Assembly: GCF_016862935.1 (NCBI RefSeq)
Contig: NZ_BONX01000023.1
Coordinates: 248,001 to 312,000, forward strand
Direction of reading: 5' to 3'
DNA: 64,000 nucleotides
Source: Plantactinospora mayteni
GTDB lineage: Bacteria; Actinomycetota; Actinomycetes; Mycobacteriales; Micromonosporaceae
Shown here: positions 1-64,000 of the stretch, in pieces
How positions within the stretch are numbered: the stretch's first letter is position 1
Layout: each line of letters begins with the position of its first letter
The notes under the pieces: generated by a model
Database searches by the model: none
What the model was told of the DNA's origin: nothing
Seen by the model: only the letters and a program-made list of their open reading frames with translations
Position numbers and translations under genes: made by a program

Positions 1-9
1 CGAGAGTGG

Positions 10-888
10 TCAGTGTCCCCAACGTTCGGCGGGCGCGCAGCTGGCCGGGTCCACCGACGACGGCTCGTCCTTGGCGTGTTGCGGTTGGTAGAGAACCTTC
101 CCGGCCGGGTCGACGTAGCAGCCGTCCTGGTCGCCTTTGTCGAACACCGGCAACTGGCCGAGTTCGTTGCCGTCCGCGTCGTAACTGACAAGCCGCGCGT
201 CCGCGCGGACCGCTCCGTTGCTGCTGACCAGCCCGAACGCCCCGTCCTTCAGCCGGGCCGTGGTGGTGCGCCCGTCCCCGTGCTCCAGCACTAGTCGTTG
301 CACCCGGGTGCTGGCTCGTCCGGTAACCATCACGTCGCCGCCGTCGAACTCACTGGAGGACCTGCCGAGCAGCTGGACGGGTCCAGGCAGCCAGTTCCGG
401 CGGTCTCCCCACTCGTCCGACGAGTTAGCGCCGGTGACCTCCTTGCCCGGCTCGGAGATTACGGTACAGGCGAAGTAGCCGACATCGGTCAGGAACAGCA
501 TGACCGAGTCGTGCCCTTGCTGCGCAGCCACGGCCAGGTTCTCCAGCGTGACCTCCAGCGGCGGAGGGGTGGGGCCGACGGTGTTGTGAGCGCGCTGCTC
601 CCGGCTCCAGTCCAGGCACTGCTCCACCGCCCCGCGCTGGGACGGTGACAGCTCGGCTGCGGACATCGCCAGCGCCTGAGAGCCTCCGCCGGTCCCGCCA
701 AACGGCCACAGCGTAGCCCCGCCCACACCGGCCACGACAGTCGTCACCACGGCGGCGAGGACCGCTACCCGCCGGCCTGCGTGCCGTGGCTCGGGCTCAT
801 GTAGTGCGGCGAGGACGCCGGCCCGCAGCCGTTCGGCGCGGTCGGGTGGCAGATCCCGCTCGGCGGGGGGTTGCAGAACGTCGTTCAT
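10..888 (-). CDS. Membrane-anchored regulator-like protein paired with an ECF sigma factor
   Basis: 292 aa. The start is chosen at the ATG (888) because a GGAGGAG site lies just upstream; longer readings would run through the sigma-factor gene. The ATG overlaps the sigma stop codon as ATGA, so the two are probably translationally coupled. Residues 1-40 form a charged cytoplasmic head, one membrane helix spans about 41-60, and the rest would be extracytoplasmic. There is no recognisable zinc anti-sigma HxxxCxxC motif, so an anti-sigma role is inferred from the pairing and topology, not from a family match. The C-terminal part resembles a sensor-like outer domain of unknown function. Confidence 0.7.
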   Translation of the reverse strand: MNDVLQPPAERDLPPDRAERLRAGVLAALHEPEPRHAGRRVAVLAAVVTTVVAGVGGATLWPFGGTGGGSQALAMSAAELSPSQRGAVEQCLDWSREQRAHNTVGPTPPPLEVTLENLAVAAQQGHDSVMLFLTDVGYFACTVISEPGKEVTGANSSDEWGDRRNWLPGPVQLLGRSSSEFDGGDVMVTGRASTRVQRLVLEHGDGRTTTARLKDGAFGLVSSNGAVRADARLVSYDADGNELGQLPVFDKGDQDGCYVDPAGKVLYQPQHAKDEPSSVDPASCAPAERWGH

Positions 889-1499
889 CGCTCCTCCAGT
901 TTTTGATTGGCCACCATGCGGGCCAAGCGGGACCGTGCTCGGCTGACCCGGGAACGGACGGCGCCCTCGGTGACGCCGAGGATCGTGGCGGCTTGGGAAT
1001 ACGGCACACCAGACCAGACACAGAGCGCGACCGCCTCGCGTTCGGCGCGAGGTAGCCTGCGTACCAACGCCAGGAGGTCCCGCATGCGCTGTTCGTCGTA
1101 CAGCCGGTCTGCCACCTCGTCGGCGGGGTCCGACGTAGCTTCGGGCTCCGGCGGTACCCGGCGCAGCAGGGCGTGCCAGCGCCGCCAGGACCGGTGCTCC
1201 GCACGGGCCGCGTTCGTGGCCACGACCAGCAGCCACGGCAGCACCGAGCCGTCCACCAGCCGGGCCTCACGCCGGCGCCGCCACGCCGTCACGAACGTGA
1301 TCTGCGTGACGTCCTCGGCGACGCTCCACGAGCCGGACAGCCGGTACGCGTGGTTGTACACCGCCCGGGCATGGCGCTCGAACAGCCGTTCGATCGCCGT
1401 CTCATCGCCCTCGGCGCCGGCCGTCCAGAGCTGGGTATCGCTCGGCGGTATCTGAGTCCTCACACCTCTATATGTCCGGCCGGCACCGTCGTGTCGCAT
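885..1499 (-). CDS. ECF RNA polymerase sigma factor
   Basis: 204 aa, normal length for an extracytoplasmic-function sigma factor. Region 2 is seen around LFERHARAVYNHAYRLSG and SVAEDVTQITFVTAWRR, which contact the -10 element. Region 4 ends with the helix-turn-helix around YSQAATILGVTEGAVRSRVS, which reads the -35 element. It overlaps the downstream membrane-anchored gene by 4 bases, the usual arrangement for a sigma factor and its controller. The start is uncertain: the ATG at 1499 has no clear ribosome site, and a GTG at 1463 (VRTQIPPSDTQLW) would give a 192-aa protein. Confidence 0.85.
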   Translation of the reverse strand: MRHDGAGRTYRGVRTQIPPSDTQLWTAGAEGDETAIERLFERHARAVYNHAYRLSGSWSVAEDVTQITFVTAWRRRREARLVDGSVLPWLLVVATNAARAEHRSWRRWHALLRRVPPEPEATSDPADEVADRLYDEQRMRDLLALVRRLPRAEREAVALCVWSGVPYSQAATILGVTEGAVRSRVSRARSRLARMVANQKLEER

Positions 1500-1625
1500 C
1501 CATTGGCGCAGCGCCGAGGGTGAGCAAGGGCAAAGTACCCCGGCCCGGATGACCAGCGCGCCGCGCCCCGGGCCGCCGTGGGAGAGGAGAACAGCGACCC
1601 GGGGCGCCTCCAGCGCGGACCGTCG

Positions 1626-2069
1626 TCACGGCCCGCCAGCGGCAACCCGCCAGTCGGGATAATGCCTCGCAGACGGAGGCACAAATGGCACCCGCCTCAG
1701 CGCCGGGGCCGCCAAGGGGGAAGGGGCGGCCGGAGGCGCCGGGAGACCGGCAATCCGTCGGGCGAGTGCTCGCCTGATCATCCTGTCTGTGCGAACCCAT
1801 CCGAGGAACCTGCCGTGCAGTTCGATCGGATCGGGTCCGGGGTTCGGGCACAGTCGATACAGGTCGCCGGCCGCCTCGTACAGGGCCGAGCCGAGTAAGA
1901 CGAATAGCGACAGCGGCTCCTGCCGGAACTCCTCCGGCAGGGACGACCTGGCCCACACACACGGCCAGGGGCCGCCGCACTGCCGGCACGTCCACAGTGG
2001 GCGCCGGGGCGAGTGCGGCCGGTTCGGGTCGGTCAGCTTCGTCAGGTCCCGGAGCACGACGACGCCCAT
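1626..2069 (-). CDS. Small CxxC-type conserved actinobacterial protein next to XRE/DUF397
   Basis: 147 aa. The start at ATG 2069 overlaps the stop of the upstream gene as TGATG, indicating translational coupling. The N-terminal half has a compact cysteine motif, WTCRQCGGPWPC (C-x2-C-x4-C), which could bind zinc. It is followed by a helical stretch, LSLFVLLGSALYEAAGDL, and the phrase NPGPDP. Proteins with this WxCxxCGxPWPC pattern are common near XRE-DUF397 pairs in actinomycetes and are sometimes labelled flavin reductase; nothing here supports a flavin-binding fold. The C-terminal 45 residues are rich in Pro, Ala and Arg and probably unstructured. Function unknown. Confidence 0.7.
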   Translation of the reverse strand: MGVVVLRDLTKLTDPNRPHSPRRPLWTCRQCGGPWPCVWARSSLPEEFRQEPLSLFVLLGSALYEAAGDLYRLCPNPGPDPIELHGRFLGWVRTDRMIRRALARRIAGLPAPPAAPSPLAAPALRRVPFVPPSARHYPDWRVAAGGP

Positions 2070-2449
2070 CACTGACCAGCGTCGACCCGGGCGCCCGGTA
2101 GGCGCGTCAGCCGACCGGCCCGGCCTACCTGGTGACCGCTGTTCCCGTTCCATGCCGGGTCTGCCCTGCGGTTCGTCGCCCTGGACCGGCGGTTCGTCGC
2201 CGTGGACCGGGGCGACGGGGACCGGGCGTCCCGCGTCACTTCCGAGGTGTAGCTCACGACCCTCGGCACGGGCGACGACGCGAGGAAGCCCGCCCGGTAC
2301 TCCTCGTCGGTCATCGGCCGGACGAATGGTCCGTACGGCAGCGGTACCAGCTTGATCGAATCGGGGCAGCGCCAGCGGTATCCGCACCGGCAGTACCGCC
2401 AGAGTCGGCGCCAATCTCGCCGGTGTCGTTGCCCCTTCCGGAATTCCAT
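2069..2449 (-). CDS. Small basic Cys-containing hypothetical protein
   Basis: 126 aa. The start at ATG 2449 is supported by AGAGGTGA five bases upstream. The N-terminus is very basic and carries WRYCRCGYRWRCP (C-x-C-x5-C), a possible small metal site. A motif MTDEEYRAGF follows. The last 60 residues are repetitive (ATNRRSRATNRR) because the DNA there holds a short direct repeat at about 2170-2210, so the tail may be recent. It is coupled to the next gene by a TGATG overlap and diverges from the XRE gene. Not assigned to a named family; its place suggests it belongs to the same regulatory unit. Confidence 0.6.
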   Translation of the reverse strand: MEFRKGQRHRRDWRRLWRYCRCGYRWRCPDSIKLVPLPYGPFVRPMTDEEYRAGFLASSPVPRVVSYTSEVTRDARSPSPRSTATNRRSRATNRRADPAWNGNSGHQVGRAGRLTRLPGARVDAGQ

Positions 2450-2700
2450 CGGGTCACCTCTCAGCCTTGGGGGATAGGAAGGCGGGGACCGCCAGTGCCT
2501 CTGAATCGATCCCCGCCCCTTGACGGAAGCGGCCCCCGGGAAGCGGATTTGCGGGCCGCGCTCCCGGCATGTCGACGGGCCGTTGTGATGGCTCCTCCGT
2601 CTGCCTTCCACCCTGGACGGACAACCCCCCGTAGCGGAAGATTGACAGCCAGGAGTACCTACGGAAAAAGGGGTCCCAAGTCCTTAGTTGGGAGTAGTAC

Positions 2701-3480
2701 GTGAACGACCTGCGCGAAATTCTCAGAGAACAGCGGGCCAAGCACCGGATGAGTCAGGAGAAGTGCGGCGCGGCAATCAAGGTGAGTGGATCATTGATCG
2801 CCCAGATCGAGACTGGTCGCATAATCCCGCAAGACGACACGGCACAGGCCCTCGATGATCTGTTCGGGACCGAAGACGAGATCCAGCGCGCGACCGAGGC
2901 CGCTCGGGACGATGCGCGACCCCCGTGGCTACGCCCGTGGACGGATCACGAACAGCAGGCAACCTTGCTGCGGACCTGGGAACCGAACCTGATCCCCGGG
3001 CTACTCCAGACGGAGGCGTACACCCGCCTGGTCTGTGGCGGCGGCCGATTGTCCAAGCGGGCTACCGAGAACACGGTTCAGGTTCGGAGGGATCGCCAGG
3101 CCGCCACCATCGGCCGCGCGGACGAACCGCCGATGTTGTCCGCCATCATTGGCGAGACCGCCCTGAGGTGCGGCCCCGGTGAGGTGCTGAAAGAGCAGCT
3201 ACGGCACCTCGTGGAAGCTACCCACCTGTCGCACGTACAGCTTTTGGTCGTGCCGTGGGCGGCCGGCGTGCATGCTGGCTCTCAGGGTGCGTTCGTGTTG
3301 GCGACCCTGCCGGGCAGGGGGCGGGTGGGGTACGTGGACGACCAACTACGGGGAAGGCTCGTCACGGATCCGAAGGATCTGGATGGTCTAGAGTTGTCGT
3401 GGGAGATCGCCACTGGTCTCGCTCTCCCCGTCCACCAGTCGAGAGACTTCATCGAGAAGGCGATCAAAGATCATGACTGA
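2701..3480 (+). CDS. XRE helix-turn-helix regulator with DUF5753 domain
   Basis: 259 aa. GTG start with GGGAG six bases upstream (2690-2694). Residues 5-60 are a Cro/C1-type helix-turn-helix (LREQRAKHRMSQEKCGAAIKV). The rest is the DUF5753 region, recognised by LLRTWEPNLIPGLLQTEAYT and the later LLVVPW segment. In actinomycetes these regulators are encoded directly before a DUF397 partner and often influence development or antibiotic production, in some cases resembling toxin-antitoxin pairs. Its last 8 bases overlap the DUF397 start, so the two are made together. It diverges from the two small cysteine-motif genes across a 250-bp intergenic region that should contain both promoters. Confidence 0.92.
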   Translation: MNDLREILREQRAKHRMSQEKCGAAIKVSGSLIAQIETGRIIPQDDTAQALDDLFGTEDEIQRATEAARDDARPPWLRPWTDHEQQATLLRTWEPNLIPGLLQTEAYTRLVCGGGRLSKRATENTVQVRRDRQAATIGRADEPPMLSAIIGETALRCGPGEVLKEQLRHLVEATHLSHVQLLVVPWAAGVHAGSQGAFVLATLPGRGRVGYVDDQLRGRLVTDPKDLDGLELSWEIATGLALPVHQSRDFIEKAIKDHD

Positions 3481-3664
3481 GCTGGCGCCGAAGTGGCACA
3501 AGAGCAGCCGCAGCGGCAGCAACCAAGGCAACTGCGTTGAGGTGGCCGACAACCTTCCCGGCCGTGTCCTCGTCCGGGACACCAAGGACCGCGACGGCGG
3601 AACCCTGGCTTTCGGCCCGGCTGCCTGGCAGGCGTTCGTCAACCTGGCGAAGTCGCACGGCTGA
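3473..3664 (+). CDS. DUF397 domain protein
   Basis: 63 aa. The whole protein is the DUF397 module, recognised from WHKSSRSGSNQGNCVEVAD, then a VRDTKDRDGG stretch and FGPAAWQAFV near the end. The ATG lies within the end of the XRE gene (8-base overlap). Family knowledge: DUF397 proteins are small partners of XRE/DUF5753 regulators and are thought to bind or counter them; no enzyme activity is known. Start and end are unambiguous. Confidence 0.92.
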   Translation: MTELAPKWHKSSRSGSNQGNCVEVADNLPGRVLVRDTKDRDGGTLAFGPAAWQAFVNLAKSHG

Positions 3665-3678
3665 CGCCGGGCCGCGCC

Positions 3679-4743
3679 TCAGTTGGCCGGCTGATCCTGG
3701 CCTCGGACAGCCGGGGTGGCCGCCCCGTCGAGCAGCTTCAGTGCGGCGATGGCGGCGCCCCGGGCCCCGGCCATGTCGAGATCCGGCACCAGCGCGAACC
3801 GGGCCCGCTCGGCCTGCTCGGTACGGAGCGTGGTGTGCTCCCGGACGGTGGCCAGGAACCAGTCCCGGAACTCCGGTGTCGCCTCCACCACGCCACCGCC
3901 GACGAAGTAGCCGTCGGGATCGGTGAAGTTGGCGACGATGGTGAAGAGCCGACCCAGCGCCATCGCCTGCTGCTCGAAGATCCGCAGCGCCATCGGGTCA
4001 CCGTCCACCCCGTACGACCGGACCCGCTTGGCGGCGCTCACCGGGTCGAGTTCGCCGAGCGGGTGCCCGGCATACCGGCCCAGCCAGTACGGCAGCAGGT
4101 TACGCCGGATGCCGGTCAGCGAGGCGACGCTCTCCACGTCCCCGACGAACCCGCAGTTGCAGACCGGCACCGGCTGCCCCTCGGCGAGCAGGCCGAACGT
4201 CGGGATGTGCACGTGCCCGAGTTCGCCGGCCATCCCGGCGGTACCGGTCACCACCTCCCCGCCCACGACCACGCCACCACCGAGGCCGGTGCCGACGATG
4301 GCGGAGACCGACGACCGCTCCGGCGCGTCGGCGCCGAAGTAGGAGTGGTGGGCGTAGAGCGCGGCGGCGTTGCCGTCGTTGTGGTAGACGACCGGCAGGC
4401 CGAGCCGGTGTTCGAGGGCGCCCCGGATGTCGTAGCCCCGCCAGCCCGGCTGGGAGAAGTTCGTCGAGCCCTTCGACGAGATGACTCCGGTGGCGCTGGC
4501 CGGCCCCGGGGTGTCCAGCCCGACGGCCCGGACCTGCTCCGGTCGGGTGCCGGTACGCGCCAGCACCTGTGCCATCGCCGCCGCCAGCGCCTCGACCGCC
4601 GCCTCCGGGCCGTCCAGCACCCGGCACGGAGTCTCGACCAACTGGTCGACCAGGAACCGCCCGGTCGCGTCCAGCACGGTGGCATTGTTGCTGTTACCGC
4701 CGTTGTCCAGCCCGACCACGACCGGTATTTCCGAGTTCGCCAA
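3679..4743 (-). CDS. Atypical ROK-family protein (sugar kinase-like)
   Basis: 354 aa. The TTG at 4743 is preferred because GGGGAGG lies six bases upstream; a GTG 12 codons earlier has no good site. The fold is ROK: NDGNAAAL with the catalytic Asp, the ATP-site glycines GTGLGGG, and GELGHVHI with the metal-site His. Two hallmarks are altered. The N-terminal phosphate loop, normally DxGGTK, reads DNGGNSNN. The zinc motif CxCGxxGCxE reads CNCGFVGDVES, with Asp for the third Cys. No helix-turn-helix precedes the kinase domain, so it is not a ROK repressor. It may be a sugar kinase of unusual specificity or a sugar-binding relative that has lost activity. Confidence 0.8.
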   Translation of the reverse strand: MANSEIPVVVGLDNGGNSNNATVLDATGRFLVDQLVETPCRVLDGPEAAVEALAAAMAQVLARTGTRPEQVRAVGLDTPGPASATGVISSKGSTNFSQPGWRGYDIRGALEHRLGLPVVYHNDGNAAALYAHHSYFGADAPERSSVSAIVGTGLGGGVVVGGEVVTGTAGMAGELGHVHIPTFGLLAEGQPVPVCNCGFVGDVESVASLTGIRRNLLPYWLGRYAGHPLGELDPVSAAKRVRSYGVDGDPMALRIFEQQAMALGRLFTIVANFTDPDGYFVGGGVVEATPEFRDWFLATVREHTTLRTEQAERARFALVPDLDMAGARGAAIAALKLLDGAATPAVRGQDQPAN

Positions 4744-5019
4744 GGTGTGCCTCCCCGGTACGCCGGCCGGCCCGGACACCGATCCCGCCGACCGATGTGC
4801 TCACCCTGCCGTACCCGGGCCGGTCCCGCACCCCCCGGCCGCCCGCCGGAGTGTCGCGGTCGGTTGCGGATGCCGGACCGCCGGGAGGGCCCGGCCGTAG
4901 TTTCCAGCGCAAAAGGGCGGCGCCGATCCGGCACTTCACGTCGACTGGGGGTGGACGAGGCGTTCGTACGCAAGCTCCGCAGGCGGTTAAGGCCGCGCCA
5001 GCGGCGGTGGGCCGGTTAA
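4744..5019. other. Non-coding stretch upstream of the ROK gene
   Basis: About 275 bases between the ROK start and the terminator of the next operon. It should hold the ROK promoter, but I see no clear -35/-10 pair, no RNA gene and no repeat. Open frames here are short and show no protein-like signature. Confidence 0.4.
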
Positions 5020-5058
5020 GGATGGGCTCGGCCCTGTGGAGCAGGGCCGAGCCGATCC
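5020..5058 (-). terminator. Strong hairpin ending the sigma/membrane-regulator operon
   Basis: Stem GGCTCGGCCCTG pairs perfectly with CAGGGCCGAGCC around a TGGAG loop, and the stem resumes as GGAT/ATCC after one G-G mismatch. It lies 43 bases beyond the stop of the minus-strand gene ending at 5101. There is no long T run, which is common for actinomycete terminators. Confidence 0.7.
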
Positions 5059-5100
5059 TGGGGAGCAGAGTCGGTATGTGGCTGCTTGCGTATCGGGCTG

Positions 5101-6501
5101 TTAGTTGGTGACTCGGGTGTTCGGGGTGTCGCCCGGTAGTCCGCCGGAGTTGCCTTCAAAGGCTGGGATGGGTGTGCTCGCCAACGTGGTTCCGTCGGCG
5201 GCGTGGGCGGTGACCGTTGCGGGCTGGTTCGGCGCGATGGTGGTGGTGCCGAAGCCAGATGCGTCGAGGGTGACCGGGATCGGGGCGCCGTCTCCAGCGG
5301 AGACGGTGGCGGTGGCCGCACCGGGTGGGGCTACCACGAGAACGCGATCGGTCTGTGCGTCCTTGCCCTCGGCGCGCATCCGCCATGCGATGGGCCGTTG
5401 TTCGACGCCGTGAGCGGGCAGCAGCAGCCGAAGATCGGTTCTCCAGCCCATGATGTCGCCGTGCATGGCGTAGGCGAGAACGCCACCTCCCTTCGGCTGG
5501 ATCGTGAACAGCACGGCCGGCTTGTCGTTCACGCTTCCGGACCAGCGGACACGAATCGCGGTATCCCGGGGCAACAGATGACTATTGCCCAACGCGAACT
5601 CGACGAACTGTGTCAGGATGGCTCGGTCTATGACGGGTCCCCGGGCGTCGCGGACGGCGGTGGTGAGCATCTCGTTGACCGTTTGGGTGGCGGACGCGTC
5701 GTACAGCCCGGACCAGCCGCCATAGACGGGGCCGTCGTGGATGACAGTGGCACCGTTCGTGACCCGAGCGGTGAGTGCCGGCGCGACAGTACTGGCAGGC
5801 ACTGACGCGACACCGACGCCGGCGCCAACCGACGAATCAATCTGGTGGCGCTCCACAACGCCTGTGGGAGAGTAGCCGGCGAAGCTGCTGATCGTCACGG
5901 TGGAACCAGCGGGCCCGACGACGACCGCGACACCGCCGCCCTTCGACTCGCCCTCCATCCACGTCGTCACCGCAGTGTCAGCACCTTCGTTCCCGCCTTG
6001 TTCCATCTGTTCAGGCCCGGCTCCGGGGAGACCACTGAACCAGATCAGCTGTGCAGAGGTAATAAAGCCCAGGCGCAGGGGAACGAGGACCAGCGCGACA
6101 CGGTAACCGGGCACGTCGCCGGCATACACGATGCGGATCGCACCGCGATCGGTGATCCTCCACCACCCTTCCGGGTCTTCCTGGTCTTTGACCTGCTGGC
6201 GCAAGCCATCCAACCAGGCGCGGTCGGTGGCGAGGCTACCCCGAGTGGGCCCATCCGCCAGTGGCGAAGGAGATGAGGCGATAGCAATGCCAGGAAACCA
6301 CCCTGGGAGCGGGATCAGGTTCGTCTGGACCCCGACCGCGGCGGCCAGGAACCCGGCGACCACGCCGACCCGGATCCGGCGTGCGCGGCGGTGGGCGCCC
6401 TCACGCTGCGCGAAGCGTGGCCACGGATCCTCCACGACGGCCAACCGGTCAGCCTCGGCGAGGAGGGTCTCACGTAGCTTGAGTTCAACGTCTCTGGTCA
6501 T
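5101..6501 (-). CDS. Single-pass membrane protein paired with SigE-family sigma factor
   Basis: 466 aa. ATG start overlapping the sigma stop by 4 bases (ATGA). The N-terminal 40 residues are charged (VELKLRETLLAEADRLAVVEDPWPRF), as in proteins encoded behind SigE-family sigma factors. One membrane helix lies at about residues 43-60 (VGVVAGFLAAAVGVQ), and some 390 residues are predicted outside. No enzyme motif is visible in the outer part. The arrangement implies control of, or control by, the sigma factor; this is inference from context. A strong hairpin follows the gene. Confidence 0.75.
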   Translation of the reverse strand: MTRDVELKLRETLLAEADRLAVVEDPWPRFAQREGAHRRARRIRVGVVAGFLAAAVGVQTNLIPLPGWFPGIAIASSPSPLADGPTRGSLATDRAWLDGLRQQVKDQEDPEGWWRITDRGAIRIVYAGDVPGYRVALVLVPLRLGFITSAQLIWFSGLPGAGPEQMEQGGNEGADTAVTTWMEGESKGGGVAVVVGPAGSTVTISSFAGYSPTGVVERHQIDSSVGAGVGVASVPASTVAPALTARVTNGATVIHDGPVYGGWSGLYDASATQTVNEMLTTAVRDARGPVIDRAILTQFVEFALGNSHLLPRDTAIRVRWSGSVNDKPAVLFTIQPKGGGVLAYAMHGDIMGWRTDLRLLLPAHGVEQRPIAWRMRAEGKDAQTDRVLVVAPPGAATATVSAGDGAPIPVTLDASGFGTTTIAPNQPATVTAHAADGTTLASTPIPAFEGNSGGLPGDTPNTRVTN

Positions 6502-7025
6502 GCTGAATCTCCTCGCAAACTCGCCTGAAACAACACAGACGGCGGCTCCAGGTCGGCGCGCAGCCGAGCGAGCCCTCGCGACGCTTGACTCTTGACCGTC
6601 CCTGCCGAACAGCCGAGAACCCGGGCAATGTCCGCCTCGCTCAGATCCTCGAAGTACCGAAGAACGAGCACCGCTCGCATTCTCGGCGGTAGCCGACGCA
6701 GCGCCCCCAACAGCTGATGTCGGGTCTCCGCCCGGTCATAAGCGTCTGGCGTCGACGTAGCGTCAGCCTCTAGAAGCGGTACCTCTACTACTCGGCGGCG
6801 TCGCCGCCATGAAACCGCAGTGTTGACGATCACCCGGCGGACATAGACCCCCGGCGTGTCCTTGCGGAGGATCCGGTCCCACCTCCGGTGGGTCTTCTCC
6901 AACGCCGACTGCACCAGGTCCTCAGCGGCACCCCGATCCCCGGTCAGCAGATAAGCCATCCGAGTCAACGGCCCCCACTGCTCCAACACGAACTCGCGGA
7001 ACCGCTCCTCATCCTCATCCGGCAT
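6498..7025 (-). CDS. SigE-family RNA polymerase sigma factor
   Basis: 175 aa. The opening FREFVLEQWGPLTRMAYLLTGD and the region-2 core AAEDLVQSALEKTHRRWDRI match the actinobacterial SigE-type ECF subfamily. Region 4 is LPPRMRAVLVLRYFEDLSEADIAR split by the helix-turn-helix LGCSAGTVKSQASRGLARLR. It sits first in a two-gene unit with a membrane protein. In the family such factors switch on stress or envelope genes; the target here is unknown. The upstream 190 bases contain a small GCACC/GGTGC hairpin near 7107-7121 but no sure promoter. Confidence 0.9.
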   Translation of the reverse strand: MPDEDEERFREFVLEQWGPLTRMAYLLTGDRGAAEDLVQSALEKTHRRWDRILRKDTPGVYVRRVIVNTAVSWRRRRRVVEVPLLEADATSTPDAYDRAETRHQLLGALRRLPPRMRAVLVLRYFEDLSEADIARVLGCSAGTVKSQASRGLARLRADLEPPSVLFQASLRGDSA

Positions 7026-7216
7026 GAGTCACCCACATGGCCCATCGCATTCTTCCTCGCATGGCAGGTAAGACGCTCCCTGTCAGGCGACAGGTTGAGA
7101 GACAGCACCGGAAGGTGCAAACAAGATCAACGCTAGGTCGATGATCCTTCGCTGGGAACTGCGGCTGGGCCAAGGGGGACGTTCGCCGGTTCCGGAACGG
7201 CCGGCGGCCGACCCGG

Positions 7217-7819
7217 TCACTCCGGACAGTCGACGCCGACCCGCATCCGGACCCGCTCCTCCCGGCCGGCGGACCGGACCGTCACCGGCACGCAGGCGGG
7301 CACGTCGAGCCAGAGGCCGCCGGCGAAGGCGAGCCAGCCGGACTCGTCGGGGCAACCCGGGAAGTACAGCGCTCGGGCGGGCCGCGCCGGGCTCCCCCAG
7401 CCGATCCAGGGTCGGCCGGCCGAACCCGCCGGCACGGCCAACTCGACGCGGGAGTCGGCCCGGACCACCAGGCCGGTCTTGGCGAAGAGCCGCGCCGGGT
7501 CGGTACCACCGGTCGGGGACGGTTCGAGCCGGTCCCGGGTCATCGCCACCGCCGCGACCATCGTCGTCCAGCCGTCCGGTGGCGCATCGATCCGGTCGAT
7601 CACGTGCGCGCAGGAGAGGGCCGCCCCGGTACCGTCCGGCCCCGACCCGGTCGCCGCCGGATCGCCCAGGGCGGATCCGGCGGTCGGAGTCGGGGTCGGG
7701 GTGGCCGCGCCGGTGGGGGCGTCCGGCTCCGGGCCGGTGCATCCGGCGGCCAGCAGGCCGGTCACGACGAGGGCAGGCAGGATTCGCAGCGTTCTCCGCA
7801 CGCCGGGACGAGTCTCCAC
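7217..7819 (-). CDS. Predicted lipoprotein of unknown function
   Basis: 200 aa. A basic start is followed by a hydrophobic stretch and the lipobox LLAAGC with Cys27, so the mature protein should be lipid-anchored on the outside of the membrane. A Pro/Thr-rich linker (TPTPTPTAG) follows. The body has two further cysteines near the end (FPGCPDE, PACVPV) that could pair with others. No family recognised. The GTG at 7819 or the GTG six codons later are both possible starts. It diverges from the rhodopsin gene; the 250 bases between them would hold both promoters. Confidence 0.75.
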   Translation of the reverse strand: METRPGVRRTLRILPALVVTGLLAAGCTGPEPDAPTGAATPTPTPTAGSALGDPAATGSGPDGTGAALSCAHVIDRIDAPPDGWTTMVAAVAMTRDRLEPSPTGGTDPARLFAKTGLVVRADSRVELAVPAGSAGRPWIGWGSPARPARALYFPGCPDESGWLAFAGGLWLDVPACVPVTVRSAGREERVRMRVGVDCPE

Positions 7820-8072
7820 ACCGCACCCCGGTTCCGACCGTGTGGCAGGCCAGGAACCGAGGGCGAAACAACCAGGTCAACAAAGACTATCCTCACCTCG
7901 ACGCGACTAGACTGGAACCGCACAAACCGCTGATAACCACCCCGTTGTCGGGCCTGTCACGTCGCCTTTCCGGGTCATCCAGGTGGGCCCATCCGAACGC
8001 GGCATGCCCGGGTCGGAGCCCTGCCGGAGCCGCCCACCGGAGGCGTTCAGCAGCAGGCAGGGAGTTCGCGTG

Positions 8073-8768
8073 GTGAAGTGGTGGCTGTGGTCGTACGTCG
8101 GAATCAGCGCGGTCGCGGTGCTGTGGTTCCTCCGGTGGAGCCGTAACACGAAGGGAATTCCCCGGATCGCGTACCTGCTGGTCGTCGTCATCCTGGTCTG
8201 GTCCCTCGCCTGGCACCTGGTCATGGCGCTCGGGATCGGTGAGACGGGCGCCGACGATCGGCGGATCTCCTGGGCGCACTACGCGGACTGGATCGTGACC
8301 GCGCCGTTGCTGCTGGTCGCCCTGGTGCTCACCGCCACGCACGCGCTCTCCGAGAAGCGGGCCGGCCTGGTGCTCACGCTGCTGCTGGGGAGCTTTCCGA
8401 TCATCCTCTCCGGCCTCGCCGCCGACCTGCTGGTGGACGAGGTGGCGCGGTTCGCGGTCTACGGCGTCGGCATGCTCGGCCTGGGCATCGTCGTCGCGCT
8501 GATCTGGGGTCCGCTGCGCGCCACGGCGGAGGCGCAGCCGTCGGCGATGGCATCGCACTTCAGGTTGACCGCGCTGGTCCTGTCCGTACTGTGGTTCTGC
8601 TTCCCGCTGGTGTGGATCCTCGGGCCGCCCGGGGTCGGGATCGTCGACGCCGAGGCCAGCGCCGTGCTCTTCGCCACGCTGTCGGCCCTGATGAAGATCG
8701 GCTGGAGTCTGCTCGACATCGGCCGGCTCCGCCGACTCTCCGACCGCGGCCTCCTGCACGTCGATTGA
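8073..8768 (+). CDS. Microbial rhodopsin with altered key residues
   Basis: 231 aa, seven membrane helices (about 3-21, 31-54, 68-90, 97-120, 126-147, 163-183, 195-216). GTG starts at 8073 or 8070 fit GGGAG at 8060-8064. Helix C reads WAHYADWIVTAPLLL and helix G LFATLSALMKIGW; both align without gaps to bacteriorhodopsin. Kept: the Schiff-base Lys208 (K216), Asp72 (D85), Thr76 (T89), Trp67, Trp73, Pro78, Trp174 (W182), Pro178 and Trp181 (W189). Changed: His69 for Arg82, Ala83 for Asp96, Ser204 for Asp212, Phe177 for Tyr185, and Pro186 and Ser196 for the proton-release Glu194 and Glu204. Retinal binding is likely. Classical proton pumping is doubtful; sensing, another ion or slow pumping are open. 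The next gene encodes a retinal-forming enzyme. Confidence 0.9.
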   Translation: MKWWLWSYVGISAVAVLWFLRWSRNTKGIPRIAYLLVVVILVWSLAWHLVMALGIGETGADDRRISWAHYADWIVTAPLLLVALVLTATHALSEKRAGLVLTLLLGSFPIILSGLAADLLVDEVARFAVYGVGMLGLGIVVALIWGPLRATAEAQPSAMASHFRLTALVLSVLWFCFPLVWILGPPGVGIVDAEASAVLFATLSALMKIGWSLLDIGRLRRLSDRGLLHVD

Positions 8769-8855
8769 ACCTTTTTCAACCTGAACCGCGCGGCGCTCAC
8801 ACACCGCGTCCGACGTTGCGCTCCGCCGAACGGCAAGGGGAGGTTGAAAAGGTTC
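8767..8855. promoter_or_regulatory. Inverted repeat spanning the rhodopsin-blh junction
   Basis: GAACCTTTTTCAACCT (8767-8782) is matched by AGGTTGAAAAGGTTC (8841-8855); the arms differ by a single T. The left arm overlaps the rhodopsin stop codon. The right arm contains the AAAAGG that would serve as ribosome site for the TTG start of blh at 8857. The 58-base loop allows pairing in mRNA, which could hide the blh ribosome site, or the arms could be halves of a protein-binding site. The AT-rich arms stand out in this GC-rich window. Confidence 0.6.
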
Positions 8856-8856
8856 A

Positions 8857-9975
8857 TTGAACACCCGCCACGACCCGATCCGACCGGACCGCCGCCGGGC
8901 GGCAGATCAGCGCCGGGCCGAGGGCCAGGACAGCCGCCGGGCCGAGGGCCGGGACAGCCGCCGGGCCGGCGGACCCGGGTACGGCCCGAGGCTGCTCCGC
9001 CGGGCCGGCGCCGCCTCCGGCCTCGTCCTGGGCGCCACGCTCACGCTGTACCCGCTCACGCTGTACCCGCTCGCCCTCTCCGAGCCGGTGTCGTCCTCGC
9101 CCCTCCCCACACTGCTCGGGCTGCTGCTCGGGCTTCCACACGGCGCGGTGGACCACCTGGTGCCGGGCTGGCTGGGGTCGGCGCGGCGGCTACCCGTACG
9201 GCTGGCCGTGCTGCTCGGGTACGCCGGCACGGCCGGTGCCGCGCTCTGCGCGTTCCTCGCCCGTCCGGCGGCGGCGCTGCTGGGGTTCCTGGTGCTCTCC
9301 GTCGTCCACTTCGGCGCCGGTGACGAGGCGTTCCGGGCCGAACGGGAGGGCGTCCGTCCGCGACTGCGGCCCTTCGGCGTACTCGCGTACGGCGGTCCGC
9401 CGGTGGTCCTGCCGCTCGCGCTCTGGCCGGAGCAGGTCGACCCGCTCCTGGAACGGGTCGCCGCCGGGTCCACGGCGCTGCTCACCGCCGAGGTACGCGC
9501 CGGGGCACTCCTGCTCACCGCGCTGGCGATCACGGTCACCGCGCTGCGTGATCTGGCCCGGGGACGCCGGGGCGACGTCGCCCAGCTCGGCGTCCTCACC
9601 GCCGTGTTCGTGGTCGTCCCGCCCACCTGTGCGTTCGGGGTCTACTTCGCGGCCTGGCACTCGCTGCGGCATGTGGCACGGCTGCTCGCCGCCGATCCCG
9701 CGAACGCGGCGTGTCTGCGGGAAGGGCGGCTGGCTCCGGCGTTGTGGCGTTTCGCCCGGCAGGCGGCGCTGCCGACCGGGATCGTCCTGGTCTCGTTCGC
9801 CCTGCTGGTCTGGTACGCCGGTCCGGCGGGGACGCTGCCCGCGGCGTTCGCCGTGCTGGCCGCGCTCACCCTGCCGCATGCCCTGGTCGTGGCCTGGCTG
9901 GACCGGCACCGCCCCGGCGGGCCACGCGACGTGGACCGGCCGGCCCGCCCGCCCGCGACCCGGAACCGTCGGTGA
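8857..9975 (+). CDS. blh: Brp/Blh-family beta-carotene 15,15'-dioxygenase
   Basis: 372 aa, multi-pass membrane enzyme. The family cleaves beta-carotene into two retinal molecules with an iron held by histidines. The expected motifs are present in order: GLPHGAVDH (92-100), VHFGAGD (150-156), WHSLRH (267-272) and TLPHALV (338-344). It follows the rhodopsin by 88 bases on the same strand, so it most likely makes the chromophore. The TTG start at 8857 has AAAAGG four bases away. The first 45 residues are an Arg-rich repetitive tail (RRAEGQDS, RRAEGRDS) from a 24-bp DNA repeat and may be dispensable. The last residues (ATRNRR) lie in the first unit of a 68-bp repeat array. Carotenoid synthesis genes are not in the window. 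Confidence 0.9.
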   Translation: MNTRHDPIRPDRRRAADQRRAEGQDSRRAEGRDSRRAGGPGYGPRLLRRAGAASGLVLGATLTLYPLTLYPLALSEPVSSSPLPTLLGLLLGLPHGAVDHLVPGWLGSARRLPVRLAVLLGYAGTAGAALCAFLARPAAALLGFLVLSVVHFGAGDEAFRAEREGVRPRLRPFGVLAYGGPPVVLPLALWPEQVDPLLERVAAGSTALLTAEVRAGALLLTALAITVTALRDLARGRRGDVAQLGVLTAVFVVVPPTCAFGVYFAAWHSLRHVARLLAADPANAACLREGRLAPALWRFARQAALPTGIVLVSFALLVWYAGPAGTLPAAFAVLAALTLPHALVVAWLDRHRPGGPRDVDRPARPPATRNRR

Positions 9976-10250
9976 CGAGGGGCAGCCGCCAGCCAGGCAC
10001 CACCAGCGGCGTAGAGCCGCCCGCGACCCGGAACCGTCGGTGACGAGGGGCAGCCGCCAGCCAGGCACCGTCAGCGGCGTAGGGCCGACCGCGACCCGGA
10101 ACCGCCGATGACGAGGGGCAGCCGCCAGCCAGGCGCCGCCAGCCAGGCACCGCCAGCGGCGTAGAGCCGCCCGCGACCCGGAACCGCCGATGACGAGGGA
10201 AGCCGCCAGCCAGGCGCCGTCAGGTGGCCGTCGCCAGCCAGCCGCCAGCT
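9954..10250. repeat. 68-bp tandem repeat array after blh
   Basis: Four units beginning CGCGACCCGGAACCG start at 9954, 10022, 10090 and 10172. The first two steps are exactly 68 bases; the third unit is 82 because AGCCAGGCGCCGCC is internally duplicated. The fourth unit decays into the 3' end of the PLP-enzyme gene. The first unit contains the blh stop codon, and each unit repeats the ATRNRR-stop sequence. The array lies between convergent genes. Confidence 0.9.
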
Positions 10251-11376
10251 ACGCGCCGCCGGCCGTGTCGAGCGCGGTGGTCAGGTCGGCGACCAGGTCG
10301 GCGGCGTCCTCGACCCCGCAGGAGAGCCGCACGAATCCGGCGGAGACGTCGTCGCCCCACTGGGCCCGCCGGTCGGCGCTGGTGTGCAGGCCACCGAAGG
10401 AGGTCGCCGCGAAGACCAGCCGGCTGGCGGTCAGGAACCGGGTCACCCGGTCGGCGTCGCCGAGGTCGAACGCGACGATCCCGGGCACCCGCCGAAGCTG
10501 CCGGCTGGCGATCGGGTACGCCGGGTCGTCGGCGAGCCCCGGCCAGCGTACGCCGGAGACGTCGGGGCGGGCCCGGAGTGTCGCCGCCACCTCCGCCGCG
10601 TTGGCGCTCTGCCTGGCCAGCCGCAGGTCCAGTGTGGCCAGTGAGCGGTGCGCCAGCCACGCGTCGAAGGCACCCGGGATCGAGCCGGTGGTGGCCCGCC
10701 AGCCCCGGATCGTCTCCAGCAGCCCGGCCGTCCGGCTGGCCACGTAACCGAGCAGCAGGTCGGAGTGCCCGGTCAACGCCTTGGTGCCGGACGCGACCAC
10801 CAGGTCGGCGCCGAGGTCCAACGGCCGCTGGCCGAGCGGTGTCGCGGTGGTGTTGTCGACCGCGAGCAGCGTACCGGCGGCGTGTGCCCGGGCCGCCAGC
10901 TCGGCGATGTCGCAGACGTCCAGACCCGGGTTGGCCGGCGTCTCGACCAGCACCAGCCGTACGCCGTCGAACGCCGGGTACGGGCCGGCGGTCGGCACGA
11001 AGTCGACCCGTACCCCGATCCCGCGCAGCGTCTCGGCGGCGAACGCCCGCACCGGGAAGTATCCGTCGGTGGGGAGCAACACCGTGTCGCCGGGCCGGAG
11101 CACCGAGAGCAGTACGGCGGTGATCGCGGCCTGCCCGCTGGCGAAGGCGAGACAGTCCCCGCCCTCCAGCTCACCGATGGCCGCCTCCAGCCCGCGCCGG
11201 GTCGGGTTGTCCGGCCGGCCGTACCCGTTGGGGGTCGCCTCCGGGCCGATCGCCGGGTCGAGATGGTAGGGGGCGGCGAAGACCGGCCCGGGCAGGAACG
11301 GCTCCCCCGGCACCGGCTCCGGCAGCCCGGCGTGTACGACCCGGGTGCCGTCACCGTAGTCCGGCCGGTCGGGCAT
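10249..11376 (-). CDS. Cys/Met-metabolism PLP enzyme (cystathionine gamma-lyase/synthase-like)
   Basis: 375 aa. The start at ATG 11376 has GGGAGG eight bases upstream; a GTG at 11409 overlapping gpsA is a weaker alternative. The PLP-binding lysine is in SGTKALTGHSDLLLG, and the substrate and cofactor regions GYGRPDNPTRRGLE and FASGQAAITAVLL match the trans-sulfuration family, which makes or breaks cystathionine and related thioethers. It is the third gene of a plsC-gpsA set, though unrelated to lipid synthesis. Exact reaction (lyase, synthase or sulfhydrylase) cannot be told from sequence alone. Confidence 0.85.
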   Translation of the reverse strand: MPDRPDYGDGTRVVHAGLPEPVPGEPFLPGPVFAAPYHLDPAIGPEATPNGYGRPDNPTRRGLEAAIGELEGGDCLAFASGQAAITAVLLSVLRPGDTVLLPTDGYFPVRAFAAETLRGIGVRVDFVPTAGPYPAFDGVRLVLVETPANPGLDVCDIAELAARAHAAGTLLAVDNTTATPLGQRPLDLGADLVVASGTKALTGHSDLLLGYVASRTAGLLETIRGWRATTGSIPGAFDAWLAHRSLATLDLRLARQSANAAEVAATLRARPDVSGVRWPGLADDPAYPIASRQLRRVPGIVAFDLGDADRVTRFLTASRLVFAATSFGGLHTSADRRAQWGDDVSAGFVRLSCGVEDAADLVADLTTALDTAGGA

Positions 11377-11405
11377 CGTGTCATCCTCCCGTGGATCGGT
11401 CCCGG

Positions 11406-12401
11406 TCACTCGGGTCTCGGCTTGCGGCTCATCAGGACGGCCATCGCGGTACGCGGGTCGGCGCCCTCGTGGCAGACCCGCTCGACCTGCTCGGTGATCG
11501 GCATCTCCACACCGTGCGCCCGGGACAGGTCCCGGATCGCCAGGCAGCTCTTCACCCCTTCGGCGGTCTGCCGGGTCGCGGTCTGCGCCTGCTCCAGGGT
11601 CTCGCCCCGGCCCAGGTGCTCGCCGAAGGTCCGGTTCCGGGACAGCGGCGACGAGCAGGTGGCGACCAGGTCACCGAGCCCGGCCAGGCCGGCGAAGGTG
11701 AGCGGGTCGGCACCGAGCGCCACCCCGAGCCGGGCCGTCTCGGCCAGCCCCCGGGTGATCAGGGTTGCCCGGGTGTTGTCGCCCAGCCCCATCGCGGTGG
11801 TCATGCCGTACGCCAGGGCGATCACGTTCTTGACCGCACCGCCCAACTCGCAGCCGATCACGTCGTCGTTGGTGTACGGCCGGAGGTACGGCGTGCTGAC
11901 CGACGCCTGCACCAGGGTCGCCCGGTCGGTGTCGGTGCAGGCGACCACGGTCGCGGCGGGCTGCTCGTCGGCGATCTCGGCGGCCAGGTTGGGGCCGGAG
12001 ACCACGACGACCCGGTCCGCGGCCACCCCGGCGGTCTCCACGATCACCTCGCTCATCCGCTTGGTGGTGCCCAGCTCGATGCCCTTCATCAGGGAGACCA
12101 GCGTCGAGTCGGGTTCGAGGTGCCGGGCCCACTCGGCCAGGTTGCCGCGCAGCGTCTGGGCCGGTACGGCCAACACCACCAGGTCGGCGCCGGTGATCGC
12201 CTCGGCGGCGTCGGTGCTGGCGCGTACCGCCGCCGGCAGCCGCAGCCGGGGCAGGTAGTCGGGGTTGGTCCGGGTGGTGCTGATCGCTTCGGCCACCGCC
12301 GGCCGGCGGGCCCAGAGCAGCACGTCCCGGCCGGCGTCGGCGAGCACCTTGGCGAAGGCGGTACCCCAGGAGCCGGCGCCGAGCACGGCAACGTGGCTCA
12401 T
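11406..12401 (-). CDS. gpsA: NAD(P)H-dependent glycerol-3-phosphate dehydrogenase
   Basis: 331 aa, usual length. It reduces dihydroxyacetone phosphate to sn-glycerol 3-phosphate, the backbone for phospholipids. The nucleotide loop is [16 protein letters not shown] at the N-terminus; the substrate site is seen as [17 protein letters not shown] with its active Lys, and [14 protein letters not shown] is characteristic. It lies directly downstream of plsC, which uses products of the same pathway. The ATG at 12401 has GGAG eight bases upstream, inside a region that shares sequence with a 42-bp repeat. Confidence 0.95.
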
Positions 12402-12528
12402 GCCGGCACTCCGCTTCGCTCCATGCCGCCATGAGGCACCTCGACACTGAGCCGGCTGATTCGCTCGCTTCGTCCGCTCATGCCGGCACTGAGCTGGCTG
12501 ATTCGCTCGCTTCGCTCGTTCATGCCCG
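12399..12528. repeat. 42-bp tandem repeats between plsC and gpsA
   Basis: Two near-identical 42-base units (12445-12486 and 12487-12528) share CACTGAGC, GGCTGATTCGCTCGCTTCG and TCATGCC. A partial third copy (TCATGCCGGCACT) covers the gpsA start at 12399. On the minus strand each unit reads as a short ATG-initiated stretch containing RSERIS. The second unit includes the plsC stop region. Short sequences of this AGCGAAGCGAGC type appear frequently in Micromonospora-like genomes, in my recollection. Confidence 0.75.
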
Positions 12529-13242
12529 GTCCTCGGTGCGGCGGTTCGCCTGGGCCGACCAGATCGGCGGGGGCGTCCCGCCCCGGATCTCGGCGAGCAT
12601 GTCGCGCAGCCGCAGCATGATGGCGTCGGTCATCTCGTCCAGTACGGCCTTGCTCGACCCCGCACCGACCCACCGGCTCAGGTCCACCGGCGGACCGGCG
12701 ACCACCGTCACCGGGGTACGCGGCCGGAGGCTGAACTTCTTCGTCCTCGGGTCGAAGATCCGCTGCGGCCCCCACATCACGACCGGTACCACCGGGGCGC
12801 CGGTGGCCAGGGCGAGCCGGGCGGCGCCGGTCTTGCCGCGCATCGGCCACAGCTCGGGCTCCCGGGTGGTGGTGCCCTCCGGATAGATCACGACGGCGGC
12901 ACCGGAGCGGACCGCCCGGTCCAGCGCCTCCAACGACCTGGCCGCGTCGACGGTGCCGCGCTCCACCGGGATCTGGTGGCACTTCAGCAGGATTTTGCCG
13001 ATCACCGGCACCTTGAAGACGCTCGCCTTGCCCAGGTAGCTGGGCCAGCGGCCGGCGTCGTAGATGAAGTGCGCCGAGACCAGCGGGTCGAAGTGGGAGA
13101 GGTGGTTCGGCACGATGATCACGCCACCGGACGACGGGATGTGCTCCATGCCGCGCCAGTCGCGCCGGGTCCAGACGGTCAGCACCGGCTTGACCACCGA
13201 GACGGCGAACCGTCGCCAGAACCCCAGCCTGCGCCGTGTCAC
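12520..13242 (-). CDS. plsC: 1-acyl-sn-glycerol-3-phosphate acyltransferase
   Basis: 240 aa. The GTG at 13242 with GAGGAGG five bases upstream is preferred to longer starts, and gives the normal family length. The acyltransferase motifs are NHLSHFD (NHxxxxD, catalytic His/Asp), [12 protein letters not shown] and PEGTTT (phosphate binding; EGTRS in many relatives). The enzyme adds the second acyl chain to make phosphatidic acid at the membrane. It heads a unit with gpsA, which supplies glycerol 3-phosphate. It diverges from cofC across 245 bases in which I see no marked structure. Confidence 0.92.
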
Positions 13243-13487
13243 TGTGCCTCCTCGTCGTGCCCACCCTGACGCGGCCCGGCCGGGGCGCCACCCGCGCGTC
13301 CTGGCTCGGGTGGCGAGGTGGCACCACCCGTGCCCACCCCGTCCGGCCCGCCATCGACCCGGGCCCGGGGTGCCGCCGCCCGCAGCGAAATCATGCCTGT
13401 TCGCCCCGGGTACGGCCAGCCAGGGGTATCCCCCGGGCCGGATACGCCACACGCCGGGCGGCGGTTCCGAGCTGGCAGGATTGTCGC

Positions 13488-14132
13488 GTGGCAGAGCGGA
13501 ACTGGACCGTGGTGGTGCCGGTCAAGCGTCTCGGATCGGCGAAGAGCCGGCTGCGCGGCGCGCTCGACGGCGTACCGCACGAACTGCTCGCACTCGCGCT
13601 GGCCGAGGACACCGTCGAGGCCGTACTCGGCTGCCCGGCCGTCCGGGAAGTGCTGGTGGTGACCGGCGACCCGGAGGCGGCCCGTACCCTGGGCCGGCTC
13701 GGCGCCCGGATCGTGCCGGAGCCGCCGACCGCCGGCCTCAACCCCGCGTTCGCCCGGGGCGCGGCAGCGGTTTCCGGCGGCCCGGTGGCGGCACTCACCG
13801 CCGACCTGCCGGCGCTGCGCCCGGCCGAGCTGGCCGAGGCGCTGTGGGCCGCCGCCGGCCCCCCGGGGGTACGCCGGTTCGTCGCGGACACCCCCGGCAC
13901 CGGCACCGTACTGCTCACCGCTGCCCCCGGCGCGGCCCTGGACCCCCGGTTCGGCCCGCACTCGGCGGCGGCGCACGCGGCCTCCGGCGCCCGTCCGCTC
14001 ACCGGCGGCTGGCCGACCCTGCGCCGCGACGTCGACACCTTGGCGGACCTGCGGGTCGCGCTGGCGCTCGGGCTCGGCCGGCACACCGCCGCGGTGACCC
14101 GGGGGGCGGCCCCGGCCGGCGCCGAGCGCTGA
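13488..14132 (+). CDS. cofC: 2-phospho-L-lactate (phosphoenolpyruvate) guanylyltransferase for F420
   Basis: 214 aa. GTG start with GGCAGGA seven bases upstream; longer frames through the plsC promoter are rejected. It activates the three-carbon phosphate with GTP for coenzyme F420 synthesis (called fbiD in actinobacteria). Motifs: [14 protein letters not shown] at the nucleotide site, [10 protein letters not shown] carrying the metal-binding Asp, and [10 protein letters not shown] (DxxGxGT). Actinomycetes commonly carry cofC beside ppk and gpsA/plsC, as here. The last residues lie next to degenerate CCGAGCGCCGA-type repeats at 14133-14250. Confidence 0.93.
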
Positions 14133-14315
14133 GCACCGAGCCCGCAGCGCAGAGAGCCGAACGGCTGAGTGCAGAGAGCCGAGCGCCGATCGGTCGAGCC
14201 CAGAGGGCCGAGCGCCGAACGGCCGAGCCCGAGCCGAGCGCCGACCGGCGGTTCCGGTGCCACCGGCCCCGTCGGGCCGACCCGCCGACCGGCCGATCGG
14301 TGTACGGTGCTGGGC

Positions 14316-14513
14316 ATGCAGGGCACGGTGGCCGACTACGACCCGCAGAGCCGGACCGGCACGCTGCTGCTCGACGACGGCACCCGAGTCAGCTTTCCGG
14401 CGACCGCCTTCGACGCCTCCGGCCTGCGCCTGCTCCGGTTGGGCCAGCGGGTCCGGCTGGAGCACGACGACTCCGGCACGCTGGTCCGGATCACGCTGCC
14501 GACCTTCCCCTGA
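14316..14513 (+). CDS. Small cold-shock-like (OB-fold) protein
   Basis: 65 aa starting at ATG 14316. The sequence [20 protein letters not shown], then [20 protein letters not shown] and RVRL, resembles the beginning of cold-shock proteins (GxVxxFDxxxxxGxI, then a QRV segment) but lacks the aromatic RNP1/RNP2 residues that bind nucleic acid. Similar short proteins occur between cofC and ppk in related organisms. The start has no strong ribosome site. Function unknown; a small OB-fold is an inference. Confidence 0.6.
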
Positions 14514-14526
14514 TCCGCTCGGTCAA

Positions 14527-14547
14527 GTTCATTTTCCGTTCACCGCT
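14527..14547 (+). promoter_or_regulatory. PHO-box-like direct repeat upstream of ppk
   Basis: Two 11-base units, GTTCATTTTCC (14527-14537) and GTTCACCGCTG (14538-14548), begin with GTTCA exactly 11 bases apart. This matches the spacing and core of Streptomyces PhoP boxes (GTTCACC repeats every 11 bases). It sits 20-40 bases before the ppk GTG. In Streptomyces, ppk is a known PhoP target, which supports the assignment. Confidence 0.55.
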
Positions 14548-14566
14548 GCCGGGGAATGATGGGGTG

Positions 14567-17281
14567 GTGAGTACCCCGCCGTCCCGACGCCCCCTCTCCC
14601 AGCGCCAGTCGCGGTCCGGCGCCAACGAACGGCCGACGCCGGATCCGGCACCGGACGGCACGGCCGAATCCCGACAGACGGGCCGGTCCCGCCCCGCGCC
14701 GGCACCCCTGCCGGGGGCCGATGCCGCCCGCACTCCCCGGACCCCCCGCACCTCGCGGAGTGGCCGGACGAGCGACGACCAGCCGGCGGGGACCACCCGC
14801 ACGCCCCGGGCCGGCCGGGGCGGCGGCAAGCGGCCGGCGGGCTCCGGTGACCAGTCGGCGGGGCACACCGAGCGCGAACCTGCAGTTGGACACACGGACC
14901 GCGAGCCGGTCGGTGAGCCGGACGGCACCGTCGAACCGGACACCGTCGCCGAGCCGGACCGGTCGGCGGCGCTGGACCAGGCGGCCGACTCGGCGCGGGC
15001 CGCGGCCGGCGGGCCGGACCGGAGCCCGTCGACCGGGCTGGGCGACAACCCGGAGCGGGGCCGACGGGGTGTGCCGGCGACCGGCCCGGGCAGCGCCACC
15101 CCGGAGAGCGCCCTGGCCGCCCGCTCCGAGACGGCCGAGAGGGTCGCCGAACCGGTCGCCGAACCGGTCGGGGATTCGGCCGGCCCGCTGCCGTCGGACC
15201 GGTTCCTCAACCGGGAGCTGTCCTGGCTGGATTTCAACGCCCGGGTGTTGGCCCTGGCCGAGGACCCGGACACCCCGCTGCTGGAGCGGGCCAAGTTCCT
15301 CGCCATCTTCGCCAACAACCTGGACGAGTTCTACATGGTCCGGGTCGCCGGGCTGAAGCGGCGGTTGCAGGCCGGACTGCCGGTCCGGGGCGGCGACCAG
15401 ATGCCGCTGACCACCCAGCTCGAACTGGTCTCCGAGCGCGCCGCCGAGCTGGTCGCCCGGCACTCGGCGTGCTTCGTCGACGAGGTGATGCCGAAGCTGG
15501 CCACCGAGAACATCGCGCTGCCGCACTGGGACGAGTTGCCCACCCCGGAGCGGCAACGGCTGCGGACGTACTTCCGGGAGCAGATCTTCCCGGTACTCAC
15601 CCCGCTCGCCGTCGACCCGGCACACCCGTTCCCGTACATCTCCAGTCGGTCGCTCAACCTGGCGGTGGTGGTACGCGACTCCGACCACGGGTCGGAACTC
15701 TTCGCCCGGGTGAAGGTGCCGAACAACGTACCCCGGTTCGTCCGGGTGGAGCGGGACGCGCCCGGCTACCGGTTCCTGCCGATGGAGGACCTGATCGCGG
15801 CCCACCTCGACCAGCTCTTCTCCGGCATGCAGGTGATGGAGTGCCACCTGTTCCGGGTCACCCGCAACGCCGAGGTGGAGGTCGACGAGGACCGGGACGA
15901 GGACCTGCTGCAAGCCCTCGAACGGGAACTCGCCCGGCGCCGCTTCGGCCCGCCGGTACGCCTCGAAGTGGCCGCCTCCGTCTCCGACCACGTCCTCGAC
16001 CTGCTGGTCCGGGAACTCGACATGGACAGCCAGGACGTGCTGCGGGTGCCGGGGCTGCTCGACCTGACCGCGCTCTGGCAGGTCTACAACGAGTCCAACC
16101 GGCCCGAGCTGAAGGACCCGCCGTTCGTGCCGGCCACCCATCCCCGGCTCGCCGAGGGTGAGGTGCCGCGCAGCGTCTTCGCCACCCTGCGCGACGGCGA
16201 CATCCTGGTGCACCACCCGTACCGCTCGTTCTCGACCAGCGTGCAGCGGTTCATCGAGCAGGCCGCCGCCGACCCGAACGTGCTGGCCATCAAGCAGACG
16301 CTCTACCGCACCAGCGGGGACTCCCCGATCGTCGACGCGCTGATCGACGCCGCCGCCGCCGGCAAGCAGGTGGTGGTGCTGGTGGAGATCAAGGCCCGGT
16401 TCGACGAGGTGGCCAACATCGGCTGGGCCCGGGTACTGGAGCGGGCCGGCTGCCACGTGGTCTACGGCCTGGTCGGGCTCAAGACGCACTGCAAGACCGC
16501 GCTGGTGGTCCGGCAGGAGGGCAACCAGATCCGGCGGTACTGCCACATCGGCACCGGCAACTACCACCCGAAGACCGCCCGGCTCTACGAGGACTTCGGC
16601 ATGCTCACCGCCGACCCGGAGATCGGGGCCGACCTGACCGACCTGTTCAACGTGCTGACCGGGTACAGCCGGCAGACGTCGTACCGGCGGTTGCTGGTGG
16701 CGCCGCAGGGTGTCCGGCGCGGCCTGATCGAGCGGATCGAGGGCGAGATCGACCGGGCCCGTGCCGGCCTGCCGGGTCTGGTCCAGTTCAAGGTCAACTC
16801 GCTGGTCGACGAGGCGATCGTGGACGCGCTCTACCGGGCCTCCCGGGCCGGAGTGCACGTCGACCTGCTGATCCGGGGCATGTGCACGCTCCGGCCGGGC
16901 GTACCGGGGATGTCGGAGAACATCCGGGTACGGTCGATCCTCGGCCGCTTCCTCGAACACTCCCGGGTGTTCCGGTTCGGCAGCGGAGTCACCGCGACCG
17001 GCGGTGCCGGCGGCTCGGACGGCGGTGTCGAGTTCTGGATCGGCTCCGCCGACCTGATGCACCGCAACCTGGACCGCCGGGTGGAGGCGCTGGTGCAGGT
17101 CACCGACCCGACCGCCCGGGCCGAGCTGGACGAGTTGCTGACCGCCGCGATGAGCCCGGAGGTCGAGGCGTTCGACCTGACCGGGGACGGCTGCTGGACC
17201 CGGCGCAAGGGCAGCCCGGAGGCGCCGCTGGTGAACCTCCAGGAGGCACTGCTACGCCGCTTCGCCGGAGCCGCCAAGTGA
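14567..17281 (+). CDS. ppk: Polyphosphate kinase 1 with long disordered N-terminal extension
   Basis: 904 aa against about 690-740 for the family. It polymerises the gamma-phosphate of ATP into polyphosphate. The catalytic part starts near residue 211 ([17 protein letters not shown]) and includes [16 protein letters not shown], the autophosphorylated-His segment [19 protein letters not shown] and the second His in [10 protein letters not shown]. The first ~205 residues are Arg/Pro/Thr/Glu-rich with no fold signs, for example repeated [12 protein letters not shown] at 14567 (or 14564) is the first plausible start after the PHO-like repeat, so the extension seems genuine, although an internal start cannot be excluded. 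A CYTH/CHAD gene and mutT1 follow on the same strand. Confidence 0.95.
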
Positions 17282-17344
17282 TTCGCCGGGGCCGCCGAGT
17301 GATTGGGCGGGGCCGCCGAGTGATTCGCGCGGGCCGCCAGGTGA
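17261..17344 (+). repeat. 21-bp tandem repeat duplicating the ppk stop codon
   Basis: Four 21-base units end at 17281, 17302, 17323 and 17344, each finishing with TGA. The first unit is the last seven codons of ppk (RFAGAAK-like, then stop). The next three read in the same frame as FAGAAE-stop, LGGAAE-stop and FARAAR-stop. Units share GCCGCC and GTGATT. Confidence 0.85.
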
Positions 17345-17409
17345 GCCGTTGGGCGGCCCCCGAGCGGCAGACGGTCGGCGGAGCCGACATTCCGGACTAG
17401 GCTTGGCCG

Positions 17410-18939
17410 ATGCTGGAGGAGGAGCGGAAGTACGACGTCGACCCGGAGTTCACCCTGCCCGACCTCTCCGGAGTCGTGCCGGACGGCGTACGGGTGGTGG
17501 AGCTGCCCCCGGTGACGCTCACCGCGACCTACCTCGACACCACCGACCTGCGGCTGGCCCGGGCCGGGGTGTCGCTGCGGCACCGCAAGGGTGACGAACT
17601 GCCCTGGACGGTCAAACTTCCGGCCGACAGCCCCGGCGTACGGCACGAGATCTCCCGTACCGGCCGGCCGAAGAGCACCCCGGCCGACCTGGTCGCGCTG
17701 GTCACCGCATACTCCCGGGGCGCGGAACTCGGGCCGGCCGCCACGGTCCGCACCGTACGCCGGGCGTACGAGCTGCGCGACGACACCGACCGGGTGCTGG
17801 CGGAACTCGCCGACGACGCGGTGCAGGTGCTGGACGGCAAGCAGGTCCGGTCGACGTTCCGGGAGATCGAGCTGGAGCGCAAGGACGGCGGGCGGGAACT
17901 GCTCGACGCGGTGGAGTCGGCGCTGACCGGGTCCGGCGCCCGGGCCGGTGCCTTCACTCCCAAGCACGTCCGGGCACTCGGTTCGGTGGCCGAGGCAGCC
18001 CCCGACCTGGTGCCGCCGGGCGAGCTGCCCGAGCTGCCCAGCGCCGGTGACGTGGTCTCGGTGGCGGTCCGGCGCAGCGTCGGCCGGCTGCTCGCACACG
18101 ATCCGCTGGTCCGGTTGCGGGCACCGGTCGGCGACGACGACACCGCCGTACACCAGATGCGGGTCGGCTGTCGACGGCTCCGCAGCGACCTGCGGACGTT
18201 CGGGCCGCTGGTCCGCAAGGCGTGGGCCGCACCGCTGCGGGACGAGCTGAAGTGGCTGGCCGGAGTACTGGGGCAGGCCCGGGACGCCGAGGTGCTGCGC
18301 GCCCGGCTGTCCCGGACGGCCGCCGCCGACCCGCTGAGCCCGCTCGACCCGGCGGCGGTGGAGCGGATGGACCGGGTCCTCGTGGCCCGGCACGAGGCCG
18401 CCCTCGCCGCCGTCGACGAGGCGCTGGGCTCGGCGCGCTACCACGCCCTGGTCGAGGCGCTGGTCGACGCCGCCCGGACGCCGCAGTTGACCGCCCGGGC
18501 CGACGGGCCCGCCGACGAGGTACTCCCCCGACTGGTCGCCCGCCCCTGGCACCGGCTGACCGACGGCGACGACGAGACCGACGGCGCCGCCGACCTCGAC
18601 CCGGCCGCCCCGGACGAGCGCTGGCACGCGGTACGCATCAACGGCAAGCGGGCCCGCTACGCGGTCGACGCCGTCGCCGGAGTGCTCGGCGGCGACGCGG
18701 CGAAGCTGGCCAGGGCGCTGGCGAAGGTGCAGGACCTGCTCGGCGAGCACCAGGACGCGGCGGTCGCCGCCGAGACCTGGCTGTCGATCGCCGAGCAGGA
18801 CCCGGGCGACCACGCCGTCGCGGTCACCGCCGGCCGGTTGGTGGAACGGGAACGGGCCGCCGTCCGGGCCGTCCGGGCCGCCTTCCCTGACGCGTGGCAA
18901 CAGGCGAACCGGGGACGCCGGACGGCATGGCTGGGGTGA
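17410..18939 (+). CDS. CYTH and CHAD domain protein (polyphosphate-associated)
   Basis: 509 aa. The N-terminal ~200 residues are a CYTH domain, with the ExExK signature at EEERK (3-7) and basic/acidic strand motifs (SLRHRKGDE, WTVKLP). The C-terminal ~300 residues are a CHAD domain with its conserved histidines and basic helices: VHQMRVGCRRLRSDLRTF, HAVRINGKRARYAVD and LGEHQDAAVAAE. CYTH enzymes hydrolyse or bind triphosphates and CHAD domains bind polyphosphate. Position between ppk and mutT1 fits a role in polyphosphate handling. Its stop overlaps the start region of mutT1. Confidence 0.93.
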   Translation: MLEEERKYDVDPEFTLPDLSGVVPDGVRVVELPPVTLTATYLDTTDLRLARAGVSLRHRKGDELPWTVKLPADSPGVRHEISRTGRPKSTPADLVALVTAYSRGAELGPAATVRTVRRAYELRDDTDRVLAELADDAVQVLDGKQVRSTFREIELERKDGGRELLDAVESALTGSGARAGAFTPKHVRALGSVAEAAPDLVPPGELPELPSAGDVVSVAVRRSVGRLLAHDPLVRLRAPVGDDDTAVHQMRVGCRRLRSDLRTFGPLVRKAWAAPLRDELKWLAGVLGQARDAEVLRARLSRTAAADPLSPLDPAAVERMDRVLVARHEAALAAVDEALGSARYHALVEALVDAARTPQLTARADGPADEVLPRLVARPWHRLTDGDDETDGAADLDPAAPDERWHAVRINGKRARYAVDAVAGVLGGDAAKLARALAKVQDLLGEHQDAAVAAETWLSIAEQDPGDHAVAVTAGRLVERERAAVRAVRAAFPDAWQQANRGRRTAWLG

Positions 18940-20033
18940 CCCCGATCCGGGCGGCGGGTGGCGTGGTCTGGCGCCACTCCCCCGACGGCATACTCGTGTG
19001 CCTGGTGCACCGCCCCCGCTACGACGACTGGTCGCTGCCGAAGGGCAAGCTGGATCCGGGGGAACATCCGCTGACCGCCGCGGTGCGCGAGGTCGCCGAG
19101 GAGGCCGACGTACGCGGGGTCCCGGAGGTACGGCTGCCCCCGGTGCACTACCGGATGCGGGACGGTACCCCGAAGACGGTCGAGTTCTGGTCCATGCGGG
19201 CCGCCGGCAGCGGCGGTTTCCAGCCGGAGACCGAGGTCGACACCGTACGCTGGCTGCCACTGCCGGAGGCCGCCCGGCTGGTCAGCTATCCGCACGACGT
19301 CCGGGTGCTGGAGGACTTCGCCGCCCTGCCGCCGGTGAGCGTGGTAGTGGGGCTGGTCCGGCACGCCCCGGCCGGCAAACGGGGCACCTGGTCCGGGCCG
19401 GACACCGCCCGCCCGCTCGACACCGCCGGCCTGGCCCAGTCCCGGGAGTTGGCCGGACTGCTCGCACTACTCCACCCGGTACGCCTCCGCTCGGCGGCGG
19501 CCCTGCGCTGCGTACAGACGCTGCGTCCGCTCGCCGAACTGCTCGACCTGCCGATCGAGGTGGACTCCGGGTACGACGAGCCGAAGCCGGGGCAGGACCC
19601 CGAGGAGAACGCCCTGGCCGCCGCCGGAGCCCTGCTCGAACTGGCCCGGGGCGGCGAACCGGCGGCGGTCTGTAGTCAGGGCAAGGTGATTCCGCAGGCG
19701 TTGGTCCGGCTGGCCGCCGCTTCGGCCGCCTGGACCGACCCGGCCGCCCCAACCGGCCCCGTCGGCTCGACCGGTGGTCCCATCGACTCGGCCGGTTCTC
19801 TCGGCTCGACCGGTGACTCCGTCGGCTCGACCGGTGACTCCGTCGGCTCGGCCGGTGACTCCGTCGGCTCGACCGGTTCTCTCGGCTCGGCCGGTCCCGT
19901 CGCGCTTCCCGGTTCCGGGCAGGATTTCCGGACCAGGAAGGGCACCGGCTGGCTGCTCGCCTTCAGTGGCGACCGGCTGGTCGGCGCCAGCCGGCTGGAC
20001 GGGGCGGACCGGCTCGCCGCCGTCGCGCCCTGA
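18927..20033 (+). CDS. mutT1: MutT1-type Nudix hydrolase fused to a histidine phosphatase domain
   Basis: 368 aa from ATG 18927; GTG 18936 (overlapping the upstream stop as GTGA) and GTG 18894 are alternatives. The first half is Nudix, with the box from GKLDPGE to REVAEEAD. The second half is a histidine phosphatase, with LVRHAPAGKRGTW carrying the catalytic RH. MutT1 proteins remove oxidised 8-oxo-dGTP and diadenosine polyphosphates in two steps. Odd feature: about 45 residues of near-exact heptads (GSTGDSV and variants, DNA 19758-19900) lie between LVRLAAASAAW and the final strand WLLAFSGDRLV. They are likely a surface loop expanded by 21-bp repeats. Confidence 0.9.
   Translation: MAGVTPIRAAGGVVWRHSPDGILVCLVHRPRYDDWSLPKGKLDPGEHPLTAAVREVAEEADVRGVPEVRLPPVHYRMRDGTPKTVEFWSMRAAGSGGFQPETEVDTVRWLPLPEAARLVSYPHDVRVLEDFAALPPVSVVVGLVRHAPAGKRGTWSGPDTARPLDTAGLAQSRELAGLLALLHPVRLRSAAALRCVQTLRPLAELLDLPIEVDSGYDEPKPGQDPEENALAAAGALLELARGGEPAAVCSQGKVIPQALVRLAAASAAWTDPAAPTGPVGSTGGPIDSAGSLGSTGDSVGSTGDSVGSAGDSVGSTGSLGSAGPVALPGSGQDFRTRKGTGWLLAFSGDRLVGASRLDGADRLAAVAP
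19758..19900 (+). repeat. 21-bp repeats inside mutT1
   Basis: Repeated GGCTCGACCGGTGACTCCGT units and shortened variants encode GSTGDSV, GSAGDSV and GSTGSL. Length is a multiple of three throughout, so the reading frame is kept. Confidence 0.85.
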
Positions 20034-20196
20034 CCGGGACAGCGCGGGCTCTGCCGGGGCTGAAGGTCCGTGGGTACCCCCGAGGTCGAGCCCGGGGTTT
20101 CGTGCCGTCCAGGAGCCGCTGAGCGGCGTTAACGCCCCGTCGACCTGCGGGGATGGCACCACCCGACCCCGGATTTCCGCGCCGGACAACGGGAAA

Positions 20197-20225
20197 GGGC
20201 GCCCCCGGACGAGCCGGAGGCGCCC
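20197..20225 (-). terminator. Terminator hairpin after the HU gene
   Basis: GGGCGCC-C-CCGG pairs with CCGG-A-GGCGCCC around ACGAG. On the minus strand it is followed by TTTCCC. It lies 14 bases beyond the HU stop and may also serve mutT1 from the other side. Confidence 0.7.
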
Positions 20226-20239
20226 TGACGGTACCCGGA

Positions 20240-20833
20240 TCAGCGCTTGGCGGCCTTCTTGGCCGGAGCCTTCTTGGCCGTGCTGGCCTTCTTGGCCGTG
20301 GTGGCCTTCTTGGTCGCCGTGGCGCGGGTGGACGTGCTCTTGGCTGCCGTCGTCTTCTTCGCCGTCGTCGTCTTCTTGGCCGTGGTGGCCTTCTTGACGC
20401 CGGTGGCCTTCTTCGCCGGAGCCGTCTTCTTCGCCGCCGCCTTGGTGGCGGTCGTCTTGGCGGGTGCCGCCTTCTTGGTCGTCGTCTTCTTGGCAACGGT
20501 CGACTTGGCCGTCGACGCCGCAGCGGCCTTCTTGGCCGCCACGGTGTTCTTCGGGGCCTTGCCGCTGGCCACCATCTCCTTGAAACCGGCGCCCGGCCGG
20601 AAGGCCGGAACCGATGTCTTCTTCACCTTCACCGATTCACCGGTACGGGGGTTGCGGGCTGTTCGAGCACCGCGCACGCGCTTTTCGAACACCCCGAACC
20701 CGGTGATGGCAACCCGGTCGCCCTTGGTGACCGCCGCCTGGACCTCCGCGAGGACCGCGTCGAGCGCCGACGTCGCCGACTTCCGGTCCCCCAGACGAGC
20801 GGCGAGAGCCTCGATGAGCTCGGCCTTGTTCAC
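20240..20833 (-). CDS. HU-family nucleoid protein with Lys/Ala-rich tail
   Basis: 197 aa. The GTG at 20833 gives the classic opening [11 protein letters not shown] and has GGGAGGGA upstream. Residues 1-95 are the HU DNA-binding fold, including [13 protein letters not shown] and the arm motif [10 protein letters not shown]. The remaining ~100 residues are a repetitive tail of KKA, AKKTT and PAKKA blocks resembling histone H1, as in mycobacterial HupB and streptomycete HupS. Such tails bind DNA broadly and help compact or protect the chromosome. The gene stands alone between mutT1 and leuD with its own hairpin terminator. Confidence 0.95.
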
Positions 20834-20948
20834 GACTTCCCTCCCAATGTGCAACTGGACTCAACGCGAGCCATTCTGCGCGCACGGTATGCCCTGTGCC
20901 ACCGGGACACAAACATCTGCTCGAAAAAACCCTTTGTGTCGCAACGGA

Positions 20949-20981
20949 TTCGCCCCCACCGGGCGAACCGGCGGGGGCGAA
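20949..20981 (-). terminator. Hairpin downstream of leuD
   Basis: TTCGCCCCC, one mismatch, then CCGG pair with CCGG and GGGGGCGAA around GCGAA. It lies about 27 bases past the leuD stop. On the plus strand it is followed by AAAACG; the minus strand has no T run after it. Confidence 0.6.
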
Positions 20982-21007
20982 AACGACTGTACGGTCGGCG
21001 GTTCGGC

Positions 21008-21595
21008 CTATGCCACCACGGGCCGGAAGGGGGATCGCCGCCCCTCGTACGCGGTGATGTCCGCCTCATGCCGGAGGGTCAGTCCAATGTCGTCCAAGCC
21101 CTCCATCAGCCGCCAGCGGCTGAAGTCGTCCATCGGGAAGGACCAGGTGTCGTCCCCGGCCCGGACCTCCCGAGCGGTCAGGTCGACCGTGATCCGGGCC
21201 GTCGGGTCGGACTCCACCAACTCCCACAAGACCTCGATGGCCTTCAATTCAAGCTCGACCGGCAGGAGCCCTTCCTTGAGCGCGTTCCCCCGGAAGATGT
21301 CCCCGAAGCGGGGGGCGATGACGGACCGGAACCCCCAGTCGCGCAGCGCCCACACGGCGTGCTCGCGGGAGGAACCCGTACCGAACTCGGGGCCGGCGAG
21401 CAGAATCGACGCCCCGGAATATGAGGAATCGTTGAGTACGAATGCCGGATCCTCCCGCCAGGCGCTGAAGAGCCCATCGGCGAAGCCCGTCCGGGTCACC
21501 CGCTTGAGGTACACGGCGGGGATGATCTGATCGGTATCCACGTTGGACCGGCGCAGCGGGATCGCCGTACCGGTGTGCGCGGTGAACTTTTCCAT
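21008..21595 (-). CDS. leuD: 3-isopropylmalate dehydratase small subunit
   Basis: 195 aa, normal length. With LeuC it isomerises 2-isopropylmalate to 3-isopropylmalate in leucine synthesis; the same enzyme can serve the citramalate route to isoleucine, whose first gene cimA is in this window. Motifs: [15 protein letters not shown] near the N-terminus and [14 protein letters not shown], the swivel-domain substrate loop. It starts 15 bases after leuC on the same strand. Confidence 0.97.
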
Positions 21596-21610
21596 CTCAG
21601 GTCAGCCCCT

Positions 21611-23065
21611 TCACAGGTCGGCCGGCGCGGCCAGCCGACCGACCACGGCGGTGGCGGCGGCGACCGGTGGCGAGACCAGGTGGGTACGCCCACCCCGGCC
21701 CTGCCGGCCCTCGAAGTTACGGTTGGAGGTCGAGGCCGAGCGCTGGCCCGGCTTGAGGGTGTCCGGGTTCATGCCGAGGCACATCGAGCAGCCGGCGAAC
21801 CGCCACTCGGCGCCCGCCTCGGTGAAGACCTGGTCCAGCCCCTCCTGCTCGGCCGCCTCGCGGACCGCTGCCGACCCGGGTACGACGAGCATCCGTACCC
21901 CGTCGGCCACCCGGTGCCCGCGCAGCACGTCGGCGGCGGCCCGGAGGTCCTCCAGCCGGCCGTTGGTGCAGGAGCCGACGAAGACCACGTCCACCGGTAC
22001 GTCCCGGAGCCGGGTGCCGGGCTTGAGGGCCATGTATTCGAGGGCCCGCCGCGCGGCGGTCTGCTCGGCGTCGGTGACGAAGTCCTCCGGGTCCGGCACG
22101 GCCGCGTTCAGCGCGGTGCCCTGGCCCGGGTTGGTGCCCCAGGTGACGAACGGGCTGATCCGGCTCGCGTCCAGCACCACCTCGCTGTCGAAGGTGGCGC
22201 CCGGGTCGGTCGGCAGGGTCCGCCAGTATTCGACGGCGGTATCCCAGTCCGCGCCCTGCGGGGCGTTCGGCCGCCCCTTCAGGTAGACGAAGGTGGTCTC
22301 GTCCGGCGCGATCATCCCGGCCTTGGCGCCCCACTCGATGGACATGTTGGCGATGGTCATCCGGCCCTCCATGGAGAGCCCGCTGATCGCCTCGCCCCGG
22401 TACTCCACGATGTGGCCGCGCCCGCCGCCGGTGCCGACCTGGGCGATCAGCGCCAGCACCAGGTCCTTGGCGGTGACCCCGGGGGCCAGCTCGCCGATCA
22501 CGGTCACCGCCAACGTCTTCGGGCGGCTCTGCGGCAGGGTCTGGGTCGCCAGTACGTGCTCGACCTCGCTGGTCCCGATCCCGAAGGCCAGCGCACCGAA
22601 CGCGCCGTGGGTGGCCGTGTGTGAGTCGCCGCACACGATGGTCAGGCCCGGCTGGGTCAGCCCGAGCTGCGGCCCGATCACGTGCACGATGCCCTGGTTG
22701 TCGTCGCCGAGCGGGTGCAGCCGGAGGCCGAACTCGGCACAGTTGCGGCGCAGCGTCTCGATCTGGGTCCGCGAGGTCGGGTCGGCGATGGTGAGCAGGT
22801 CACCGCGCCGGGACCGGAACGACGGATCGTCATAGCCGGTCGGGGTGTTGTGGTCCTCGGTCGCGAGCGTGAGGTCGGGTCGGCGGACCTTGCGGTTCGC
22901 CATCCGCAGCCCGTCGAACGCCTGCGGGCTGGTCACCTCGTGCAGCAGGTGCAGGTCGATATAGAGCAGATCCGGCTCACCGTCAGCGGATCGCACCACG
23001 TGAGCATCCCAGACCTTCTCGGCCAGGGTCCTGGGCGAGGACGGCTCTGGAGTGACTCCCACCAT
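21611..23065 (-). CDS. leuC: 3-isopropylmalate dehydratase large subunit
   Basis: 484 aa, with the aconitase fold. The [4Fe-4S] cysteines are in VGSCTNGR and in CSMCLGMN (C-x2-C). Substrate loops [15 protein letters not shown] and RNFEGRQGR are intact. The ATG at 23065 has TAGGA about nine bases upstream. It faces the ndgR gene over some 40-50 bases, so the two promoters must overlap, which suits control of leuCD by that regulator. Confidence 0.97.
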
Positions 23066-23114
23066 CTGGACATCCTAAATTCTGGGAGGTAGGTTTCGGC
23101 TTGTGGGACACAGT

Positions 23115-23801
23115 ATGAGCGGTGTCGGCGTTCTCGACAAGGCGGTGGTCATCCTGGCCGCCTGCGTCGACGGCGCCAGCCTGGCCGAACTCGTCGATCG
23201 CACCAAGCTGCCCCGGGCCACGGCCCACCGCCTGGCCCAGGCCCTGGAGATCCATCGGATGCTGGTCCGGGACACGGCGGGACGCTGGCGCCCCGGTCCG
23301 CGCCTGGGCGAGTTGGCGAACGCCGCCCCCGACGTACTGCTGACCGCGGCCGAGCCGCTGCTCTCGGCGCTCCGGGACGCGACCGGCGAGAGTGCGCAAC
23401 TCTATCTGCGCCGGGCCGACGAGCGGATCTGCGTGGCCGCCGCCGAGCGGGCCAGCGGGTTGCGCGACACCGTGCCGGTCGGCTCGGTGCTGCCGATGAC
23501 CGCCGGTTCCGCCGCGCAGATCCTGCTGGCCTGGGAGCCGCCGGAGGCGGTCATGCCACTGCTCCCCCGGTGCAAGTTCACCGGCCGCACCCTCGCCGAG
23601 GTACGCCGCCGGGGCTGGGCGCAGAGCGTCGCCGAACGCGAGGCCGGGGTGGCGAGCGTCTCGTCGCCGATCCGGGACCGGACCGGTCGGGTGATCGCCG
23701 CGATCAGCATCTCCGGGCCGATCGAGCGGCTCGGCCGACGCCCCGGCGACCGGCACGCGATGGCCGTGGTCCGGGCCGGCCAACGCCTGAGCGGCCTGTA
23801 A
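23115..23801 (+). CDS. ndgR: IclR-family regulator of leuCD (NdgR type)
   Basis: 228 aa from ATG 23115; a GTG at 23103 is also possible. The N-terminal winged helix reads GVGVLDKAVVILAAC and LPRATAHRLAQALE; the C-terminal IclR effector domain includes GSVLPMTAGSAAQILLA and AGVASVSSPIRD. NdgR-type regulators sit opposite leuCD across actinobacteria and control leucine and other amino acid genes. The shared intergenic segment is so short that binding there would affect both genes. A GC hairpin at 23805-23839 directly follows the stop. Confidence 0.92.
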   Translation: MSGVGVLDKAVVILAACVDGASLAELVDRTKLPRATAHRLAQALEIHRMLVRDTAGRWRPGPRLGELANAAPDVLLTAAEPLLSALRDATGESAQLYLRRADERICVAAAERASGLRDTVPVGSVLPMTAGSAAQILLAWEPPEAVMPLLPRCKFTGRTLAEVRRRGWAQSVAEREAGVASVSSPIRDRTGRVIAAISISGPIERLGRRPGDRHAMAVVRAGQRLSGL

Positions 23802-23804
23802 CCC

Positions 23805-23839
23805 GCCCCGCGCCGGCAACGACCGCTGCCGCGCGGGGC
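23805..23839 (+). terminator. Hairpin terminator after ndgR
   Basis: GCCCCGCGCCGGCA pairs with TGCCGCGCGGGGC with one bulged C, around ACGACCGC. It begins four bases after the stop codon. Confidence 0.7.
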
Positions 23840-24155
23840 CGATCCACGTGGCCGATCCACCGGGCCGACCCACGCGCGGCAGGGCGCCCGACCGATCGGC
23901 ACCCAGGCCAGCAGCGCAAGTGATTCGTTTCGGGTGCCAGGTCAGGCCCGGTGTGCGATGCTCGACATCGGGAACTGACCCAGCGACCCAGCCGGCCGAG
24001 GAGATCTCGACGCCGAGATCTCGACGCCGAGGGCAGGTCGCAGCCGACGGCATGTCGACGACAGACGGACCGGCGCAGGCGCGCAGGCGCGCGTTCCTGG
24101 GTGGCGTACGAACGGAAACGGCCCGCGCCACCGGAGTGACGCGGACCGTCGGTCG
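23840..24155. other. Intergenic stretch between ndgR and tRNA-Glu
   Basis: About 315 bases with no convincing gene. It contains a 14-base direct repeat, GAGATCTCGACGCC, twice near 24000-24030. Nothing else is recognised; it may include sequences beyond the tRNA 3' end on the minus strand. Confidence 0.4.
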
Positions 24156-24228
24156 TAGCCCCGACCGGATTCGAACCGGCGCTACCGCCTTGAGAGGGCG
24201 GCGTCCTAGGCCGCTAGACGACGGGGCC
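24156..24228 (-). tRNA. tRNA-Glu (CTC)
   Basis: 73 bases. The acceptor stem GGCCCCG pairs with CGGGGCT, the anticodon loop CCCTCTCAA gives CTC, and the T arm carries GGTTCGAATCC. The CCA end is not encoded. Confidence 0.95.
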
Positions 24229-24312
24229 AGGACTTTCCGTTGTTGACCTTGCGATCAACGCTGCTGAACTCTACCAGAGACCAGCTTCCGTCGCCCTTTC
24301 GAGCTTCGGCTG

Positions 24313-24384
24313 CTGGGGTACCAGGACTCGAACCTAGACTAACTGAACCAGAATCAGTCGGGCTGCCAATTACCCCATACCCCA
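24313..24384 (-). tRNA. tRNA-Gln (CTG)
   Basis: 72 bases. The acceptor stem TGGGGTA pairs with TACCCCA, the anticodon arm ACTGATTCTGGTTCAGT gives CTG, and the T arm carries GGTTCGAGTCC. CCA is not encoded. It is 84 bases upstream of tRNA-Glu on the same strand, so they may be transcribed together. Confidence 0.95.
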
Positions 24385-24484
24385 TCGGTGCTCCCGCACC
24401 GAAAGCGAACTTTACCGGACCCCGTGGTGGAGACCAAATCGGGTCGGTACCGGGCGACGCCGTACCGCCGCCGCCTGCCGGACC

Positions 24485-25288
24485 TCAGTCGAGGGTCACC
24501 ACCGGGTTCGACAGCTCGCCGATCCCGCCGACGCGGACCGTGACGGTATCCCCGTCGACGATCGGACTAACCCCCGCCGGAGTGCCGGTCAGCACTACGT
24601 CACCCGGGAGCAGCGTCATCACGTGTGAGATATAGGACACCAGGGTCGGAACGTCGAAGACCATGTCGCTGGTCCGGCCGAGCTGGCGTACCTCCGGCTC
24701 GTCCGCGCCCCGGCCCACCTCGCAGCGGACCTCGACGTCGCCGACGTCCAGGCCGGTCGAAATCCACGGGCCGAGCGGGCAGAACGAGTCGAAGCCCTTG
24801 GCCCGGGTCCACTGGCCGTCCGAGCGTTGCAGGTCCCGCGCGGTCACGTCGTTGGCACAGGTGTAGCCGAAGATGGCCTGCGCGGCGGCGGCCCGGTCGG
24901 CCCGGCGCGCACCCGGCGGCCCGATCACCACGGCCAGCTCGGCCTCGTGCTCGACCTGCTTGGACTGGGCCGGCAGCCGGATCGCGTCCCGGGGGCCGAT
25001 CACCGAGGTCGACGGCTTGAGGAAGAGCAGCGGCTCGGCCGGTACGTCGTTGCCGAGTTCGGCGGCGTGCTCGGCGTAGTTGCGGCCGACGCACACCACC
25101 TTGCTCGGCAGGATCGGCGAGAGCAGCCGGACGTCCGCGAGCGCCCAGCGGGCGGTGGTGAACCGGATCTCGCCGAACGGGTGGCCCTCGATCTCGGCCA
25201 CCGTCAACCCCTCGGGGCCGGCCGCCGGGTCACCCTCGACCACGCCGAACGACATTCCCTTTGCATGAGCGAAACGAGCGATACGCAC
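24485..25288 (-). CDS. Fumarylacetoacetate hydrolase-family protein
   Basis: 267 aa. The metal-binding and catalytic motifs of the FAH fold are present: VGRNYAEHAAELGN, EHEAELAVVIG (paired Glu), ANDVTARDLQ (Asp) and TGTPAGVSP. Actinobacterial members of this size act on acylpyruvates or oxaloacetate-like compounds and are often encoded next to gltX and these tRNAs; gltX is not here. Substrate cannot be told from sequence. ATG start at 25288. Confidence 0.9.
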   Translation of the reverse strand: MRIARFAHAKGMSFGVVEGDPAAGPEGLTVAEIEGHPFGEIRFTTARWALADVRLLSPILPSKVVCVGRNYAEHAAELGNDVPAEPLLFLKPSTSVIGPRDAIRLPAQSKQVEHEAELAVVIGPPGARRADRAAAAQAIFGYTCANDVTARDLQRSDGQWTRAKGFDSFCPLGPWISTGLDVGDVEVRCEVGRGADEPEVRQLGRTSDMVFDVPTLVSYISHVMTLLPGDVVLTGTPAGVSPIVDGDTVTVRVGGIGELSNPVVTLD

Positions 25289-25439
25289 GCCGCCAATCTA
25301 TCCCCACCGGGAGTCGCCGCCGGTGGCGCGTACGGCGAGGCGGCACCCTACCGCAGCGGTCCGGTCACCGAGCGGGGTTCGATCCTTCCCCGCCGGCCGG
25401 CCACCCGTCCGGCTTAGCGTCTGGTCGGGAGGAGACTTC

Positions 25440-27293
25440 GTGATACCTGCATCGATCCGACTACGTGCGGTGGGGGCGGTGATCGCGGGTTGCCTGCTGG
25501 CCGCCACCGCGCCCGGCGCCACCACCCAAGCGGCCACCACCGCCGGTGCGCCGGTGCGGCCGACCAGCCCGCTGATCACCGTCGCGATGACCACGTCCGG
25601 CCATCCGGCGCCCCGCTACGAGATCCGGGTGCGCAACGGTACCGACGGCATGGTGAAGACGACCGTCCGGCAGGAGCTGCCGCCGGGCGCCACACCGGCG
25701 ATGATCAGCCAGGGCGGGGCGGCCAGCGCGCCCGGCACCATGCCGGGACAGCTCGGTTCCGAGGTGGTCTGGCAGGTCCAGCTCGGCGCCCGCAGCGCCG
25801 CGCTGCTCACCACCACCCTGGTGCCACCGGCCGCCGGGGTCGACGTCACCGCCCCGGCCTGCGCCTTCGTCGCGGGCGGGAACATGCCGTACGACTGCGC
25901 GACCGCGACCTGGAACCGGGCTCGGGCAGCCGCCGCCGGCTCCGGCTCGGACGACTCGGCACAGGCGCAGGCAGCCGCCTCCCCGCCCTGGTGGCGCCGG
26001 GGCGCCCTGCTGGGTTCCGCCCTCGCGGCGCTGCTGCTGCTCGCCGCGGCCGGCGGTGCGCTCTCGTGGCGGCGACGGCGTCGACGGCGCGCCGCCGACC
26101 AGGTCAACACCATGCCTGGCGACGGTACGGACCGGCGGGCCGCCAAACGCGAGGCGAAGCGACGGGCGGCGGAGCAGCGCGCCGCCGAGAAGCAGGCCGC
26201 CGCGGCGGCCCGGCGGGTCCGCAGGTCCGGCAACCCGATCGCCCGAGCCCGGGCCCGGGTACGCGGCGACCACAAGATCCCGGTGCCGGAGAGCGTACGG
26301 CGGGCCACCGGCCACCCCCGGATCGGCGGCGCGGCGGAGCAGGCCGCCCTGGCGGAGCAGGCCGGCCCGGCAGGACGCCCGATGGCCGGGGATCTCGGTA
26401 CGGCCGGTCACCGGGCCGGGGGCGAGGAGCCAGGGCCTGACGGCGGCGGTCCGGTGGAACAGCGCCGGCCGGCCGAGGACGACGTACTGGCCGACGGGGG
26501 CGGTCTGCTCCGGGACGGCGGACTGGCCGGAGCCGACGAACCGGCCGCACCGGGTGACGGGGAACCGGCTGGCCTGGTCGGCATCGCCGGCGGCGCCCGG
26601 TACGTGGGCAGGGCGCCGATACCGCCCCGCGCATCCGCGCCGACCGACAGCGAGGAGCCGGCCGAGGAGCCCGTACCGGAGCCGCCGGAGCCGACCGACG
26701 AGGAACTCGCCCCGGTGGTCGGCCGGGCCCGTCCCGCCCCGCATCCGGCCGCCACCTACCGGCCGCCCCGACGGCGTCCCAAGCCGCCGGCCTGGGTGGT
26801 GGTCGGCTCCGCCGCCGTGCTGGCGGTGGCCCTGGCCGCGCTCACCGCGTGGACCGGGTCGAGCCAGGTGAGCGCGATCAACGCCAACCGGGAACCGTCC
26901 AGCGGGGCGTGGGTGGGCAAGACCGTGGCCGGGCCGGTCGGTACGACCCTGCGGGAGAGCGCCTTCGAGTTCACCGTCTACCGGCTGGTCTGCCCGCCGG
27001 CACCCGGCGGCTGTCAGGCGATCCTCGGGGTACGCAACCTGACCGACAAGAGCCAGCAGTGGCACGGCACCCTGCAACGGGCGTACCTGCCCAGCGGGGA
27101 CTGGGTCGGTGCCGACGTACCGGCGACGCAGATCGCCAACGCCGGCAAGGACCCGTTCGGCGAACCGGTACCGGCCGGTCAGCGCCTGATCATGCCGCTG
27201 GTGTTCACCTCGACCGGTGCGGTCGAACCGACCCGGATCGAGCTGCGCAGCGCCGTCTTCTCCGCCGGGGTCAGCGTCGACGTGCCGCACTAG
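25440..27293 (+). CDS. Large membrane protein with charged central region
   Basis: 617 aa. GTG start with GGGAGGAG just upstream. Order: signal-like segment (about 7-30), an extracellular domain of ~150 residues, a membrane helix near 183-203 followed by a run of arginines, a long Lys/Arg/Ala and Pro/Glu-rich cytoplasmic stretch, a second membrane helix near 460-480 (VVVGSAAVLAVALAALTAW), and a C-terminal outer domain of ~140 residues. The last domain (LVCPPAPGGCQAILGVRNL, VPAGQRLIMPLVF) resembles DUF4352-like beta sandwiches. No enzyme motif is seen. Function unknown. Confidence 0.75.
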   Translation: MIPASIRLRAVGAVIAGCLLAATAPGATTQAATTAGAPVRPTSPLITVAMTTSGHPAPRYEIRVRNGTDGMVKTTVRQELPPGATPAMISQGGAASAPGTMPGQLGSEVVWQVQLGARSAALLTTTLVPPAAGVDVTAPACAFVAGGNMPYDCATATWNRARAAAAGSGSDDSAQAQAAASPPWWRRGALLGSALAALLLLAAAGGALSWRRRRRRRAADQVNTMPGDGTDRRAAKREAKRRAAEQRAAEKQAAAAARRVRRSGNPIARARARVRGDHKIPVPESVRRATGHPRIGGAAEQAALAEQAGPAGRPMAGDLGTAGHRAGGEEPGPDGGGPVEQRRPAEDDVLADGGGLLRDGGLAGADEPAAPGDGEPAGLVGIAGGARYVGRAPIPPRASAPTDSEEPAEEPVPEPPEPTDEELAPVVGRARPAPHPAATYRPPRRRPKPPAWVVVGSAAVLAVALAALTAWTGSSQVSAINANREPSSGAWVGKTVAGPVGTTLRESAFEFTVYRLVCPPAPGGCQAILGVRNLTDKSQQWHGTLQRAYLPSGDWVGADVPATQIANAGKDPFGEPVPAGQRLIMPLVFTSTGAVEPTRIELRSAVFSAGVSVDVPH

Positions 27294-27398
27294 TCAAGCA
27301 TTCTGGCCAGGGCGGCCCGGCGGCACTGGGCACGCACTGGGCAGGGCGGCCCGGCGGCGCTGGGCAGGGCGGACCGGTGGGCGCCGTACCCTGGAGCG

Positions 27399-28316
27399 GT
27401 GACCGCCGCCCTCGCCCGTACCGTCGTGCTGGACGCGGCGGAGTGGCGCTCCCGGCGGGCGGCCCACGAGCGGCGGGTGGACGAGTGGCTGGTGCCGCAC
27501 CTCGCGCGGCGGGGCAGCGGCACCCGGCATCCGGTGCAGGACTTCCTCTTCACCTACTACTCGCACCGGCCGGCGCAGTTGCGCCGCTGGCATCCGGGCG
27601 CGGGCGTGCTGCTCCGGGACGCCGATCCGGCCGAGTTCGGCCGGGACTACCGTGCCGAGGCCGCCGGCCGCACCCTCGACACCGAGGCGGTACTCGGGCG
27701 CCGGGGCGACTCGGTCGACTGGATCCGCACCCTGCTGACCCGTACCGCCGGCCGGCCCGGCCAGTTCGGCTGCTTCGGGATGCACGAGTGGGCCATGGTC
27801 TACCGGCAGACCCAGGCGGAGGTACGGCACAACGCCTGGCCGCTGCGGCTCTCGCCCGAGCAGACCGCCCGGGTGGTGGAGGACAACCGGATCCGGTGCA
27901 GCCACTTCGACGCGTACCGGTTCTTCACCGCGCCGGCCCGACCGCTGAACCTGCTCGCCCCGAGCCGCGAGGCGCAGCACGACAACGAGCAGCCGGGCTG
28001 TTTGCACGCGAACATGGACCTCTACAAGTGGGCGTACAAGCTCTCCCCGCTGGTGCCGAGCGAGCTGGTCGGCGACGCGTTCGCGCTGGCCCGGGAGATC
28101 CGCGCGCTGGACATGCGGGCCAGCCCGTACGACCTCGCCGCGCTCGGCTATCCGCCGGTCCGGGTGGAGACCCCCGAGGGCCGGGCCGAATACGCCGCCG
28201 CGCAGCGCGGTTTCGCCGAGCGGGCCGCCCCGCTCCGGACCCGGCTGCTCGCCGCGCTGGCGGCAACCGAGCCGAGCAACACGACCGAGCCCGACAACGC
28301 GGCCGAGCGCCGGTAA
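27399..28316 (+). CDS. Conserved actinobacterial protein often labelled 3-methyladenine DNA glycosylase
   Basis: 305 aa, GTG start. Strongly conserved-looking segments are DFLFTYYSHRPAQLRRWHPG, CFGMHEWAMVYR, IRCSHFDAYRFFT and GCLHANMDLYKWAYKL, rich in His, Cys and Trp. Homologues in actinobacteria carry the glycosylase label, but I see no helix-hairpin-helix or alkyladenine-glycosylase signature here, so the label should be treated with caution. The His/Cys content would suit a metal enzyme. The last codons run into an 18-bp repeat. Confidence 0.75.
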   Translation: MTAALARTVVLDAAEWRSRRAAHERRVDEWLVPHLARRGSGTRHPVQDFLFTYYSHRPAQLRRWHPGAGVLLRDADPAEFGRDYRAEAAGRTLDTEAVLGRRGDSVDWIRTLLTRTAGRPGQFGCFGMHEWAMVYRQTQAEVRHNAWPLRLSPEQTARVVEDNRIRCSHFDAYRFFTAPARPLNLLAPSREAQHDNEQPGCLHANMDLYKWAYKLSPLVPSELVGDAFALAREIRALDMRASPYDLAALGYPPVRVETPEGRAEYAAAQRGFAERAAPLRTRLLAALAATEPSNTTEPDNAAERR

Positions 28317-28391
28317 CGCGACCGAGCCCGGCAGCACGACCGAGCCCGACAACGCGACCGAGCCCGACAACGCGACCGAGCGCCGGTAACC
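28280..28391 (+). repeat. 18-bp tandem repeats covering a gene 3' end
   Basis: About six units of CGACCGAGCCCGACAACG or close variants. GAGCGCCGGTAAC, which carries the stop codon of the preceding gene, appears twice (ending near 28317 and 28391). Confidence 0.8.
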
Positions 28392-28434
28392 GTCGTCACA
28401 CCCCGTCTCCGGACGGCCGCACTACGCTGGCCTA

Positions 28435-29472
28435 GTGGATCTAGCTGAGGCGCGGCAGTTGTGGAAACCGGAGCCGGGTTGGCTGAACACCGCCAGCTAC
28501 GGGCTGCCGCCGGAGCCGGCCTGGGAGGCGCTCCAGGCCGTCCTCGCCGACTGGCGCGTCGGGCGTACCTCGTGGGAGGGCTGGGACGACTCGACGGCGC
28601 GGTCCCGGGCCGCCTTCGCCCGGCTGGTCGGGGTACCGGTCTCGGACGTGACCGTCGGGGCGACCGTCTCCCAACTGCTCGCCCCGGTCGGCGCCGCGCT
28701 GCCCGCCGGAGCGACCGTGCTCGTCCCGGAGGTGGAGTTCACCTCCAACCTCTTTCCCTGGCTGGTGCACGCCGAGCGCGGGGTGCGGGTCCGCACCGTA
28801 CCGGCGGACCGGCTCGCCGAGGCGATCGACGCCGACACCGACCTCGTCGCGTTCAGCCTGGTCCAGTCGGCGGACGGCAGCGTCGCCCGGTACGACGAGA
28901 TCCTGGCCGCCGCAGAGGCGTACGACGCGCTGACGGTGGTCGACGCGACCCAGGGCTGTGGCTGGCTGCCGTTCGACGCCGGCCGGGCGGACGTGGTCGC
29001 GGTCGGCGCGTACAAGTGGCTGATGGCGCCGCGTGGTGCGGCGTTCGGCTGTCTCAGCCCCCGGATCCGGGACCGGATCACCCCGCTGGCCGCCAACTGG
29101 TACGCGGGCTCCGACCCGCACGCCTCCTACTACGGACCGCCGCTACGGCTGGCCGACGACGCCCGCCGGTTCGACCTCTCCCCGGCCTGGTTCTGCTTCG
29201 TCGGGGCGGCTCCGGCCCTGGAACTCCTCGTCGAGGTGGGAGTACCGGCGATCCGGCAGCACAACGTCAGGCTGGCCAACCGGTTCCTGACCGGTCTCGG
29301 CCAGCCGCACCGGGACAGCGCGATCGTCACCGTCGACGTACCCGGTGCGGCGGAGAAACTGGCGGCGGCCGGGGTACGGGCGGCGGTCCGGGCCGGTCGG
29401 GTACGCGCCTCGTTCCATCTCTACTCCACCGAGCACGACGTCGACCTGGCCCTCACCGCCCTGACGTCCTGA
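28435..29472 (+). CDS. Class V aminotransferase-fold PLP enzyme
   Basis: 345 aa, GTG start. The PLP lysine is in GAYKWLMAPRGAAF, the cofactor Asp in VVDATQGCGW, and the N-terminal substrate loop reads WLNTASYGLPP. This is the fold of cysteine desulfurases, kynureninases and isopenicillin-N epimerase-like enzymes. The mobile cysteine loop of SufS-type desulfurases is not evident, so desulfuration is less likely. It may act on amino acids or small amines; the exact reaction is unknown. It lies 118 bases after the preceding gene and ends before a convergent arfB. Confidence 0.85.
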   Translation: MDLAEARQLWKPEPGWLNTASYGLPPEPAWEALQAVLADWRVGRTSWEGWDDSTARSRAAFARLVGVPVSDVTVGATVSQLLAPVGAALPAGATVLVPEVEFTSNLFPWLVHAERGVRVRTVPADRLAEAIDADTDLVAFSLVQSADGSVARYDEILAAAEAYDALTVVDATQGCGWLPFDAGRADVVAVGAYKWLMAPRGAAFGCLSPRIRDRITPLAANWYAGSDPHASYYGPPLRLADDARRFDLSPAWFCFVGAAPALELLVEVGVPAIRQHNVRLANRFLTGLGQPHRDSAIVTVDVPGAAEKLAAAGVRAAVRAGRVRASFHLYSTEHDVDLALTALTS

Positions 29473-29501
29473 CGGCATCTGCGCCTCGTACCCGTAACCG
29501 T

Positions 29502-29539
29502 CCTGACCCGACAACCGCCGCCTGACCCGACAACCGCCG
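29502..29539. repeat. 19-bp perfect tandem duplication beside arfB stop
   Basis: CCTGACCCGACAACCGCCG occurs twice in direct succession, ending two bases before the arfB stop codon, between convergent genes. Confidence 0.85.
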
Positions 29540-29541
29540 CG

Positions 29542-29964
29542 TCACTCCACGTCGGGTCGGCGGGACTGTTTGAGCTGGCCACGGCGCTTCTTCTCGGCGA
29601 GCCGGCGCTCCTTGGCGCCCCGACTCGGCTTGGTGGGTCGCCTCGGCGGCGGTGGTGGCGCGATCGCGTCGGCCAGCAGCGCGGTGAGCCGGGCCTGCGC
29701 GGCCTCCCGGTTGCGGAGCTGGGCCCGGTGCTCCGACGCCGAGACCGTCAGTACCCCGTCGGTGAGCCGGCCGTCGAGCCGGTCCAGCGCCCGGGCCTTG
29801 AGCCGCTCCGGCAGCGCCGTCGAGTTCGCCACGTCGAAGGAGAGTTCGGCCCGGGAGTCGGTGGTGTTCACGCCCTGGCCGCCCGGGCCGCTGGACCGGG
29901 AGAACCGCCAGTTGAGTTCCGCCTCCGGGATGACGAGGCCCGGTCGGATGGTCAGGGGTGCCAT
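29542..29964 (-). CDS. arfB: Alternative ribosome-rescue factor (peptidyl-tRNA hydrolase)
   Basis: 140 aa. The catalytic GGQ is in SSGPGGQGVNTT, with the RF-like core before and after it. The C-terminal tail is highly basic (RRPTKPSRGAKERRLAEKK), which in ArfB/YaeJ inserts into the empty mRNA channel of a stalled ribosome. Length and tail separate it from full release factors. It releases nascent chains from ribosomes lacking a stop codon. The ATG at 29964 is the natural start. Confidence 0.95.
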   Translation of the reverse strand: MAPLTIRPGLVIPEAELNWRFSRSSGPGGQGVNTTDSRAELSFDVANSTALPERLKARALDRLDGRLTDGVLTVSASEHRAQLRNREAAQARLTALLADAIAPPPPPRRPTKPSRGAKERRLAEKKRRGQLKQSRRPDVE

Positions 29965-29981
29965 GTCGTCAACCGTACGGC

Positions 29982-30857
29982 TCAGCCGCCCTTGCCGATG
30001 ATGGTGTCCGCCGTCTGCTGCACCTGCTCGATCGGGATGGCGAACCCGATCCCGATCGACCCGCTCCCGTCGATGGTGGCGATCGCGGTGTTCACCCCGA
30101 CCACCTCACCCCGGGCGTTGACCAGCGGACCGCCCGAGTTGCCGGGGTTGATGGAGGCGTCGGTCTGCACCGCGCTGTGCCGGTTGTCGCCCAGCTTCAC
30201 CTGGCGGTCCAGCGCGCTGACGATGCCGGCGGTCACCGTGCCGGCGAGCCCCAGCGGCGAGCCGACCGCGAGCACCGGCTCACCGACCCGGGTGGCGCCG
30301 GGCTTGGCCAGCGGCAGCGCCGTCAGCCCGGCCGACGGCGGCACCCGGAGCACCGCGATGTCGCTGCTGGAGTCCCGGCCGACGAGCCGGGCCGGGAACT
30401 GCCGGCCGTCCGAGGTCTCCACCATCACCGCGCCGCCGGGCTCCCCGCCGCCGCCCCGGGCCACGATGTGGTCGTTGGTGACGATGTGCTGGAGGTCGTC
30501 GATGGCGAACCCGGAGCCGCTGGCCGACTTGCCGCCCCCGGCCACCATCACCGAGACGACGCCGGGCACCACCTGCGCGGCGGCGGCCACCAGGTCGGCC
30601 GGGACCGCGGCCTGCGCCGCCTTGCCCCGCTCGGTCGAGGTCTCCTGGCTGGCCACGTAGCCGCCGGCCAGGCCGCCGGAGCCGATGGAGAGCGCGACCA
30701 CCGCCAGCGCGGCGAGCAGCGCCCGACGCCGCCGGGTCGCCCGGTCGGCCGCCAGCACCTCACCGGGTACGCCCGGAACCCCGCGCCCGTCCGGTTCGAG
30801 GTCGGGTGAGATGAACCATGGGCCGCGGGGTTCGCCGAGCCCGGTCTGCGTTGCCAT
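29982..30857 (-). CDS. Membrane-anchored trypsin-like serine protease (HtrA/DegP-like, no PDZ)
   Basis: 291 aa. A cytoplasmic head of about 45 residues precedes one membrane helix (ALLAALAVVALSIGSGGLAGG), and the protease domain is outside. The catalytic triad is His in TNDHIV, Asp in SSDIAVLRV and Ser in GNSGGPLV. No PDZ domain follows, unlike most HtrA proteins. ATG start with GAGTGAG upstream. It sits 85 bases after the moxR-DUF58-VWA genes on the same strand and may be the fourth gene of that operon, although its own promoter is possible. Confidence 0.9.
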   Translation of the reverse strand: MATQTGLGEPRGPWFISPDLEPDGRGVPGVPGEVLAADRATRRRRALLAALAVVALSIGSGGLAGGYVASQETSTERGKAAQAAVPADLVAAAAQVVPGVVSVMVAGGGKSASGSGFAIDDLQHIVTNDHIVARGGGGEPGGAVMVETSDGRQFPARLVGRDSSSDIAVLRVPPSAGLTALPLAKPGATRVGEPVLAVGSPLGLAGTVTAGIVSALDRQVKLGDNRHSAVQTDASINPGNSGGPLVNARGEVVGVNTAIATIDGSGSIGIGFAIPIEQVQQTADTIIGKGG

Positions 30858-30942
30858 AGCTCACTCCTCGTCAGTCCATCGTCCGATCAGGGCAGCGGGT
30901 GTACCGGGCCGGCACGGCTGGGCGAGCCGGTCCGGCACGGAC

Positions 30943-31902
30943 CTACGGCAGCCGGGAGAACCAGGCCATCGAGCCCCCCGCCGCCGCCAGGGCGAACAGC
31001 AGCCCGATGCCGATGAACCGGGCCGAGATGTCCTGCTTCTCCGTGCGGTAGCCGACCGATGTCCCGATGTCCTCGTACACGGCACGCAGCTCGGCACTGG
31101 TACCCGCCTCGTGGTAGCCGCCCTTGGTCTGCTCGGCGACCGCCCGCAGGGTCTGCCCGTCCACCGGTACCCTTATCGGCCGGCCGCCCCGGGCGACGTA
31201 GCCGGCGGCGGTGCCGAACGAGATGGTGTGCACCGGTACCCCCACCTGCACCGCCTCGTCGGCGGCGGCCATCGGATCGCGGCCGGAGGTGTTCGCCCCG
31301 TCGGAGAGCAGCACGATCCGGGCCGGCGGCGGGTTCTTCGCGGCCTGGGCGTCGAAGGTCTTGATCGCCTCCAGCGAGGTGCCGATCGCCTCCCCGATGG
31401 CGGTGCCCTGCACCCCGGTACTGCCCTCGGCGAGCCGCCGGATTCCGGAGTGCAGCGCCGACCGGTCGGTGCCGGGTGGCACGAGTACCGCCGCGCTGCC
31501 GGCGAAGGCGACCAGCCCGACGTTGAACTCGTCGGGGAGCGTCTCGGCGAACCGGTGCGCCGCCGACTTCGCCGCCGCCAGCCGGTCCGGTTCGACGTCG
31601 GTGGCCAGCATCGAGGTCGAGACGTCCACCGCGAGCATCACGGTGGCCCGCTCCCGGGGCACCCTGACCTCCGCCTCGGGCCGGGCGAAGCCGACGACCA
31701 GCAGCGCCAGCATGGCCAGGAACAACCCGGCCGGCACGTGCCGGCGCCAGGTCGGCCGGTCCGGCGCGACCCGGTCCAGCAGCCGCAGGTTGGTGAACCG
31801 GACGGCGTACCGGCTGCGGCGGCGTTGCAGAAAGACGTACCAGATGCCGAGCCCGAGTACGCCGAGCAGCAGCAACAGCCGCTCCGGTGACTGCCAGGTC
31901 AT
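30943..31902 (-). CDS. VWA-domain membrane protein (BatA-like)
   Basis: 319 aa. Two membrane segments near the N-terminus (about 8-25 and 55-75) and one at the C-terminus enclose a von Willebrand A domain. Its metal-ion site DxSxS reads DVSTSM and the second loop is VLLSDGANTSGRD. BatA-like proteins are served by MoxR ATPases and help fold or load partner complexes at the membrane. The start overlaps the DUF58 stop by 4 bases (ATGA). Confidence 0.9.
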   Translation of the reverse strand: MTWQSPERLLLLLGVLGLGIWYVFLQRRRSRYAVRFTNLRLLDRVAPDRPTWRRHVPAGLFLAMLALLVVGFARPEAEVRVPRERATVMLAVDVSTSMLATDVEPDRLAAAKSAAHRFAETLPDEFNVGLVAFAGSAAVLVPPGTDRSALHSGIRRLAEGSTGVQGTAIGEAIGTSLEAIKTFDAQAAKNPPPARIVLLSDGANTSGRDPMAAADEAVQVGVPVHTISFGTAAGYVARGGRPIRVPVDGQTLRAVAEQTKGGYHEAGTSAELRAVYEDIGTSVGYRTEKQDISARFIGIGLLFALAAAGGSMAWFSRLP

Positions 31903-32972
31903 GCCGCGCCTCCCCGTACCGCCGAGACGGGCGGCCGGGTCGCCCCGGCCAGCCGCCGCTGGGTGTGTACGTGTCGGACGATGTCCGCGACCCAGTCCCG
32001 GTCGGTACGCAGCGACAGGTGCGCGGCACCCGCCCGGCGCAGCGCCTGCCGGACCAGTTCACGCTGGCCGGCCGCTGCGGCGGCGTACCGCTCCCGGAGC
32101 CGGCGGTCCGCTGTGGACACCTCGCGCCGCCGGCCCGTCTCCGGGTCCACCAGCGTGACCAGTCCGACGTCCGGCAGCTCCAGTTCACGCGGGTCGACCA
32201 CCTCGACCGCCAGCACCTGGTGGCGTACGCCGAGCCGGCGGACCGCCTGCTCCCAGGCCGGCGTGCCGTCCTCGGTCTCGGGCAGCCCGTCGAGGAAGTC
32301 GGAGACCAGCACCGCCAGGCCCCGGCCGGCAGCGGCCCGGTGCAGCGTGGTCACCGCGTCGGCGAGCGACGGGGCGCTGCCGGAGGTGTCCCGCCGGGGC
32401 GCCGCGAGCAGCATGTTGAGCAGGCCCAACAGGTGGGTCCGACCGGTCCGGGCCGGAAAGCGGCGGATCCCGGCGCTGTCGAGCAGGTGTACGCCGAGCC
32501 GGTTGCCGACCCCGGCGGTGAGGAAGCCGACCGCCGCCGTGGCGGCCACCGCGAGTTCCCGCTTGTCCAGCTCGGCGGTGCCGAAGTGCATGCTGGGGGT
32601 GGAGTCGACCAGCAGCCAGGTGGTCAGTTCCCGGTCGGCGTCGACCTCCCGGACGTGCGGCAGGGTGGTCCGGGCGGTCACCGCCCAGTCCATCCGGCGT
32701 ACCTCGTCCTCCCCGGGCCGGTATTCCCGGGCGCCGCTGAACTCGCTGCCGGGCCCGGGGAGCAGGCCGAGGTGCTGGCCATGCAGCAGCCCGTCGAGCC
32801 GGCGGGTGACCAGAAGTTCCAACCGGCGCAGCCGGTGCTCGGGGGCGAGCTGACCCAGGGTGGGATCGGCACTGTCCCGCCGCATGTCGTCCGGGCCGGT
32901 CCGGGCGTCCCGCCCCGTGCGACCGTCCCGGCCCGTGCGGCCGGCCCGACCGATCCGGCTGACCCGGTTCAC
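31899..32972 (-). CDS. DUF58 domain protein
   Basis: 357 aa. The GTG start overlaps the moxR stop as GTGA; an ATG 29 codons in (MRRDSADPTLG) is an alternative that would drop an Arg/Gly repeat (RTGRDGRTGRDARTGPDD). The DUF58 core is EYRPGEDEVRRMDWAVTART, followed by a degenerate VWA-like metal site, VDSTPSM. It is the middle member of the common MoxR-DUF58-VWA unit, thought to act as a substrate or adaptor for the ATPase. Confidence 0.9.
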   Translation of the reverse strand: MNRVSRIGRAGRTGRDGRTGRDARTGPDDMRRDSADPTLGQLAPEHRLRRLELLVTRRLDGLLHGQHLGLLPGPGSEFSGAREYRPGEDEVRRMDWAVTARTTLPHVREVDADRELTTWLLVDSTPSMHFGTAELDKRELAVAATAAVGFLTAGVGNRLGVHLLDSAGIRRFPARTGRTHLLGLLNMLLAAPRRDTSGSAPSLADAVTTLHRAAAGRGLAVLVSDFLDGLPETEDGTPAWEQAVRRLGVRHQVLAVEVVDPRELELPDVGLVTLVDPETGRRREVSTADRRLRERYAAAAAGQRELVRQALRRAGAAHLSLRTDRDWVADIVRHVHTQRRLAGATRPPVSAVRGGAA

Positions 32973-34018
32973 GCGACCGCCAGGCCGCGCCGCTGTTCCT
33001 CACGGGTCGGCGCGATCCGGGGCGGCGGGACCGCCTCGACGAGCCGGCGTACCACCGATTCGGCCGGTACCCCGTCGGCGATCGCGTCGAAGGACAGCAC
33101 CAGCCGGTGCGCGATCACGTCGGCGGCGAGTTCGCGTACGTCGTCGGGGAGCACGTAGTCCCGGCCGCGCAACAGGGCCTGGGCCCGGGCGGCGGCGACC
33201 AGCCCCAGGGTGGCCCGCGGACTCGCCCCGTACGTGAGCAGCGGTGCCACCTCCGGTACCCCGAACCGGGCCGGATCCCGGGTGGCCAGGATCAGCCGTA
33301 CGACGTACTCGGCGAGCGCGTGGTGCACGAAGACCCGGGAGGCCCGGTCCTGGAGTACGCGCAACCGCTCCGGATCGAGTACCGCCCGCGCGGTCGGCCG
33401 CTCCGCGCTCATCCGGTAGAGGATGGCCAGTTCGTCGACGTCGGTGGGATAGTCGACGAGGATCTTCAGCAGGAAGCGGTCCCGTTGCGCCTCCGGTAGC
33501 TGGTAGACCCCCTCCGACTCGATCGGGTTCTGGGTCGCCAGCACCAGGAACGGCTCCGGCACCGGATAACTCCGGCCACCGATCGACACCTGCCGCTCGG
33601 CCATCGCCTCCAGCAACGCCGACTGCACCTTCGCCGGCGCCCGGTTGATCTCGTCGGCCAACACCAGGTTCGCCATCACCGGACCCAGCTCCACGTCGAA
33701 ACTCTCCGCCGACGCCCGGTAGATCCGGGTACCCACGATGTCCGACGGCACCAGGTCCGGAGTGAACTGGATCCGCGAGAACGCCCCACCGACCGTGGTG
33801 GCCAGGGTCTGCGCGGCGAGCGTCTTCGCCACCCCCGGTACGCCCTCCAACAGGCAGTGCCCGTCGGCCAGCAACGCGGTGAAGAGCCGCTCCACCAACC
33901 TGTCCTGCCCGACGATCACCCGCTTGACCTCGAAGAGGGCCTGCTCCAGCTCGGGGCCGGCGGAAGCCGTCTCGACCGGCCTGGGGCGGGTGGCCACGGT
34001 GTCTGACATGTCCGTCAC
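32969..34018 (-). CDS. MoxR-family AAA+ ATPase
   Basis: 349 aa, ATG start. Walker A is GVPGVAKT and Walker B LVLADEINRA; the sensor-1 region ATQNPIESEGVYQLPEAQRDRF is typical of the RavA/MoxR group. These ATPases act as chaperones that mature partner proteins bearing VWA domains. It heads a unit with DUF58 and VWA genes, each overlapping by four bases. It diverges from a secreted-protein gene with 170 bases between. Confidence 0.95.
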   Translation of the reverse strand: MTDMSDTVATRPRPVETASAGPELEQALFEVKRVIVGQDRLVERLFTALLADGHCLLEGVPGVAKTLAAQTLATTVGGAFSRIQFTPDLVPSDIVGTRIYRASAESFDVELGPVMANLVLADEINRAPAKVQSALLEAMAERQVSIGGRSYPVPEPFLVLATQNPIESEGVYQLPEAQRDRFLLKILVDYPTDVDELAILYRMSAERPTARAVLDPERLRVLQDRASRVFVHHALAEYVVRLILATRDPARFGVPEVAPLLTYGASPRATLGLVAAARAQALLRGRDYVLPDDVRELAADVIAHRLVLSFDAIADGVPAESVVRRLVEAVPPPRIAPTREEQRRGLAVA

Positions 34019-34187
34019 GGTGCGGGCTTCCCGACCTCACCGGCGGCAAACCCCCGGTCACCGCAGTGTCACGACAAGTTCCGTCACACGCACCACTCGG
34101 GGCGCTCGAAACCTTCGACGTACCAATAAAATCGACGGCACACAAACCCGTCAGCGGAGCCGGGACGGGACGAAACGGGGAGGCACT

Positions 34188-35324
34188 GTGGTGTTGCGAC
34201 GGTGCGGAGCGATACTGCTGGCGGCGGCCTCGGTGCTGGCCTTCGCGGCACCCGCGGCGGCGGCACCCGATCCGGTTCCCCCGCCGAGCTTTGCGGGATT
34301 CCGGCTGGTCAAGGCGATCCCCGGCGAACCGGGCACACCGCAGATCACCCTGCCCGTCGGCTACGAACTCGTCCCCGGCGCCGCGACCCAGGTGGCCAGC
34401 CGGGCCGAGTACTACTCCTTCGTCCGAGGGCCGCGCAGCGAGGCGGTGACGGTCACCGTCGACTGGCCGGGTACCTGGGTCGGCTCGGTGGTCGCCTCCG
34501 ACACCCGGCTGGCGATCGGCCGGCACGCCGGTGCGCCCTACCGGATCAGCTTCACCCTGCCGGTGACCTGGTCGTCGGTGGACGCCAACCAGGCGACCGT
34601 GCAGGTCTGGAGCATGCTCAGCCCATCCACCTCCAGCGGGCTGCACTGGCGGATCGAGCACAACGACCCGGACCGGGTCGCCGGGCCGTGGACCAGCGTC
34701 GCCTGGCCGGCGACGCAGGCCGCCTCGGTGATCAACTATCTGGTCGCCAGCGAGGCGGTGCTCCAGGACTCCGGGCTGGTCACCGAGGCGAAGCGCAAGG
34801 GCCACTTCTTCTCGCTGATGGGCTTCGAGACCAACAACGCGCTGCACCCGGACAACCCGCCGCACTGGCACCTCGCCTACTACCCCGGCCTCACCTACGG
34901 TGCGCCCCGGGCGCACGTGCCGCACTTCTGGGTCGACGCCGAGGGCAAGACCTTCTACAACGGGATGGACATCCAGGGTCAGGGCCGCAGCCGCTTCTAC
35001 GCCGGTGACCCGGCACAGATCCACGACCTCGACAACAACCTGGTCGTCACCCTCACCATCCGGGCCGACGGCGGGCTGGACATCGACCCGCCGGCCGGGC
35101 CGCGCTACTCGATCACCGCCCCGGACGGGAACTTCTCGCACCAGGTCGACGTCGCCCGGGACGGCGTACCGTGGCGCTCGGTGGTCAGCCGGGACCATGT
35201 CAAGATCGGCGTACTGGTCGCCCAGGTGAAGGACCAGCAGTCGACCCGGCCGCACCGGACCACCGTCTACCAGTACGACGCGCTGACCGGGGTGCTGACC
35301 AACACCTGGCCCGGCCCGCACTAG
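34188..35324 (+). CDS. Secreted protein of unknown function
   Basis: 378 aa. GGGGAGG lies four bases before GTG 34188 (a second GTG follows directly). A signal peptide ends in the AAA run near residue 26. The mature part has two beta-rich halves. Histidine-rich segments HPDNPPHWHLAYYPG and HVPHFWVDAEGKTFYNG stand out and could bind a metal. No catalytic family is recognised. Confidence 0.75.
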   Translation: MVLRRCGAILLAAASVLAFAAPAAAAPDPVPPPSFAGFRLVKAIPGEPGTPQITLPVGYELVPGAATQVASRAEYYSFVRGPRSEAVTVTVDWPGTWVGSVVASDTRLAIGRHAGAPYRISFTLPVTWSSVDANQATVQVWSMLSPSTSSGLHWRIEHNDPDRVAGPWTSVAWPATQAASVINYLVASEAVLQDSGLVTEAKRKGHFFSLMGFETNNALHPDNPPHWHLAYYPGLTYGAPRAHVPHFWVDAEGKTFYNGMDIQGQGRSRFYAGDPAQIHDLDNNLVVTLTIRADGGLDIDPPAGPRYSITAPDGNFSHQVDVARDGVPWRSVVSRDHVKIGVLVAQVKDQQSTRPHRTTVYQYDALTGVLTNTWPGPH

Positions 35325-35385
35325 ATCCGGCACCCCCGCACACGTTCTTCACCGGCTGCGCACACCCGACGGATAGCGTGCCGGT

Positions 35386-36402
35386 GTGGATGTGGATGTC
35401 GATCTCGACCCGGAGCCGTCAGCCGAGCCACCGGCCGCCCCGACCCGGACGCGCCGGCCGCTGCTGACCGGACTCTGCTGGCTCCTGGTTCTGCCCGTGC
35501 TCGCCCTGCTGGCGGTACGGGTCGCCGGGCTGGAGCGGGGCCCGCTGGTGCAACTTGTGGCGTTCACGCCGTACCTGCTGGCCTGGGTGCTGCTCCCGCT
35601 CGGGCTGGCCCTGGCCGCCCGGCGCTGGTGGCCGGCGGGCGCCGCGGCCGTCGCCGTGCTCGTGCTGGTCGCGCTGGTCGCGCCCCGGGCGCTGCCGGAC
35701 GGTCAGCCGTCCGCCGACGGGACGTCGCTGCGGGTACTCACCGCCAATCTGCTCGCCGGGGCTGCCGAGCCGGAAGCGCTCGTCGCGCTGGTCCGGACCG
35801 AGCGGGTCGACGTGCTCGCCGCGCAGGAGTTCACCCCGGCGGCCGAGGCGGCGCTGGACCGGCTGGGCCTGGCCGGGCTGCTGCCGTACCGGCAGGTCAA
35901 TCCCGAGGTCGGCACGACCGGCTCGGCGCTGTACTCCCGTCATCCGCTCCGGGAGACCGGTACCCGGCGCAACGGCGGCGGCTTCTCCCAGGCGTACGCC
36001 ACGGTCCAGCCCCCGGACGGTCCGGCGGTGCTGCTGGAGTCGGCGCATCCGATGGCGCCCGCCACGCTCTCCTGGCTGGCGGCCTGGCGCGCGGACCTGC
36101 GGGCCCAGCCACCGGCCACTCCGGACGGGCCGCTGCGGATCCTGGCCGGGGACTTCAACGCCACCCTCGACCACGCCCCGCTGCGCGACCTGCTCGACAC
36201 CGGGTACGCCGACGCCGCCGACTCGGTCGGGGCGGGGCTCACCGGCACCTGGGGCCCGTACGACGGCGACCCGATCCCGCCGGTGACCATCGACCACGTG
36301 CTGGTGGACCGGCGGATCGCGGTCGACCGGGTGGCGGTGTTCCGGCTGCCCGGCTCCGACCACCGCCCGGTACTCGCCGAACTGACCCTGCCGGCGCGCT
36401 GA
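35386..36402 (+). CDS. Membrane endonuclease/exonuclease/phosphatase-family protein
   Basis: 338 aa, GTG start. Three hydrophobic segments (about 29-45, 58-78, 83-100) precede the catalytic domain. The EEP fold residues are AAQEF (metal Glu), AGDFNATLDHAPL (Asp/Asn) and SDHRPV (terminal Asp-His), all in order. Such proteins cleave phosphodiester bonds in nucleic acid, phospholipid or phosphoinositide-like substrates outside the cell; the target is unknown. A convergent hairpin terminator follows. Confidence 0.88.
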   Translation: MDVDVDLDPEPSAEPPAAPTRTRRPLLTGLCWLLVLPVLALLAVRVAGLERGPLVQLVAFTPYLLAWVLLPLGLALAARRWWPAGAAAVAVLVLVALVAPRALPDGQPSADGTSLRVLTANLLAGAAEPEALVALVRTERVDVLAAQEFTPAAEAALDRLGLAGLLPYRQVNPEVGTTGSALYSRHPLRETGTRRNGGGFSQAYATVQPPDGPAVLLESAHPMAPATLSWLAAWRADLRAQPPATPDGPLRILAGDFNATLDHAPLRDLLDTGYADAADSVGAGLTGTWGPYDGDPIPPVTIDHVLVDRRIAVDRVAVFRLPGSDHRPVLAELTLPAR

Positions 36403-36562
36403 CCGGGACGGCGGCGCCGGGGGGTTCGACTCCGTCGGCGATATCGCGCCGGGGCCGCTCCTCGCCGGTTGCCTGGTTCACCGGCGCCGACCGTCGCTCC
36501 GCTACATCGCCCGGTGGCACGGCGCCGGTTGGTGGCCGTCCGGCCGGCACCCCACCAGGTCG

Positions 36563-36606
36563 CCGCCGGCCTCCGTGTCCGTTCGGGGGGACACGGAGGC
36601 CGGCGG
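36563..36606. terminator. Bidirectional 18-bp perfect hairpin
   Basis: CCGCCGGCCTCCGTGTCC pairs perfectly with GGACACGGAGGCCGGCGG around GTTCGGGG. It lies between two convergent genes, 11 bases beyond the stop of the minus-strand gene, and can end transcription from either side. Confidence 0.8.
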
Positions 36607-36617
36607 GCACCGGGGGG

Positions 36618-37133
36618 TCAGGGCAGGAACACCGACAGGTGGAAGCTCCGGTTGGCCGGCACATTGGCCGCGTTCCAGGTCTGCACGAAGACGCCCTGGG
36701 CCAGGTTGGTCCGGCCGACCACCGAGATGAGGCCGGACGGCGAGGTGCCGACGCTGCCGGTCAACCCGATCGCGCCGACGAACGCCCCCGTGGCCACCGG
36801 CACGCTGAAGACCACCTGGTAGAGGCCGAGGCCCAGCGAGGTCGCCGAGACCGCCTGGCTACCCCGGATCAGGCCGCCGTTGGCGCTGACCACGGCGAAG
36901 AGTTGCGCGCTCGACGCCTGGACGCTCGCGTCGCCCTTCAGCAGCGCGGCCTTGGCCAGGTCGATGTCGGCCTGGGTGACCGGCGGCTGCTGGACCACCT
37001 TGCCGTTGATCTGGACCGCGTCGGGGTCGGTGCGGTGGCTCGGGCCAGCGACGGCGATACCGCCACCGACGAGGGTCAACGCGAGTGCTCCGACGACTAG
37101 CAGGATCGCCTTACGTCCAAGAATTCTGGCCAT
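36618..37133 (-). CDS. Small secreted protein of unknown function
   Basis: 171 aa. A signal peptide (about 1-29, ending GIAVAG) precedes a beta-rich body. The C-terminal half (LGLYQVVFSVPVATGAFVGA, FVQTWNAANVPANRSFHLSVF) has the alternating pattern of a sandwich domain seen in many actinomycete exported proteins with ANVPANRSFH-like endings. ATG start. Function unknown; it is the first gene of the secreted-protein island. Confidence 0.75.
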   Translation of the reverse strand: MARILGRKAILLVVGALALTLVGGGIAVAGPSHRTDPDAVQINGKVVQQPPVTQADIDLAKAALLKGDASVQASSAQLFAVVSANGGLIRGSQAVSATSLGLGLYQVVFSVPVATGAFVGAIGLTGSVGTSPSGLISVVGRTNLAQGVFVQTWNAANVPANRSFHLSVFLP

Positions 37134-37603
37134 GACGTCATCTCTTTCTTTCTACCCAGGATGGTGATGGTCTCTCCGACGATGGAGATGGTCCGAACTG
37201 TCGACCTGCTGTTCCGGGTACGCCCCCGCACCGTCCCGATTCCGCTCGTCCCGATTCGTGACCGAAATTGGCCGCCCGACAATTACCACGGGCACCTCCG
37301 ACGGCGAGTCACCGGACGAACGAGGGCTGCGTCAGTCCTTGACGCACGCATGATTCGCTGGTTGAACGCCCGACCGGCGCCGATCGTCGCCCCGCATTCA
37401 CCAGCCGATGCTACTCAGAGTGTCCACTCAACAACCACGAGCGAACATAGCATTCGGCAAAGCGGCAGGTCAATAGCGGTTTCACCCCTGTCCCGGCCTA
37501 CCCACACGTCCACAAAACTGCCCCGGCAAGCAGACGGGAACGCGAACTAGAAATGCGTTCTCCATTCGCCTCTCACATTTGCCTCCTTCGGGGCAGGCGG
37601 GTG
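37134..37603. other. 470-base intergenic region
   Basis: No gene supported. It is less GC-rich than its surroundings and holds the promoter of the minus-strand secreted-protein gene ending at 36618 and the trailing part of the sugar dehydrogenase transcript. Small imperfect hairpins exist near 37575-37600 but none is convincing as a terminator. Confidence 0.4.
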
Positions 37604-39001
37604 TCAGCCGAAGTGCAGTCGGCGTACCGTGCCGCCGGCCAGGTTCACGTAGTAGATCTCGTTTCCCGGGCCGAGGGCGAGATCGACCGGCCCGCCCGCG
37701 TCGGCGGTGATCAGGTCGATCGTCGCCGGGTTCGGTAAGCCGTTGGCGCCGGCTCGCATCGCCCAGACGCATCCTCGTTCGTAGTCGGCGAAGAACAGCG
37801 CGCGCCGGTACCTGGCCGGGTAGCCGCCGGCGGCCGGGTAGAAGGCCAGACCGGTTGTCGCTCCGTCCGGGATGTGGCAGCCGTCCCCGGGTATTACGGC
37901 CTGACTGTGCTGGTAGGCGTAGTACGGGGCGGTGACGGAGCCGGCGGGCGCGGCGTACAGGGTCTGGCAGAGGTCGAGCCGGGCGGCCCGGTAGTTGGGC
38001 TGCTGGCCGGCGCCCTCGTAGCACGGCCAGCCGTAGTTGGGCACCGGCGAGGCGAGCGGGTTGACCAACCGGTCGATCTCCTCCCAGGTACGGAAGCCGA
38101 CGTCGCCGAGCCAGACCTCGCCGGTACCGGGCCGGAAGACGAACCGGAAGGGGTTGCGCAGCCCGTACGCGACGATCCGCCGGGTGTTGAGGTCGGGGCT
38201 GGCGACCAGGGGGTTGTCCGCGGGCGCTTTGCCGGTGGTCTCGTGCACCCGGACCAGGGTGCCGGACAGGCCGGTCGGGTCGGCGGGGGTGCGGACGTCC
38301 TGGGCACGCAACGCTCCGCCCTCGGCCGTCGGCGGGGTCATCGCTCCGCCGACCGGGGCGGGTGGGTCACCACACGGGTTGGTCGGGTTGCCGAGCTGGC
38401 CGTAGTCGACGACGTCGCCGGATGCGCCGTCCCCGCCGGCCACCAACAGCGCGCCGTCCGAGGCGAACGCGATGTCGCCGATGGAATGGGTGTCGCTCTG
38501 CTGGCACCAGTCGTTCAGCAGCACCCGCTCCACGAGCTGCCGGTTGCTGATCACGAGCCGGGACACCCGAGCGCTGACCAGACAACGGTCCGATGTCGAG
38601 CAGCGATCGTCGTACGTCGGGGCCGTACCGCCGATCGGGGCGTCGTAGGTGTAGCTGACGTACACCCAGGGATTGCGGGTCGGGAAGCCGGGCGGCAACG
38701 CCAGCCCGACCAGACCCAGGTCGGAGTAGTCGAACACCTGCCGACGCAGGTCGGCGAAGACGGTCGGGGTGGAGTCGGCGAGACTGTCGAACACCTTCAC
38801 GAAGCCGCTCTTCTCGGCGACGAACACGCGACCGTCCGGGGAGAAGGCCACCTTGGTCGGCTCGGTCAGGCCGGCGAAGACCACCTGGTCGGTGAAGCCC
38901 GGCGGCAGGGCCGCCCGCGCCGGGGCGATCCCTCCCACCCCGGCGACGGCGAGTACCCCCGCCAGCAGGTAGATCACTCCACGACGTATCGATCTGGACA
39001 T
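37604..39001 (-). CDS. Secreted PQQ-type glucose/sorbosone dehydrogenase-fold protein
   Basis: 465 aa. The ATG at 39001 has AGGAGGT six bases upstream; a longer frame is unlikely. The signal peptide ends at ARA (about residue 30). The beta-propeller of soluble quinoprotein sugar dehydrogenases is shown by FSPDGRVFVAEKSG, SIGDIAFASDGALLVAGGDG, GLRNPFRFVFRPGTGEVWLG and DVGFRTWEEIDRL. Actinomycete relatives often end with PKD or cellulose-binding domains, absent here. It may oxidise extracellular sugars or only keep the fold. It diverges from the FG-GAP gene cluster over 266 bases. Confidence 0.88.
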   Translation of the reverse strand: MSRSIRRGVIYLLAGVLAVAGVGGIAPARAALPPGFTDQVVFAGLTEPTKVAFSPDGRVFVAEKSGFVKVFDSLADSTPTVFADLRRQVFDYSDLGLVGLALPPGFPTRNPWVYVSYTYDAPIGGTAPTYDDRCSTSDRCLVSARVSRLVISNRQLVERVLLNDWCQQSDTHSIGDIAFASDGALLVAGGDGASGDVVDYGQLGNPTNPCGDPPAPVGGAMTPPTAEGGALRAQDVRTPADPTGLSGTLVRVHETTGKAPADNPLVASPDLNTRRIVAYGLRNPFRFVFRPGTGEVWLGDVGFRTWEEIDRLVNPLASPVPNYGWPCYEGAGQQPNYRAARLDLCQTLYAAPAGSVTAPYYAYQHSQAVIPGDGCHIPDGATTGLAFYPAAGGYPARYRRALFFADYERGCVWAMRAGANGLPNPATIDLITADAGGPVDLALGPGNEIYYVNLAGGTVRRLHFG

Positions 39002-39267
39002 GGCTACCTCCTGACTTTCCGCCTCGATGACCATCTACCGGACATGGCCGACATAAGCAGGCTCGGTGGACCCGTCGACGGCGGCAGTCGGCTGGCCGAC
39101 CGACCGGGTGGCGGGTAGCGGCGCATGTGCCCTGACCTGCGGTAACAGCGGTGCAGCTCGGGTGTCGGATCACGGTCATTGTGGAATTGATCCCCACTAA
39201 TCGGGTCTAGCGTCAGCAATCAGGTGCTGGCCCGGACGCGCTAGCCGAAACCGGAGCAAGGTGTGCT

Positions 39268-40374
39268 ATGTGGACCAAGCGTCTCGCCACGATCGTCGCG
39301 ATCATCACCGTCGCCGCGCTCGGCACGGGCGTACCCGCCGAAGCCGGCACGCCCGGGGAGACGGTCCTCGGCGACTACAACGGGGACGGGCTCACCGACC
39401 GAGCCACCCTCGGCGGCGTCGCCCCCGACCGCTGCTCCACGATCGTCGAGTTTGCCCGGTCGCCCGGTGTCTTCGAGCCCCCGCTCGCCTTCGTCTATCT
39501 CCGGCCGGACGGCGACGTCGGAGTCTGCCCGGACCTCGGGGTGGCCGTCGACGTCAACCTCGACGGTCTCGACGAGCTGTGGGTCGCCTGGAGCCAGGGT
39601 GCCCCGCCCACGCTCTCCTACAACCGGATCGTGCTGGATCCGCCGGCCTTCCAGCCCATCGCCACCTACGCGTCGCCGATCCTCCATCCCACCTTCATCG
39701 GCGCGGCGGTGTTCGCCCCCGGTCAGCCGCCCACGCCCTACTCGGTCGGACCCGGCGGGCTCGTCAGCTACATCGTCCAGAACGGCGTCGTGGTGGCCGG
39801 GCCGATCCGGTTCTGCACGGTCGACGTCCCGAACGTGCAGGTCACCGACTGGGAACGCGACGGCGTCGAAGGTGCCCTGGTGGCGTACACCGACGCCTGT
39901 GCCGACGGCAGCAGCGGGGTGGTCCGGATCCGTGCGGACGGCAGCACCGCGCAACTCGAACTCGACCCGACCGGGCGGACCGCCTGGACCGCCCGGGTGG
40001 TCAACGCCGACGGCGACCGGTTTCCCGACGTACGGACCGTCAACCAGAGCACCGCCGAGGTCAGCTACTTCATCAACACGGGCGAGGGCGGAGAGTTCTT
40101 CCTGACCCGAGCGCCCGACGCGAACACCGACCTCGTCCAGCTGACCAGCACCAAGGCGCTGGCGATCGAGGTACTGGCCAACGACCTCGCCAGCCGGTAC
40201 GCCACCGTCACCGTCACCGGCCAGCCCCGGTACGGCACCGTCCAGGTGCTCTCCGACCGGCGGATCGTCTACCGGCCCAACCCACACCACGGCCGGACCG
40301 ACCAGTTCACCTACCAACTCACCGAAGAGGGCAAGCGAAGCAGCGCCCGGGTCAACATCCGGTTCCCCGGTTGA
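39268..40374 (+). CDS. Secreted FG-GAP/VCBS-repeat protein with cadherin-like C-terminus, paralog 1
   Basis: 368 aa. Signal peptide about 1-26. The N-terminal ~260 residues carry FG-GAP-type calcium motifs (DYNGDGLTDRATL, DVNLDGLDELWVAW, NADGDRFPDVRTV). The last ~85 residues resemble a cadherin-like/Ig module (VLANDLASRYATVTV, RYGTVQVLSDRRIVYRP). Four cysteines are shared with the next three proteins: one after DR, one in CPDLGVAVD, and two framing the PNVQVTDWERDG segment. It is the most divergent of the four, with its central D-x-D-x-D loop lost (VFAPGQPP). Probably a cell-surface or secreted adhesion or binding protein. Confidence 0.85.
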   Translation: MWTKRLATIVAIITVAALGTGVPAEAGTPGETVLGDYNGDGLTDRATLGGVAPDRCSTIVEFARSPGVFEPPLAFVYLRPDGDVGVCPDLGVAVDVNLDGLDELWVAWSQGAPPTLSYNRIVLDPPAFQPIATYASPILHPTFIGAAVFAPGQPPTPYSVGPGGLVSYIVQNGVVVAGPIRFCTVDVPNVQVTDWERDGVEGALVAYTDACADGSSGVVRIRADGSTAQLELDPTGRTAWTARVVNADGDRFPDVRTVNQSTAEVSYFINTGEGGEFFLTRAPDANTDLVQLTSTKALAIEVLANDLASRYATVTVTGQPRYGTVQVLSDRRIVYRPNPHHGRTDQFTYQLTEEGKRSSARVNIRFPG

Positions 40375-40414
40375 GCCGGGCGAGCCGACGCACCGGGACG
40401 TGCCGGGAGGCGAG

Positions 40415-41542
40415 ATGTGGCGTAGAGGAACCGCCGTCCTGGCGGTGCTGACGTTGGTGGTAGCGATCATCGGGGTGGGAGTACTGGTTCCCACCCTGGC
40501 CTGGGCCGCCGGCCGGGACGAGCAGATCTCCGGCGACGTGAACGGCGACGGCCGCACCGACCGGATCACCCTCGGAGTGGTGCAGCCGGGCCTGTGCGCG
40601 GTGATCGTCGAGTACGGCATGGCGTCGGGAGGATTCCGACCGCCGGTGGCATCGGTCTACCTCCGTCCCGGCGGCACCGGCATCGGCGCCCGCTGCCCGG
40701 ATCTCGGAGTCGCCGTCGACCTCGACTCAGACCGGCGGCAGGAACTCGTGGTGGCCTGGTATCCGGGCCCACCGCCGGTGAGCGGTTTCAACTTGATGGT
40801 GCTGAACAACCAGTTCCAGCCGGCGTTCGGTCTGTCCGAGGCGGTCTTCGCCCCGTACTTCCTGGGTACCGCCGACTTCAACGGCGACGGGCGGCAGGAC
40901 GTCTACTCGGTCACCGACCAGGGTCAGGGCATCGAGACGTACCTGAACCTGGGCAACGGCACCCTCACCCCGGGTCCGGTCGCCTGGTGCGCCGGGCCGC
41001 TCACCTTCCAGCTCCCGGATCTCGACCGCAACGGCGCGTCCGACCTGGTGAGTTCCTACATCCAGCGGTGTCTGTCGGCCACCGACGCCAGTGGCGTGAA
41101 CGTGGTGCTGGACGGGGGCGCCCGACAGGATCTCCAGGCCGACCCGGTCGGGCTGGAGACCTGGACCACGGCTGTGGTCAACGCCAACGGCGACCGGTTC
41201 GACGACATCCGGACCGTGTCGCGCCTGACCGGCGAGGTGGACTTCTTCATCAACACCGGCACCGGCCGGTTCGTCGAGTCGCCCCGGGCAAACAGCGACA
41301 GCGTCCCCCTCACCGGCACCAAGGCGGTGTCGATCACCGTACTGGGCAACGACTACGTCACCAGCCAGGCCGCCGTCACCGTCACCACCCCTCCCCGGTA
41401 CGGCACCACACAGGTCACCACCGGTCGCCAGGTGGTCTACCGGCCACGTGCCAGCCACGGCACGACCGACCGGTTCACCTACCAGGTCGCCGAGGGCCCC
41501 AAACGAAGCAGCGCGGTCGTCTATCTGCATTGGACCGACTAG
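40415..41542 (+). CDS. Secreted FG-GAP/VCBS-repeat protein, paralog 2
   Basis: 375 aa from the ATG preceded by GGGAGG. The signal segment contains LAVLTLVVAIIGVG. Calcium-loop motifs are DVNGDGRTDRITL, DFNGDGRQDVYSV, DLDRNGASDLVSS and NANGDRFDDIRTV. The cadherin-like C-terminus repeats the order VLGNDYVTSQAAVTV, RYGTTQVTTGRQVVYRP, TTDRFTYQVAEG. The four conserved cysteines are present. It follows paralog 1 by 40 bases and precedes paralog 3 by 22, consistent with one operon. Confidence 0.87.
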   Translation: MWRRGTAVLAVLTLVVAIIGVGVLVPTLAWAAGRDEQISGDVNGDGRTDRITLGVVQPGLCAVIVEYGMASGGFRPPVASVYLRPGGTGIGARCPDLGVAVDLDSDRRQELVVAWYPGPPPVSGFNLMVLNNQFQPAFGLSEAVFAPYFLGTADFNGDGRQDVYSVTDQGQGIETYLNLGNGTLTPGPVAWCAGPLTFQLPDLDRNGASDLVSSYIQRCLSATDASGVNVVLDGGARQDLQADPVGLETWTTAVVNANGDRFDDIRTVSRLTGEVDFFINTGTGRFVESPRANSDSVPLTGTKAVSITVLGNDYVTSQAAVTVTTPPRYGTTQVTTGRQVVYRPRASHGTTDRFTYQVAEGPKRSSAVVYLHWTD

Positions 41543-41564
41543 CCCGATCGAGGGAGTGAGCAGC

Positions 41565-42674
41565 ATGCGGAGCAGCCGTTTGGCGATCGTCGTCATGACC
41601 GGATCGCTCGCCGTGGGCGCCATCGTGGGGAGTGACCCGGCGCCGGCCGTCGCCGGTGGACCGAACGAACCGATCGTCGCCGACCTCAACCTCGACGGCC
41701 GGCCGGACATGGCCGAACTCGACGCGAGCCAGGGCGGATCGACCGACTGCGTCGTCCTGGTCCGGCTGGGTGCGCCCGGCGGCGGTCTCCTGCCGCCGAC
41801 CCGTCACACCTATCTGGTGCTGCCGTCTGATTCGCCCTGCCCGGACCTGGGCGTCGCGGTCGACATGTTCGATGCGCCGGAAACCGACCTGGTGGTGGGG
41901 TGGTTCGCCGGCCGTCCACCCGGCGTCGACTTCGACCTGCTGCTGCTGCGGAACTACACGGTGACGGACGGGTTCGAGGCCATCTTCCAGCCGAGCTTCA
42001 TCGGCCGGGCGGACTTCAACGGAGACGGACGACCGGATGTCTACGAGTGGACCGACCAGGGGGAGGGCTTCGCCACCTACCTCAACACCGGCACCGGCAA
42101 GCTGGTGCCCGGCCCGGTGAAGTACTGCTCCGGCCCACTTCAATACAGACTCGCCGACTTCAACCGCAACGGTGCGATGGATGTCGCCATCGCCTACATC
42201 GAGGGTTGCGGCACGTACTTCAGCGGCGTCGTGGTGGTACTCGACGACGGCACCCAGGTCGACCTCCAGGGTGACGTGGCGGGCGTCGAGAGCTGGAACC
42301 TCGAGGTCATCGATGCCAACGGCGACGGCATACCGGACGTGACCACATATGCGCAGATCGGCGGTCAGGTCACCACCTTCATCGGCGTCGGCAACGGCAC
42401 CTTCGTCCGCGCACCGGTCGCCATTCGGGACACCTACCCGGTGAGCGGCGTGAAGACCACCGGCCTGCGGGTGCTGGCCAACGACTACGCCACCACCCGG
42501 GCAAAAGTCACCATCTGGACCCCGCCGCGATACGGCACCGTCAAGGTAACCACCAACGGCGTCATCAACTACACGCCCAACCCCGTGCACGGTCACACCG
42601 ACCGATTCGTCTACCGGATCACCGACGAGGGCCGGACCAGCAACGCTGCCGTCAGCCTGACACTCGTCGGCTGA
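41565..42674 (+). CDS. Secreted FG-GAP/VCBS-repeat protein, paralog 3
   Basis: 369 aa from ATG 41565 with AGGGAGTGAG upstream. A signal peptide ends near residue 30 (PAPAVAGG). It shares DLNLDGRPDMAEL, DFNGDGRPDVYEW, TYLNTGTGKLVPGPVKYC and DANGDGIPDVTTY with paralog 4, its closest relative in the set. The C-terminal module reads VLANDYATTRAKVTI, RYGTVKVTTNGVINYTP, HTDRFVYRITDEGRTSNA. The conserved cysteines are kept. Confidence 0.87.
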   Translation: MRSSRLAIVVMTGSLAVGAIVGSDPAPAVAGGPNEPIVADLNLDGRPDMAELDASQGGSTDCVVLVRLGAPGGGLLPPTRHTYLVLPSDSPCPDLGVAVDMFDAPETDLVVGWFAGRPPGVDFDLLLLRNYTVTDGFEAIFQPSFIGRADFNGDGRPDVYEWTDQGEGFATYLNTGTGKLVPGPVKYCSGPLQYRLADFNRNGAMDVAIAYIEGCGTYFSGVVVVLDDGTQVDLQGDVAGVESWNLEVIDANGDGIPDVTTYAQIGGQVTTFIGVGNGTFVRAPVAIRDTYPVSGVKTTGLRVLANDYATTRAKVTIWTPPRYGTVKVTTNGVINYTPNPVHGHTDRFVYRITDEGRTSNAAVSLTLVG

Positions 42675-42702
42675 CCAGCCGACCCGACACCGGGAGAACG
42701 CC

Positions 42703-43797
42703 ATGCGGAACAGTCGCCTCGCCGCCGCGATCGTGGCGCTGCTGATGGCCTCGGTCGGCGGGCTGGCCCGTCCGGCCTACGCGGGAGGACCGGGCGATCC
42801 GATCCTCGGGGACCTGGACGGCGACGGACTGCTCGACCGGGCGAGGCTGCGTACCGACCCCTCGGATCGATGCGTGGTGCTGGTGGAGTCGGGCCGGGCC
42901 GGCAGCGGCTACGGGGCGGCGGTGCCACACGAGTACGCCCTTCCCAACGGTGGCGGCTGCCCGGACCTGGGCGTGGCGGTCGACCTCGACCGGGACGGCC
43001 GGGCCGAACTGGTGGTGGGCCGGTACGGCGGCCTCAACGGCCGGAACGCGCCCGACCTGGTCGTACTCCGGGACTTTCGGATGTCGGTCCAACTCGACGG
43101 ACTCGCCAAGCCGAACGCGCTGGGGCGGGCGGACTTCAACGCCGACGGGCTGCTCGACGTCTACGGGTGGACCGATCAGGGGCAAGGCTTCGCCAGCTAT
43201 CTCAACACCGGCACCGGCACCCTCGTCCCCGGCCCGGTGCGCTACTGCGCCCGCTCACTCCAGTACGGCTTGGCCGACTTCGACCGAAACGGCGCGACGG
43301 ACCTGGCCATCGCCTACCGCGACGGCTGCACCGGCCAGCCTTCCCAGGGGGTGGCCGTCGTGCTCGACGACGGCACCGTCGTCCAGCTACTCGGCGGGGA
43401 CGACGGCTCGCAGAGCCGGACCGTCCACGTCCTGGACGCCAACACCGACGGCATGCCGGACGTGATCGCCTACTACCAACGGACCACCCCGATCACCACC
43501 TTCCTGTCCCTCGGCGACGGTACGTTCGCCGCCTCGCCGCTGGCGGTACCGGATCAGATGACGGTCAGTGTTCAGGGGTCCACCCGGATCGCGGCGCTGG
43601 CCAACGACCAGATCAGCACGCGGGCGACGGTGGACATCGTGAGCCCGCCCGCCGCGGGCGCGGTCGAGGTCAACCCTGACCGGAGCATCACCTACACCCC
43701 GGATGGCTCGTCCAACGCGACCGACCGGTTCGTCTACCGGATCAGCCAGGACGGCCGGACCAGCGATGCTCCGGTCACCCTCGTCATCGTCAGGTGA
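42703..43797 (+). CDS. Secreted FG-GAP/VCBS-repeat protein, paralog 4
   Basis: 364 aa, ATG with GGGAGAA upstream. Signal peptide about 1-27. Motifs: DLDGDGLLDRARL, DLDRDGRAELVVG, DFNADGLLDVYGW, DFDRNGATDLAIAY. Its C-terminal domain (AALANDQISTRATVDIV, AAGAVEVNPDRSITYTP) is more diverged than in paralog 3. It ends the tandem set; the beta-helix gene follows after 112 bases. All four look like products of successive duplication and divergence. Confidence 0.87.
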   Translation: MRNSRLAAAIVALLMASVGGLARPAYAGGPGDPILGDLDGDGLLDRARLRTDPSDRCVVLVESGRAGSGYGAAVPHEYALPNGGGCPDLGVAVDLDRDGRAELVVGRYGGLNGRNAPDLVVLRDFRMSVQLDGLAKPNALGRADFNADGLLDVYGWTDQGQGFASYLNTGTGTLVPGPVRYCARSLQYGLADFDRNGATDLAIAYRDGCTGQPSQGVAVVLDDGTVVQLLGGDDGSQSRTVHVLDANTDGMPDVIAYYQRTTPITTFLSLGDGTFAASPLAVPDQMTVSVQGSTRIAALANDQISTRATVDIVSPPAAGAVEVNPDRSITYTPDGSSNATDRFVYRISQDGRTSDAPVTLVIVR

Positions 43798-43909
43798 CGG
43801 CGGGCGTTGGGAACAGACGACCAGGCATACGAAACGAAGACCAGCGCTGGGCCCTCGGTACGCGCGAGTACCGACCCATCCCGGTGTGTGACACGCCCGT
43901 GGGGGAGCC

Positions 43910-44869
43910 GTGATCGATACCAGCACCGCACACTCGGTCGAACCACCGGACCCCGGCCGGCCGGGGCACCATCCACACCGACAGGTCCTGCTCCTCGGGG
44001 TCGTCGGCCTCGCCTTGACCGTCTTCGCCGCGAGCGGCTACCTGGTACTGGCCGTGGGGCTCGCCCCCGACCCCGCTGGCCGGGGACGAGTCGACGAGCA
44101 GCACGCCCCCGCCGCCCCGCCCACCCCGATCACCTACTGGCCGAGCGCGGCGACCACCGGCGTGCCGGCCGGCACCACCCTGCGCGACTCCGGCTCACTC
44201 AACCTCCGTACCGCCGGGCAGGTGGTCAGCGGGCTCAACATCGTCGGCTGCGTCACCGTGGCCGCGGCCAACGTGCAGATCCTCCGATCCAGGATCACCT
44301 GCAACAGCACCACCTATTCGATCCGAACGCTGCCCGGCACCAGCAAACTGCTGATCCAGGATGTCGAGATCAACGGCATGGGGATGAATTCGGCCTCGAT
44401 CTGCTGTAGCGACTACACCCTCAACCGGGGGAATGTCTACAACACGATCGACGGCCCGCGGTTGAGCACCAACACCCGGATTCTCAACTCCTACATACAC
44501 GACCTGGCCCGGGTCGGCGCGTCGCACAACGACACCCTACAGAGCACCGGCGGCAACAACATCCTCGTCCAGCACAACACCCTCCAGCCCTACAATCCCG
44601 TCACCAAGGATCCGTTCAACTCCTGTCTCACCATCGGTTCGGAAACCGCCCCGTCGCTGACCAACCTCACCTACCAGGACAACTACTGCGACGGCGGAAA
44701 CTATTCGATCGGAATCAGCCCGAACCTGGTCGGCTCCAACCTCGTGTTCCGCAACAACAAGTACGGCCGCGACTACCGGTACGGCGTCGTCTCCGGCTGG
44801 ACCCATCCCGGGGTCCTCTGGAGCCGCCCCACCAACGTCTATTTCGACAACGGCCAGCCGGTCGTCTGA
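43910..44869 (+). CDS. Right-handed parallel beta-helix surface protein
   Basis: 319 aa, GTG start. A short cytoplasmic head and a membrane segment (about 26-50) anchor an outer domain of ~250 residues. That domain has the regular short strands of a beta-helix: NIVGCVTVAAANVQILRSRI, KLLIQDVEING, TRILNSYIHDL, NILVQHNTLQP, LVFRNNKYGRDYRYG. This fold is used by pectate-lyase-like polysaccharide enzymes and binding proteins. Catalytic residues are not identifiable. Placed directly behind the four FG-GAP proteins, it may act on the same extracellular polymer. Confidence 0.82.
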   Translation: MIDTSTAHSVEPPDPGRPGHHPHRQVLLLGVVGLALTVFAASGYLVLAVGLAPDPAGRGRVDEQHAPAAPPTPITYWPSAATTGVPAGTTLRDSGSLNLRTAGQVVSGLNIVGCVTVAAANVQILRSRITCNSTTYSIRTLPGTSKLLIQDVEINGMGMNSASICCSDYTLNRGNVYNTIDGPRLSTNTRILNSYIHDLARVGASHNDTLQSTGGNNILVQHNTLQPYNPVTKDPFNSCLTIGSETAPSLTNLTYQDNYCDGGNYSIGISPNLVGSNLVFRNNKYGRDYRYGVVSGWTHPGVLWSRPTNVYFDNGQPVV

Positions 44870-44966
44870 CCGGCGGGAAGTCCCCCGACGGATTCCAGAA
44901 CGGCAGGCGATGTTCAGGTCGCCGCCGATCTGGCGATCCGCCCGGCACTCATGTCGCCCAGTGCGC

Positions 44967-46556
44967 TCAGACCTCGGCGGCGGTACGCGCCACTCCATAC
45001 GTCAGCGCGTCGACCAGCGCGTGCCAGCTCGCCTCCACCACGTTCGGGTGTACGCCCACAGTGGTCCAGTCCCGGCCGTCGCTGTCGGCCGTCTCCACCA
45101 GTACCCGGGTGATCGCACCGGTGCCGTGACTGCCCTCCAGGATCCGTACCTTGTAGTCGGCCAGCTCGAACCCGCGCAGCTCCGGATAGTGCCGCAGCAG
45201 CGCCACCCGCAGCGCCTCGTCGAGGGCGTTGATCGGCCCGTTCCCCTCGGCGGTGGCGATCACCCGCTCGCCGCGTACCCGGAGCTTCACCGTCGCCTCG
45301 GAGACCACCGCGCCGTCCTCGCGGTGCTCGACCTGCACCCGGTACGACTCCAGCGAGAACGGCCGGGGCGCGCTCATCCCGGGCAACTCGGCGCGGACCA
45401 GCAGCTCGAACGAGGCGTCGGCGGCCTCGAACGACCAGCCGCCGGCCTCCAGTTCCTTGACCCGCTTGGTGACCCGCGCCGCGGCGTCGGGATGGTCGGC
45501 CAGGTCCAGACCGAGTTCACGGCTCTTCAGCTCGATGCTGGCCCGGCCGGCCATCTCCGTCACCAGGATCCGCATGTCGTTCCCCACCACGGTGGGGTCC
45601 ACGTGGTTGTAGAGCAGCGGATCCACCTTGATCGCACTCGCGTGCAGCCCCGCCTTGTGGGCGAAGGCGGCGGCCCCGACGTATGCCTGGTGGGTGTCGG
45701 GGGCGATGTTGGCGATCTCCGCGATGGCGTGCGAGACGCGCACCATCTGCTCCAGGCACCCGTCCGGTAGGACCGGTAGCCCGAGTTTGAGTTGCAGGTT
45801 GCCGACCACCGCGAAGAGGTCGGCGTTGCCCGGCCGTTCGCCGTAGCCGTTGGCGGTGCCCTGGAAATGGCGTACCCCGGCCTCGACGGCGGCGATGGTG
45901 TTCGCCACCGCGCAGCCGGTGTCGTTCTGGGTGTGGATACCGAGCCGGGCCGGCGAGATCCCGAGCCGCTCGGTCAGCTCGCCGATCGCCGCGGTCACCT
46001 GGGAGGGCAGCATCCCGCCGTTGGTGTCGCACATCACCACGACCTCGGCGCCGGCTTCGAGCGCGGTCTGCACCACCGAAGAGGTGTACGCCGGGTCGTG
46101 CCGGAAGCCGTCGAAGAAGTGCTCGCAGTCCAGGAAGGCCCGCCGCCCCTGCGCGACGAGGTGGGCCACGCTGTCCCGGACCATCGCCAGGTTCTCGGCG
46201 GCGGTGGTACGCAGCGCCCGCTCCACGTGCCGGATGTCCGACTTCGCGACCAGGCAGACCGCCGGGGTCTCGGCGTCCAGCAGCGCGCGCAACTGTGGGT
46301 CGGCGTCGACGGCCACCCCGGCCTTGCGGGTGGCGCCGAAGGCGACCAGTACGGCGTGCTTCAGGTCCAGTTCCGTCCGGGCCCGGCGGAAGAACTCGGT
46401 GTCCTTCGGCATCGCCCCCGGCCAGCCGCCCTCGATGAATCCGACGCCGAGTTCGTCGAGCAGCCGGGCCACGGCCAGCTTGTCGACGACCGAGTAGCTG
46501 ATCCCCTCGCGCTGCGCACCATCGCGCAGCGTCGTGTCGAACACCTGGTACGTCAT
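44967..46556 (-). CDS. cimA: Citramalate synthase
   Basis: 529 aa. The start at ATG 46556 (MTYQVFDTTLRDGAQREG) is set by the family N-terminus and AAGGAG upstream; the frame continues open to 46805 but that part is leader RNA. It condenses pyruvate and acetyl-CoA to (R)-citramalate, a threonine-independent route to isoleucine. Motifs: DTTLRDG, HTQNDTGCAVANT (metal His/Asn), and a LeuA-type C-terminal regulatory domain from about residue 380. The reaction is assigned from overall similarity to the long CimA group; a 2-isopropylmalate synthase role is less likely. It is preceded by an attenuator. Confidence 0.93.
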   Translation of the reverse strand: MTYQVFDTTLRDGAQREGISYSVVDKLAVARLLDELGVGFIEGGWPGAMPKDTEFFRRARTELDLKHAVLVAFGATRKAGVAVDADPQLRALLDAETPAVCLVAKSDIRHVERALRTTAAENLAMVRDSVAHLVAQGRRAFLDCEHFFDGFRHDPAYTSSVVQTALEAGAEVVVMCDTNGGMLPSQVTAAIGELTERLGISPARLGIHTQNDTGCAVANTIAAVEAGVRHFQGTANGYGERPGNADLFAVVGNLQLKLGLPVLPDGCLEQMVRVSHAIAEIANIAPDTHQAYVGAAAFAHKAGLHASAIKVDPLLYNHVDPTVVGNDMRILVTEMAGRASIELKSRELGLDLADHPDAAARVTKRVKELEAGGWSFEAADASFELLVRAELPGMSAPRPFSLESYRVQVEHREDGAVVSEATVKLRVRGERVIATAEGNGPINALDEALRVALLRHYPELRGFELADYKVRILEGSHGTGAITRVLVETADSDGRDWTTVGVHPNVVEASWHALVDALTYGVARTAAEV

Positions 46557-46615
46557 CTGATCTGATCTCCTTCGAGAAGGGCGCAGCCCCTGCTCCGATA
46601 CCTTCCTGGCCCGAC

Positions 46616-46679
46616 AAACAAAATGACCCCCCGCGGATGCGGGAGGTCTGCGCGCTCGGCGGGGAGGATGCCGGCGCGC
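46616..46679 (-). promoter_or_regulatory. Attenuator in the cimA leader
   Basis: In minus-strand order, a first hairpin (46679-46650: GCGCGCCGGC with GCCG-A-GCGCGC) begins in the stop codon of the leader peptide. The terminator follows: GACCTCCCGC pairs with GCGGGGGGTC around ATCC (46648-46625), then ATTTTGTTTG. The first hairpin's loop (CTCCCCGC) can alternatively pair with the terminator's GCGGGGG arm, giving mutually exclusive folds. This is the layout of ribosome-mediated attenuation. Confidence 0.75.
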
Positions 46680-46711
46680 TAGTTGCCAATAATGAGTGCG
46701 GAGCAGGTCAC
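46679..46711 (-). CDS. cimA leader peptide (LIIGN)
   Basis: Ten codons from GTG 46711: M-T-C-S-A-L-I-I-G-N, then TAG. It holds Leu-Ile-Ile, the relevant end products, immediately before the first attenuator hairpin. When charged Ile or Leu tRNA is scarce the ribosome would pause here. Too short for normal gene finding; the ribosome site is weak. The call rests on composition, position and the hairpins. Confidence 0.65.
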   Translation of the reverse strand: MTCSALIIGN

Positions 46712-47251
46712 GGACCGTACTCTGCCACGCCGCCAAGGATGTGGGAGGAAAAATCCACATCGCGGGACCGAACGGCTCGACCAGCAGCTTCCCGGGTGTA
46801 CGCATCGACCGCCCTGGGTAGGTGTCCTGGTAACGCCGCGTCGGGCTCCGGCGATAGCCAAGCCGGAGCCCGACGCGCCACCGTCGCCGCAGGGCTTGCG
46901 GAGACGTAAAACGCCTGTGGAGCGGACGTAAGACCGGGGCAACCTCCGGCGGACCGCAGTGAAGCAGGAACCCACCCGGGCGTTGCGCGTTCCGCGCGCA
47001 GCGCGGAGGGAATCCCCGCTATTCATGCCGGCGGAGGATGTCAATACGGCGGGACGTACGGCTCGGCTCGTCGGGCTGGACGATTCCGCCGGGCCGCGCC
47101 ATGTGACGCGCGACCCGCAGTCGACTGGCCGGTGGGGCTTTCGCCCCGTCGGCCAGCGGCGTGTCCGGGGCTCGACCCGCTCGGCGTCACCGGCTTCGCG
47201 CACCGGAAAACCACGTGCGGGGCGGTCCGACCCAGGCACTACGGTGGTCAG
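46712..47251. other. Intergenic region between cimA leader and tyrosine phosphatase
   Basis: About 540 bases between divergent genes, holding the cimA promoter and the phosphatase promoter. It contains one strong hairpin, CTGGCCGGTGGGGC (47125-47138) with GCCCCGTCGGCCAG (47143-47156), 14 pairs counting two G-U. Its function is not known. No protein-like frame or RNA gene is recognised. Confidence 0.4.
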
Positions 47252-47989
47252 GTGGACGGAACCTCGACGGGTACAGCGGCCTTCGAAACCCTCTTCAACT
47301 TCCGGGACGTCGGCGGCGTCCCGGGGCTCGACGGCCGGCCGGTCCGCCGGGAGCGGCTGTACCGGTCGGACTCACCGCACCGGGTCGACGGCATCGACCG
47401 GGAGGCGTTCGCGGCGCTCGGCATCCGCACCGTGGTCGACCTGCGCCGGCCCGCCGAAGTACACCGGCACGGCCGGGTACCCGCCTACGACGGCCTGGTC
47501 TACCAGCACATCCATCCCGAGCACCCCCTCTGGGAGGAGTCGGCGTACTCCGAGGAACTCGGGCTGCCCCGCTGGCTGGCCGACCGCTACCACGACCTCG
47601 CCACCACCGGCTCGGCCGGTCTGGTGGCGGCGATCGAGGTGATCGCCGACGCCGAGGCGGCTCCGGTGCTGGTGCACTGCGTTGCCGGCAAGGACCGGAC
47701 CGGCGTGGTCTGCGCGCTGACCCTGTCGCTGCTCGGTGTCGCCGACTCCGACATCGCCGACGACTACGCCCGGAGCACCGCCGCCTCGGCCCGGTTCAGC
47801 GCGTGGCTGGCCAGCACCATGCCGGACGAGCCACCACTGCCGGCGCCGTTCCTGGCCTCGCCGGCCGAGGCGATGACCCTCTTCCTGGCCGAACTACGCG
47901 CCCGACACGGCTCGATCCCGAACTACCTCGCCAACGCCGGCCTGACCCCGTCCCACATCGACGCCCTCCGCACCCACCTGCTGGGCTGA
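47252..47989 (+). CDS. Protein tyrosine/serine phosphatase (PTP-Y3-like)
   Basis: 245 aa from GTG 47252, the last start before the conserved opening FNFRDVGGVPG. The catalytic loop is HCVAGKDRTG (CX5R), with the phosphate-binding Arg. This family (PtpB/MptpB-like) dephosphorylates proteins or phosphoinositides, sometimes after secretion; no signal peptide is seen here. The ribosome site is weak. It ends before a bidirectional hairpin and is convergent with ilvE. Confidence 0.9.
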   Translation: MDGTSTGTAAFETLFNFRDVGGVPGLDGRPVRRERLYRSDSPHRVDGIDREAFAALGIRTVVDLRRPAEVHRHGRVPAYDGLVYQHIHPEHPLWEESAYSEELGLPRWLADRYHDLATTGSAGLVAAIEVIADAEAAPVLVHCVAGKDRTGVVCALTLSLLGVADSDIADDYARSTAASARFSAWLASTMPDEPPLPAPFLASPAEAMTLFLAELRARHGSIPNYLANAGLTPSHIDALRTHLLG

Positions 47990-48003
47990 GCCGCGCCATC
48001 CGC

Positions 48004-48066
48004 TGCTGTTTCCCCGAAGTAGTGCCTTCCGGCGCCCGACGGAGCCACTCCTTCGAGGAAACAGCA
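48004..48066. terminator. Bidirectional imperfect hairpin between phosphatase and ilvE
   Basis: TGCTGTTTCCCCGAAGTAG and the following TG (left) pair with CACTCCTTCGAGGAAACAGCA (right), with only two mismatches over roughly 20 pairs. It lies between convergent stop codons. Confidence 0.7.
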
Positions 48067-48081
48067 CGATCTTGTCCCGGC

Positions 48082-48137
48082 GGACTCCCGGCGGGGCGTC
48101 AGTCGATCGGGACTCCCGGCGGGGCGTCAGTCGATTC
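48082..48137. repeat. 28-bp tandem duplication of the ilvE 3' end
   Basis: GGACTCCCGGCGGGGCGTCA followed by GTCGAT occurs at 48082 and again at 48110, a 28-base step. The inner copy carries the ilvE final codons (R-I-D) and stop; the outer copy repeats them downstream. Confidence 0.85.
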
Positions 48138-49224
48138 GGTGGATCCAGTTGTTGCGGTCCTCGGTGCGGGCTCGCTGGAGGTCGACCAGGGTCTGGCGTA
48201 GTCGCGTGGTGACCTCGCCGGGGTTGCCGTCGGCGATCGGGAACTCGCCGTCGGGGTAGCGCACCTGGCCGATCGGGGTGATCACCGCCGCCGTGCCGCA
48301 GGCGAAGACCTCGCGCAGCCGGCCGCTGGCCGCGTCGGCCCGCCACTCGTCGAACGCCACCGGGCGCTCCTGCACGGTGCCACCGGACTGCCGGACCAGC
48401 GTGATCAACGCGTCCCGGGTGATGCCGCGCAGGATCGTGCCGCCGAGCGGCGGGGTGACCAGGGTGCCGTCGTCGTAGACGAAGAAGATGTTCATGCCGC
48501 CGAGTTCGTCGACGTACCGGCGCTGCACGGCGTCGAGGAAGACCACCTGGTCACAGCCGTGCTCGATCGCCTCGGCCTGGGCGACCAGCGAGGCGGCGTA
48601 GTTGCCGCCGAACTTCGCCTCGCCGGTGCCGCCGGGCGCGGCCCGGGTGTAGGTGGGCGAGACCCAGACGTTCACCGGCTGCACGCCCCGGGCGAAGTAC
48701 GAGCCGACCGGCGAGGCGATCACCATGTAGAGGTATTCGTTGGACGGGCGCACCCCGAGGAAGACCTCGTTGGCGAACATGAACGGCCGCAGGTAGAGGC
48801 TGCCCTCGTCGGAGGTCGGCAACCACTCCCGGTCGATCTGGACCAGGTGCCGCAGCGAGTCCAGGAACGCCGCCTCGGGCAGTTCGGGCATCGCCATCCG
48901 GCGGGCCGACTCGGCGAACCGGGCGGCGTTGGCGTCCGGCCGGAACATCGTCACCGAGCCGTCCGCCGCCGAGTACGCCTTCAGCCCCTCGAAGATCTCC
49001 TGGGCGTAGTGCAGCACCGCGCTGGCCGGGTCCATCGGGATCGGCGCCCGGGCCTCCACCCGGGCGTCGTACCAGCCCTTGGTCTCGGCGTACCGGATCG
49101 TGACCATGTGGTCGGTGAAGACCCGACCGAACCCCGGGTTGGCCATCAGCGCCGCGCGCTCGGCGGCGGCTACCGGCCGAGGATTCGGACGGATCTCGAA
49201 GTCGAGCTTGTCACCACCGCTCAT
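48127..49224 (-). CDS. ilvE: Branched-chain amino acid aminotransferase
   Basis: 365 aa. The ATG at 49224 has GGAGG about nine bases upstream. It transfers the amino group from glutamate to the keto acids of Val, Ile and Leu, the last step for all three. PLP Lys in EAKFGGNYAASLVAQ, with the substrate regions HYAQEIFEGLKAY, YLRPFMFANE and ELGGMNIFFV intact. It belongs to the long (class-II-type) BCATs common in actinobacteria. leuB lies 198 bases upstream on the same strand. Confidence 0.96.
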   Translation of the reverse strand: MSGGDKLDFEIRPNPRPVAAAERAALMANPGFGRVFTDHMVTIRYAETKGWYDARVEARAPIPMDPASAVLHYAQEIFEGLKAYSAADGSVTMFRPDANAARFAESARRMAMPELPEAAFLDSLRHLVQIDREWLPTSDEGSLYLRPFMFANEVFLGVRPSNEYLYMVIASPVGSYFARGVQPVNVWVSPTYTRAAPGGTGEAKFGGNYAASLVAQAEAIEHGCDQVVFLDAVQRRYVDELGGMNIFFVYDDGTLVTPPLGGTILRGITRDALITLVRQSGGTVQERPVAFDEWRADAASGRLREVFACGTAAVITPIGQVRYPDGEFPIADGNPGEVTTRLRQTLVDLQRARTEDRNNWIHRID

Positions 49225-49421
49225 GATGCTGACCTCCAGAGAGTGGACCGGTGCCCGGGCACGGGCGGACCGGAACATGGGAGTTGTGCCTGAAACTTAC
49301 CCGAACGGTCGTTCAACCTCGACCCTGCGGGCGACCGGCGAGCCGCACCACCCGCGCCTTCGCCCAGATCCGGCGGCCTGGCCGGGCTCCCGGACGGGAA
49401 GGGTCGGGCGGGACGGGCAGC

Positions 49422-50459
49422 TCAGGAGGCCGCGTGGGCGGCGAGCCGGTCCCCGATGTCGGCGGTACGCCGCGGCGAGCCCGCGCCCCGGGAGGAGAGC
49501 TCGGCGGCGACCGCCTCGGTTACTCGGCGGGCCGCGTCGGGGTGGCCCAGGTGGTCGAGGAGCAGCGCGGTGGAGAGCACCGCGGCGGCCGGGTCGGCGA
49601 CACCCTGGCCGGCGATGTCCGGCGCCGAGCCGTGCACCGGCTCGAACATCGACGGGTACGCCCGCTCGGGGTTGATGCTGCCGCTGGCGGCCAGCCCGAT
49701 CCCGCCGGTGACCGCGGCGGCGATATCGGTCAGGATGTCCCCGAAGAGGTTGTCGGTGACCACCACGTCATAGCGCTGCGGCTGGGTGACCAGGAACATC
49801 GCGGCGGCGTCGACGTGCTGGTATTCGGTCTCGATGTCCGGATGCTCGGCGGCCACCGCGGCGAAGGCCCGGGCCCAGAGCGAGCCGGCGTGGGTCAGCA
49901 CGTTGGTCTTGTGCACCAGGGTGACCTTGCGGCGCTCGCGGCGCCCCGCCCGGGCGAACGCGTCCCGGATCACCCGCTCGACACCGTGCCGGGTGTTCAG
50001 GCTCTCCTCGGTGGCGACCTCGGCCGGGGTGTCCCGGTGCAGCGCACCGCCGGCCCCGGCGTAGAGGCCCTCGGTGCCCTCCCGGACGACCACCAGGTCG
50101 ATCTCGTTCGGCTTGACGCTGGCCAGCGGGCCGGTGGTACCCGGCCAGAGCCGGGACGGCCGGAGGTTGACGTACTGGTCGAAGTCGAAGCGGAGCTTGA
50201 GCAGCAGGCCGCGCTCCAGCACGCCGGGCGGCACGGTGGGGTCGCCGACCGCGCCGAGCAGGATCGCGTCGTGTTCGGCCAGCTCGGCGAGTACGGAGTC
50301 GGGCAGCACCTCGCCGGTCCGGTGGTAGCGGGCGGCTCCAAGATCATATTCGGTGGCCTCGACCCCGGGCAGTACGGCGTCGAGCACCTTGCGGGCCTGC
50401 CCGACAACCTCCGGCCCGATGCCGTCGCCAGCCACCACCGCGATCCGCGCCACCGCCAC
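49422..50459 (-). CDS. leuB: 3-isopropylmalate dehydrogenase
   Basis: 345 aa, GTG start with GAGGAG upstream. It oxidises and decarboxylates 3-isopropylmalate in leucine synthesis. Motifs: [11 protein letters not shown] (N-terminus), [20 protein letters not shown] substrate loop, [10 protein letters not shown] with the catalytic Lys, and [19 protein letters not shown] with the metal Asp residues. Its cimA neighbour suggests it may also process the beta-methylmalate intermediate of the citramalate route. The upstream 247 bases show no leader peptide. Confidence 0.97.
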
Positions 50460-50687
50460 GTCCCAGCTCCTCTGCCTCCGTCGTGTCTAGGGAACGTTAA
50501 GGGACCGTCCCGGGTCCCGGTACGGCACTCCCAATATCTGGAAAGTCAACTGCACAGGAGCTTCTCAGCCAGCACTCATGCTCTAGCCATCTTCGCTTCC
50601 TATGGTGAGCGCGAAGAACGGCTCAGAGGGCTAGCGCGAGGAACGGCTCAGGGCTGGAGCACAGCCCGCCGGGCTGGCGGGCACGAC

Positions 50688-50729
50688 GCGGATCCAGGGG
50701 GCGAACGTGCGGATCCAGGGGGCGAACAT
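50688..50729 (+). repeat. 21-bp direct repeat duplicating the apbE start
   Basis: GCGGATCCAGGGGGCGAAC plus GT or AT occurs at 50688 and 50709, in frame. It places two start codons, GTG 50707 and ATG 50728, seven codons apart (MRIQGANMRIPGGG). Confidence 0.85.
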
Positions 50730-51588
50730 GCGAATCCCGGGAGGCGGCCGGGGTCGGGGACAGCGTAGCCGGAGCCTGCCGCCGGCGCCCGCCGTAGGCC
50801 GGGGACGGCCGGACCTGCGGTTGGGCGCCGGCTGGCGCAACGTCCGGCCGGGCGCGACCCTGACCGACCGGGTGGTCGCCCGGCACACGGTGCAGACCTC
50901 GATCGCCGAATACACCCTGGTGCTGAACGGGATGGGCGCGGTCGGCTGGCGCGGGGTCGGCGACGCGCTGCGGGACGCCGTCGCCGAACTGCGGGCGATC
51001 GACCTCACCTACAGCCCGGCCCGGCCGGCCAGCCTGGTCTCCCGGCTGCGCCGGGGCGAGATCTCCGCGGACGCGTACCCGCCGCTGGCCGACATCGTCG
51101 CCCGGTGCGCCGCGATGCGGGCCGCCACGGACGGCTGGTTCGACGCCTGGGCGGTGCCCGGCGGCTTCGACCCGGGCGGCCTGCTGGTCGGCTGGGCGGT
51201 GGAGCGGGCCGCCGCCCGGCTGCGCGCCGCCGGCATCGAGGACTACGCCGTGGTCAGCGGCGCCGACCTGGTGGTACGCGGCCACGCGCCGCACGGCGGC
51301 CCCTGGCGGGTCGCGGTACACCACCCGACCCAGGGCGACCGGCAGCCGACGATGCTGGAGATGACCTCCGGCGCGATCGGCACCTCCGGCGTCGCCGGCC
51401 GGCGCGGCCACGTGATCGACCCGCACACCGGGCAGCCGGCCGACAAATTGGTCGCGGCGACCGTCACCGGCCCGGACCTCGCGGTCGCCGACGGGTACGC
51501 CACCGCCCTGTACGCCGCCGGCCGCTCCGGTCTGGACTGGTTCCCCACCCGGGACGGCTACCGGGCCCTCTTCGCCACCGCCCGCTGA
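50707..51588 (+). CDS. apbE: FAD:protein FMN transferase (ApbE-like)
   Basis: 293 aa from GTG 50707, or seven codons shorter from the ATG in a duplicated segment; neither is clearly better. The enzyme attaches FMN covalently to threonine of target flavoproteins. Seen: TDGWFDAW (normally T(G/D)GxFDP), the central Gly-rich region GLLVGWAVERAAARL, and GAIGTSGVAGRRGHVIDPHTGQPA, which matches the conserved SGxxxxxHIiDPxTG segment. No signal peptide or lipobox, so it is probably cytoplasmic. Its target flavoprotein is not in the window. Confidence 0.82.
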   Translation: MRIQGANMRIPGGGRGRGQRSRSLPPAPAVGRGRPDLRLGAGWRNVRPGATLTDRVVARHTVQTSIAEYTLVLNGMGAVGWRGVGDALRDAVAELRAIDLTYSPARPASLVSRLRRGEISADAYPPLADIVARCAAMRAATDGWFDAWAVPGGFDPGGLLVGWAVERAAARLRAAGIEDYAVVSGADLVVRGHAPHGGPWRVAVHHPTQGDRQPTMLEMTSGAIGTSGVAGRRGHVIDPHTGQPADKLVAATVTGPDLAVADGYATALYAAGRSGLDWFPTRDGYRALFATAR

Positions 51589-51956
51589 CCGCCGCGAGCA
51601 GTTCGTGGAGTCGCGAGTGCCCTTGTGGAGCGACGGTGGAACGGCCGGGCACGCGATCGGCCCCCGCGATCTCGGCAACGATCGCGGGGGCCGATCAGCG
51701 ACGAGTGCGCGTGGCTCGCGCACACGGGGGTGCTGGCTACCCGGCCGGCGCGACGCCTCATCACCCGAAGACGAGTCCACGCCTAGGAACTCGCCGGGTA
51801 TCCGCGTCAATACGCTATCGACCTGACGCGAGTCCCCGCAAGAGTTGCCCGTTCCGCGTGTCGGCGGGCTATCCGAGAAAAGGTCACCAACTCAGTGGCA
51901 CCCTGTACCCCCGTGAGTTCTGATCTGTCAACACTCTTGGGGTACGGGAGCCCGGT
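51589..51956. other. 368-base gap with a perfect 17-bp hairpin
   Basis: GATCGGCCCCCGCGATC (51655-51671) is the exact complement of GATCGCGGGGGCCGATC (51680-51696) around TCGGCAAC. It is 67 bases past apbE and probably ends its transcript. The rest, up to the next gene, shows no frame with protein features; it would contain that gene's promoter. Confidence 0.6.
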
Positions 51957-52310
51957 GTGAGCTTCGATCTGATCGTTTGGGCGCTCGGGCCCGGCGCCGC
52001 CGCCGAGGACGTACGCGCGGCGCACCGCCGGTGCCGGCAGGGTGTGCATGTCGGTGGGCGTCCGGAACCGCGGATCTCGGCGTTCTACCGGGCCATCACC
52101 GCCGGCTATCCGGATCGGCCGGGGCCGGGCACGCCGTGGGCGGTGACCCCGCTGCACGTCTCCGTGGACCACGTCGAGATGAACCTCGACGAGTCCTGTC
52201 CGGACCAGGTGCTGCTCGACATCGAACGGTTGGCCGCGCAGCACGGCCTGATGCTGCTCGACCCGCAGGACGGCTCGGTCTATCCGCCGCCGACCCCGGT
52301 GAGCGGCTGA
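51957..52310 (+). CDS. Small conserved hypothetical protein
   Basis: 117 aa. GTG start with GGGAG six bases before. The sequence opens MSFDLIVWALGPGAA and later has VTPLHVSVDHVEMNLDESCP and AAQHGLMLLDPQDGSVYPP. This pattern, with aspartate, histidine and cysteine in one beta strand, occurs in short actinobacterial proteins without known function. No membrane segment or signal. It is convergent with serA. Confidence 0.7.
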   Translation: MSFDLIVWALGPGAAAEDVRAAHRRCRQGVHVGGRPEPRISAFYRAITAGYPDRPGPGTPWAVTPLHVSVDHVEMNLDESCPDQVLLDIERLAAQHGLMLLDPQDGSVYPPPTPVSG

Positions 52311-52367
52311 CCCGGGCGGGGCGGCCGGTACCGACTCGCCCCGACCGGGCCCCGGGTCAGGCCCCGG

Positions 52368-53972
52368 TCACGCCTCCTCGTCGCGCAGGTCGGCGGCGCT
52401 CGCCGCGACCGCGCCGATCGAGTCGGCCGCCGAGCTGAGCAGCTCCGCCGCGGTCGCCGAGTCCACCGTCAGGGTCATCAGCGCCTCGCCACCGGCCTCC
52501 CGCCGGGCCACCTGCATCGCCGCGATGTTGACGCCCGCCTCGCCGAGGATCGACCCGATGCTGCCGACCACGCCGGGCCGGTCGACGTAGCGGAAGAAGA
52601 GCAGGATGCCGTCCGCGCCGAGCTCCAGGTCGAAGCCGTCCACTTCGGTCAGCTTGAGCACGTCCCTGGTGCCGGTGTGCACGGCGGTGCCGGAGACCGA
52701 CACGGTCCGGCCGTCCGGCAGCGCGCCGCGTACGGTGACCAGGTTCGGGTGGTCGATGGTCTCCGCGTGCGTGGTCAGGGCCATCGTCACGCCCCGGTCG
52801 GCGGCGAGCAGCGGCGCGTTGACGTAGCTCACCTGCTCCTCGACGACCGAGGTGAACAGGCCCTTGGTGGCGGCCAGCTTCAGCACCGAGACGTCGTTGG
52901 CGACGATCTCGCCGCGTACCTCGACGGTGACGCTGGCGGCGACCCCGCCGGCCACCGCGGTGAAGACCTTGCCCAGCTTCTCGGCCAGCGGCAGCAGCGG
53001 CCGGACGTCCTCGGCGACGACGCCGCCGGCCTGCACGTTCACCGCGTCCGGCACGAACTCGCCCTGGAGGGCGAGCTTGACGCTGCGGGCCACCGCGAGG
53101 CCCGCCTTGTCCTGCGCCTCGGCAGTGGAGGCGCCCAGGTGCGGGGTGGCGACCACGTTGTCGAAGGCGAACAGCGGCGAGGCGGTGCAGGGCTCCTTCG
53201 AGTACACGTCGATGCCGGCGCCACCGACCCGGCCCTCGGCGATCGCGTCGGCCAGCGCCTGCTCGTCGATCAGGCCGCCCCGGGCCGCGTTGACGATCCG
53301 GACACCCGGCTTGACCAGGGTGAGTTCCTTCTCACCGATCAGGCCGACCGTCTCCGGGGTCTTCGGCAGGTGGATCGAGATGAAGTCGCTCTCCCGGAGC
53401 AGCTCCTCCAGCCCGACCAGGCGTACGCCGAGCTGCGCCGCCCGGGCCGGCTGGACGTAGGGGTCGTACGCGATCAGCCGGGTGCCGAAGGCCGCGATGC
53501 GCTGCGCGAAGAGCACCCCGATCCGGCCGAGCCCGACCACGCCGACGGTCTTGCCCTGGATCTCCACGCCGGTGTACTTGGACCGCTTCCACTCCCCCGC
53601 CTTCAGCGCGGCGCTGGCGCTCGCGGTGTTCCGGGCGACGGCCAGCAGCAGCGCGACCGCCTGCTCGGCGGCGGAGACGATGTTGGAGGTCGGCGCGTTG
53701 ACCACCATCACGCCCCGGGCCGTCGCGGCCGGCACCTCGACGTTGTCCAGCCCGACGCCCGCCCGGGCCACCACCTTGAGCCGGGGCGCCGCGGCGATCG
53801 CCTCGGCGTCGACCTGGGTGGCGCTGCGTACGATGACCGCATCGGCCTCGGCGAGCGCGGCCAGCAGGGCCGGGCGGTCGGTGCCGTCGACGTGGCGTAC
53901 GTCGAAGTCGTGCGCGAGCACGTCGATTGCGGCGGGAGCGAGCTCTTCAGCGATCAGTACGACGGGAGTCAT
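52368..53972 (-). CDS. serA: D-3-phosphoglycerate dehydrogenase
   Basis: 534 aa, the long actinobacterial form. ATG 53972 follows GAGGACC. It oxidises 3-phosphoglycerate, the first step to serine. NAD loop VGVVGLGRIGVLFAQR; catalytic residues lie in NAARGGLIDE, GIDVYSKEP and ATPHLGASTAEAQ. After the catalytic part come the intervening (ASB) domain and a C-terminal ACT domain (RPGVVGSIGSILGEAGVNIA) that usually senses serine. It lies between leuB and ilvC on the same strand, separated by its own 357-base upstream region. Confidence 0.97.
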   Translation of the reverse strand: MTPVVLIAEELAPAAIDVLAHDFDVRHVDGTDRPALLAALAEADAVIVRSATQVDAEAIAAAPRLKVVARAGVGLDNVEVPAATARGVMVVNAPTSNIVSAAEQAVALLLAVARNTASASAALKAGEWKRSKYTGVEIQGKTVGVVGLGRIGVLFAQRIAAFGTRLIAYDPYVQPARAAQLGVRLVGLEELLRESDFISIHLPKTPETVGLIGEKELTLVKPGVRIVNAARGGLIDEQALADAIAEGRVGGAGIDVYSKEPCTASPLFAFDNVVATPHLGASTAEAQDKAGLAVARSVKLALQGEFVPDAVNVQAGGVVAEDVRPLLPLAEKLGKVFTAVAGGVAASVTVEVRGEIVANDVSVLKLAATKGLFTSVVEEQVSYVNAPLLAADRGVTMALTTHAETIDHPNLVTVRGALPDGRTVSVSGTAVHTGTRDVLKLTEVDGFDLELGADGILLFFRYVDRPGVVGSIGSILGEAGVNIAAMQVARREAGGEALMTLTVDSATAAELLSSAADSIGAVAASAADLRDEEA

Positions 53973-54329
53973 TGGTCCTCGTATATGTCGTCCGGGCGAG
54001 GTCAGCGGCCACGTGGGCGCCGCACTGCGTCCCGCGCTTCCGCCATTCGGGTGCTTCCCTACGGTGCGGACGCACCTGTCTGCCGATCGTAGGCGCCCTG
54101 CTGCACACGGTGCGGGGCAGAACCGCGTGAGTGCCCTCACAAGGCGCACCGCCGGGCGCGTTCCGCCGGGTCGCCGGCCCGGGCGGCCGGCCCGTGGATC
54201 ATTCGGCGGAATCGCTGGTCACGACCGCGCGGCCAGCCCGGAACCGCTGGTCGACGGAATCGCGGCCACGACCGCGCGGCCCGCTGGTCACGGCCGGGCG
54301 GCCCGGGGTCGGACCGGCGCGTCGACGGC
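53973..54329. other. Upstream region of serA with degenerate GC repeats
   Basis: No gene supported. It should include the serA promoter. From about 54190 to 54310 there are imperfect repeats of CGGAATCGC, CACGACCGCGCGGCC and GCTGGTC, reaching to the mpgS stop codon at 54330. Confidence 0.5.
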
Positions 54330-55577
54330 TCAGGCCGAGGTGAAGACCTCGGGTTCGGGCAGTGCTGCGGGGCGGGGCCGGAGCGGGGTCACCAGCGACC
54401 GGGTACCGAGCTGGCGGAAGGTCCCCGCCTCGCTCTCCAGTACGTCGCGCAGCAGGTCCAGGTCGAGCGAACCGACCGGCGGGTAGATCCGCTCCCGGGG
54501 CGGCTCCTCGCCGGGCGCGAGCGCCTGCTGGGCGACCATGAAGTCGAGGATCGCCTGCCGGACCGGGGGCAGCGCGACCGGCGAGTGGTAGAGCACGTTC
54601 AGCGCCTGCATCCGCATGCCCTGCACGTGGTCCTCGCCCTTGTTGTCGTGGAAGTGCGGGTTACGGGTCTCGATCTGGAGTACCGGAACGGAACTCGCCA
54701 TCACCTCGGGGTGCGCGGTGTCGAGCAGCCCGCCGAACTGTTCGAACAGCTCCACGAACTCGAACGGCTCCACCGCGAAGCCACCGGCCAGCCGCATCCG
54801 CAGCCCGAGGTCGAGGCTGAGCGCGTGTTCGCCGGCATTGCCGGTGGCGATCACCTCGGTGCCGAACCCGGAATACTCGGCCACCAGCCGGTTCAGGAAC
54901 TCGTTGGTGATCTCGGAACTCCGGCCGCGCCGGCTGAAGAAGAGCCGGCCGTCCCGCAGTTTCGGCTTCGAGTGCCAGGAGATCCGGACCATGGCGTACG
55001 GATTGGCCGCCAGGTGCAGGCCGGCGGCGTACACCTTGACGTACTCGTGCACGGCACCCGGCACGTAGTTGTCAGCGTCGATATAGCCGAGGTACTTCCG
55101 GCCGGTCAGCGCGGCGACCGCCATGCCGATCAGCATCGCCTCGCCCTTGCCGGCCCGGACCAGCCCGTCGTCGTCGATCAACTCGGGCATGCCGGCGGCC
55201 TTGACGGCGGCGGCCAGCCCCGGGTCCCGCTGGTGCACCATGATCGCCGGCCGTTCGGTCGCCCGGCAGTACTGCTCCAGGGTCTGCGCTTCCATCTCGT
55301 AGCGATCGACCGGCTGTCGGGCGCTGTTCGAGACCAGCACGATCAAACAATCGTGCGGAATCCCCGAGAGCACGCCTTCGATTACTCTGCGTGTCTCGTT
55401 CATACAGGGAATGACGATGACCATCTGCCGTTCGATGGCGCGCATCGCCGCCTGCGAGACGATCCCCTCGCCGGTGGTTCCCGTGGCGTCTCCCGAGTCC
55501 AGCTGTATGACACGCTGGAGTTCGTGGATACGGACGGCGCCGAAACGCTCGGTGCGGTGCGATTGCTCCAGACGCAT
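54330..55577 (-). CDS. mpgS: Mannosyl-3-phosphoglycerate synthase
   Basis: 415 aa from ATG 55577 (ATG 55604 is possible; neither has a good ribosome site). It joins GDP-mannose to 3-phosphoglycerate, the first step to the compatible solute mannosylglycerate. The GT-A-like fold is shown by VIVIPCMNETRRVIEGVLS and IVLVSNSARQPVDRYEMEA, the metal-binding DxD in GYIDADNYVPGAV, and GEDHVQGM near the C-terminus. The matching phosphatase (mpgP) is not in the window. It sits between serA and ilvC, and its substrate 3-phosphoglycerate is also serA's substrate. Confidence 0.85.
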   Translation of the reverse strand: MRLEQSHRTERFGAVRIHELQRVIQLDSGDATGTTGEGIVSQAAMRAIERQMVIVIPCMNETRRVIEGVLSGIPHDCLIVLVSNSARQPVDRYEMEAQTLEQYCRATERPAIMVHQRDPGLAAAVKAAGMPELIDDDGLVRAGKGEAMLIGMAVAALTGRKYLGYIDADNYVPGAVHEYVKVYAAGLHLAANPYAMVRISWHSKPKLRDGRLFFSRRGRSSEITNEFLNRLVAEYSGFGTEVIATGNAGEHALSLDLGLRMRLAGGFAVEPFEFVELFEQFGGLLDTAHPEVMASSVPVLQIETRNPHFHDNKGEDHVQGMRMQALNVLYHSPVALPPVRQAILDFMVAQQALAPGEEPPRERIYPPVGSLDLDLLRDVLESEAGTFRQLGTRSLVTPLRPRPAALPEPEVFTSA

Positions 55578-55740
55578 GCGGCGACAGTACCCGAGCGGAC
55601 GCATTCACCGCGCGTAACCGCCGACCATTTCCTGACGACAACGGTCGAGGTGGCGATTGGACGTCGAATGGCAATCATCCGGTAACTCATCGGGGGAAGA
55701 TCCGGTAACGAGACGGATCTCCAGCCCTCTGCCGGGGCCG

Positions 55741-55769
55741 CCCCGGACCGGCATGCTCCCGGCCCGGGG
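55741..55769 (-). terminator. Hairpin after ilvC
   Basis: CCCCGG, one base, CCGG pair with CCGG and CCGGGG around CATGCTC. It lies 11 bases beyond the ilvC stop and would separate the ilvBNC transcript from mpgS. Confidence 0.6.
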
Positions 55770-55779
55770 AGGCACCGCG

Positions 55780-56862
<1,083 letters not shown>

Positions 56863-57378
56863 TCAGGCGGCCCGCAGCGCCGAACCGGTGGTGATCGACC
56901 GGGAGCCCCGCCCGATCGCCACCAGGCCCGACTGCACCATTTCCTTGATTCCGAACGGTTCGAGATCGCGCAGCAGCGCGTCCAGCTTGTCAGCGGTGCC
57001 GGTCGCCTCGATCGTGAGGGTGTCCGGCGCGACGTCCACCACCCTGGCCCGGAACAGGTTCACCGTCTCCAGCACCTGGGCCCGCTGCGAGCGGTCGGCC
57101 CGGACCTTGACCAGGACCAGCTCCCGGGCCACCGAGACGCCCGGATCCAGCTCGACGATCTTGAGTACGTTGACCAGCTTGTTGAGCTGCTTGGTGACCT
57201 GCTCCAGCGGCGAGGTCTCGGCGTTGACCACGATGGTGATCCGGGAGACGTCCGGGTTCTCCGTCTCACCGACCGCCAGCGAGTCGATGTTGAAGCTCCG
57301 GCGGGAGAAGAGCCCGCTCACCCGGGCCAGGACACCGGGCTTGTTCTCCACCAGCACGGACAGCGTGTGCTTGCTCAT
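56863..57378 (-). CDS. ilvN: Acetolactate synthase small (regulatory) subunit
   Basis: 171 aa. The N-terminal ACT domain reads HTLSVLVENKPGVLARVSGLF and SLAVGETE; the C-terminal domain activates the large subunit. The family carries valine feedback. It starts nine bases after ilvB on the same strand. Confidence 0.96.
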   Translation of the reverse strand: MSKHTLSVLVENKPGVLARVSGLFSRRSFNIDSLAVGETENPDVSRITIVVNAETSPLEQVTKQLNKLVNVLKIVELDPGVSVARELVLVKVRADRSQRAQVLETVNLFRARVVDVAPDTLTIEATGTADKLDALLRDLEPFGIKEMVQSGLVAIGRGSRSITTGSALRAA

Positions 57379-57387
57379 CTTCCGGCC

Positions 57388-59325
57388 TCACAGCTCGTCG
57401 TCGTCGAAGGCGGGGCGGACCCCACGGGCGAACATGATCTCGTCGTTGCTGGTGCCAGCGGCCACCATCGGCCAGACCATGGCGTCCTTGCCGACCACGA
57501 AGTCGACCACCACCGGCGCGTCGTTGATCTCCATCGCGGCCTTGATGGTCTTGTCCACGTCGGCCTTGCTCTCGCAGCGCAGCCCGACGCAGCCCAGCGC
57601 CTCGGCCAGCTTGACGAAATCCGGGATGCGGTGCTTGTGGGTACCCAGCTCGGTGTTGGAGTAGCGCTCGCCGTAGAAGAGCGTCTGCCACTGCCGGACC
57701 ATGCCCAGATTGCCGTTGTTGATCACCGCGATCTTGACCGGGATCCCCTCCAGGGCGCAGGTCGCCAGCTCCTGGTTGGTCATCTGGAAACAGCCGTCGC
57801 CGTCGATGCCCCAGACCGTGCTGTCCGGCTTGCCGACCTTGGCGCCCATCGCCGCCGGCACCGCGTAGCCCATCGTGCCCAGGCCACCGGAGTTGAGCCA
57901 GGTGTACGGCTTCTCGTACGAGACGAACTGCGCCGCCCACATCTGGTGCTGGCCGACCCCGGCCACGTAGATCGCCTCCGGGCCGGCGATCGCGCCCAGC
58001 CGCTCGATCACGTACTGCGGGGCCAGGGTGCCGTCGGTCGGCTCGTCGTAGCCGAGCGGGTAGCGGTCGCGCAGGTCGTCGAGCTGCGCCCACCAGTCGG
58101 TCCGGTCCACCGGCGCGGTCTGGCCGGCCGTGGCGGCCCGGACCGCCTCGATCAGCTCGTCGATCACGTATTTCGCGTCGCCGACGATCGGCACGTCGGC
58201 GGCCCGGTTCTTGCCGATCTCCGCCGGGTCGATGTCGGCGTGCACGATCGCGGCGCCCGGGGCGAACGAGTCCAGCTTGCCGGTCACCCGGTCGTCGAAC
58301 CTGGCCCCCAGCGCCACGATCAGGTCGGACTTCTGCAACCCGTAGACGGCGGCGACCGTACCGTGCATGCCCGGCATGCCCAGGTGCTGCCGGTGCGAGT
58401 CCGGGAAGGCGCCCCGGGCCATCAGCGTGGTCACCACCGGGATGCCGGTCATTTCGGCCAGCTTGCGCAGCCCCTCCGTGGCGCCGGCCTTCAGCACACC
58501 GCCGCCGACGTAGAGCACCGGGCGGCGGGCCGTGGTCATCAGCCGGGCCGCCTCGCGGATCTGCTTGCCGTGCGGGTGCAGGGTGGGCCGGTAGCCCGGC
58601 AGGTCCAGGGTGGGTGGCCAGGAGAAGGTGGTCTGCGCCTGGAGGACGTCCTTGGGGATGTCGACCAGCACCGGGCCGGGCCGGCCGGTGGCGGCCAGGT
58701 GGAACGCCTCGGCCAGGATCCGCGGGATCTCCTCGGCGGTCTGGATCAGGTAGTTGTGCTTGGTGATCGGCAGGGTGATGCCCTGGATGTCCGCCTCCTG
58801 GAAGGCGTCCGTGCCGATCGCCGGCCGGGCCACCTGACCGGTGATCGCCACCATCGGCACCGAGTCCATGTACGCGTCCGCGATCGGCGTGACCAGGTTC
58901 GTCGCCCCCGGCCCGGAGGTGGCGACGCAGACCCCGACCCGGCCGGTGGCCTGGGCGTACCCGGTGGCGGCGTGCCCGGCGCCCTGCTCGTGCCGGACCA
59001 GGATGTGCCGTACCGACGAGTCGTAGAGCGGGTCGTACGCCGGCAGGATCGCCCCGCCCGGGATGCCGAACGCGACCTCGACCCCGAGCGCCTCCAGCGA
59101 CTTCACCAGCGAACCGGCCCCGGAGACCTGGACCGGTGCTACCACCTGCGCTGTCCCGGCCCCCCGGCCCGACTCGGCGAGCGGACCGGACTGGTCACCG
59201 GCCGGCTGGGCACCCGGGCGGAGCCGGCGGGGGAACTGGTCGGAGGGGTCGTTGCTCCCCTCGGCAGCGGCGGACCGGTGGCGACGCGCGCTGTTGGCCA
59301 GGGTCTCGGGTGTGGGTCTCGTCAT
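57388..59325 (-). CDS. ilvB: Acetolactate synthase large subunit
   Basis: 645 aa including an N-terminal tail of about 60 residues. It uses thiamine diphosphate to join two pyruvates, or pyruvate and 2-oxobutyrate. The catalytic Glu is in [15 protein letters not shown]; the ThDP/Mg motif runs from [15 protein letters not shown] to NNGN. FAD-binding and central regions are intact. ATG 59325 has only AAGG about 12 bases away. It is preceded by a leader with a short peptide and a terminator, so expression is probably attenuated by branched-chain amino acid supply. Confidence 0.97.
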
Positions 59326-59498
59326 GGCTATTCAGGCCTTCGGCTCGGAGCAGTGATCTTTTCGAGGTGTACGGGGCGGTGCGGGCGGCCCGCCTCGGCC
59401 GGGGCAGTCCCCTCGGGCGGGGGCCGATCCGCACGAACCGGCAGGGACCGGTACGCCAACGGGGTGACCGCCCTGCCAACGCGGGTTACGTGGCCAAT

Positions 59499-59557
59499 AA
59501 AAACGGCCCTCGTGCTGATGCACGGGGCCTGCGCACTCTCGGGAGTCGAGAGTGCGC
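59499..59557 (-). promoter_or_regulatory. Attenuator in the ilvB leader
   Basis: Reading on the minus strand: a first hairpin (59557-59531), GCGCACTCTC with GAGAGTGCGC around GACTCCC, starts right at the leader stop. It is followed by the terminator GGCCCCGTGC with GCACGAGGGCC around ATCA (59529-59505; one bulged A), then TTTTTATT (59503-59496). The ilvB ATG lies 173 bases further on. Confidence 0.85.
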
Positions 59558-59593
59558 TCAGATAAGTACTCGGAAAGACCTGGTCGCAGACAT
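59558..59593 (-). CDS. ilvB leader peptide (MSATRSFRVLI)
   Basis: Eleven codons, ATG to TGA, ending Arg-Val-Leu-Ile with the codons GTA, CTT and ATC; GTA and CTT are rare in such GC-rich genomes. All three pathway end products are represented just before the attenuator. The ATG begins four bases after the stop of the GGDEF-EAL gene, so the ribosome site and possibly the promoter must lie inside that gene's 3' end. Classic leader for ribosome-mediated attenuation. Confidence 0.85.
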   Translation of the reverse strand: MSATRSFRVLI

Positions 59594-59597
59594 GTGG

Positions 59598-62012
59598 CTA
59601 AGCCTGACGCATCTCACGCGATGAGTCAACTGATCCCGCATTTTGGGCACCGTCGGTTTTCGGGTCCGCCGGCCCGTCGCTGGGCCTGCGCTGCCGGGGA
59701 GCGCTCCGACTGTTGCCGGCCGTCCGGGAGGTGGACCTGCCCCGGTCACCCTGCGGGCGGGACTCCGACCCGCTCCCCTCGGGCGGGCTGGCCGCCTCCA
59801 GCATCGCCTCCAGGTGCTCGGCCGGCACCCCCCAGCCGAAGAGCTGGCCCTGCCCGAACCGGCAGCCGGCCTCGACCACGGCGGCGAGTTCCGTCGGGTT
59901 GGTCACCCCCTCGGCGATCACCTCCAGCCCGAGCTGGTGGCCGAGCCGCATCACCACGTCGACCATCGGGGCGAAGGCCCGGCCGTCCGGTGGCCGGATC
60001 GGCTCCGGGCCGGCGACCAGGCTGTGATCGATCTTGAGGATGTCGATCGGCAGCCGGCGGAGCTGGCCGAGTGAGGAGTATCCGGCGCCGAAGTCGTCCA
60101 GCGCGATGCGTACCCCGGTCAGCCGGAGCGCCCGGAGTCGGCGGATCAGCTCGTCCAGGTCGGTCGCCACGGCGTGCTCGGTCACCTCCAGCACCAGCCG
60201 CTGCGGTGGTACCCGGTGCGCGCGCAGCGCCTCGGTGACCTGGAGGACGTACTCCGGGGCGTGCAGTTCCCGGGGCGAGACGTTGACCGAGACCCAGACG
60301 TCGTGCCCGGCGGCGAGCCAGAGGGAGAGCTGGTGGCAGGCCCGGTGCAGCACCCAGGCGCCGAGCTTGGCGATCATCCCGCACTCCTCGGCGAGCGGGA
60401 TGAACTCGTCCGGGCCGACGTTGCCCAGCTCGGGGTGGTGCCAGCGGAGCAGCGCCTCCGCGCCGACCGGCCGGACCGACGGGACCGCCACCACCGGCTG
60501 GAAGGCGAGGTGCAGCTCGTCCCGCTCGATCGCCCCGCGCAGCTCGTGCTCCAGCGTGGTACGCCGGCGCAGCAGGTTGTCGTAGGCCACGTCGTACCGC
60601 TCGACGCGGTTCTTGCCGCGCTGCTTGGCGTACCGCAGGGCCAGGTCGGCGTTGCGCAGCAGGGTCTCCACGTCGGTGGCGTCGGCGCTGTCCGCCACCC
60701 CGATGCTGACCGACAGGAAGACCGCCCCGGCCTCGTGCTGGTACGCCGAGCCGACCACCCCGAGCAGCCGCTCGGCGATCCGCTGCGCCTCGGCGGGCCG
60801 GGCCCGCATGAGTACGGCGAACTCGTCACCGCCGAGCCGCGCGGCCAGGTCGCCGGGGCGCAGGTTGGTCTTCAGCCGCCGGCCCACCTCGATCAGCACC
60901 GCGTCGCCGACGTCGTGCCCCCGCATGTCGTTGACGTTCTTGAAGCCGTCCAGGTCGAGCCCGAGCAGCACCCAGGGCGTCTCCGAGTCGGCCTGCTGCT
61001 GCACCGCCCGGAGCAGCCCTCGGCGGTTGGCCAGCCCGGTCAGCGGATCGGTGTGCGCCAGTTCCCGGAAGTGCGCCTCCCGCTCGGCGAGCCGCCCGGC
61101 ATAGGCCCGTACGTCGGCCAGCGCCAGGTATTGCCGGGCGACCAGGCCGAACCCCTCGACGATGCCGGCCACCACCGCGAAGATCGTGAAGTTGCCACCG
61201 ACCAGCATGTGGTAGACGGCGGAGACGGCCATCGCCACCATCGGCAGCACGGCGTAGGTGCCGCGCCGGATGACGTCGCCGTCCGGCCCGCCGGCCGGGT
61301 CGGGTGCCCGGCCGGCCAGCGCGACCATCAGCAGGCCGAACGGCAGCAGCACCGCCCCGACCAGCGCGACCACCGGGCCGTCCTGGCAGATCCCGGCGGA
61401 GATGGCCAGCCCGGCCCCGGTCACCACGTTCACGCCGGTGCCGGCCAGCAGCACCCCGCGCCGGGGCGCCCGGGACCGGGCGCCGACGATGAAGGTCAGC
61501 CCGACCGCCACCGCCGCCGTGCCGCTGGCCAGCAGGATGGCCAGGCAGCCGCTCGGGGTGAGGTCACCGAGCAGCCGGGTCGGCTCGGCGAGCAGCACCC
61601 AGCCGACGAACCAGAGCGCCGCCCCGATCACCAGCCCGTCCAGCACCAGCCGGAGCGCGGCGGCGGGGGTCTCGGCGGCGCCGGGCAACCGGAGCAGTCC
61701 GGCGCAGAGCAGCGCCCCGCCGACCGCCATCCCGGCCGCGATCAGGGTGGCGAGCCCGGTCCGCTGGGCCTGCTCGTGGTCCCATTGGGCGGCCATCGTA
61801 ACGAGCGCGACCAGGCCCAGGCCGGCGCTGGCCGCGGCCAGCCCGCCACCGATCGCGAGCAGCCAGTGCCCGAACCGGCGCGCGCCGACGTGCCGCTGCG
61901 CCGACAGCGCCAACATGACCGGCCCGCAGCAGGAGGCGAGGCCGGTGGTCACCGCGAGGGCCGGCACACCGGAGGCGAGTTGCACGGGTTCACTCTGCCG
62001 GATCGACCGCAC
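59598..62012 (-). CDS. Membrane GGDEF-EAL protein (cyclic di-GMP synthesis and breakdown)
   Basis: 804 aa, GTG start at 62012 (GTG 61985 also possible). About eight to nine hydrophobic segments fill residues 10-290. The GGDEF domain has [10 protein letters not shown] near residue 394 and, five residues before, the product-inhibition site RPGD (RxxD). The EAL domain has EALLRWHHP (near 518), [29 protein letters not shown] and AEGVTN. So both catalytic motifs look intact, and the protein may make or degrade cyclic di-GMP. Its stop codon is four bases from the ilvB leader peptide. It diverges from ilvD. Confidence 0.93.
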
Positions 62013-62232
62013 TCCATGGGGGAGCCCGCGCCGGTTCCTCGATCAGAGGCACAGACCGCCCATTCGGGCATCGCCGGGATCACCAGGTCGGAGAGCCGGC
62101 GTTCACCCCGCGTTCTCCGGCGTTCTCGCTGCTGTGCTGGTGGGCCCGGGTCGGCCCGGCCGGCATCCCGCTGGCTGGACCCGGCGGACCGCGAGCGCGG
62201 CGGACCGCCGCCGGGAGTGCCACACTGGTCGA

Positions 62233-64000
62233 ATGCCTGACCTGCGGTCGAAGACCTCCACGCACGGCCGGACGATGGCCGGCGCCCGCGCGCTGTGGCG
62301 GGCCACCGGGATGACCGACGACGACTTCGGCAAGCCGATCGTCGCCATCGCGAACAGCTTCACCCAGTTCGTACCCGGGCACGTCCACCTCAAGGACCTC
62401 GGCGGCCTGGTCGCCGAGGCGGTGGCCGAGGCGGGCGGCGTCGGCCGGGAGTTCAACACCATCGCGGTCGACGACGGCATCGCGATGGGGCACGGTGGGA
62501 TGCTCTACTCGCTGCCCAGCCGGGAGCTGATCGCCGACGCGGTCGAATACATGGTGCAGGCGCACTGCGCGGACGCGCTGGTCTGCATCTCGAACTGCGA
62601 CAAGATCACCCCCGGGATGCTGCTCGCCGCGCTCCGGCTGAACATCCCGACCGTCTTCGTCTCCGGCGGCCCGATGGAGGCCGGCAAGACGGTGGCGATC
62701 GAGGGCATCGTGCACGACAAGATCGACCTGATCGACGCGATGATCGCCTCGTCCAACGACGCCGTCACCGACGAGCAGCTCGGCGCGATCGAGCGCTCCG
62801 CCTGCCCGACCTGCGGCTCCTGCTCCGGCATGTTCACCGCCAACTCGATGAACTGCCTCACCGAGGCGATCGGCCTCGCGCTGCCCGGCAACGGGTCGGT
62901 GCTGGCCACCCACGCCGCCCGCAAGGACCTCTTCGAGCGGGCCGGCCGGCTCGTCGTGGAGATCGCCAACCGCTGGTACGCCGACGACGACGCCTCGGTG
63001 CTGCCCCGGGCCATCGCCTCCCGGGCCGCGTTCGAGAACGCGGTCGCCCTGGACGTGGCGATGGGCGGCTCCACCAACACCGTGCTGCACCTGCTGGCCG
63101 CCGCCCGCGAGGCGGAGCTGGACTTCGGCGTCGCCGACATCGACGAGATCTCCCGCCAGGTGCCCTGCCTGGCCAAGGTCGCCCCGAACTCGCCGAAATA
63201 CCACATGGAGGACGTGCACCGGGCCGGTGGCATCCCGGCGATCCTCGGCGAGCTGGACCGGGCCGGGCTGCTGCGTCGGGACGTACACGCGGTGCACTCG
63301 GCCGACCTGGACGGGTGGCTGGCCGACTGGGACATCCGGAGCGGCAAGGCCAGCCAGGAGGCGATCGAGCTGTTCCACGCCGCCCCCGGCGGGGTACGCA
63401 CCACCGAGCCGTTCTCCACCGCCAACCGCTGGTCCAAACTGGACACCGATGCGGCCGAGGGCTGCATCCGGGACCGGGCACACGCCTACAGCGCCGACGG
63501 TGGGCTGGCGATCCTGCACGGCAACCTCGCCCCGGACGGCGCGGTGGTGAAGACCGCCGGCGTACCGGCCGAGTGCCTCACCTTCCGGGGCCCGGCCAAG
63601 GTCTACGAGTCGCAGGAGGCCGCGGTCGACGCGATCCTCGGCAAGCGGGTCGTCGCCGGTGACGTGGTGGTGATCCGCTACGAGGGCCCGAAGGGCGGGC
63701 CGGGGATGCAGGAGATGCTCTATCCCACCTCGTTCCTCAAGGGACGCGGCCTGGGCCGGGAGTGCGCGCTGATCACCGACGGCCGGTTCTCCGGCGGCAC
63801 CTCCGGGCTCTCCATCGGGCACGTCTCCCCGGAGGCGGCCGGCGGTGGGCTGATCGCGCTGGTCGAGTCCGGCGACGAGATCGTCATCGACATCCCGGCC
63901 CGGAAGATCGAGCTGGCGGTGGCTCCCGAGGTGCTGGAGGCGCGCCGGATCGCGCAGGAGAAGCGGGAGCGGCCGTACACGCCGGTGGACCGGGAGCGGC
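62233..64000 (+). CDS. ilvD: Dihydroxy-acid dehydratase (runs off the window)
   Basis: At least 589 codons, open at the right edge; the long E. coli-type enzyme is about 615, so perhaps 25 residues are missing. ATG 62233 gives [20 protein letters not shown]. It dehydrates the dihydroxy acids in Val and Ile synthesis. Fe-S ligands are in [10 protein letters not shown] and [11 protein letters not shown], and the Mg/substrate regions [12 protein letters not shown] and [17 protein letters not shown] are intact. The 220-base gap to the divergent GGDEF-EAL gene has no leader peptide of the ilvB type. Confidence 0.97.

Follow-up and report, generated by a model that had tools for sequence, protein, structure and literature searches.

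A derived rhodopsin lineage inside the xenorhodopsin clade, encoded beside a retinal-forming enzyme gene in Plantactinospora mayteni

We analysed a rhodopsin gene in a 64,000-nucleotide stretch of the genome of the soil-type actinobacterium Plantactinospora mayteni (contig NZ_BONX01000023.1, positions 248,001 to 312,000; the whole stretch is called the window here, and Table 1 gives its features). The open reading frame translates into 231 residues without internal stops, matches the Pfam family Bac_rhodopsin at 126.8 bits (cut-off 24.6), and begins with a GTG codon whose position agrees with the starts in its relatives. The GC content by codon position, taken over a longer 261-codon version of the same reading frame, is 0.67/0.49/0.93. 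An AlphaFold2 model, built from an alignment of 26 relatives, has seven helices with a mean pLDDT of 90.6, and its best fold match was BcXeR from Bacillus coahuilensis (PDB 7zn3: rmsd 1.1, TM 0.91/0.95, 35% identity), followed by the Anabaena sensory rhodopsin (ASR). The sequence count of lysines and arginines in the loops gives nine inside versus four outside when the N-terminus is read as lying outside, a balance that leans towards this usual orientation.

Table 1. Features of the rhodopsin locus in window coordinates; BR, bacteriorhodopsin numbering; the clade comprises six genomes.
Feature	Position	Strand	Description
Rhodopsin gene	8073..8768	+	GTG start, 231 aa, seven helices, Bac_rhodopsin family
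His48 codon (BR57)	8214..8216	+	Tyr in BR; His in 6/6 of the clade, Tyr in 20/20 other xenorhodopsin-type proteins of the family
His69 codon (BR82)	8277..8279	+	Arg in BR; in the clade, His in 5/6 and Tyr in 1/6
Asp72 codon (BR85)	8286..8288	+	Sole carboxylate remaining of the BR counterion pair
Phe177 codon (BR185)	8601..8603	+	Tyr in BR; Phe in 6/6 of the clade, Tyr in 20/20 others
Asp192 codon (BR200)	8646..8648	+	Asp in 6/6 of the clade versus 1/20 others; possible extracellular proton group
Ser204 codon (BR212)	8682..8684	+	Asp in BR; Pro in ASR and BcXeR
Met207 (BR215) and Lys208 (BR216) codons	8691..8696	+	Lys208 is the retinal lysine
Asp215 codon (ASR Asp217 equivalent)	8715..8717	+	Asp in 26/26 xenorhodopsin-type proteins; cytoplasmic acceptor position of xenorhodopsin pumps
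Repeated palindromic element	8766..8856	.	About 91 bp, terminal inverted repeats; separates the rhodopsin stop from the blh start
blh	8857..9975	+	Retinal-forming Brp/Blh beta-carotene 15,15'-dioxygenase; the listed ORF begins with TTG; Pfam BCD 172.3 bits, TIGR03753 177.2 bits

The gene directly downstream on the same strand, blh, follows the rhodopsin gene in all six loci of the clade described below, and also in four of the five other xenorhodopsin-type loci that we fetched, being absent in L128. Elsewhere in the genome, a phytoene synthase, a CrtI-like oxidoreductase and a NUDIX protein are encoded beside a MerR/B12-binding regulator (L141:7730-12187), and two CarR-type cyclase domains were found (TIGR03462); the assignments to CrtI and cyclase follow from family matches and should be taken as putative. 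Matches to the lycopene-cyclase family PF05834 were weak and partial, and were set aside. The presence of blh and of the carotenoid genes makes it likely that the rhodopsin gene encodes a functional pigment and comes with its own source of retinal. Regulators of the MerR/B12-binding type are known as light sensors, and the position of this one beside the carotenoid genes thus suggests that pigment synthesis may be controlled by light. The neighbouring genes that were scanned included no recognisable transducer gene, and a scan for promoters and terminators found none.

While the rhodopsin and blh genes overlap or abut in the relatives, in the window they are held apart by the palindromic element, which has at least 41 matches in the genome (40 of the 175 candidates were scored) and a predicted fold of -40.6 kcal/mol (z -3.56). 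In all eight aligned copies, the base 5' of the 5' repeat is identical to the base 3' of the 3' repeat and is followed by T, so that the flanking bases look like a 2-bp target duplication. When the element is removed by eye, the empty site would read TTGA as a stop/start overlap, comparable with the ATGA or GTGA found in two relatives, L025 and L024.

We then compared the retinal-binding site with that of bacteriorhodopsin (BR). In BR, Asp85 and Asp212 are surrounded by Tyr57, Tyr185 and Arg82. The MAFFT alignment with BR placed H82, D85, T89, A96, F185, P194, S204, S212 and K216 in the window protein, exactly as the first-pass annotation had named them, with His at both BR57 and BR170, Met at BR215 and Asp at BR200. 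Of the five BR residues, the protein thus retains Asp85 alone, and the site consists of one carboxylate, two histidines, a serine and a methionine, while the tryptophans of the pocket and the retinal lysine are kept. A sequencing error was ruled out as the source of these replacements, as five other genomes carry the same changes.

To place these changes we searched 354 genomes of the same family, Micromonosporaceae, with the Pfam model (E up to 0.001). As a result, 33 genomes matched: six through weak partial hits only, one through an NDQ-type protein only, and 26 with one xenorhodopsin-type protein each. The variant site occurs in six of the 354 genomes, namely those of the window, L024, L025, L026, L027 and L028, which belong to three genus groups; all six share H57, D85, T89, F185, M215 and K216, together with H82 and S212, which are Tyr and Thr, respectively, in L027. 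The other 20 xenorhodopsin-type proteins have Y57, R82 (Gln in L022), Y185, S212 (16) or P212 (4), and S215 (17) or T215 (3). H57, F185 and M215 each occur in six of 117 aligned rows and are restricted to the six genomes; a residue other than Arg at BR82 is found in seven of the 117, these six and the one Gln. Further residues set the clade apart from the other 20: L50 and H170 (6/6 versus 0/20), A54, I198 and A213 (5/6 versus 0/20), and D200 and R33 (6/6 versus 1/20). These alignments leave out ORFs with identical cores and hits above the E limits, and the 117-row set also leaves out pieces shorter than 150 aa; three weak partial Pfam matches (L002, L029 and L030) are not in the tabulated data. 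Two members of the clade, L027 and L028, have Thr in place of Pro at BR186.

Samples of the order (397 genomes), class (394) and phylum (396) were also searched, with matches ranked by score and the best loci aligned. Among the matches listed from these samples, nothing outside the family came near the clade scores: the best reached 34.5 (order), 40.8 (class) and 108.9 bits (phylum), against 483.6 and 390.6 bits for the window protein, and L092, the 108.9-bit protein, retains both R82 and D212. Viral contigs contained no relative (14 pattern matches, none confirmed), and plasmids gave three distant hits with 28-34% identity. A scan of the wider genome contigs with the single sequence gave 54 pattern matches, none of which was confirmed, and the alignment-based scan of the same contigs returned two records, Micromonospora sp. 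CB01531 and MP36, with no addition to the six. NCBIfam had a model for none of the five rhodopsins submitted.

A maximum-likelihood tree of 46 of the 117 rows united the six proteins in one clade (100/99), which joined first with the 16 Ser212 proteins that have Arg82 or Gln82 (99/96), next with one Pro212 protein (87/79) and with the other three Pro212 proteins (99/97), and then with ASR and BcXeR (100/100). The six remained one clade (100/100) in a 35-row tree in which BR columns 57, 82, 185, 186, 212 and 215 were masked. The deep joins are less sure, because BR and BcXeR have long branches. The joining order implies that Pro212 was first replaced by Ser, and that Y57H, R82H, Y185F and S/T215M would have followed on the branch to the clade. 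Separately on this tree, the L022 protein (L022:635-1330, minus strand) lost Arg82 to Gln while keeping Tyr57 and Tyr185. The window rhodopsin is thus a derived type-1 lineage inside the xenorhodopsin clade and is not isolated, as it nests with ASR and BcXeR. The first-pass annotation had asked whether the combination H/D/T/A/S/K at BR82/85/89/96/212/216 defines a clade; the pattern indeed marks one, although the exact set varies within it, since BR96 is Ala in two and Ser in four of the six, in addition to the Tyr82 and Thr212 of one member.

Comparison with the xenorhodopsins qualifies the novelty of the site. NsXeR itself carries Trp at BR82. In the published descriptions that we drew on, xenorhodopsins have Trp or Phe at BR82 and Pro at BR212, and NsXeR has Ala at BR96. 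The joint loss of R82, D96 and D212 is therefore already on record in this group; for the full combination, our searches of open-licence papers listed no study of the clade or of a rhodopsin that bears it. What stands out in the aligned sequences is rather H57 with H82, F185, S212 and M215. The window protein shares with the xenorhodopsins a BR96 position that lacks a carboxylate donor (Ala). Pro at BR212 was proposed in 2011 as diagnostic of xenorhodopsins, according to the part of that work consulted (PMC3198991), and with Ser204 in its place we call the protein a derived lineage inside the clade and not a canonical xenorhodopsin. BcXeR (PDB 7zmy and 7zn3), the best solved match by both sequence and fold, shares D85, A96, the cytoplasmic Asp at BR223 and the loss of Asp212, but has Y57, R82, Y185, P212 and S215 where the window protein has H57, H82, F185, S212 and M215. 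ASR likewise belongs to the same clade, has Asp212 replaced and keeps the Asp217 equivalent, but differs by Y51, R72, Y179, P206, S209 and E36; both ASR and BcXeR thus retain the Arg82 that the window protein lacks. In addition, the ASR gene adjoins its transducer gene, whereas the window rhodopsin gene adjoins blh.

The helix-B histidine had been read at first as a partner of Asp72 in the manner of proteorhodopsins. Both types indeed have a helix-B His near the counterion, but the residues are not equivalent: the His of the proteorhodopsin-like rows lies at BR56 (47 of 58 rows), presumably His75 of green proteorhodopsin, whereas His48 replaces Tyr57 and all six clade members have Trp at BR56. 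Judged by alignment position, His80 of heliorhodopsins, which has been equated with BR Tyr57, is the closer analogue. Published comparisons place heliorhodopsin Phe207 at BR Tyr185 and Ser235 at BR Asp212, so that H57, F185, S212 and the SxxxK motif in helix G are common to heliorhodopsins (48C12, AbHeR) and the window protein. Leu50 and Ala54 before the His are also present, by eye, in eight heliorhodopsins of the family, as in the clade (eight of ten loci, with L152 and L153 left out). However, the heliorhodopsin family PF18761 gave no match to the window protein at E up to 1 and none in the whole genome (G000); together with the position in the tree, this indicates that the three heliorhodopsin replacements are found here outside the heliorhodopsins. 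H57, F185 and S212 therefore look like a partial convergence at sequence level on a heliorhodopsin-like site, partial because heliorhodopsins keep Arg82, have Glu at BR85 (motif ESL) where the window protein has Asp (motif DTA), carry Ala at BR215, have another His in helix A, and are inverted in the membrane with the N-terminus inside, where the loop charges of the window protein lean the other way.

Replacement of Arg82 by His also has precedents. In the parts consulted of a 2022 catalogue (PMC9601134), 214 such sequences are grouped as H-type Alt-rhodopsins, an umbrella term and not a clade, and nine of the new Arg82-substituted sequences with confident origin are actinobacterial; members of our clade may be among the entries of its tables. 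The giant-virus H-type group described there has DxxxK, unlike the window protein. A 2018 survey lists, in the part available to us, annotations of proteorhodopsin-family and sensory rhodopsin II proteins in Micromonospora (PMC5765111). Other comparisons drew on parts of PMC5118547, PMC8518763, PMC13093656, PMC9726877, PMC9529153 and PMC12002130.

The genomes of the two groups differ in their other rhodopsins. Of the 20 genomes that encode the other xenorhodopsin type, 16 have a second Bac_rhodopsin match, versus none of the six of the clade (Fisher p 0.0009, a test that treats related genomes as independent). In 14 of these 16 (L004-L007, L010, L013, L014 and L016-L022) the second protein has an NDQ motif, and its gene lies next to the Arg82- or Gln82-type xenorhodopsin gene and is transcribed divergently from it; the remaining two sit elsewhere in the genome. 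An outward sodium pump of the NDQ type and a possible inward proton pump could carry out a joint light-driven sodium/proton exchange. Small photocurrents were reported for one NDQ protein of Micromonospora (PMC5531490). Heliorhodopsins occur in 11 of the 20 versus none of the six (p 0.024, with related genomes again treated as independent). In one genome, the heliorhodopsin match consists of two neighbouring segments that are read in different frames (G206:C1:1026765-1027417), possibly a frameshifted gene.

We tentatively favour, with a little less than even confidence, a proton-shuttling photoreceptor with weak or no pumping. Retinal would be bound to Lys208, with Asp72 as the only nearby acidic counterion; on light-driven isomerisation, the Schiff-base proton would pass to Asp72 and be shared with His48 and His69, by analogy with heliorhodopsins, for which transfer to Glu107 and on to His80/His23 with no bulk release has been proposed. 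A slow return of the proton would make the protein mainly a slow light sensor or proton-shuttling switch, with transfer to the cytoplasmic Asp215 as a competing route. The match of H57, F185 and S212 to heliorhodopsins argues for this reading, and a 2022 paper states, in its part consulted, that the heliorhodopsins studied up to then do not pump; against it, a giant-virus heliorhodopsin is described as transporting protons, the likeness to heliorhodopsins is only partial, and no transducer gene was recognised nearby. The conservation of the clade as a unit with blh, in genomes that all lack a second Bac_rhodopsin match, also points to a shuttle.

The close rival, a real possibility but one we hold at clearly less than even, is that the protein pumps protons inward in the light, as NsXeR, PoXeR and BcXeR do. 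The proton would then pass by way of Asp215 to the cytoplasm, and the Schiff base would be reprotonated from outside through Asp72 and the two histidines. The position inside the xenorhodopsin clade, the fold match to BcXeR and the invariance of Asp215 all favour it, and this invariance counts against the shuttle. In published work, PoXeR D216N and NsXeR D220N impair or abolish pumping, which makes the kept Asp215 meaningful; the PoXeR paper attributes inward transfer to there being only one negative charge at the Schiff base; and xenorhodopsins can pump inward without R82. NsXeR, as described there, pumps inward without Asp212 and Asp96, with the single counterion Asp76 and the acceptor Asp220, which again speaks against the shuttle. 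The accessory residues point the other way. In PoXeR, E35 is reported to tune the cytoplasmic acceptor, and E35 and D108 are both needed for full pumping; the window protein has Ala33 at the position of PoXeR E35 and ASR E36, and Ser107 at BR115, where we placed D108 by numbering offset. This favours the shuttle over the inward pump, although Glu is kept in three of the six clade members (and in 20/20 others), and 16 of the 20 others likewise lack Asp at BR115, where they have Asn. The functional His48 of NsXeR, on the cytoplasmic side at BR46, is Val in the window protein, whose own His lies at BR57; this comparison follows the published description of NsXeR. Finally, ASR has both the Asp and the Glu and yet is reported not to transport, so that Asp215 alone is no proof of pumping and these Asp/Glu residues are not decisive.

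Outward proton transport with Asp215 as the cytoplasmic donor, or an anion bound or moved at the histidine pair, appears improbable. Without tuning of the Glu36 type, Asp215 might be protonated in the dark, following a pKa argument in part of the published work, and two histidines beside the Schiff base could draw an anion; however, the protein has neither an Asp96 or Glu96 donor nor a BR194/204 release pair, nor the helix-3 (TM3) motif of the chloride pumps described in the consulted sources (NTQ or TSD). Decay of the gene with a drifted active site, for which the repeat element between genes that otherwise overlap or abut and the longest branch in the clade (0.57 versus 0.02-0.48) might speak, is highly unlikely, given that six genomes from three genus groups carry these replacements as fixed changes, that NG86 dN/dS is below 1 in all 15 pairs of clade members (0.35-0.63; YN00 gave 0.11-0.19 in five of the 15), that the retinal lysine and pocket tryptophans are kept, and that blh follows in every case.

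A bolder extension of the favoured proton-shuttling reading, which we regard as somewhat unlikely, is that a heliorhodopsin-type Schiff-base site (H57, F185, S212, L50 and A54) would have evolved independently within the xenorhodopsins, with a histidine-held proton and a signalling role, and may stand in for the heliorhodopsin that these genomes lack. In rhodopsins, a few residues around the Schiff base decide which way and with what yield the proton is transferred, and this one family holds a natural series, from P212/R82/Y57/Y185 through S212/R82/Y57/Y185 to S212/H82/H57/F185/M215, so that the step that turns pumping into something else becomes directly testable. If the last step is heliorhodopsin-like, it would show how few residues a type-1 scaffold needs for heliorhodopsin-type chemistry, and would provide research and optogenetics with a new His-Asp pigment.
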